Virus record (IMG/VR): IMGVR_UViG_3300030331_000008
Span: 1-25,488 of that record
Strand: one strand, 5' to 3'
Origin: a virus
DNA: 25,488 bases
Positions 1 to 25,488 of the stretch are shown in pieces. A program made the translations under genes and the position numbers. Below the pieces are notes generated by a model that was given only the letters and a program-made list of their open reading frames with translations, made no database searches and had not been told where the DNA came from. Position 1 is the first letter of the stretch. Each line of letters begins with the position of its first letter.

Positions 1-56
1 TCTTTGCATTGATGTACTGTTTAAACTGTCTCTAAACTGCACGGATCATGCGTGCC

Positions 57-72
57 AATGTGTTTACACATT
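57..72. promoter_or_regulatory. Operator-like inverted repeat
   Basis: Arms AATGTGT (57-63) and ACACATT (66-72) are perfect reverse complements separated by TT, giving a 16-bp near-palindrome typical in shape of dimeric repressor sites. It lies in the non-coding region more than 200 bp before the possible promoter, so direct repression of that promoter is not obvious. The function is inferred from shape only. Confidence 0.35.
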
Positions 73-103
73 TCCTGCGTAGGCGCACACAGTTTTAGCG
101 ACA

Positions 104-115
104 CCCCACCCCCCC
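104..115. repeat. C-run motif, copy 1
   Basis: CCCCACCCCCCC, matched by a near-identical CCCCACCCCCC at 211-221. The minus strand is therefore G-rich with runs of four and seven G. Runs this long are rare in this AT-rich sequence. The spacing between copies is about 100 bp. Confidence 0.6.
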
Positions 116-210
116 TGTACGCATGCGGGACTCCGCACACACGCACATACATACTGTTTCAAATTTTCACACAGTAAAAAATGAGTTTTATTTAACAGAG
201 TATTTACATA

Positions 211-221
211 CCCCACCCCCC
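211..221. repeat. C-run motif, copy 2
   Basis: CCCCACCCCCC, the second copy of the motif at 104-115. Each copy has only two runs, so a stable four-stranded structure would need slippage within the long run or pairing between the two copies. Confidence 0.6.
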
Positions 222-244
222 TAAACACAGATAAACGCTCTAGG

Positions 245-275
245 TTCACAGGGCTAGAAAAATTTTGCATATAAT
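245..275 (+). promoter_or_regulatory. Possible sigma70-type promoter before the terminase leader
   Basis: A perfect TATAAT at 270-275 is preceded 19 bp upstream by TTCACA (245-250), one base from the TTGACA consensus. The spacer is longer than the ideal 17 bp. A start about seven bases downstream would fall in GGGG at 279-282, just before the foldable segment that begins at 286, which makes a coherent promoter, leader and terminase order. TATAAT occurs by chance in AT-rich DNA, so this is moderate evidence only. Confidence 0.4.
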
Positions 276-285
276 TTTGGGGATT

Positions 286-380
286 GAGGCTAGTTCGTGC
301 GCTCGAGAATAACTAACTAGCCTCATGGGGTAGGTGGACAGGATTGTTGAGAGTGTAAGACTGTCCTCTGGAGATACCCT
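286..380 (+). ncRNA. Structured leader RNA candidate upstream of terL
   Basis: Three perfect or near-perfect stems fill this non-coding stretch. Stem I pairs GAGGCTAGTT (286-295) with AACTAGCCTC (315-324), 10 bp with a 19-nt loop. Stem II pairs GGGGTA (327-332) with TACCCT (375-380), five Watson-Crick pairs plus one G-U. Nested inside, stem III pairs GGACAG (336-341) with CTGTCC (361-366), also around a 19-nt loop. No T-run follows, so this is not a simple terminator. It starts a few bases after the likely transcription start and ends about 45 nt before the terminase. It may be a 5' leader controlling late genes, or a separate small RNA. I do not recognise it as a known riboswitch class. Confidence 0.5.
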
Positions 381-425
381 TGCACTACAGTATATAGAGT
401 TGTAATATGGTTGACAATACTATAT

Positions 426-1955
426 ATGGGTATATCACAGAAACAGTTGAGAGAGGTTATGAGTCATCTTACAGATGACAATCTTGCTAAACTCAATGGA
501 CCGCAACGTAAAGAACTAGACAACCTAGTTGTTAGTTTAGAGAAGGCTGTTGTCAGAGAGAAGTCTCAAGATAGTTTTTTACACTTTGCTGATACTGTTT
601 GGCAAGAGTTTATGTGTGGATCGCATCATAAAAAGATGGCGCAAGCTTTTGAGCGTGTAGCTAATGGTGAGTGTAAACGCTTGATGATAAATATGCCTCC
701 TAGATTTGGTAAGTCGCAGTTAACATCGTGGTTACTACCAGCATGGATAGTTGGTAGACAACCGCATAAAAAGATTATCATGGCTTCACATACTGCTGAA
801 CTGTCTCTCCGGTTTGGTAGAATGGTGCGTAACTTAATTGATAGCGAGGACTATCAAGAAATATTTCCGGATGTAAGTTTGAATCTCGACTCTAAGGCAG
901 CTGGACGATTCGACATATCGGGTGGCGGTGAATATTTTTCAATCGGAGTTGGCGGTGCGGTAACAGGTCGTGGTGCTGATTTGTTAATTATTGACGACCC
1001 ACATTCAGAACAACAAGGACAGTCTGCTGATCCAAAAATTTTCGAAAGCACATACGATTGGTATTTATCCGGTCCGAGGCAGCGTTTGCAGCCGGGCGGT
1101 GCGATTATAATTGTTATGACTAGATGGGGTAAGAAAGACTTATGTGGTTCTATATTGAAAGACTCTGCTACTAGAGACAACAGTGATGAGTGGGAAGTTA
1201 TAGAACTACCAGCTATATTACCATCAGGCAGAAGTTTATGGGAAGAATACTGGAAGGTAGATGAACTTGAAAAGATTAAGGCAACTCTACCTATATCGCA
1301 TTGGGAAGCACAGTATCAACAGAATCCTGTATCTGAAGAAAGTGCTATCGTAAAACGTGAGTGGTGGCAGGAGTGGGAATATAGAGAGCCACCTGCATGT
1401 GAATTTATAATTCAATCATGGGATACTGCTTTCTTAAAAACACAACGCTCTGACTTTTCTGCATGCACTACATGGGGTGTATTCTATAAAGAAGGTGAGA
1501 ATGGTTATCCTACTCCACAAGTTATATTGCTAGATGCATTTCAAGAAAGGATGGAGTTTCCTGAACTAAAACGTAGAGCATTTGAAGAACATCAACGATG
1601 GATGCCCGATGCTTTTATTGTTGAGGCAAAAGCTGCTGGTTCACCTTTGATATTTGAATTGAGACAAATGGGTATACCTGTACAAGAGTTTACACCTTCT
1701 AGGGGTAACGATAAGATAGCACGTGTAAACGCTGTAGCAGATTTATTTGCATCAGGTTCAGTATGGTATCCCAAGAAAAGATGGGCAGAAGAAGTTGTAG
1801 AACAGTTTGCATCTTTTCCTGTAGGAGATCACGATGACTTGGTTGACTCTGCCACACAAGCTTTATTGAGGTTTAGGCAAGGTGGATTTTTACGTCTTGA
1901 GCATGACGATGATGACTTTGAAGATGTATCTGACAGGGTTGCTAAATACTATTAA
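426..1955 (+). CDS. terL: Terminase large subunit (ATPase and nuclease)
   Basis: Packaging motor that drives DNA into the prohead through the portal and cuts concatemers. Numbering from the TTG at 411, the Walker A motif PPRFGKS is at 96-102, Walker B LLIIDDP at 191-197, and the coupling motif VMTRWG at 235-240. The C-terminal RNase H-like nuclease shows its acidic residues at D338 (SWDTA), E405 (IVEAKA) and D473-D479 (GDHDDLVD). Length is normal for a complete TerL. The start is uncertain: TTG 411, ATG 426 and ATG 459 are all in frame. None has a well-spaced Shine-Dalgarno site, and GAGAGG before 459 sits too close. ATG 426 is preferred. No small terminase precedes it in the window; the portal gene follows after 19 bp. 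Confidence 0.96.
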   Translation: MGISQKQLREVMSHLTDDNLAKLNGPQRKELDNLVVSLEKAVVREKSQDSFLHFADTVWQEFMCGSHHKKMAQAFERVANGECKRLMINMPPRFGKSQLTSWLLPAWIVGRQPHKKIIMASHTAELSLRFGRMVRNLIDSEDYQEIFPDVSLNLDSKAAGRFDISGGGEYFSIGVGGAVTGRGADLLIIDDPHSEQQGQSADPKIFESTYDWYLSGPRQRLQPGGAIIIVMTRWGKKDLCGSILKDSATRDNSDEWEVIELPAILPSGRSLWEEYWKVDELEKIKATLPISHWEAQYQQNPVSEESAIVKREWWQEWEYREPPACEFIIQSWDTAFLKTQRSDFSACTTWGVFYKEGENGYPTPQVILLDAFQERMEFPELKRRAFEEHQRWMPDAFIVEAKAAGSPLIFELRQMGIPVQEFTPSRGNDKIARVNAVADLFASGSVWYPKKRWAEEVVEQFASFPVGDHDDLVDSATQALLRFRQGGFLRLEHDDDDFEDVSDRVAKYY

Positions 1956-1974
1956 TGTAATTAAACTGAACTAA

Positions 1975-4392
1975 ATGGCAGAAGAAAATGTTGATATAAC
2001 TATTGTCGATCCTGAAGTAGTCGCAATAGAAACAGACGATGGGGGGATGCTAATTGACTTTGATCCTACATCTTTACAAGAAGAAGTTCCCTTTGATGCA
2101 AACCTTGCAGACTTTCTATCAGAAAAAGATTTATCTTTTTTAGGTCACGAACTTGTATCTGCTTATGAATCAGATAGAGACTCAAGGTCTGATTGGGAAA
2201 AGACTTACACAGAAGGATTAGATAATCTAGGATTAAAGATAGAAGAACGTAATGAGCCTTGGGCGGGTGCATGTGGTGTTTATCATCCATTGTTATCAGA
2301 GGCAGTTGTACGTTTTCAGTCGCAAGCTATAACAGAAATATTTCCAGCAGCAGGTCCAGTACGAACTAACATAGTTGGCAAGATAACTGACGAAAAAGAA
2401 CAACAAGGTAAACGTGTTCAAGACTATATGAACTATCTTCTTACAGAAGAAATGAAAGAGTATAGGAATGAAACAGAGAATATGTTGTTTAGTTTGCCTT
2501 TAGCTGGCTCAGCATTTAAAAAGATTTACTATGATGTGAACATGCAAAGACCATGTTCTATGTTTGTACCAGCAGAGGACTTTGTTGTTAGCTATGGAGC
2601 ATCAGATTTAAGAACCGCTGCACGTGCTACGCACGTTATGAGGATGACACTTAATGATATTCTGAAGCTACAGTATGCAGGTTTTTATAGAGAGGTGTCT
2701 TTACCTCAGTCTAGTATAGGTGCAGATAGAATTAGACAGAAGTATGCAGAGTTATCAGGAGACAATCCTAACTTTGAATACGATGTTAACAGTTATAGTA
2801 AGGATGGATTGCACACTCTTTTGGAAATGCATGTGGATTTAGACCTTATAGGCTTTGAAGATGAGCGTGAAGGTAGGAAAACTGGCATAGCATTACCTTA
2901 TGTAGTAACTATAGATCAAGGTTCGGGTGAAGTTTTATCAATTAGACGTAATTATTTAGAGTCTGACCCCATGAAAATGCGCAGACAACACTTTGTACAT
3001 TACAAATACATGCCGGGATTAGGGTTTTATGGCTTTGGATTGATACACATGGTAGGTGGATTGGCAAAATCTGCTACTTCTTTGCTTAGACAGCTAGTGG
3101 ATTCAGGTACATTAGCTAATTTGCCGGGTGGTTTAAAGACTAGAGGTCTAAGAATCAAGGGTGATGACACTCCAATCTATCCCGGAGAGTTCCGTGATGT
3201 AGATATTCCGGGCGGAAGCATAAGAGACAACATAACTTTTCTTCCATATAAAGAACCATCAGGCACTTTGTACCAATTATTAGGGAATATCGTTGAAGAA
3301 GGGCGTAGATTTGCTTCTATAACTGATTTAAAAGTGTCTGATATGAACAATCAAGCACCAGTTGGTACAACTTTAGCGTTATTAGAGCGTAATATGAAGG
3401 TTATGGGTGCGATTCAAGCTAGATTACACGCATCTATGCGCCAAGAACTAGGTATTTTGTCGGATATCATCAAAGATTTTATGCCAGCAGACTATGAATA
3501 CGAAGTTGATGGCGAATCTGCCATAAAAGCTGTAGATTTTGACGAAAGAGTAGACATAATTCCTGTATCAGACCCAAATGCAGCGACTATGGCACAAAGA
3601 ATCATGCAATATCAAGCTGCTTTGCAACTTGCACAGTCTGCACCACAGTTATATGACTTACCAAAGCTACACAGACAGATGTTAGAGGTACTAGGCATAC
3701 GTGATTCTCAAGATATCGTACCACTTGAGGATGATATAAAGCCTACAGACCCTGTATCAGAGAATATGGACATACTAAATGGCAAACCTGTAAAAGCTTT
3801 CGAGTATCAGGACCATGCAGCACATATAACAGTGCATTTATCTATGTTACAAGACCCCAAGATACAAGAACTTGCATCGCAAGCACCTAATGCGCAGGCA
3901 TTACAGGCTGCACTAAGTAATCACATAGTAGAACATTTAGGATTTGAGTATAGAAGGCAGATAGAAGAAGAGATAGGCACAGCACTACCACCTCTAGGAG
4001 AGCCTTTACCACCAGAAATAGAATTTAGATTGTCTACATTAGTAGCAACAGCTGCTCAACAGTTGTTAGGTAAAAACTTACAAGCTGCACAAATGGAGCA
4101 AGTACAAGAACAGATGCAAGACCCTGTACTACAGATGCAACAACAAGAACTTGCTATCAAAGCACAACAAGCACAAGACAAAGCTACTACTGATGAGGCA
4201 CGTATAGCTGCTGACTTAGAGAAAGCTAGAATGAAAGATGAACTTGAACGTATTAAGATTGAGGCAGACCTTGAAATGGCAGGTGCTAAAGTAGGTGCTG
4301 ATATAGCTAGAGTATCTGCACAAGAGAGGACCAAAGGTGCAGAGATAGGTAGAAAGATAGCAGAGACTCTAACTAAGAACGATGGAAGTTGA
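1975..4392 (+). CDS. Portal protein
   Basis: Forms the dodecameric ring at the capsid vertex through which TerL packages DNA and to which the tail adaptors bind. At 805 residues it is in the large P22-like/podoviral portal range. The N-terminus (1-45) is acidic. The core carries the conserved-looking stretch NEPWAGACGVYHPLLSEA and a helix- and turn-rich body. From M707 the tail becomes Gln-rich (VQEQMQDPVLQMQQQELA), followed by a charged helical segment to about residue 800 that should form a coiled coil, like the barrel extension of P22-type portals. The assignment rests on its place directly after terL, its length, and resemblance to portals of marine phages. Its last 11 bases overlap the next gene. 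Confidence 0.88.
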   Translation: MAEENVDITIVDPEVVAIETDDGGMLIDFDPTSLQEEVPFDANLADFLSEKDLSFLGHELVSAYESDRDSRSDWEKTYTEGLDNLGLKIEERNEPWAGACGVYHPLLSEAVVRFQSQAITEIFPAAGPVRTNIVGKITDEKEQQGKRVQDYMNYLLTEEMKEYRNETENMLFSLPLAGSAFKKIYYDVNMQRPCSMFVPAEDFVVSYGASDLRTAARATHVMRMTLNDILKLQYAGFYREVSLPQSSIGADRIRQKYAELSGDNPNFEYDVNSYSKDGLHTLLEMHVDLDLIGFEDEREGRKTGIALPYVVTIDQGSGEVLSIRRNYLESDPMKMRRQHFVHYKYMPGLGFYGFGLIHMVGGLAKSATSLLRQLVDSGTLANLPGGLKTRGLRIKGDDTPIYPGEFRDVDIPGGSIRDNITFLPYKEPSGTLYQLLGNIVEEGRRFASITDLKVSDMNNQAPVGTTLALLERNMKVMGAIQARLHASMRQELGILSDIIKDFMPADYEYEVDGESAIKAVDFDERVDIIPVSDPNAATMAQRIMQYQAALQLAQSAPQLYDLPKLHRQMLEVLGIRDSQDIVPLEDDIKPTDPVSENMDILNGKPVKAFEYQDHAAHITVHLSMLQDPKIQELASQAPNAQALQAALSNHIVEHLGFEYRRQIEEEIGTALPPLGEPLPPEIEFRLSTLVATAAQQLLGKNLQAAQMEQVQEQMQDPVLQMQQQELAIKAQQAQDKATTDEARIAADLEKARMKDELERIKIEADLEMAGAKVGADIARVSAQERTKGAEIGRKIAETLTKNDGS

Positions 4393-4576
4393 TATAAAGT
4401 TTACAGAGGACTTGACACAAAGTTTAAACGATGAGATAAATAGGATTACTGAAGTCATTGTGGATGGTGAAGTAAAAGATTTAACTGAACTTTATCACCT
4501 CAAAGGCAAGATCGAAGGGTTACGTATTGCCCTTCGTGAGATAACTGATAAATATAATACAGTTATAGAAAGTTAA
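4382..4576 (+). CDS. Small coiled-coil protein after portal
   Basis: A 64-residue acidic protein with two predicted helices rich in Leu, Ile, Glu and Asp (DLTQSLNDEINRITEVI and ELYHLKGKIEGLRIALREI). No membrane segment or catalytic motif is seen. It starts inside the portal gene (ATG at 4382 overlapping by 11 bp), so its translation is probably coupled to portal. Small proteins in this position are common between portal and scaffold in podoviruses, where they may act as assembly helpers, but the function here is unknown. It is followed by a 74-bp gap with RNA structure. Confidence 0.75.
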   Translation: MEVDIKFTEDLTQSLNDEINRITEVIVDGEVKDLTELYHLKGKIEGLRIALREITDKYNTVIES

Positions 4577-4582
4577 TACGCA

Positions 4583-4634
4583 CCCTTCATGGTGAAGGGA
4601 AAGGAGAACGTCAAACTCCTATATATATTTGACG
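4583..4634 (+). promoter_or_regulatory. Leader with hairpin and H-type pseudoknot before groES-like gene
   Basis: First, CCCTTCA (4583-4589) pairs with TGAAGGG (4593-4599) around a TGG loop. Second, two interleaved stems fit an H-type pseudoknot: AGGAG (4602-4606) with CTCCT (4616-4620), and CGTCAAA (4609-4615) with TTTGACG (4628-4634). Connecting loops are 2, 0 and 7 nt, lengths compatible with a real pseudoknot. No T-run follows the hairpin, so termination is unlikely. The AGGAG strand is itself a ribosome-binding-like sequence, but the actual site for the next gene appears to be AAGG at 4641-4644. An element controlling translation or mRNA stability is inferred. Confidence 0.5.
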
Positions 4635-4650
4635 CAACATAAGGTAACTT

Positions 4651-5037
4651 ATGACAGTTGAAGCAGTAAAAGAGGAAGCTGTAGATAAAGCGGAAACCGC
4701 AGAGCCTACACAACTTCCCGAACCTCAAGGGTATAAAATATTGATAGCACTACCAGAACATGAAGAAGTATCTGATGGTGGTATTATTATTGCAGACCAA
4801 TATAGAAAGAGAGAGGAGACAGCATCCATAGTGGGTTTTGTTTTGAAGATGGGTCCAGATTGTTATAAAGATGAAAACAGATTTCCTACAGGTCCATACT
4901 GTAAGGAAGGTGATTTTATAATTATGAGATCATATAGTGGCACACGCATGAGTATTCATGGCAAAGAATTTAGACTCATAAATGATGATACTGTAGAAGC
5001 TGTTGTAGATGATCCTAGAGGAATAGAGAAACCATGA
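4651..5037 (+). CDS. groES: GroES-like co-chaperonin
   Basis: A 128-residue protein whose residues 25-122 follow the GroES fold pattern: PQGYKILIALPEHEEV corresponds to the first strand of GroES, DGGIIIADQYRK to the mobile loop with its GroEL-binding hydrophobic tripeptide (I45-I47 in place of E. coli IVL), a variable roof region around 68-86, and EGDFIIMRSYSGTRMSIHGKEFRLINDD to the conserved C-terminal strands. The first 24 residues are an acidic extension. By analogy with T4 gp31 it should cap host GroEL during capsid folding. Its position between portal and scaffold fits that. Start ATG 4651 has AAGG six bases upstream, behind the structured leader. The stop overlaps the next start as ATGA. 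Confidence 0.85.
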   Translation: MTVEAVKEEAVDKAETAEPTQLPEPQGYKILIALPEHEEVSDGGIIIADQYRKREETASIVGFVLKMGPDCYKDENRFPTGPYCKEGDFIIMRSYSGTRMSIHGKEFRLINDDTVEAVVDDPRGIEKP

Positions 5038-5987
5038 TTGAAGAAGCACAAGCTTTAGAAGAAGATTTGGAACTACCTCCTACTACAGAGGTGCAAGTTC
5101 CGATACCTGATGTAGAGATAGAGGTAGTAGATGATCGTCCAGTAGAAGATCAAAGACCTCCAAAACAAGAAGTAGCTGATGATGATATTGATGAAGAGAT
5201 AGAAGGCATTGGCGAAAGAACTAAAAAACGTATAGACAAACTTAAGTTTGATTATCACGAAGAACGCAGAAAGGCAGAGGCAGCGCAAAGAGTTAGGGAT
5301 GAAGCTGCTCAAGTAGCAAAACAGTTGCATGATGAGAATCAAAGACTAAAAGCTACTGTATCAAAAAGTGAAGAAGCGTTACTTAATAGTTTAAAAACTA
5401 AAACATCTACAGAGATAGAAGCTGCTAAAGAAACATACAAACAAGCTTATGAAGCTGGCGATACTAATAGATTGCTAGAAGCACAAGAAAAATTATCAGC
5501 AGCTTATGCTGATAAAAGTTATGTAGATAATTATCAGCCACAAGCTTTACAACCCCAACAACCGCAGCAACAACAATACGCACAACCTCAGTACGCACAA
5601 TCAATGCAACAACAACAGCCGTCTATCGACCCAGCTGCTGCTGAATACATAAGGCAAAATCCTTGGTTTGAACGTGCAGGCGATGAGGATATGACTGCGT
5701 TAGCTTATGGTATGCATGCAAAATTAGTAAGAGAGGGAGTTGATCCTGTAAGAGACTCAGATACTTACTATGCAAGAGTTGATGAAGCTATTAAACAAAG
5801 ATTTCCAGAACGCTTTGAGGACAATACTGCATCCTCACAGCGACCCTCGACTGTGGTAGCACCTGCTAATAGAGCAAGTTCTAAACAGCGCACAGTGCAG
5901 TTAACAAAGACTCAAGTTACTCTCGCCAAGAAACTTGGACTTACACCAGAACAATACGCAGCGCAATATGCGAAGGAGCAAAGATAA
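5034..5987 (+). CDS. Capsid scaffolding protein
   Basis: A 317-residue protein with the architecture of a phage scaffold: a very acidic N-terminus (1-60), a long charged coiled coil (61-165), a Gln/Pro-rich linker (168-196), a compact helical segment with QNPWFERAGDED (208-219), and a basic C-terminal helical tail (281-317) with TKTQVTLAKKLGLTPEQYA, which would be the coat-binding end. It directs capsid protein assembly and is lost before or during DNA packaging. No protease motif is seen. It sits upstream of the capsid gene as scaffolds do. The start overlaps the groES-like stop as ATGA, so the two are translationally coupled. Confidence 0.75.
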   Translation: MIEEAQALEEDLELPPTTEVQVPIPDVEIEVVDDRPVEDQRPPKQEVADDDIDEEIEGIGERTKKRIDKLKFDYHEERRKAEAAQRVRDEAAQVAKQLHDENQRLKATVSKSEEALLNSLKTKTSTEIEAAKETYKQAYEAGDTNRLLEAQEKLSAAYADKSYVDNYQPQALQPQQPQQQQYAQPQYAQSMQQQQPSIDPAAAEYIRQNPWFERAGDEDMTALAYGMHAKLVREGVDPVRDSDTYYARVDEAIKQRFPERFEDNTASSQRPSTVVAPANRASSKQRTVQLTKTQVTLAKKLGLTPEQYAAQYAKEQR

Positions 5988-6460
5988 TGGAAAAGTCAGA
6001 ACAAAATGATGTTCAAGAGCGCAACCCACGTGAATTAGAATCAAGAGAAACTAATGAACGAGAAAAAGCTTGGACTCCCCCAAACTTGTTGCCCGATCCT
6101 AAACCGGAAGCGGGATATGTTTTTCGTTGGATACGTACAGCTTCAGCTGGACAATCTGATAATATGAATGTATCTACCAAATTCAGAGAAGGTTGGACAC
6201 CAGTTAAAGCAGCGGATCATCCTGAATTGCAAATGGTCAAAGATACTGACTCGCAATTCAAAGATGGTATAGAAGTAGGTGGATTACTTTTATGTAAAGC
6301 ACCCGAAGAAGTTATCAAAAAGAGAAGCAAATATTATACTGATATGGCTGATCAACAGATGTCTGCTTTGGATGCTAACTACATGAGAGATGAAAATCCT
6401 GCTATGCCTATGTTTAAAGAAAGGAAGTCTCAAGTAACTTTTGGTAAAGGTGGTAAGTAA
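5987..6460 (+). CDS. Conserved head-module protein of unknown function
   Basis: A 157-residue hydrophilic protein. The first 30 residues are highly charged; then come a Pro-rich segment (PPNLLPDPKPEAGYVFRWIR), a Trp/Gly region (FREGWTPVKAADHPELQ) and a helical part with MADQQMSALDANYMRDENP. I recall similar proteins beside the scaffold in marine phages but no established function. Being between scaffold and decoration protein it could be a minor scaffold or head protein. The start overlaps the scaffold stop as TAATG. Confidence 0.7.
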   Translation: MEKSEQNDVQERNPRELESRETNEREKAWTPPNLLPDPKPEAGYVFRWIRTASAGQSDNMNVSTKFREGWTPVKAADHPELQMVKDTDSQFKDGIEVGGLLLCKAPEEVIKKRSKYYTDMADQQMSALDANYMRDENPAMPMFKERKSQVTFGKGGK

Positions 6461-6503
6461 TTACTATCTTTTTTGTTAAACTTTTGTATGAAAGGTATAT
6501 AAA

Positions 6504-7085
6504 ATGAGTAGTTCAGCAACACCTTACGGAGCAAGACCTGTTGGCACTTTGTCTGCAAGCGGTTCTTTCACCGGAAAGGTAAGACATTACAGCATAGCCT
6601 CTGGCTATGGCACTGCAATTTTCTATGGCGATTTCGTTAAGTTAGTTGCTGCTGGTACAGTCGAGAAAGACACTGGCACAACTACATTAACACCCGTAGG
6701 AATTTTTCTAGGTGTATCTTATACCGATCCAAATACAAGCCAGAAAACTTTTTCACAATTCTATCCAGCAAGTACAGCAGCTGATGATATTTCAGCTTAT
6801 GTATTGGATGACCCAAATGTTCTTTTCGAGATGCAAGCAGACGGCTCAGCCGCTGTAACCAACATCGGAAACAATGTTGCGGTAGTTCAAACAGCTGGTT
6901 CAACTAGCATTGGGTTAAGTAAAAATGCCATTGATATATCTACAGCAGCCTCTACGACTGCTACTCTTCCTGTAAGAATAGTAGATATCTCGCCTAAATC
7001 TGACAACGCAGCCGGTGATTCTTTCACTGACTTAGTTGCTAAGTTTAATGCGGGTCATATCATGGACAATACAACTGGCATATAA
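6504..7085 (+). CDS. Probable head decoration protein
   Basis: A 193-residue protein rich in Ser, Thr, Ala and Gly with many predicted beta strands (YGTAIFYGDFVKLVAAGTVE, GIFLGVSYTD, ATLPVRIVDIS). It immediately precedes the major capsid gene, the usual place of a decoration or capsid-stabilising protein. No signal peptide or membrane segment is present. AAAGG at 6491-6495 lies eight bases before the start. The assignment is from position and composition, not from a diagnostic motif. Confidence 0.6.
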   Translation: MSSSATPYGARPVGTLSASGSFTGKVRHYSIASGYGTAIFYGDFVKLVAAGTVEKDTGTTTLTPVGIFLGVSYTDPNTSQKTFSQFYPASTAADDISAYVLDDPNVLFEMQADGSAAVTNIGNNVAVVQTAGSTSIGLSKNAIDISTAASTTATLPVRIVDISPKSDNAAGDSFTDLVAKFNAGHIMDNTTGI

Positions 7086-7098
7086 AGGAGAATAAGAA

Positions 7099-8013
7099 AT
7101 GGCAATTTCAAGAGCGCAGTTACTTAAAGAACTCCTTCCGGGTCTAAATGCCCTGTTTGGATTAGAGTATGCTAAATACGAGAATGAGCATGAGCAGATA
7201 TATGAAACAGAAACTTCTGATAGATCGTTTGAAGAAGAAGTAAAGTTGAGTGGATTTGGTCAAGCTTCTGTTAAAGATGAAGGTTCAGCTATCAACTATG
7301 ATACTGCACAAGAGTCTTTTAGCACTCGTTATAACCATGAAACAATAGCGATGGGTTTTGCAATTACAGAAGAAGCGATGGAGGATAATTTATACGATTC
7401 GCTTTCTGCACGTTATACTAAAGCACTAGCTAGAAGCATGGCTTACACCAAGCAAGTAAAAGCTGCGAATCCTCTTAACCAAGGATTCTCAGGTGGTTCG
7501 TTCAATTCAGGCGATGGTGTAGATTTGTTTTCTACTGCACACCCTTTGGTGTCAGGTGGAACAAACTCCAACACATTTGCAACACAAGCAGACCTTAACG
7601 AAACTTCGTTAGAGAATGCTGTGATTCAAATAGCAGGATGGACAGATGAGCGTGGACTGTTAATAGCAGCAAAACCACGTAAGTTAATTGTACCACCAGC
7701 AGGTATGTTTACTGCTTCACGTATCTTAGATTCAGATATGAGACCTAACACAGCCGATAATGATATCAATGCCATTAGAGCAAATGGTAGCATTCCAGAA
7801 GGCTTTGTTGTGAATCATTTCTTAACCGATACTAATGCTTTCTTCTTGATGACTGACGTACCAAATGGCATGAAGCACTTTGCACGTAGTCCATTAGAAA
7901 CAAGCATGGATGGTGACTTTGATACTGGCAACGTAAGATACAAAGCAAGAGAAAGGTATTCCTTTGGAGTATCTGATCCACTAGGTATTTTTGGTTCTTC
8001 GGGATCAAGCTAG
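7099..8013 (+). CDS. Major capsid protein (Mu gpT-like, HK97 fold)
   Basis: A 304-residue protein with the layout of the Mu gpT-like major head subunit family: an N-terminal helical arm, the segment FGLEYAKYENEHEQIYET, a strongly acidic EEEVKLSGFGQASVKDEG region, the DNLYDSLSARYTKALARSM helix, the glycine-rich SGGSFNSGDGVDLFSTAHPL, and a C-terminal beta-rich part ending in Ser/Gly. It forms the icosahedral shell with the scaffold and decoration proteins encoded just upstream. It has the strongest ribosome-binding site nearby (AAAGGAG at 7084-7090, eight bases from ATG) and is followed by a terminator-like hairpin, both as expected for the most abundant virion protein. Confidence 0.88.
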   Translation: MAISRAQLLKELLPGLNALFGLEYAKYENEHEQIYETETSDRSFEEEVKLSGFGQASVKDEGSAINYDTAQESFSTRYNHETIAMGFAITEEAMEDNLYDSLSARYTKALARSMAYTKQVKAANPLNQGFSGGSFNSGDGVDLFSTAHPLVSGGTNSNTFATQADLNETSLENAVIQIAGWTDERGLLIAAKPRKLIVPPAGMFTASRILDSDMRPNTADNDINAIRANGSIPEGFVVNHFLTDTNAFFLMTDVPNGMKHFARSPLETSMDGDFDTGNVRYKARERYSFGVSDPLGIFGSSGSS

Positions 8014-8020
8014 TAACTTG

Positions 8021-8056
8021 AGGGGAGTTGAAATGATATATACTCCCCTTTTCTTT
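8021..8056 (+). terminator. Rho-independent terminator after the capsid gene
   Basis: AGGGGAGT (8021-8028) pairs perfectly with ACTCCCCT (8042-8049) around a 13-nt loop and is followed by TTTTCTTT. It lies eight bases after the capsid stop codon. No clear promoter follows before the next gene, so partial read-through is likely. The arrangement resembles T7, where the terminator T-phi follows capsid gene 10. Confidence 0.75.
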
Positions 8057-8072
8057 CTAGGGATTAAATTAA

Positions 8073-8110
8073 TCTATCGACTGCCCTAGCAGACTCGCCA
8101 AGACGATAGA
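8073..8110 (+). promoter_or_regulatory. Structured 5' leader hairpin
   Basis: TCTATCG (8073-8079) pairs with CGATAGA (8104-8110). Inside the 24-nt loop is a smaller CTGC/GCAG hairpin (8081-8092). It ends eight bases before the AAGGAG ribosome-binding site (8118-8123) of the next gene. It may protect the 5' end of a processed message or tune translation; no function is proven. Confidence 0.45.
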
Positions 8111-8130
8111 ATTTATTAAGGAGACTTAGT

Positions 8131-8637
8131 ATGGCAAAATCAACATTCTCAGGACCGGTTAGATCACTAGCTGGTTTTATTTCAGCAGGTAATGCTACAG
8201 TAACTAGCCTTACTGCTGATACAACTCTCACAGTCGCATCGCACGCAGGTAAGATTCTTACTTGTAATGATGCTGATGGTAAGTTCACTTTACCTAGTAT
8301 TGTAGCTACAGCACCCGGCACAGATGATGATCCTAATCAACTGAATAACCTAGGTGCTTCATTTACTTTTGTAATAGAAACAGCAGCTACAGACTTAGAT
8401 ATTAAAACTGATGGAACTGATAAGTTCGTTGGTGGACTATATATGGGTAAAAGCGATGCAGCAGGTAAAACATTTTTCTCAGGTGCTAGTAATGATGTTA
8501 TAACTTTAAATGGTACTACTAAAGGCGGAATAGCTGGAACAATCATTAGAGTTACAGCAATAGCTTCAGCCAAGTACGCAGTAGAAGGTATAGTCCTTGC
8601 TTCCGGTACTGTAGTAACTCCATTTGCTGACGCTTAA
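8131..8637 (+). CDS. Beta-rich virion structural protein
   Basis: A 168-residue protein of low charge, dominated by Thr, Ala, Gly, Val and Ile strands (NATVTSLTADTTLTVASHAG, FTFVIETAATDLDIKTDG, VITLNGTTKGGIAGTIIRV). It resembles small head-fibre or decoration proteins of marine phages, which begin with similar phrases. There is no catalytic motif. It has a good AAGGAG site seven bases before ATG and its own structured leader, and it is separated from the capsid gene by a terminator. A virion surface role is inferred. Confidence 0.6.
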   Translation: MAKSTFSGPVRSLAGFISAGNATVTSLTADTTLTVASHAGKILTCNDADGKFTLPSIVATAPGTDDDPNQLNNLGASFTFVIETAATDLDIKTDGTDKFVGGLYMGKSDAAGKTFFSGASNDVITLNGTTKGGIAGTIIRVTAIASAKYAVEGIVLASGTVVTPFADA

Positions 8638-8648
8638 GGAGGTCTATA

Positions 8649-9083
8649 ATGGCTGATGCAGTAACAACACAAACTATCTTAGATGATGCTGGTAAGAATT
8701 TAGTTGTAAAACTTACTAACATTAGTGATGGCACTGGAGAAAGTGATGTCACTAAAGTAGATGTGTCTGCTTTAACTTCTGGTAGAAATGGTCAAGCTTG
8801 TTCTGGTATCACAATAAATAGAATATGGTTTAGTAATGTAGGTATGGGTTTCAGATTATTTTGGAATGCTACATCAAATCAATTTATTTTAGAGGCTGGG
8901 GCAGATCAAACAGATACTTGGGATTTTACTTGGAGCAGTAAAAGCTTACCGGGAATATTTAATAATGCCGGTAGTGGCAAAAATGGTGATTTATTATTAT
9001 CGACTGTTGGACACTCTAGTGGAGACAGTTACACAATCATTATTTATGCAAGTAAATCTTACGTAAAAGCTAATACAGCGTAA
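8649..9083 (+). CDS. Virion structural protein of unknown role
   Basis: A 144-residue beta-rich protein with a conserved-looking centre (CSGITINRIWFSNVGMGFRLFW, then WDFTWSSKSLPGIFNNAG) and a strand-rich end (GDSYTIIIYASKSYVK). I recall homologues in marine phages annotated only as structural or hypothetical. It has a strong AAGGAGG site (8636-8642) overlapping the previous stop codon. Its stop overlaps the next start as TAATG, tying it to the two membrane-protein genes downstream. Confidence 0.6.
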   Translation: MADAVTTQTILDDAGKNLVVKLTNISDGTGESDVTKVDVSALTSGRNGQACSGITINRIWFSNVGMGFRLFWNATSNQFILEAGADQTDTWDFTWSSKSLPGIFNNAGSGKNGDLLLSTVGHSSGDSYTIIIYASKSYVKANTA

Positions 9084-9280
9084 TGTCTAAATCAGTAGAA
9101 ACTGATAAATTACCTTTAGAAGCACGTTTAAGTGGTTTAGAAAGAGAGTACGCTCTACGTTATGAGTACATAGAGCGTAGACTCGATGAAGGTAGTAAGA
9201 AGTTTTTAAGAATAGAAAACATGCTGTGGGGTCTGTATGGTCTAGTTTCTGTAGCAGTAGCATATATTAAATTTATATGA
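9083..9280 (+). CDS. Small membrane protein, holin- or XhlA-like
   Basis: A 65-residue protein. Residues 1-46 are charged and helical (LEARLSGLEREYALRYEYIE), and residues 47-65 form one hydrophobic segment (MLWGLYGLVSVAVAYIKFI) ending at the C-terminus. This coiled-coil-then-membrane layout resembles XhlA-type lysis accessories and C-tail-anchored phage proteins. It is overlapped on both sides (TAATG with the upstream gene, ATGA with the next membrane protein), so the two membrane proteins are probably made together. The lysis role is inferred; no endolysin lies beside it. Confidence 0.6.
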   Translation: MSKSVETDKLPLEARLSGLEREYALRYEYIERRLDEGSKKFLRIENMLWGLYGLVSVAVAYIKFI

Positions 9281-9594
9281 TTGAAGAATCTGTAAAGAAA
9301 AAAATAAATCTTGAAGTAGAGATAGATGCTAATGCAAATAGTGCTGGTGATAATCCTTTTCAGAAATGGATACACCTAGCTAGAACTATTGACGCATGGA
9401 GAATATTTCCTAGAGCATTTGTTACTGTTTATATCATATTGCTTTACAAAGTTGTTACTTGGTTTATGGATATACCTGAACCAAACTTAGAACAAGCTGG
9501 TTTAGTATCTATAGTTGTGGGTGCAATGGCAGCAGTGTTTGGAATATACGCAGGCACTTCAGGACAGAGCAAAAAATTTAAAGGTGAGGATTGA
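9277..9594 (+). CDS. Two-helix membrane protein, holin candidate
   Basis: A 105-residue protein with a charged N-terminus, the segment FQKWIHLARTIDAWRIFPRA that looks amphipathic, a first membrane helix at about 44-65, a short loop with DIPEPNLEQ, a second helix at about 74-93 rich in Gly and Ala, and a basic C-terminus (KKFKGED). Size and two-helix topology suit a class II holin, and I recall similar proteins in marine phages without proven function. It is coupled to the preceding single-pass protein by ATGA. It could instead be a virion membrane-contact protein. Confidence 0.6.
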   Translation: MIEESVKKKINLEVEIDANANSAGDNPFQKWIHLARTIDAWRIFPRAFVTVYIILLYKVVTWFMDIPEPNLEQAGLVSIVVGAMAAVFGIYAGTSGQSKKFKGED

Positions 9595-9875
9595 TGGCTA
9601 AAGACCCTAAGTTGAAAAAAGCAGGGGTTAGCGGATATAACAAACCTAAAAGAACTCCTAATCATCCTAAGAAGTCGCATGTTGTTGTGGCTAAGAAAGG
9701 TGATAAGACTAAACTAATACGTTTTGGACAGCAAGGTGTCAAAGGTGCTGGGAAAAATCCTAAGTCTAAAAAAGACAAAGCACGTAAGAAGTCCTACTAT
9801 GCAAGACATAATGCACAAGATGCAAGTCCAGATAAGTTTAGTGCTAGGTATTGGAGTCATAAAGTTAAATGGTAA
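9594..9875 (+). CDS. Small Lys-rich protein, marine-phage family 1
   Basis: A 93-residue protein with 23 Lys and 5 Arg against 5 Asp and no Glu. It has aromatic clusters near the end (KKSYYARHNAQDASPDKFSARYW) and a conserved-looking opening (DPKLKKAGVSGYNKPKRTPN). I recognise it as a family recurrent in marine phages, function unknown. The charge suggests binding to nucleic acid, either packaged or host DNA. ATG 9594 overlaps the previous stop as TGATG and is preferred to the in-frame TTG at 9591. First of five consecutive basic genes. Confidence 0.7.
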   Translation: MAKDPKLKKAGVSGYNKPKRTPNHPKKSHVVVAKKGDKTKLIRFGQQGVKGAGKNPKSKKDKARKKSYYARHNAQDASPDKFSARYWSHKVKW

Positions 9876-10087
9876 TTAGTAGAACTCAAACAAAAAAACA
9901 AATGACAGGTAAAAAAAAGAAATCTAGGGTAAATGAAGCCGGTAACTATACCAAGCCGGGTATGCGTGAGAAGATGTTTAAACGTATTAAGGCAGGTGGT
10001 AAAGGTGGAAAACCCGGACAATGGAGTGCTAGAAAAGCACAAATGTTAGCAAAACAATACAAAGCCAAAGGCGGAGGATATAAGTAA
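9869..10087 (+). CDS. Small basic protein with KGGKPGQWSARKAQ motif
   Basis: A 72-residue protein, roughly +20 net charge (17 Lys, 5 Arg, 2 Glu). Residues from about 26 form a compact conserved domain, GNYTKPGMREKMFKRIKAGG, then KGGKPGQWSARKAQMLAKQY and a GGGYK end. I recall this domain from marine phages and, less surely, from large algal viruses; its function is not known to me. The start at 9869 overlaps the previous gene by 7 bp; ATG 9902 is an alternative that would remove only the unconserved basic leader. Confidence 0.7.
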   Translation: MVISRTQTKKQMTGKKKKSRVNEAGNYTKPGMREKMFKRIKAGGKGGKPGQWSARKAQMLAKQYKAKGGGYK

Positions 10088-10287
10088 TGATGAAAAAAGC
10101 TAAAGGTAAAGCCATGAAAATAAAAGGAGTTGATGTTAGTTCTTTAAACAAAACTCAACAGAAAGCTATGAAAAGTCATTCAGTACACCATACTGGTAAA
10201 CACATAAAAGCTATGGTGCATGATATGAAGAAAGGTGCTACCTTCGGAGAGTCTCATAAAAAAGCACAAAAGAAAGTTGGCAAGTAG
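10087..10287 (+). CDS. Small Lys/His-rich protein
   Basis: A 66-residue protein, helical and strongly basic, with a His cluster (KSHSVHHTGKHIKAMVHDMK) and a Lys-rich end. The core phrase KIKGVDVSSLNKTQQKAMKSH suggests a short helix-turn-helix-like or helical hairpin fold, but this is not established. Two ATG codons (10087 and 10090) are both usable; the first forms a TAATG overlap with the upstream stop. Third member of the basic gene run. Confidence 0.65.
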   Translation: MMKKAKGKAMKIKGVDVSSLNKTQQKAMKSHSVHHTGKHIKAMVHDMKKGATFGESHKKAQKKVGK

Positions 10288-10582
10288 AGACCCAAAAGAA
10301 GGAACAGGAAAAAAACCTAAAGGAAGCGGAAGGCGTTTATATACAGATGAAAATCCTAAAGATACAGTACCCATTAAATTTGCAACACCTACAGATGCAA
10401 GGAAAACAGTCGCAAAGGTCAAACGTATTAAAAAACCTTTTGCCAGAAAAATACAAATACTTACAGTTGGAGAGCAAAGATCAAAAGTTATGGGTAAATC
10501 TGAGGTCTCTAATATATTTAAAAAGGGTAAAGACTCAATAAGAAAGTCTCATGGCAATAGCAAAAAGTCAAAAAAGTCTTAA
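10277..10582 (+). CDS. Small basic protein, RDPKEGTGKKPKGSGRRLYTDENP family
   Basis: About 101 residues, basic, opening with ASRDPKEGTGKKPKGSGRRL, then a mixed region (TVPIKFATPTDARKTVAKVK) and a helix (PFARKIQILTVGEQRSKVMG). The opening matches how I recall homologues in marine phages beginning, which argues for the TTG at 10277 as the start although a GTG at 10235 is also in frame. That start overlaps the upstream gene by 11 bp. Its C-terminus overlaps the next gene by 32 bp in another frame. Function unknown; nucleic-acid binding is likely from charge. Confidence 0.65.
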   Translation: MASRDPKEGTGKKPKGSGRRLYTDENPKDTVPIKFATPTDARKTVAKVKRIKKPFARKIQILTVGEQRSKVMGKSEVSNIFKKGKDSIRKSHGNSKKSKKS

Positions 10583-10790
10583 AGATTGGACGAAACAAAA
10601 ATGGCGTACTAAGTCAGGCAAGAAGTCGTCTGAAACAGGAGAAAGATATCTTCCTGAAAAAGCTATAAAAGCTATGTCTAGTGCGCAATATGCAGCAACA
10701 ACTAAAAAGAAAAGAGCAGATACTAAGAAAGGTAAACAGTTTTCTAAACAACCTAAGTCTGCTGCAAAGATATCAAAAAGGTATAGGTGA
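10551..10790 (+). CDS. Small basic protein with KWRTKSGKKSSETGERYLP motif
   Basis: A 79-residue very basic protein. The conserved-looking core is SLKDWTKQKWRTKSGKKSSE, then TGERYLPEKAIKAMSSAQYA, with a Lys/Arg-rich tail. Homologues in marine viruses are familiar to me but carry no proven function. The Trp and the strictly spaced basic residues suggest a folded DNA- or RNA-binding unit rather than a disordered tail. It ends in a TGATG overlap with the nuclease gene, so the two are probably co-translated. Confidence 0.7.
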   Translation: MAIAKSQKSLKDWTKQKWRTKSGKKSSETGERYLPEKAIKAMSSAQYAATTKKKRADTKKGKQFSKQPKSAAKISKRYR

Positions 10791-11206
10791 TGTATGAATA
10801 TTCTTGTGAAGTTAAAAGGGTGGTGGACGGAGATACTGTGGATGTCATATTGGACCTTGGGTTTGATGTTTCTTATAGCACTAGGGTGCGTTTATATGGT
10901 ATTGATACTCCCGAGTCACGTACTCGTAACAAAGATGAGAAAGCTAGAGGAAAAATGGCTGCGCATTTTTTAAAAGAAGCTATTGATAATGGAGATAAAG
11001 TAGTAATACAAACTAAACTGAAAGATTCAAAAGGAAAATATGGAAGAGTATTAGGTGAAGTTATAGTAGATGATGTAAACATTAATGAACAAATGGTTGA
11101 CAAACATTTAGCAGTAAAATACTTTGGACAAAGTAAAGATGATATAGAAGCAGAACATCTTAAGAATAGACAAATATTAATTGATAACGGAACATTTGAA
11201 CCTTAA
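10790..11206 (+). CDS. Staphylococcal nuclease-like (SNase) enzyme
   Basis: A 138-residue Ca-dependent nuclease of the thermonuclease family, cleaving DNA and RNA. Counting from ATG 10790, the metal ligands D15 (VDGDTVDV), D39 and T40, and catalytic R34 and E42 (VRLYGIDTPE) and R86 (YGRVLGE), match staphylococcal nuclease D21, D40, T41, R35, E43 and R87, so the active site is intact. No signal peptide is seen, so it acts in the host cytoplasm or travels in the virion. Degrading host DNA for nucleotides is the likely role. ATG 10790 overlaps the upstream stop and is preferred to GTG 10787. Confidence 0.92.
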   Translation: MYEYSCEVKRVVDGDTVDVILDLGFDVSYSTRVRLYGIDTPESRTRNKDEKARGKMAAHFLKEAIDNGDKVVIQTKLKDSKGKYGRVLGEVIVDDVNINEQMVDKHLAVKYFGQSKDDIEAEHLKNRQILIDNGTFEP

Positions 11207-11242
11207 AATAAATTAACATGTTTAAACAACAGGAGAAAAAAT

Positions 11243-11479
11243 ATGCCAAACGTAGGTAAAAAGAACTTTCCATATGATGATGCAGGTATGAAAGCAGCAC
11301 GTAAGGAAATGAAAAAATCAGGTAAAGATATGATTATCAAGTTTGACGAAGGTGGAAAGGTAGATGACTATCAAGATAGCCTTGTTAAAAAATTTGGTGA
11401 TGGTGGTATGTACAAGATGGCTGGTGGTGGTATGCCTATGTATCACAAAGGTGGTATGGGTAAAAAGAAAAAGAAATAA
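11243..11479 (+). CDS. Small Lys/Gly-rich protein with repeated GG motifs
   Basis: A 78-residue protein. The N-terminal half (PNVGKKNFPYDDAGMKAARK) is a conserved-looking basic helix. The C-terminal half holds FDEGGKV (34-40), FGDGGMYKM (51-59) and GGGMPMYHKGGM (61-72) before a Lys tail. The GG motifs recur in two ejection-type proteins encoded later in the window. AGGAG lies shortly before the ATG. Function unknown; the shared motif suggests a virion protein or a partner of one. Confidence 0.65.
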   Translation: MPNVGKKNFPYDDAGMKAARKEMKKSGKDMIIKFDEGGKVDDYQDSLVKKFGDGGMYKMAGGGMPMYHKGGMGKKKKK

Positions 11480-11482
11480 TTT

Positions 11483-12169
11483 ATGGCTACAGCCACTACT
11501 AACAACTTTGATTTAGATATAGCAGAAGCAGCAGAAGAGGCTTTTGAACTAGCTGGTTTAGAAATGAGAACCGGATACGATTTGCGCACAGCAAGACGTA
11601 GTATAAATCTTATGATGCTTGAGTGGGCAAACAGAGGTTTGAACTTATGGCAAGTGGAATCAGGTAGTACAACATTAACTGCTGGAACTGCTACGTATAG
11701 TTTAGATGCTGATACTATTGATTTATTAGAACATCATTTAAGAACAGGTGATGGTGAGACTAATTCACAGAGCGACACATCTTTAACTAGAGTATCTTTT
11801 TCACAGTACGCTGATATACCTAATAAATTAGATCAAGGTAGACCTAATGAAATATTAGTCAATAGAGATAGTGGCAGTACATCTTTTACACTTTATCCTA
11901 TACCAGACGACACAAATACTTATAAAGTTGTTTGGTACAGACTAAGACAAATATTTGATGCAGGAACACCGGCATCTAATACTATTGATATACCTAAAGT
12001 ATTTTTGCCATGTCTTGTGTCAGGACTTGCTTACTACTTAGCTATGAAAAATCCAGAAGCAGCACAAAGAGTTCCATTTTTAAAACAACAGTATGAAGAA
12101 CAATGGAAGCTTGCATCGGAGGAAAACAGAGTGAAAGCAGCTGTAAGATTTGTACCGGGAGGTTATTAG
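11483..12169 (+). CDS. Head-tail adaptor-like protein
   Basis: A 228-residue protein. The N-terminal helical part has AEEAFELAGLEMRTGYDLRT and LMMLEWANRGLNLWQVE, a pattern seen in head-completion and tail-tubular A-like proteins; beta strands follow (STTLTAGTATYSLDADTIDL, FTLYPIPDDTNTYKVVWYR) and then a C-terminal helical region (FLPCLVSGLAYYLAMKNPEA). It likely binds under the portal to form the neck. Evidence is the family resemblance and its position in the neck module, just upstream of a second adaptor-like gene. Confidence 0.65.
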   Translation: MATATTNNFDLDIAEAAEEAFELAGLEMRTGYDLRTARRSINLMMLEWANRGLNLWQVESGSTTLTAGTATYSLDADTIDLLEHHLRTGDGETNSQSDTSLTRVSFSQYADIPNKLDQGRPNEILVNRDSGSTSFTLYPIPDDTNTYKVVWYRLRQIFDAGTPASNTIDIPKVFLPCLVSGLAYYLAMKNPEAAQRVPFLKQQYEEQWKLASEENRVKAAVRFVPGGY

Positions 12170-12170
12170 T

Positions 12171-12515
12171 ATGCCATACGCAAAAGGTAAACATGCATTC
12201 GGTATATGTGATAGAACTGGTTTCAGATATCCTTTAAAAGATTTAAGAAATCAAATTAAAAATCAAAAACGCACCGGATTGTTAGTAGGTAAAGATGTAT
12301 TGGATAAAGATCAACCACAACTACAACTAGGTAGATTAAGACTAAATGATCCACAGGCTTTAAAGAATCCAAGACCACAAACAGACTTACAGGCTAGTAG
12401 AGGACTATTTGGTTTTAATCCTATAGGTGGATGGAACTCAGCTTTTGGTGATTGTAATCTTAGTAACATGGTATTAAAAGGGGAGATAGGTAATTTAAAA
12501 ATTACCACAGGATAA
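12171..12515 (+). CDS. Conserved neck-module protein of unknown function
   Basis: A 114-residue protein opening PYAKGKHAFGICDRTGFRYP, a phrase I recall from many marine and other environmental phages, followed by a basic region and a Pro-rich part (LNDPQALKNPRPQTDLQASR) and then FGFNPIGGW. The CDRTGFRYPL segment resembles half of a zinc knuckle, but only two Cys remain in the whole protein, so metal binding is doubtful. ATG 12171 has GGGAGG eight bases upstream (12157-12162), which decides against the longer in-frame start at 12150. It sits between two adaptor-like genes. Confidence 0.7.
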   Translation: MPYAKGKHAFGICDRTGFRYPLKDLRNQIKNQKRTGLLVGKDVLDKDQPQLQLGRLRLNDPQALKNPRPQTDLQASRGLFGFNPIGGWNSAFGDCNLSNMVLKGEIGNLKITTG

Positions 12516-13165
12516 TGTCATTTACATTCACTACATTAAAAACTGCAATACAGGATTATACTGAAAATACAGAGACCACATTTGTAAATAATCTTCCCAC
12601 TTTGATAAAACAAGCTGAAAGTAGAATAAATAGTTCAGTAGAATTACCACGTTATAGAAAGAATCAACAAGCTACTGCAACTATAAATAATCAATATCTT
12701 GGAGTGCCAGATGATTTTTTATACTCTTATTCATTGGCAGTGTTAGATTCAGATGGTAACTATAATTTTTTAATAAATAAAGATGTTAATTTTATCAGAG
12801 AGGCTTATCCTAAACCCTCTGCTAATACAGGATTACCAGAATACTACGCACAATTCGATGATGGTTTTTTTATACTAGGTCCAACACCTGATGCTAATTA
12901 CACAGTAGAGTTACATTATTTTCATTTGCCACAATCTATTACTGCATCATCAGATGGTACAAGTTGGTTGGGTTCTAATGCACCTGATGTACTTTTATTT
13001 GGTTCTTTAGTAGAGGCATATATATTTATGAAAGGTGAGCCTGATTTAGTTAGTCTGTATGAAACTAGATTTAAAGAAGCATTAGATAAGTTAGTAGTAG
13101 AACAAGATGGTAGAAATAGAAAAGATGCTTATAGAGGCGGTCAAAGAAGGATAATGGAACAATAA
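12515..13165 (+). CDS. Phage adaptor protein, SU10-adaptor-like
   Basis: A 216-residue protein that matches my recollection of the adaptor family exemplified by phage SU10: TFTTLKTAIQDYTENTETTF, FVNNLPTLIKQAESRI, a beta-rich middle (YLGVPDDFLYSYSLAVLD), the phrase FFILGPTPDANYTVELHYFH, and a helical end (PDLVSLYETRFKEALDKLV). Such proteins link portal to tail or form the nozzle ring of podoviruses. Both ends overlap neighbours by TAATG. Confidence 0.72.
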   Translation: MSFTFTTLKTAIQDYTENTETTFVNNLPTLIKQAESRINSSVELPRYRKNQQATATINNQYLGVPDDFLYSYSLAVLDSDGNYNFLINKDVNFIREAYPKPSANTGLPEYYAQFDDGFFILGPTPDANYTVELHYFHLPQSITASSDGTSWLGSNAPDVLLFGSLVEAYIFMKGEPDLVSLYETRFKEALDKLVVEQDGRNRKDAYRGGQRRIMEQ

Positions 13166-13932
13166 TGTTAAAAGAAAGAATACTAGATTTAGAAGGCAAA
13201 CACATAGCTATTGTAGCTATGGGCATGAGTCAAATAGATTTTCATTTATCACAATTACATAGTAAGAAGTTTGATGAAGTTTGGGTGATTAATGCAATGA
13301 TAGGAGTAGTTAAAAAAGCTGATAGAGCATTTATACTTGATCCTATGTCTCGTTTTTTTGATACAGACGATGCAGCATCTATGTCAGAAATGATGAGAGA
13401 AGAGTTACCTAAAATAGACTATCCTATATATTCTTGTGAATTAGATGCAAGAGTTCCAGCCGTAGAAGAGTATCCTATCAAAAGTGTAATAGAAGATACA
13501 TCATGTGCTTATCTAAATAACACAGTGGCTTATGCTATAGCTTTTGCTTATTGGAATAATGTAGGTTCAATAAGTATGTTTGGCACAGATTTTACTTATA
13601 ACAATAATGCACATTTTGCAGAGATGGGTAGAGCGTGTTGTGAATATTGGTTAGGCAAATGTATGGAAAAAAACGTAGATGTATCTGTGGCTGTTAGATC
13701 AAATTTATTAGATGCTAATGTAGATATGAAAGATAAACTATACGGATATCATCGTTTAAACGATCCAATAGTTTCTTATTTAGATGATGGAAAATTATCA
13801 GTGTGTAACTATTCAGAGATCATACAAGAAAGAATGATACCACATGGAATTATAGGAAGAGAAAATCCTAAAGAGTGGGTTATTGATGAGAGATCAAATG
13901 GCAGCACACCACCAGAACCATTAGTACCATAA
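13165..13932 (+). CDS. Rossmann-like protein, DUF115/MptE- or GT42-like
   Basis: A 255-residue protein. It opens with a strand-loop-helix KHIAIVAMGMSQIDFHLSQL, then FDEVWVINAM and ADRAFILDPM, and later NNTVAYAIAFAYWNNVGSIS followed by MFGTDFTY and HFAEMGRACCEYWL. This order resembles DUF115/MptE-like proteins and GT42 sialyltransferases, where a small-residue loop near the first strand and a GxDF motif after a helix bind nucleotide substrate. The match is by pattern, not by a proven active site. Similar proteins occur in the structural module of marine phages with no known role. Modification of virion or host glycans is one possibility. The last 20 residues are Pro-rich and probably disordered. 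Confidence 0.6.
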   Translation: MLKERILDLEGKHIAIVAMGMSQIDFHLSQLHSKKFDEVWVINAMIGVVKKADRAFILDPMSRFFDTDDAASMSEMMREELPKIDYPIYSCELDARVPAVEEYPIKSVIEDTSCAYLNNTVAYAIAFAYWNNVGSISMFGTDFTYNNNAHFAEMGRACCEYWLGKCMEKNVDVSVAVRSNLLDANVDMKDKLYGYHRLNDPIVSYLDDGKLSVCNYSEIIQERMIPHGIIGRENPKEWVIDERSNGSTPPEPLVP

Positions 13933-14222
13933 TGCATACAGATAAATTTGAAATATCAATAGGTAATCTTGGTGTAAAAACTACAGATTATAGAGGACAT
14001 ACAGTAGAAGAAGTTGCAGATATGGCAACTGATAGATTAGTTTCGATAAGTGATACAGCACCTGATACTATAAAAGCGCAAGCCCATATATTTAAAGATG
14101 CTGCACGAAAGGTAATTACACACTATATGCATGAGGCAATAAAAAACCACATATGTACAGTATGTAATCAATTAGAACAGCAAGGACATAAAGACCTTGC
14201 CAATATAATAAGGAGGCTGTAA
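13932..14222 (+). CDS. Conserved small helical protein
   Basis: A 96-residue protein. A short beta-like opening (FEISIGNLGVKTTDYRGHTV) is followed by helices with EEVADMATDRLVSI, AHIFKDAARKVITHYMHEAI and a terminal GHKDLANIIRRL. The two Cys (HICTVC) are close but no further zinc ligands are visible. I recall homologues at this place in marine phages; function unknown. It is overlapped by TAATG at both ends, and the next gene has AGGAGG (14211-14216) embedded in this reading frame. Confidence 0.65.
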   Translation: MHTDKFEISIGNLGVKTTDYRGHTVEEVADMATDRLVSISDTAPDTIKAQAHIFKDAARKVITHYMHEAIKNHICTVCNQLEQQGHKDLANIIRRL

Positions 14223-14653
14223 TGGCTATAACACAAGCAATGTGTACATCTTTTAAAAAAGAACTTTTAGAAGGTGTACATAATTTTAAAAACTCTGGTG
14301 GAAGCACATTCAGGTTAGCACTCTATACGAGTTCAGCTACTATGAGTGCAGCAACTACTGCATATACAACTTCTGATGAAGCCAGTGGAACTAACTATAC
14401 TGCTAAAGGCAATGAACTTACACGTGTAGACCCTTCCACTTCAGGTACAACAGCATTTACAGACTTTGCCGATTTAACTTTTGGCACAGCAACTGTTACT
14501 GCTAGAGGTTGTATGATTTATAACGACTCTGCTTCAGGTGATCCAGCAGTTGCAGTATTTGATTTTGGTGCTGATAAAACATCAACAGCAGGTTCATTTA
14601 CTATAACTTTTCCAACAGCTGATGCAAGTAATGCGATTATAAGAATAGCTTAA
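14222..14653 (+). CDS. Conserved beta-rich virion protein
   Basis: A 143-residue protein. After a short helix (SFKKELLEGVHNF) it is Thr/Ser/Ala-rich with strands STFRLALYTSSATM, ATVTARGCMIYND, PAVAVFDFGADKTSTAG and FTITFPTADASNAIIRIA. The last phrase is one I recall from many marine and soil phages, annotated only as structural. A strong AGGAGG site precedes the start, suggesting abundant synthesis. A collar, fibre-attachment or capsid-fibre role is possible. It ends in tandem stops (TAATAA). Confidence 0.65.
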   Translation: MAITQAMCTSFKKELLEGVHNFKNSGGSTFRLALYTSSATMSAATTAYTTSDEASGTNYTAKGNELTRVDPSTSGTTAFTDFADLTFGTATVTARGCMIYNDSASGDPAVAVFDFGADKTSTAGSFTITFPTADASNAIIRIA

Positions 14654-14656
14654 TAA

Positions 14657-15457
14657 ATGTCTGTCGGTTGGGGTCGGTCCACTTGGGGAGCAGGTCCTTG
14701 GGGTCAACCTGCGATAGTCAATGTTTCTGTAAGTATTACAGGTGTTGCTGGTACATCAGCACTTGGAACAGAAACAATATCATGTGATGCTAATGTACCA
14801 GAAATAGGCATTGCAGCTACAGGTGCAGTAGGCTCAGTAGTTGCTACCGGTGCAGCTAATGTAGCTGAAACAGGTTTAGCAGGTACAACTGCTTTAGGTA
14901 CAGAATCTGTTACAGCTGATGCTAATGTAGCTGAGACAGGCGTAACAGCTACAGGTGCGGTTGGTAGCGAAACTGTAACAGGTGAAGCTAATGTAACAGA
15001 GACAGGAGTAGTTGGAACTACTGCATTAGGCACAGAATCTGTAAGTGGTGATGCAAATGTTACTGAAACTGGTATAGCAGGTACATCTGCTTTAGGTAGT
15101 GTAACAGCTTCTGGTATAGCAATAACTGGTGTTTCAGGAACTGCTTCTACAATATCAGCAGGTGATGAAACAGTAACATGTGATGCTAATGTACCCTGCA
15201 CAGGATTAGCTGCAACTAGCGGATTAGGAACTTTAACCACAGTTACAGAAAATATATTTCCTATAACTGGTGTATCTTCAACTGGTGCAGTTGGTAGTAC
15301 AACAGTTACAGGTATAGCAAATGTATTTGTAATAGGTTTAAACGCTACAGGAGAGACAGGATTTGTAAGTGTATGGGGAGATATAATACCCGGAGTTACA
15401 ACATCATGGTCTGATGTAGAAGAATCTGTTACAACAACTTGGAGTGACGTAGCCTAA
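14657..15457 (+). CDS. Repeat protein with WG-rich head and 22-residue repeats
   Basis: A 266-residue low-charge protein. Residues 4-16 are GWGRSTWGAGPWG. About ten 22-residue repeats follow (22-243), alternating two flavours: ETGLAGTTALGTESV and ETGVTATGAVGSETV, usually joined by DAN or EAN plus V. The end repeats SWSDV and TWSDV. Repeats with Gly-Thr turns and alternating Val/Thr suggest a beta-solenoid or stacked beta-hairpins, as in fibres. The WG phrase recurs in the gp10-like protein at 18456. Position just before the tail fibre supports a fibre or spike-base role. Confidence 0.6.
   Translation: MSVGWGRSTWGAGPWGQPAIVNVSVSITGVAGTSALGTETISCDANVPEIGIAATGAVGSVVATGAANVAETGLAGTTALGTESVTADANVAETGVTATGAVGSETVTGEANVTETGVVGTTALGTESVSGDANVTETGIAGTSALGSVTASGIAITGVSGTASTISAGDETVTCDANVPCTGLAATSGLGTLTTVTENIFPITGVSSTGAVGSTTVTGIANVFVIGLNATGETGFVSVWGDIIPGVTTSWSDVEESVTTTWSDVA
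14720..15385 (+). repeat. Ten degenerate 66-bp tandem coding repeats
   Basis: Each unit encodes about 22 residues of the form NVxETGxxGTTALGTExVxxDA or NVxETGxxATGAVGSxxVTGxA. The units alternate between the two types in the first half, so the higher-order period is about 132 bp. DNA identity between units is only partial because codons have diverged. Confidence 0.7.
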
Positions 15458-15490
15458 ATAAATGGTTTATAATTAATTTAGAGGTAAAAA

Positions 15491-18100
15491 ATGGCAGAAT
15501 ATACAAATGACTTAAGGTTAAAAGAGATAGCAACTGGTGATGAGTCAGGAACATGGGGAACATCGACTAATACAAATCTTGAGTTGATAGCTGAAGCATT
15601 TAGTTTTGGAACTGAAGCTATTACTACAAATGCTGATACTCATACAACTACTATAGCAGATGGTGCTACTGATCCCGGTAGGTCTATATATTTAAAATAT
15701 ACAGGAACATTAGATTCAGCCTGTACTATAACTATAGGACCAAACACAGTATCAAAGCTGTGGTTAATAGAAAATGCAACAAGTGGTTCACAATCTATAA
15801 TAATAAGTCAAGGCTCTGGTGCTAACGTAACTATACCGACTGGTAAAACTAAAATGATTTATTCTGATGGTGCTGGTTCTGGTGGTGCAATGGTAGATGC
15901 GTTGGCATCTATTAATATAGAAACAAGTGGTATCTTAGAAACATCAGCATCAATACAAACACCATTAATAGAATTTACAGATGGTGATGATGCTATGACT
16001 ATAGCTGATGGAGGTCATGTAACTTTTGGTGGAAATATAGATGCTTCTAGTGGAACAATTAAACTAGACGGAAACTACCCTACTGGTTCAAATAATGTAG
16101 CTTTAGGAAATGCTGCACTTGATGATGGTTCTTTAAGTGGTGATAATACGACAGGTGCGGCTAACACGGCAGTCGGAAGTGAGGCTTTAGGAGCAAATAC
16201 TACTGCTAATTTTAATACTGCCGTAGGTACTGCTGCTATGATTGCAAATACTACAGGTGCGAATGGCACAGCAGTAGGCGGTTTAGCTTTAGATGCTAAC
16301 ACCACAGGAGCAAACAACACAGCAGTTGGAAAATCATCTTTAAGTGCTAATACTACAGGAACACAAAACACCGCTGTAGGAACAGGTGCTTTAGATGCTA
16401 ATACTACAGCAAACAATAACAACGCTTTTGGTTACGATGCTTTAGGAGCAAATACCACAGGAGCATTAAACTCTGCTTTTGGAGAAGAAAGTTTATTAGC
16501 AAATACCACAGGTAGTAGTAACACTGCTATTGGTTCAGCAGCACTAACCGCAAACACCACAGCAAGTAATAACACAGCAGTTGGTAGATTAGCTTTAGCA
16601 GCAAACACTACAGGTGAAAAAAATACAGCAGTTGGTGCTAATGCTGCAGATGCAATTACTACAGGTACTGCAAATACTTCTATTGGGTTAGAGTCTTTAA
16701 CTACTCTTACAACAGGGTCAAACAATACAGCAGTTGGAGAACAAGCGTTAGCTGACAGTACAACTTCAAGCAACAACACAGCAGTAGGTCGTAAAGCCTT
16801 GAAAGAAAATTCTACGGGTGATGATAATACTGCTGTAGGCAGAGAAGCTTTATTAGAAAATACTACAGCTTCTGGTAATGTAGCTATTGGAAATCAATCT
16901 TTAAGAGAAAATACAGAAGGACATACAAATACTGCAGTTGGTTCATCGTCTGGTCAATCTATAACAACTGGTGATGAAAACGTAACAATAGGTCATGGTG
17001 CTTTGGATGGCGGCACAACTGTTAATGGCAACACTGCTGTTGGCACAGATACAATGGGTTCAGCGTCTTATTCAGGAAGTTACAACACAGCAGTTGGTTA
17101 TAACGCTATGTTAGTTGCTACGAGTGTCTCAGGAACAACTGCAATAGGAAATCAAGCTTTAGATGCTTTAACCACAGGAGATAATAATACTGCTGTAGGT
17201 GCTGGTGCGTTGGGAGCATGCACTACAGGGACTAACAATACAGCTTTGGGTGTATTTGCTTTGTCTACTGCAACTACTGCAACAGACAACACAGCAATAG
17301 GACAAGATGCACTAACTGCTGTTACAACTGGTTCAAGAAATGTAGCAGTTGGAGAAGATGCAGGTAAAAATGTTACAACTGGTCAAGAAAACGTCTTAAT
17401 AGGAAGGGATTGCGGAGACTCTTTAACCACAGGAAACCAAAATGTTGCTATAGGTATGGAGTGTTTTATAGATGCTACAAGTGCGTCTGAATCTGTTGCT
17501 GTAGGATTCCAAGCATTAGAAAATGCTACAGGAGGTAGTAACACAGCAGTAGGCTACAAAGCTGGTGAAGATGTAACAAGCGGTACAAATAACTTTTTCT
17601 TTGGCAAAGAAACAGGTCGATCAGGAAGTCCGGGCGGTTCGATTACTTCTGGAAATAATGAAGGTGTTTTGGGTAACTCAAATGTAAGTAAAATAAATAC
17701 ACAAGTATCAATTACAGTAGCCTCTGATGAAAGAGACAAAACAGACTTTCAACCTTTAAATGCAGGACTAGACTTTGTAAATCAATTAACTCCTTATACT
17801 TACTATTGGGATAAACGTACTAACTATGTAAATTGGGAAGAAAATCCAGATACAGATTTAGATACGATAGAACATGATGGAACTCATAAAGAAGATTGGA
17901 TGGATATTGGATTCAAAGCACAGGACGTTATAGCTTTAGAAAAAGCAATAGGACATGACTTAGAGGACAAAACAAATCTTGTATCACAAAGAACAAGTGA
18001 TGGAAAAATGTATCAACTTCAATATGAAAAGTTTGTACCTATATTAGTAAAAGCAGTACAAGAACTTACAGCTAAAGTTGAAGAACTAGAAAAAAACTAA
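15491..18100 (+). CDS. Tail fibre with YadA-head-like repeats and S74 chaperone
   Basis: An 869-residue receptor-binding fibre. Residues 1-150 are a virion-attachment domain familiar in marine phages (LRLKEIATGDESGTWGTSTN). Residues 201-731 are about 30 repeats of 17 residues, consensus NTAVGxxALxANTTGxx, resembling the left-handed beta-roll head of trimeric adhesins such as YadA. The C-terminus is a Peptidase_S74 intramolecular chaperone: S745 and K750 in SDERDK match the Ser-Lys pair of the endosialidase family, and FKAQDV with the LQYEKFVPILVKAVQEL helix follow. Trimerisation should trigger cleavage just before S745, releasing a 125-residue chaperone. A GAGG site lies six bases before ATG. 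Confidence 0.9.
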   Translation: MAEYTNDLRLKEIATGDESGTWGTSTNTNLELIAEAFSFGTEAITTNADTHTTTIADGATDPGRSIYLKYTGTLDSACTITIGPNTVSKLWLIENATSGSQSIIISQGSGANVTIPTGKTKMIYSDGAGSGGAMVDALASINIETSGILETSASIQTPLIEFTDGDDAMTIADGGHVTFGGNIDASSGTIKLDGNYPTGSNNVALGNAALDDGSLSGDNTTGAANTAVGSEALGANTTANFNTAVGTAAMIANTTGANGTAVGGLALDANTTGANNTAVGKSSLSANTTGTQNTAVGTGALDANTTANNNNAFGYDALGANTTGALNSAFGEESLLANTTGSSNTAIGSAALTANTTASNNTAVGRLALAANTTGEKNTAVGANAADAITTGTANTSIGLESLTTLTTGSNNTAVGEQALADSTTSSNNTAVGRKALKENSTGDDNTAVGREALLENTTASGNVAIGNQSLRENTEGHTNTAVGSSSGQSITTGDENVTIGHGALDGGTTVNGNTAVGTDTMGSASYSGSYNTAVGYNAMLVATSVSGTTAIGNQALDALTTGDNNTAVGAGALGACTTGTNNTALGVFALSTATTATDNTAIGQDALTAVTTGSRNVAVGEDAGKNVTTGQENVLIGRDCGDSLTTGNQNVAIGMECFIDATSASESVAVGFQALENATGGSNTAVGYKAGEDVTSGTNNFFFGKETGRSGSPGGSITSGNNEGVLGNSNVSKINTQVSITVASDERDKTDFQPLNAGLDFVNQLTPYTYYWDKRTNYVNWEENPDTDLDTIEHDGTHKEDWMDIGFKAQDVIALEKAIGHDLEDKTNLVSQRTSDGKMYQLQYEKFVPILVKAVQELTAKVEELEKN
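16091..17683 (+). repeat. About thirty 51-bp tandem coding repeats in the fibre
   Basis: The unit encodes 17 residues with consensus NTAVG, two variable residues, AL, one variable residue, ANTTG and two variable residues. Nearly all units are exactly 17 residues, with longer ones at the edges and one extra residue near 17040-17100. The most regular units are in the first third; later units vary more (for example NVLIGRDCGDSLTTGNQ). Such arrays can lose or gain units by recombination. Confidence 0.85.
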
Positions 18101-18112
18101 AAGGAGAATAAT

Positions 18113-18427
18113 ATGGCTGAAACAGTAGCACAATGTTTAACGAAAGCAGAAGATAGCGTAACAGTTATTGATGATATAAATACTAATGGCAATAAATCAT
18201 TACATGCTGGTGGTGAAACAGATTCCGAAGGTAATGCTATTGCAGGCTCATGGTCACAAGCAGATATAAATGCAAGAGTGCAACAAAATGTTGATCACTT
18301 AGAAATAATATTATCTTATGATGGAACTAATGATACACCTAATGTAGTAGGTTCATCTAGTAGTAAGAAAACTAATTGCACTAATGCTATTAATACAGGT
18401 AAAGCATATATTGCAGCTAATTCTTAA
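18113..18427 (+). CDS. Small protein after the tail fibre
   Basis: A 104-residue acidic protein, Asn/Ser/Ala-rich, with helices AETVAQCLTKAEDSVTVIDD and DINARVQQNVDHLEIILSYD and a loop GGETDSEGNAIAGSWSQ. AAGGAG (18101-18106) lies six bases before ATG. I recall relatives in marine phages with no assigned function. Directly following a fibre gene it might be a fibre chaperone, connector or host-range accessory, but there is no motif to prove it. A perfect hairpin covers its stop codon. Confidence 0.65.
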   Translation: MAETVAQCLTKAEDSVTVIDDINTNGNKSLHAGGETDSEGNAIAGSWSQADINARVQQNVDHLEIILSYDGTNDTPNVVGSSSSKKTNCTNAINTGKAYIAANS

Positions 18428-18454
18428 AAGACTAAAATATTAAGAGTCTTTTAA
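18424..18454. terminator. Perfect 10-bp hairpin between genes
   Basis: TTAAAAGACT (18424-18433) pairs with AGTCTTTTAA (18445-18454) around an 11-nt loop. It begins in the stop codon of the upstream gene and ends one base before the next ATG. The TTTT run is part of the stem and no longer U-run follows, so termination would be weak; it may instead protect a 3' end or limit ribosome access to the next gene, which has no visible Shine-Dalgarno site outside the stem. Confidence 0.5.
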
Positions 18455-18455
18455 A

Positions 18456-20300
18456 ATGCCATTAACTAGATATACATTCAAACCGGGCATAAATAAAGAA
18501 GGAACTTCATATAGTAATGAAGGTAATTGGTTTGATGCTGACAAGATAAGATTTCGTGCTGGTCGTCCTGAAAAAATTGGTGGATGGGTAAAAAAAAGTT
18601 TTAATTCTTTTTTAGGCTCAGCAAGAAAATTACATCAATGGGTTGCTCTAGACACAGATAAATTTATATCTTTAGGTACTAATTTAAAATTATATCTATT
18701 AAAAGGTAATACTTTCCATGATATAACTCCTATAAGAGCAACAACTACTAATGGTGTTACCTTTGCAGCTACTAATGGTAGTTCTACTATAACCGCTACT
18801 GATTCTACTCATGGAGCAAACAAAGGGGATTTTGTTACATTTGCACAGGCGGTATCATTAGGTGGCAATATAACTGCTGCTGTTTTAAATCAAGAGTACG
18901 AAATAGATAGTGTTACAGATGTAAATACATTTACGTTTACAGCTAAAGACACATCAGGTGATACAGTAACAGCTAATGCAAGTGATTCAGGTAATGGTGG
19001 TTCAGGTGTAGATGCATCTTATCAATTAAATATAGGCTCTGATTTTTATGTTAGTGGTTTTGGTTTTGGTTCAGGTACTTGGGGTCAAAGCACATGGGGT
19101 GGAGGTATAAACAGTTTTGCCTCACAGCTTAGATTATGGAGTATGGATAATTTTGGAGAAGATTTAGTATCAAATCCTAGAGGTGGTAGTATTTATTATT
19201 GGGATAAAACAAATGGTGAAACTACTAGAGCAGTAGAATTTTCTAGTTTATCTGGTGCATCTGATACACCAACTGTTGCTAATCAAATTATAGTTTCAGA
19301 AATAGACAGACATATTATATGTATGGGTGCAAATCCTATAGGAAGTGCAACACAAGACCCTATGCAAATAAGATGGTCAGATCAAGAAAATGCAGCACAG
19401 TGGACACCTAAAACAAATAATACTGCTGGTGGGTTAAGATTATCAGCTGGCTCAGAAATTATAGGAGCAATAAGAACAAGGCAAGAAATAGTTATATTTA
19501 CAGATACAGCTTTATATTCTATGCAATTTATAGGACCACCCTTTATATTCGGAGTAAATTTAATAACTGAGGGTACAAGTATGGTATCACCCCAAGCATG
19601 TGTGAATGCTAATAATGTAATTTACTTTATGGATCAGGATAATTTCTATATGTATTCAGGAACAGTTCGTTCTTTACCTTGCACAGTAAGAGCATATGTT
19701 TTTGATGATTTTAATCTTTCACAATCATATAAAGTTTTTGCTACAAGAAATGCACAGTTTAATGAAGTATCTTGGTTTTATTGTTCAGGCAGTTCAAATG
19801 AAATAGATAGATATGTTACTTATAATTATTTAGAACAAAATTGGACAATAGGAACTTTGGTTAGAACATCTTGGATAGATGCTGGAGGAGCAACTGCAAA
19901 TCCATTAGCTGCGGGTAAAACTAGCACAAGTGGTAATTTTATTTATGAACATGAAGTAGGTTCTAATGATGATGGTTCTGCTATGACTGCATTTGTTGAG
20001 AGTGCAGATTTTGATACTGGTGATGGAGATCAATTTATGTTTATAAAAAGATTGATACCTGATGTAGCTTTTATAGGAACAGATACAGAACCAGAACTAA
20101 CGTATTCAATAAAGACTAGAGACTTTCCTTTAGGGAGTTTAAACACTGCAACGAGTGCAACAGTAACTAATACAACTGGCGTTGCATACATAAGAGCAAG
20201 GGCTAGACAAATGCGAGTAAGAATAGAAAGCACAGACGTAGATAATAGTTGGAGACTAGGTGATACAAGATTTGATATAAAGGTGGATGGTAGAAGATGA
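18456..20300 (+). CDS. Tail hub / DNA stabilisation protein, P22 gp10-like
   Basis: A 614-residue protein. The opening YTFKPGINKEGTSYSNEGNW, then WFDADKIRFRAGRPEKIGGW, is typical of marine-phage members of the packaged-DNA stabiliser family. Residues about 90-194 form a Thr/Ser-rich beta insert with DFVTFAQAVSLGGNITAAVL. Residues 202-217 are a WG-rich loop. The rest contains beta-propeller-like strands (GSEIIGAIRTRQEIVIFTDT, ALYSMQFIGPPFIFGVNLIT, NVIYFMDQDNFYMYSG). It would plug the neck and bind the fibre or needle after packaging. No clear Shine-Dalgarno site is seen; the start lies just after a hairpin. Confidence 0.72.
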   Translation: MPLTRYTFKPGINKEGTSYSNEGNWFDADKIRFRAGRPEKIGGWVKKSFNSFLGSARKLHQWVALDTDKFISLGTNLKLYLLKGNTFHDITPIRATTTNGVTFAATNGSSTITATDSTHGANKGDFVTFAQAVSLGGNITAAVLNQEYEIDSVTDVNTFTFTAKDTSGDTVTANASDSGNGGSGVDASYQLNIGSDFYVSGFGFGSGTWGQSTWGGGINSFASQLRLWSMDNFGEDLVSNPRGGSIYYWDKTNGETTRAVEFSSLSGASDTPTVANQIIVSEIDRHIICMGANPIGSATQDPMQIRWSDQENAAQWTPKTNNTAGGLRLSAGSEIIGAIRTRQEIVIFTDTALYSMQFIGPPFIFGVNLITEGTSMVSPQACVNANNVIYFMDQDNFYMYSGTVRSLPCTVRAYVFDDFNLSQSYKVFATRNAQFNEVSWFYCSGSSNEIDRYVTYNYLEQNWTIGTLVRTSWIDAGGATANPLAAGKTSTSGNFIYEHEVGSNDDGSAMTAFVESADFDTGDGDQFMFIKRLIPDVAFIGTDTEPELTYSIKTRDFPLGSLNTATSATVTNTTGVAYIRARARQMRVRIESTDVDNSWRLGDTRFDIKVDGRR

Positions 20301-20464
20301 GTGAAATATTTAATGTAAACACTCCATTAGAAATACCACCTGAAGAGTATAGTTCAGATTATATGCGCAGACTTATAAACCAACTGCGTTTAAACTTTGT
20401 ACAATTAGATTCACCAGATACTATAAGAGAAGTATCACAAGCATTTGATTGGTATATTTCATAA
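20297..20464 (+). CDS. 55-residue protein in ATGA/TAATG overlap
   Basis: A short gene read directly from the sequence: MSEIFNVNTPLEIPPEEYSS, then DYMRRLINQLRLNFVQLDSP, ending DTIREVSQAFDWYIS. Its ATG overlaps the upstream stop (ATGA) and its TAA overlaps the next start (TAATG), leaving no free base, which strongly supports translation. It is helical, with an amphipathic RRLINQLRLNFVQL segment. It is easily missed because it is under 60 codons. Function unknown; a small tail or assembly factor is possible. Confidence 0.75.
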   Translation: MSEIFNVNTPLEIPPEEYSSDYMRRLINQLRLNFVQLDSPDTIREVSQAFDWYIS

Positions 20465-20796
20465 TGGCAAATAGATATACAGAAGTATTAACAACATTAG
20501 CATCAACAGATGCAACAAGTGTATATACTGTTCCAGACAATAAAAGTGCCATAGTTAAAACATTAAGTGCTTATAACTCTGATGGTAGCAGTGCATATAG
20601 TTTAACAGTAGAGTTGACAGATACTAGCGAAAGCACCACAGTTACTTGGGATGTAGAGTCAATAGCAACTAATACACGTAAGGGTTTTTTAACTAACGGA
20701 GAGGTGTTAGTTTTAGATGAATTAGATATAATAAAGCTGACTGCAAGTTCAGCGAATAAATTTCACATCGTAATAGGTGTGTTGGAAATAGATTAG
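20464..20796 (+). CDS. Small beta-sandwich virion protein
   Basis: A 110-residue protein with strands TSVYTVPDNKSAIVKTLSAY, YSLTVELTD, TTVTWDVESIATN and FHIVIGVLEID, the pattern of a small jelly-roll or Ig-like structural protein. I recall such proteins in marine phages near tail genes, without proven role. The ATG at 20464 overlaps the upstream stop as TAATG and is preferred to the longer in-frame GTG at 20449, which would overlap the upstream gene by 16 bp. Confidence 0.65.
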   Translation: MANRYTEVLTTLASTDATSVYTVPDNKSAIVKTLSAYNSDGSSAYSLTVELTDTSESTTVTWDVESIATNTRKGFLTNGEVLVLDELDIIKLTASSANKFHIVIGVLEID

Positions 20797-20805
20797 GAGA
20801 CCACT

Positions 20806-22554
20806 ATGAGTAATTTTCCATTACAAAATGCAGCAGAGCAACTAGCTAAACAGGGGAGATATGGCGATACCATGATGGTACACATGAACCCTATAGAAGT
20901 AGATGCTTTAGCAAAATTATCACCAACAGGTCAGTTAACCATCAACCCACAGACAGGGCAACCAGAGGCGTTTCTGCCACTCATAGGGTCATTGATTGCA
21001 CCAACACTATTAGGTAGTACAGCATTAGGTGCAGCATTAAGTCCATTAGCAGCATCTGCAATAGGAACTGGATTAGGAACTGTTGCTGAAGGTGGTAGTC
21101 TTAAAGAAGGTATAACAGCTGGATTAACAGGCGCAATCACAGGTGGTTTACTAAAAGGTTTTATGCCCGGAACAGCTACTGAAATACCTTCTGTGGGTGA
21201 TACAGCAGCTACTACAGATAAATTGTTACAAGCACCTGAGTTTGTAGAAGCTACAGGGGGTTCAGGAATGTTACCCGGTGCTACTTTAAATGAAGCGGGA
21301 CAAGAAGCTTTGAATGTTTTGCAACCCGGTACAACTTCTGTGCCTTTTCAACCAGTTAATACATTGGCTGATTTACCAGCTGCACGTGCAGGAACAGAGG
21401 GTTTCTTTAGTAGATTAGGACAGAATTTAGGATTTTCTGGTGGAGCAACACCTGAACAATTAGCAGGTAATCCTAATTTAATGACTCAATCACAGGCTTT
21501 TACAACACAGGCTTTACCAGCAGCAGCATCAGGATTGGTAGGCGAGATGTATGTGCCTATGGATTTTAATATGCCAGAGGAAGAGGACCCATTTGGTGAT
21601 TATGAAGGTCCTTATGTGCCACAAGAAATGAGGACTATGATTCCGGGAAGTGGAGGCAACCCATTAGCATCAGCATTCCAAGGAGAGCAACAGTTAATAC
21701 AAGGCAATCCTTTACCAATAGGTGATGAGTTTAATTTTAACGATGGTGGTAAAGTAAATAATCCTTTTGATTTTTTACCTTCAATGTCAGGTTTAGCATT
21801 AGCTGGTAATATGGCAGAAAGTGGCGCAATGGGTTTATTGCCTATGGCAATTAACATGTTTAAAGATGACGAAGATGAAAAAGATAAAGAACCAACAATG
21901 AAAGAAAAAGAAAATCAACGTCAATTTATAGGAACTGTACCAATGGATATGATGCAAGGTATGGATGCTATGCAAGTACCTACAGATATGTTGAATGATG
22001 GCGGTATGCCTTTGCAAAATCCTGAAAAAGCTGATCTTGATAATGATGGTGAATTATCTTCATATGAAAGAACAAGAGGTAAAGCTATTGAAGAAAATAT
22101 GAAAAACATGGGTGGTCTTATAAAGATGGCTAATGGTCGTACACCCGCACAAGCAGAGATAGAGGAGAGTGCAGAAACTTTAGAGCGTAGAAGAATAGAT
22201 GACGCTATAAGAAAACAATTCCAAGAAACTATGTCAGCACCTATGGTTGATCCAAGACTAGGTAGAATGGCTGATCCTATTAGTACACCTGTACCAAGAA
22301 CTTTAAATGATGTGATGACACCACAGCCTTTTCAAGCACCATCATTAGCAGATATAAGGAGAATGCAAAGTGCATCATTAGATAGAATGTTTGTACCAAC
22401 AGACCCAGATAATCCGATAGATAGAGGTATGGCTACATTTAACAGACGATTCAATCCTATTGTTAGAGGAATAGAAGCGATCTCGCCTGTATTAACTAAA
22501 GGAGGTTTAGAATTGTATGAAGCTATAGACGAATTTAGGAAGAGAGATAGGTAA
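20806..22554 (+). CDS. Candidate ejection/pilot protein with EF-hand loop
   Basis: A 582-residue protein. N-terminus: VHMNPIEVDALAKLSPTGQL, a phrase familiar from marine phages. Residues 55-120 are hydrophobic and rich in Gly, Ala and Leu (PLIGSLIAPTLLGSTALGAA), like membrane-inserting ejection proteins. An acidic patch (EEEDPFGDYEGP) and a charged stretch (KDDEDEKDKEPTMKEKE) follow. D410-E421 is a textbook EF-hand loop, DLDNDGELSSYE. GG motifs occur at FNDGGKV (311-317), LNDGGMP (396-402) and NMGGLIKMANG (434-444). The C-terminus is helical and basic. AGGAG lies six bases before ATG. Membrane passage during DNA entry is inferred, not shown. Confidence 0.6.
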   Translation: MSNFPLQNAAEQLAKQGRYGDTMMVHMNPIEVDALAKLSPTGQLTINPQTGQPEAFLPLIGSLIAPTLLGSTALGAALSPLAASAIGTGLGTVAEGGSLKEGITAGLTGAITGGLLKGFMPGTATEIPSVGDTAATTDKLLQAPEFVEATGGSGMLPGATLNEAGQEALNVLQPGTTSVPFQPVNTLADLPAARAGTEGFFSRLGQNLGFSGGATPEQLAGNPNLMTQSQAFTTQALPAAASGLVGEMYVPMDFNMPEEEDPFGDYEGPYVPQEMRTMIPGSGGNPLASAFQGEQQLIQGNPLPIGDEFNFNDGGKVNNPFDFLPSMSGLALAGNMAESGAMGLLPMAINMFKDDEDEKDKEPTMKEKENQRQFIGTVPMDMMQGMDAMQVPTDMLNDGGMPLQNPEKADLDNDGELSSYERTRGKAIEENMKNMGGLIKMANGRTPAQAEIEESAETLERRRIDDAIRKQFQETMSAPMVDPRLGRMADPISTPVPRTLNDVMTPQPFQAPSLADIRRMQSASLDRMFVPTDPDNPIDRGMATFNRRFNPIVRGIEAISPVLTKGGLELYEAIDEFRKRDR

Positions 22555-23627
22555 TGGGAATGAAAGGCACTAAAGGTGGTGCAGGGAATATTGATCCCAC
22601 AGCAGGATTATTTAATCCTTTTCCTATAGGACCTAGAGGTGGAAGAACTGCTGGAAAAGTAGGAATGCCGTTTGGAAGAATACAGCCTGTGCTGCCTTCA
22701 TTACAACAACAATATTCTTCTTTGAATCAAGGTGTTCAAGGTTTTCAACCTTTAGGTATAAGAGGATATACACCTCCATTATTTGCACAACCATTTGGAG
22801 GATTTAATCCTTTTGGATTTAATACATTTGGAGGCAATCCTTTTTTTCAAGCCATGAGTACACTAGGAAGTATTAGTCCTACATCAACAGTTACACAAAC
22901 AACAAATCCTGTTAATACGATACCTGACAATATACAAGCAATTATTGATGCTCAAGAGCCTAATATAAATATGATGGAAGGCGTACAAAGACAAGAGCCA
23001 ATTTATCAAACACAAGTAGTAGAGGGTGGTGCAGATATAAGAGTTCCTGTGCAAGCTACACAAAATATACCTACAGCACAAACAGCACCATTACAAACGA
23101 TTGATCCAATAAATATAACTCAACAGTCATTGCCTATGTCAACAAGTCCTGTAGTGGGTAAAGCAGGCGGTGGAAGAGTACAAGGCTTTGCTGAAGGTGG
23201 TATGCCTGAACAAAATCAAACAGCAGATAGATTAGAAGAAGAAACAATTATGGCTTTGATGGGTAAACATCCTAATCCAAAAGAAGTATTTATGAGATAT
23301 ATGGAAGTCTATGGTGAGAATGGTTTAATGCAATTAGCTACAGAGGTAGAAGAAATGATGTCAACAGATGGACGTATGATAGATGGTCCGGGTGGTGGAG
23401 TTGATGATTTTGTGCCTGCAATTATAGATAATATGCAACCAGCAGCTTTATCTAAAGATGAATATGTAATACCAGCAGATGTAGTAGCACATGCAGGTGA
23501 TGGATCAAGTGAAGCAGGTGGCAGAGAATTTGATAGATTAGTAGCTAGAGTTAGGAAAGCAAAAACAGGCAACACAACACAGCCTGAACAAATAGAGTTT
23601 GAAGAAGAAATACAAAAAATAACATAA
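22554..23627 (+). CDS. Candidate ejection/tail protein with conserved C-terminal domain
   Basis: A 357-residue protein. The first 110 residues are Gly/Pro/Phe-rich (FGGFNPFGFNTFGGNPFFQA), the middle is Gln/Thr/Pro-rich and probably disordered, then come AGGGRV (204-209) and FAEGGMP (212-218). From about 270 to 342 lies a conserved domain: DGPGGGVDDFVPAIIDN, LSKDEYVIPADVVAHAGDG, SSEAGGREFDRLVARVRKAK. The VPAxI-LSxDEYVIPA phrase resembles motifs common in tape-measure and other long tail proteins of marine phages. The start overlaps the upstream stop by TAATG, and the stop overlaps the next start the same way. Confidence 0.6.
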   Translation: MGMKGTKGGAGNIDPTAGLFNPFPIGPRGGRTAGKVGMPFGRIQPVLPSLQQQYSSLNQGVQGFQPLGIRGYTPPLFAQPFGGFNPFGFNTFGGNPFFQAMSTLGSISPTSTVTQTTNPVNTIPDNIQAIIDAQEPNINMMEGVQRQEPIYQTQVVEGGADIRVPVQATQNIPTAQTAPLQTIDPINITQQSLPMSTSPVVGKAGGGRVQGFAEGGMPEQNQTADRLEEETIMALMGKHPNPKEVFMRYMEVYGENGLMQLATEVEEMMSTDGRMIDGPGGGVDDFVPAIIDNMQPAALSKDEYVIPADVVAHAGDGSSEAGGREFDRLVARVRKAKTGNTTQPEQIEFEEEIQKIT

Positions 23628-24157
23628 TGAAAGTTTATTTAGTACCACAAGAATATGTAAGAGATATCTATCCACAGATAGAAGAGTACATAGATAGAGT
23701 AGTGCCTACATCAAATGGTAGGTTCGATAAGATAGATTTGTTGCATGATATTATAGTGGGCAAGGCTACTTTGTGGACTGTGGTTGATGAAGAAGAGGAT
23801 AATAAAATTTTTGGAATAATTTTTACAGAAATAACTTCATATCCAAGAAGAAAGTTTTTATCTATAACTTTTGCATCTGGTGATAGGTTAGATGAGTGGA
23901 TGAACGAATCGTTAAAAGTTTTAGAAAATTGGGCAGTAGATAATGAATGTGAATCTATGGAGATAACAGGTAGAAAAGGATGGGTGAAAAAATTAAAACC
24001 CCATGATTGGGAAGAAGAATTTGTAATAATAAAAAAACAAAATTTAAAAAAGAATAATTTAGAAGTTGTAAAAACGGAGAAAGATAATGGGAAAGAGTCG
24101 AGGAAGCAGTCAACCCCAACAGTCAGAGTCAAGGGTATATCAGAGTCGACTGCCTGA
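23627..24157 (+). CDS. GNAT-like protein (T7 gp13-like placement)
   Basis: A 176-residue protein with an acetyltransferase-like order: helix YVRDIYPQIEEYIDRVV, strands ATLWTVVDEE and KIFGIIFTEITSYPRRKFLS, helix DEWMNESLKVLENWAVDNEC, and the end GRKGWVKKLKPHDWEEEFVI. GNAT-like proteins at this place include T7 gp13 and cyanophage counterparts next to internal virion proteins. The acetyl-CoA loop (RxxGxG/A) is not evident, so it may be catalytically inactive. The last 24 codons overlap the next gene by 71 bp in another frame and are Lys/Ser/Thr-rich, so the natural end may have been earlier. Confidence 0.62.
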   Translation: MKVYLVPQEYVRDIYPQIEEYIDRVVPTSNGRFDKIDLLHDIIVGKATLWTVVDEEEDNKIFGIIFTEITSYPRRKFLSITFASGDRLDEWMNESLKVLENWAVDNECESMEITGRKGWVKKLKPHDWEEEFVIIKKQNLKKNNLEVVKTEKDNGKESRKQSTPTVRVKGISESTA

Positions 24158-25301
24158 GTACGCTGCTCCTTTCTACAAGAATCTTGTAGGCAGGGCGCAA
24201 GCTTTATCCTATGAGGATTACATACCATATCAAGGTCCAAGAGTTGCTGGGTTTTCACCTGAAACATTAGGTGCGCAAGAAGGAATTAAAGCTTTAGCAG
24301 GTAGAGACTTAATAGGAATTAATCAGGCAAGAGATGTTGCAGGTAGAGCAGCTACAGGTGGACCAATGTTTGCCCAGTCTAGGTTTATGGGCGCACCAAT
24401 TAGAAGTACATATAGTGCATCCCCTATAGAAACGGGGGTAAGAGGATTTTCTCCATTTGCATATATGCAAGCAGCTAGAGGTTTTGGAGGTAGAGATGCT
24501 GCTAGGCTTATGAATCCTTTTATAAGTAATGTTCTTAATAGGCAACAACAAAGAGCAACAGATAGATTTGCAGAACAACGAGCAAGAAGAAATCAACAAG
24601 CAATACAAGCAGGTGCATTTGGAGGTAGTAGACAGGGTGTTCAAGATGCAATAGCACAAAGAGAACTTAATGAATCTTTACAAGATATAGAGGCTAAAGC
24701 ATTATCTGATGCGTTTACACAGGCTCAACAGCAGTTTGAACGAGATAGAACAGCACGATTCAAAGGATTAACTTCAGCAGATGCACAACAAATAGCATTA
24801 GCACAACAAAGATCACAAGAACAAATAGCAACAGAACGAGCAAAACAACAAGCAGCAGACCAAAATTTAAGAGCGCAAATAGCATCAGGACAGTTTGGGC
24901 AAGCAGCAGGTAAACTAGATTTACAAGCACAACTTGCTAATCAAAGAGCATTAGAAGCTGCATATGGTAGAGGACTAAGGGGTGCAGGAGTATTAGCAGG
25001 TTTAGATAGAACAGAACAAGCATTAGATATGTCAAGACTCAAGGCACTGTCTAGTGTAGGTGATACAAGACAAGCACTATTGCAGAAAGCATATGACCAA
25101 CAGTATGAAGATTTCTTAGCACAAAGAGAGTTCCCATATCAGCAGTTAGAAAGATTTAGTGCAATATTACAAGGTATGCCAGCACAGCCTAGTTTTTCTG
25201 AAAGACGATTTGTGCCTTCTGCTAATCCGACAGCACAGTTATTAAGCACAGGACTAGGAGCATATGGTGCGTTTAGAGGATTAGGTGGTGGAGCAGGATA
25301 A
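24087..25301 (+). CDS. Internal virion / ejection protein, Ala-Gln-rich helical
   Basis: A 404-residue protein. It opens with a Ser/Gln-rich tail, then LPEYAAPFYKNLVGRAQALS and YQGPRVAGFSPETLGAQEGI, phrases familiar from marine phages. Residues about 145-300 form a long Ala/Gln/Arg helical region (RATDRFAEQRARRNQQAIQ, AQQQFERDR, AQQRSQEQIATERAKQQAAD), interrupted at 176-184 by GAFGGSRQG. The end is Gly-rich (GLGAYGAFRGLGGGAG). Composition and position resemble DNA-ejection proteins of podoviruses. GGAG (24076-24079) lies seven bases before ATG, so the start is good despite overlapping the GNAT-like gene. Confidence 0.65.
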   Translation: MGKSRGSSQPQQSESRVYQSRLPEYAAPFYKNLVGRAQALSYEDYIPYQGPRVAGFSPETLGAQEGIKALAGRDLIGINQARDVAGRAATGGPMFAQSRFMGAPIRSTYSASPIETGVRGFSPFAYMQAARGFGGRDAARLMNPFISNVLNRQQQRATDRFAEQRARRNQQAIQAGAFGGSRQGVQDAIAQRELNESLQDIEAKALSDAFTQAQQQFERDRTARFKGLTSADAQQIALAQQRSQEQIATERAKQQAADQNLRAQIASGQFGQAAGKLDLQAQLANQRALEAAYGRGLRGAGVLAGLDRTEQALDMSRLKALSSVGDTRQALLQKAYDQQYEDFLAQREFPYQQLERFSAILQGMPAQPSFSERRFVPSANPTAQLLSTGLGAYGAFRGLGGGAG

Positions 25302-25488
25302 TGATAGATAGTAATATTAATAAATTAATATCTATAGCTGAGCGACAATCAGACCAACGATTAGCGCAAGAATTAAATCCACAAACACAGACAGGTTTGC
25401 TAGGACCTGCATTTATATCTGCATCTGAGTTATCGTATAGAAAAAAAATTAGGGATGAGGCACAAGCACAACCTATGCGAAGTCCTGT
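25301..25488 (+). CDS. Partial gene running off the window
   Basis: An open frame from ATG 25301 (TAATG overlap with the upstream stop) to the window end, 62 complete codons, opening IDSNINKLISIAERQSDQRL and continuing GLLGPAFISASELSYRKKIR. It has the same Ala/Gln/Lys character as the upstream ejection candidate and no stop in the visible part. It may be a further internal virion protein; too little is visible to name it. Confidence 0.6.
   Translation, partial: MIDSNINKLISIAERQSDQRLAQELNPQTQTGLLGPAFISASELSYRKKIRDEAQAQPMRSP
25308..25335. repeat. AT-rich inverted repeat in the first codons of the partial gene
   Basis: ATATTAAT (25314-25321) and ATTAATAT (25324-25331) are perfect reverse complements with a 2-base centre, flanked by ATAG (25308-25311) and CTAT (25332-25335), which extend the pairing past a 2-nt bulge. 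It starts five bases after the ATG. It could reduce or pause translation initiation, or simply reflect AT-rich coding sequence. Confidence 0.35.

What the first reader, a model, noticed from the sequence alone, without database searches (positions are those of the whole stretch)
9594..11479. Five overlapping genes for tiny, highly basic proteins followed by a nuclease
Seen: 9594, 9869, 10087, 10277 and 10551 overlap one another and all encode Lys-rich proteins of 66-101 residues, followed by an SNase overlapping the last, then a sixth basic protein at 11243. At least three have distinctive folded-looking motifs, not just polybasic tails. Established: SNase cuts nucleic acids. Inference: a coordinated nucleic-acid system, such as host nucleoid disruption and digestion, or condensation of packaged DNA. 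I know of no described function for the set.
Basis: partly seen in the sequence, partly recalled or inferred. Interest (0 to 1): 0.72.

Follow-up and report, generated by a model that had tools for sequence, protein, structure and literature searches.

The report
Mobile cassette of small basic proteins
Next to its capsid genes this marine virus of bacteria carries a row of five tiny, strongly positively charged proteins; two of them form a conserved pair found across unrelated marine phages, relatives of two appear as parts of a protein recorded in virus particles, and they most likely bind the DNA packed in the virus head, while the nuclease beside them is incidental.

Summary
In detail: five overlapping late genes (9594-10790) encode 66-101 aa proteins of pI 10.5-11.1 amid acidic structural proteins. 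B2 (9869) and B5 (10551) are a near-obligate neighbour pair across unrelated marine phages (16 of 17 isolate records with B2 also have B5; 14 of 14 loci fetched with the capsid gene) and are fused into one protein in several phages. B1 (9594) and B4 (10277) join in variable order. B3, B6 and the SNase are mostly confined to close relatives; SNase occurs in 8 of 40 cassette-bearing records, so it is not a regular partner. Fusions point to the head: B1 is joined to a prohead-protease domain; B4 and a B5-like domain sit in a cyanophage protein (T4-GC119) annotated as structural or virion protein. B1 and the B2-B5 fusion are predicted to fold and match no solved structure. The B2-B5 fusion is also a bacterial chromosomal gene, often with a Rho_N-like tail, related to DUF5872. 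Most likely: small head-associated nucleic-acid-binding proteins, analogous to but not homologous with T4 internal proteins. Packaging and DNA binding are inferred, not shown.

The parts
9594..9875 (+). B1: 93-aa basic protein (phrog_7595). Predicted helix, beta hairpin, two helices; conserved KS(F/Y)..ARH...S(A).YW motif
   Evidence: phrog_7595 E 7e-34; weak phrog_220 'minor head protein and DNA pilot'; 45 isolate records; same domain fused to an XkdF-type prohead protease in Aeromonas phage PhAER-3; pLDDT 84.6
9869..10087 (+). B2: 72-aa basic protein (phrog_17747), G.WSARKAQ...YK..GGGY motif; N-terminal half of the B2-B5 (DUF5872-like) unit
   Evidence: E 9e-32; 17 isolate records; B5 is a neighbour in every testable locus of that call; fused to B5
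10087..10287 (+). B3: 66-aa basic protein, restricted distribution
   Evidence: 17 loci; in a cluster with other tiny basic cassette proteins
10277..10582 (+). B4: 101-aa basic protein (TTG start), RRLYTDENPKDTV motif; N-terminal module of cyanophage T4-GC119 in S-SM2
   Evidence: HTVC033P 78% identity; P-TIM68 E 3e-7; S-SM2 E 8e-7; dN/dS 0.12
10551..10790 (+). B5: 79-aa basic protein (phrog_14910), SLKDWTKQKWRTKSGK..GERYLP motif; C-terminal half of the B2-B5 unit
   Evidence: E 4e-35; 19 isolate records; profile match to the B5-like domain of T4-GC119, probability 95.5
10790..11206 (+). SNase-family nuclease (GIDTPES and GKYGR motifs kept, by eye); neighbour of the cassette in this lineage
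   Evidence: PF00565 60.3 bits, cut-off 21; phrog_452; 8 of 40 records
11243..11479 (+). B6: 78-aa Lys/Gly-rich protein, lineage-restricted, weaker charge
   Evidence: phrog_33179, N-terminal 33 residues; 11 loci
9277..9594 (+). Small hydrophobic (holin-like?) protein just upstream, overlapping B1 by 1 nt; context only
   Evidence: DUF3792, below cut-off; phrog_10198
7099..8013 (+). Major capsid protein, upstream; places the cassette in the head gene block (context)
   Evidence: phrog_371 E 5e-22

Best explanation
The five genes are the local version of a mobile late-gene cassette of small, folded, strongly basic nucleic-acid-binding modules. Made with the capsid and lysis proteins, they most likely enter or line the phage head, where their positive charge binds the packaged DNA; some may be ejected with it. 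B2 and B5 act together as one unit (two halves of a DUF5872-like protein); B1 and B4 are further modules that a phage can carry separately or fused to larger head or virion proteins. The SNase is an unrelated lineage-specific neighbour. Shown: gene reality, basicity, late-block position, the B2-B5 association and fusion, and fusions of B1, B4 and B5 to proteins with head-, tail- or virion-type annotation or position. Inferred: packaging, DNA binding, condensation and ejection.
For: Same-strand clustering without selection for it: among loci fetched with the capsid gene, 14 of 14 B2 genes have B5 within 3 kb and 14 of 15 B5 have B2; in isolates 16 records have both, against 17 and 19 in all, and in each the two lie within about 2 kb on one strand. 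B2-B5 fusions in six loci including the isolate S-CRES1, where B1 is the next gene. Fusions to virion-type proteins: B1 with Peptidase_S78_2/XkdF; B5 with a tape-measure-like ORF; B4 plus a B5-like domain in S-SM2 gene 109, T4-GC119, between terminase genes gp16 and gp17; the P-TIM68 B4 fusion is the second gene after the capsid gene. T4-GC119 homologs are annotated 'virion protein' in S-SCSM1, whose virions were analysed by mass spectrometry (PMC9602691), and 'structural protein ... GC0119' in S-B43. Small basic ORFs of other families are enriched 8-fold (odds ratio) near B2/B5 (209/826 against 19/471). Bacterial B2-B5 homologs often end in a Rho_N-like motif.
Against: No proteome of a phage with stand-alone B1-B5 was found. 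The S-SCSM1 virion protein has only the B5-like domain, not B4, and its link to B5 runs through a bridging family. The bacterial homologs sit in ordinary chromosomal or plasmid contexts, so the B2-B5 domain is not inherently a virion part. No DNA-binding fold was recognised. B1 is not linked to DUF6321 beyond a 14-residue motif.
Confidence: 0.5

Rival explanations
1. They are intracellular, not packaged: late-made RNA-, ribosome- or DNA-binding proteins that act in the infected cell, for example protecting or organising nucleic acid as the bacterial DUF5872/Rho_N-like proteins might.
For: Full-length B2-B5 homologs are ordinary bacterial genes (421 contigs; plasmid examples) with a Rho_N-like C-terminus. 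In several phages the cassette abuts lysis or early genes rather than head genes.
Against: Fusions of B1, B4 and B5 to head, virion or tape-measure proteins.
Confidence: 0.27
2. They are ejected anti-defence or take-over proteins like T4 IPI, each module aimed at some host system; the shuffling reflects an arms race.
For: Modular, variable membership around a fixed pair; T4 internal proteins are small, basic, poorly conserved and ejected, and IPI blocks a restriction enzyme (PMC9026906).
Against: B2 and B4 are nearly as constrained as the capsid protein (dN/dS 0.17 and 0.12 against 0.11), and the same B2-B5 domain serves phages of very different hosts, unlike a rapidly changing antagonist.
Confidence: 0.12
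3. Cationic lysis accessories: small basic proteins that help disrupt the envelope, given the hydrophobic genes 9083 and 9277 and lysis genes near the cassette elsewhere.
For: Proximity to lysozyme, amidase, spanin and holin-like genes.
Against: The fusions found are with head, tail or virion-type proteins, none with lysis enzymes.
Confidence: 0.05
4. One reading: a system that displaces the host nucleoid and lets SNase digest it.
For: SNase overlaps B5 in the window and is in the same cassette in its close relatives.
Against: No SNase match in 32 of 40 cassette-bearing records (many records are fragments, so this is an upper bound on absence). The genes lie in the late block.
Confidence: 0.04

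Closest known systems
DUF5872 (PF19197), incl. bacterial DUF5872/Rho_N-like proteins and giant algal virus proteins
   Same: B2-B5 fusions align over both halves of the profile (E 0.0027); bacterial homologs of about 131 aa are mostly 55-62% identical to the phage fusion and some pass the cut-off; the fusion model matches a DUF5872 protein of Chrysochromulina ericina virus (E 0.017).
   Different: In the window the two halves are separate overlapping genes, each without a Pfam hit; no Rho_N-like tail; set in a late phage cassette.
T4-GC119 / phrog_727, virion protein of T4-like cyanophages
   Same: Contains B4 (S-SM2) and a B5-like domain; encoded between or near terminase genes; annotated virion/structural.
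   Different: One chain of 427-708 aa with extra domains (DUF6321; in S-SM2 also DUF192); the window phage has free-standing modules and no DUF6321 match above cut-off.
T4 internal proteins IPI, IPII, IPIII
   Same: Small basic proteins of variable families that go into the head; they bind DNA at low salt and are ejected (PMC9026906).
   Different: No sequence relation found; no shared N-terminal targeting propeptide; no prohead protease recognised in the window.
phrog_7595 / phrog_220 module and XkdF-type prohead protease fusions
   Same: B1 is a member of phrog_7595 and the domain occurs inside head-type proteins.
   Different: Stand-alone in the window, without protease or minor-head domains.
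SNase family PF00565 (phrog_452)
   Same: Full domain with GIDTPES and GKYGR motifs.
   Different: Ordinary member; its association with the cassette is local.

Membership tests
DUF5872 (PF19197) | Profile score above the curated cut-off for the window proteins | tested here: not met
   B2 and B5 have no DUF5872 hit at E<=1; fused phage forms score 14.7-18.7 bits against 27.5
DUF5872 (PF19197) | Homology of the joined B2-B5 unit to members above cut-off | tested here: met
   Bacterial homologs retrieved with the fusion alignment score 28.6 and 28.1 bits; a related plasmid protein is named DUF5872 domain-containing protein
T4 internal head proteins | Small, basic, encoded in the late head gene region | tested here: met
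T4 internal head proteins | Common N-terminal capsid-targeting propeptide cut by a prohead protease | tested here: not met
   First 20 residues of the five window proteins share no sequence (by eye); no protease family stood out among the head genes scanned (the window is a fragment)
T4 internal head proteins | Present inside virions and ejected | not testable with these tools
   needs virion proteomics
T4-GC119 (phrog_727) | Shares the N-terminal B4 module (S-SM2 form) | tested here: met
   window B4 alone finds S-SM2 at E 8e-7 and the P-TIM68 protein at E 3e-7
T4-GC119 (phrog_727) | Shares the B5-like domain | tested here: met
   profile-profile probability 95.5, E 1.5e-8, with bridging small proteins in the profile
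T4-GC119 (phrog_727) | C-terminal DUF6321 related to B1 | tested here: inconclusive
   only 14 columns, probability 35.8; DUF6321 hit of B1 below cut-off
phrog_7595 (B1) | Profile match | tested here: met
   E 7e-34 over residues 3-93
SNase PF00565 | Profile match above cut-off | tested here: met
   60.3 bits against 21

The most novel reading that the evidence does not exclude
A widespread phage 'nucleoprotein kit': interchangeable small basic modules, one pair of which is shared with bacterial chromosomes and giant algal viruses, coats and compacts the genome inside the heads of abundant marine phages, giving tailed phages a chromatin-like core.
Probability: 0.15. Interest if true: 0.82.

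Novelty: new variant of a known kind. Interest (0 to 1): 0.55.

Why it matters
The families are in hundreds of marine virus contigs and in phages of SAR11, SAR116, Roseobacter and OM43-type hosts, yet are listed only as unknown (PHROGs) or not at all. Defining a conserved pair, its fusions and its bacterial counterpart turns scattered 'hypothetical proteins' into one testable hypothesis about what, besides DNA, is in the heads of very abundant phages.

Tried and rejected
SNase as functional partner: disfavoured after the 40-record family search. B1 = DUF6321: profile comparison supports only a short motif, not claimed. S-CREM2 gp137 as virion evidence: found in virions (4 unique peptides, PMC10665884 Table 3), but it carries only DUF6321, so it is not counted. 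B1 and B4 related to each other: no. Solved-structure relatives: none convincing by sequence or by fold (the second aligner gave nothing above Z 2.7; absence of a match is no proof of a new fold). Link of the bacterial homolog to Ku end-joining: 21 of 30 genomes have Ku, but no sign of adjacency where positions could be compared. B1 and B4 in 240 alphaproteobacterial genomes: none, while the fusion profile matched 2; without a positive control for B1/B4 this is weak. Double-glycine motif shared by B6 and the large virion proteins: counts only about 1.5-2 times shuffled expectation, dropped. Cassette promoter or terminator: no excess over shuffles. Literature on these families: one paper mentions DUF5872, none DUF6321. 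The pelagiphage transcriptome paper uses phages other than those with the cassette here.

Full report
Setting. The window is a 25,488-base virus record, a fragment of a tailed marine phage. Genes run in one direction from terminase (411) through portal (1975), a GroES-like protein (4651), a scaffold-like gene (5034) and the major capsid protein (7099) to tail genes. The finding lies between capsid and head-tail genes.

Observation. The five genes are present as described, overlap by 7, 1, 11 and 32 nt, and SNase overlaps the fifth by 1 nt. Their net charge (+0.21 to +0.28 per residue) is unlike any other of 34 window genes, nearly all of which are acidic; five such genes falling together by chance has a probability near 1e-4. 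Homologs and substitution patterns show they are coding and, for B1, B2 and B4, under purifying selection. I call them B1 (9594), B2 (9869), B3 (10087), B4 (10277), B5 (10551) and B6 (11243).

What is conserved. IMG/VR loci were fetched with the capsid protein, B1, B5 and B4, collapsed to 296 distinct groups and searched with iterated profiles. B2, never used as a query, is next to B5 nearly always. In loci fetched with the capsid gene, where neither was selected for, 14 of 14 B2 have B5 within 3 kb on the same strand and 14 of 15 B5 have B2; in loci fetched with B1 it is 10 of 10 and 11 of 15. In 50,697 isolate phage records B2 is in 17, B5 in 19, and 16 have both; within the 62 records holding any of the four families the overlap has P = 6e-11 (records are not independent, and HMO-2011 appears twice). 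Their hosts are Pelagibacter, Puniceispirillum, Roseobacter-type and Methylophilales strains. B1 and B4 are common but movable members with changing order. B1 is the most widespread alone: 45 isolate records, 35 without the others. B3, B6 and SNase are largely restricted to close relatives. Other tiny basic families recur beside the cassette and rarely elsewhere in the loci, and small basic ORFs outside B1-B6 are enriched within 1.5 kb of B2/B5 (209 of 826 against 19 of 471, odds ratio 8).

The nuclease. PF00565 is in 8 of 40 cassette-bearing records, four of them close relatives of the window. It is an ordinary SNase by sequence and best seen as a lineage-specific neighbour.

Fusions. (a) B2 and B5 are one protein in L118, L138, L150, L089, L009 and the cyanophage isolate S-CRES1, where B1 is the next gene. 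(b) B1 is fused in Aeromonas phage PhAER-3 to a Peptidase_S78_2 (XkdF) domain, a prohead-protease type, and B1 matches part of phrog_220, 'minor head protein and DNA pilot'. (c) B5 is fused in L200/L201 to a region resembling tape-measure proteins. (d) B4 is the N-terminal module of S-SM2 gene 109, a 708-aa protein between terminase subunits gp16 and gp17; the window B4 alone finds it at E 8e-7 and finds P-TIM68, whose fusion is the second gene after the capsid gene, at E 3e-7. The profile A1 includes the S-SM2 row, so the stronger score is partly by construction. (e) The same S-SM2 protein has a domain like the small protein family phrog_23735, and a profile of these matches the B5 profile with probability 95.5. 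This protein family, T4-GC119, is recorded as 'virion protein' in S-SCSM1, a phage whose CsCl-purified virions were analysed by mass spectrometry (PMC9602691), and as 'T4-like structural protein, cyanophage only T4-like GC0119' in S-B43. These are annotations; I could not see the peptide tables.

Beyond phages. A scan of bacterial and archaeal genomes (one per species, 84,980) with the fusion alignment found 421 stretches that encode a relative; the best 80 are mostly from Sphingomonas, Methylobacterium, Azospirillum, Aureimonas and their kin, on long chromosomal contigs. Several carry an extra C-terminal motif matching Rho_N just below its cut-off (best E 3e-5), and two of six tested pass the DUF5872 cut-off. 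On plasmids of Phaeobacter and Azospirillum some are named Rho_N-domain or DUF5872 proteins. DUF5872 is also annotated in an algal giant virus (PMC12085832), and the fusion's model matches a DUF5872 protein of Chrysochromulina ericina virus at E 0.017. So the B2-B5 unit is shared by phages, giant viruses and bacteria; the direction of transfer was not tested.

Structure. B1 is predicted as helix, beta hairpin and two helices (mean pLDDT 84.6); the fusion as a helical protein (92.8, pTM 0.64). Neither matches a solved structure convincingly.

Mechanism. Late-block position, strong positive charge, predicted folds, fusion partners and the Rho_N-like tail of the bacterial form all fit small nucleic-acid-binding proteins that accompany the packaged genome. 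T4's internal proteins are the functional precedent: basic, a few hundred copies per head, DNA-binding at low salt, ejected, and poorly conserved (PMC9026906). The present proteins lack that family's defining tag and show no relation, so the claim is 'works like', not 'is'. An intracellular role is the main rival because the bacterial homologs are not virion parts.

Limits. Most IMG/VR records are fragments, so absence counts are lower bounds on presence; loci were ranked by similarity to the window; gene calls in loci were made by a simple ORF picker; dN/dS used pairwise counts on sampled pairs.

Noticed in passing
L004:6258-8619 (Puniceispirillum phage HMO-2011): The methanesulfonate monooxygenase alpha-subunit gene of HMO-2011 sits between B2 (gp63) and B5 (gp59), splitting the pair.
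   Followed up: no
L319:5001-5213 (roseophage SIO1): A B1 homolog lies in an unannotated gap of the SIO1 genome record.
   Followed up: no
window 20806-22554; tiny cassette family t63 in several loci: EF-hand-like loops (DLDNDGELSSYE; DMDKDGKLTKKD) occur in a large protein of the tail/virion region and in a 52-aa basic cassette protein.
   Followed up: partly
L224:2527-3234: B2 is fused behind an 'APKGYHWM' module that also exists as a separate tiny basic cassette protein.
   Followed up: no
BFVD A0A6J5PCY7: A 1022-aa 'ParB/Sulfiredoxin' phage protein contains a stretch matching the B2-B5 model over 49 residues at 47% identity.
   Followed up: no
window 4651-5037: GroES-like co-chaperonin gene between portal and capsid genes.
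   Followed up: no
window 13165-13932: 255-aa protein in the tail region with no PHROG match at E 0.001.
   Followed up: no
L329:1050-2522 (cyanophage S-CREM2 gp137): A protein between terminase genes with a C-terminal DUF6321, detected in virions with 4 unique peptides (PMC10665884).
   Followed up: partly
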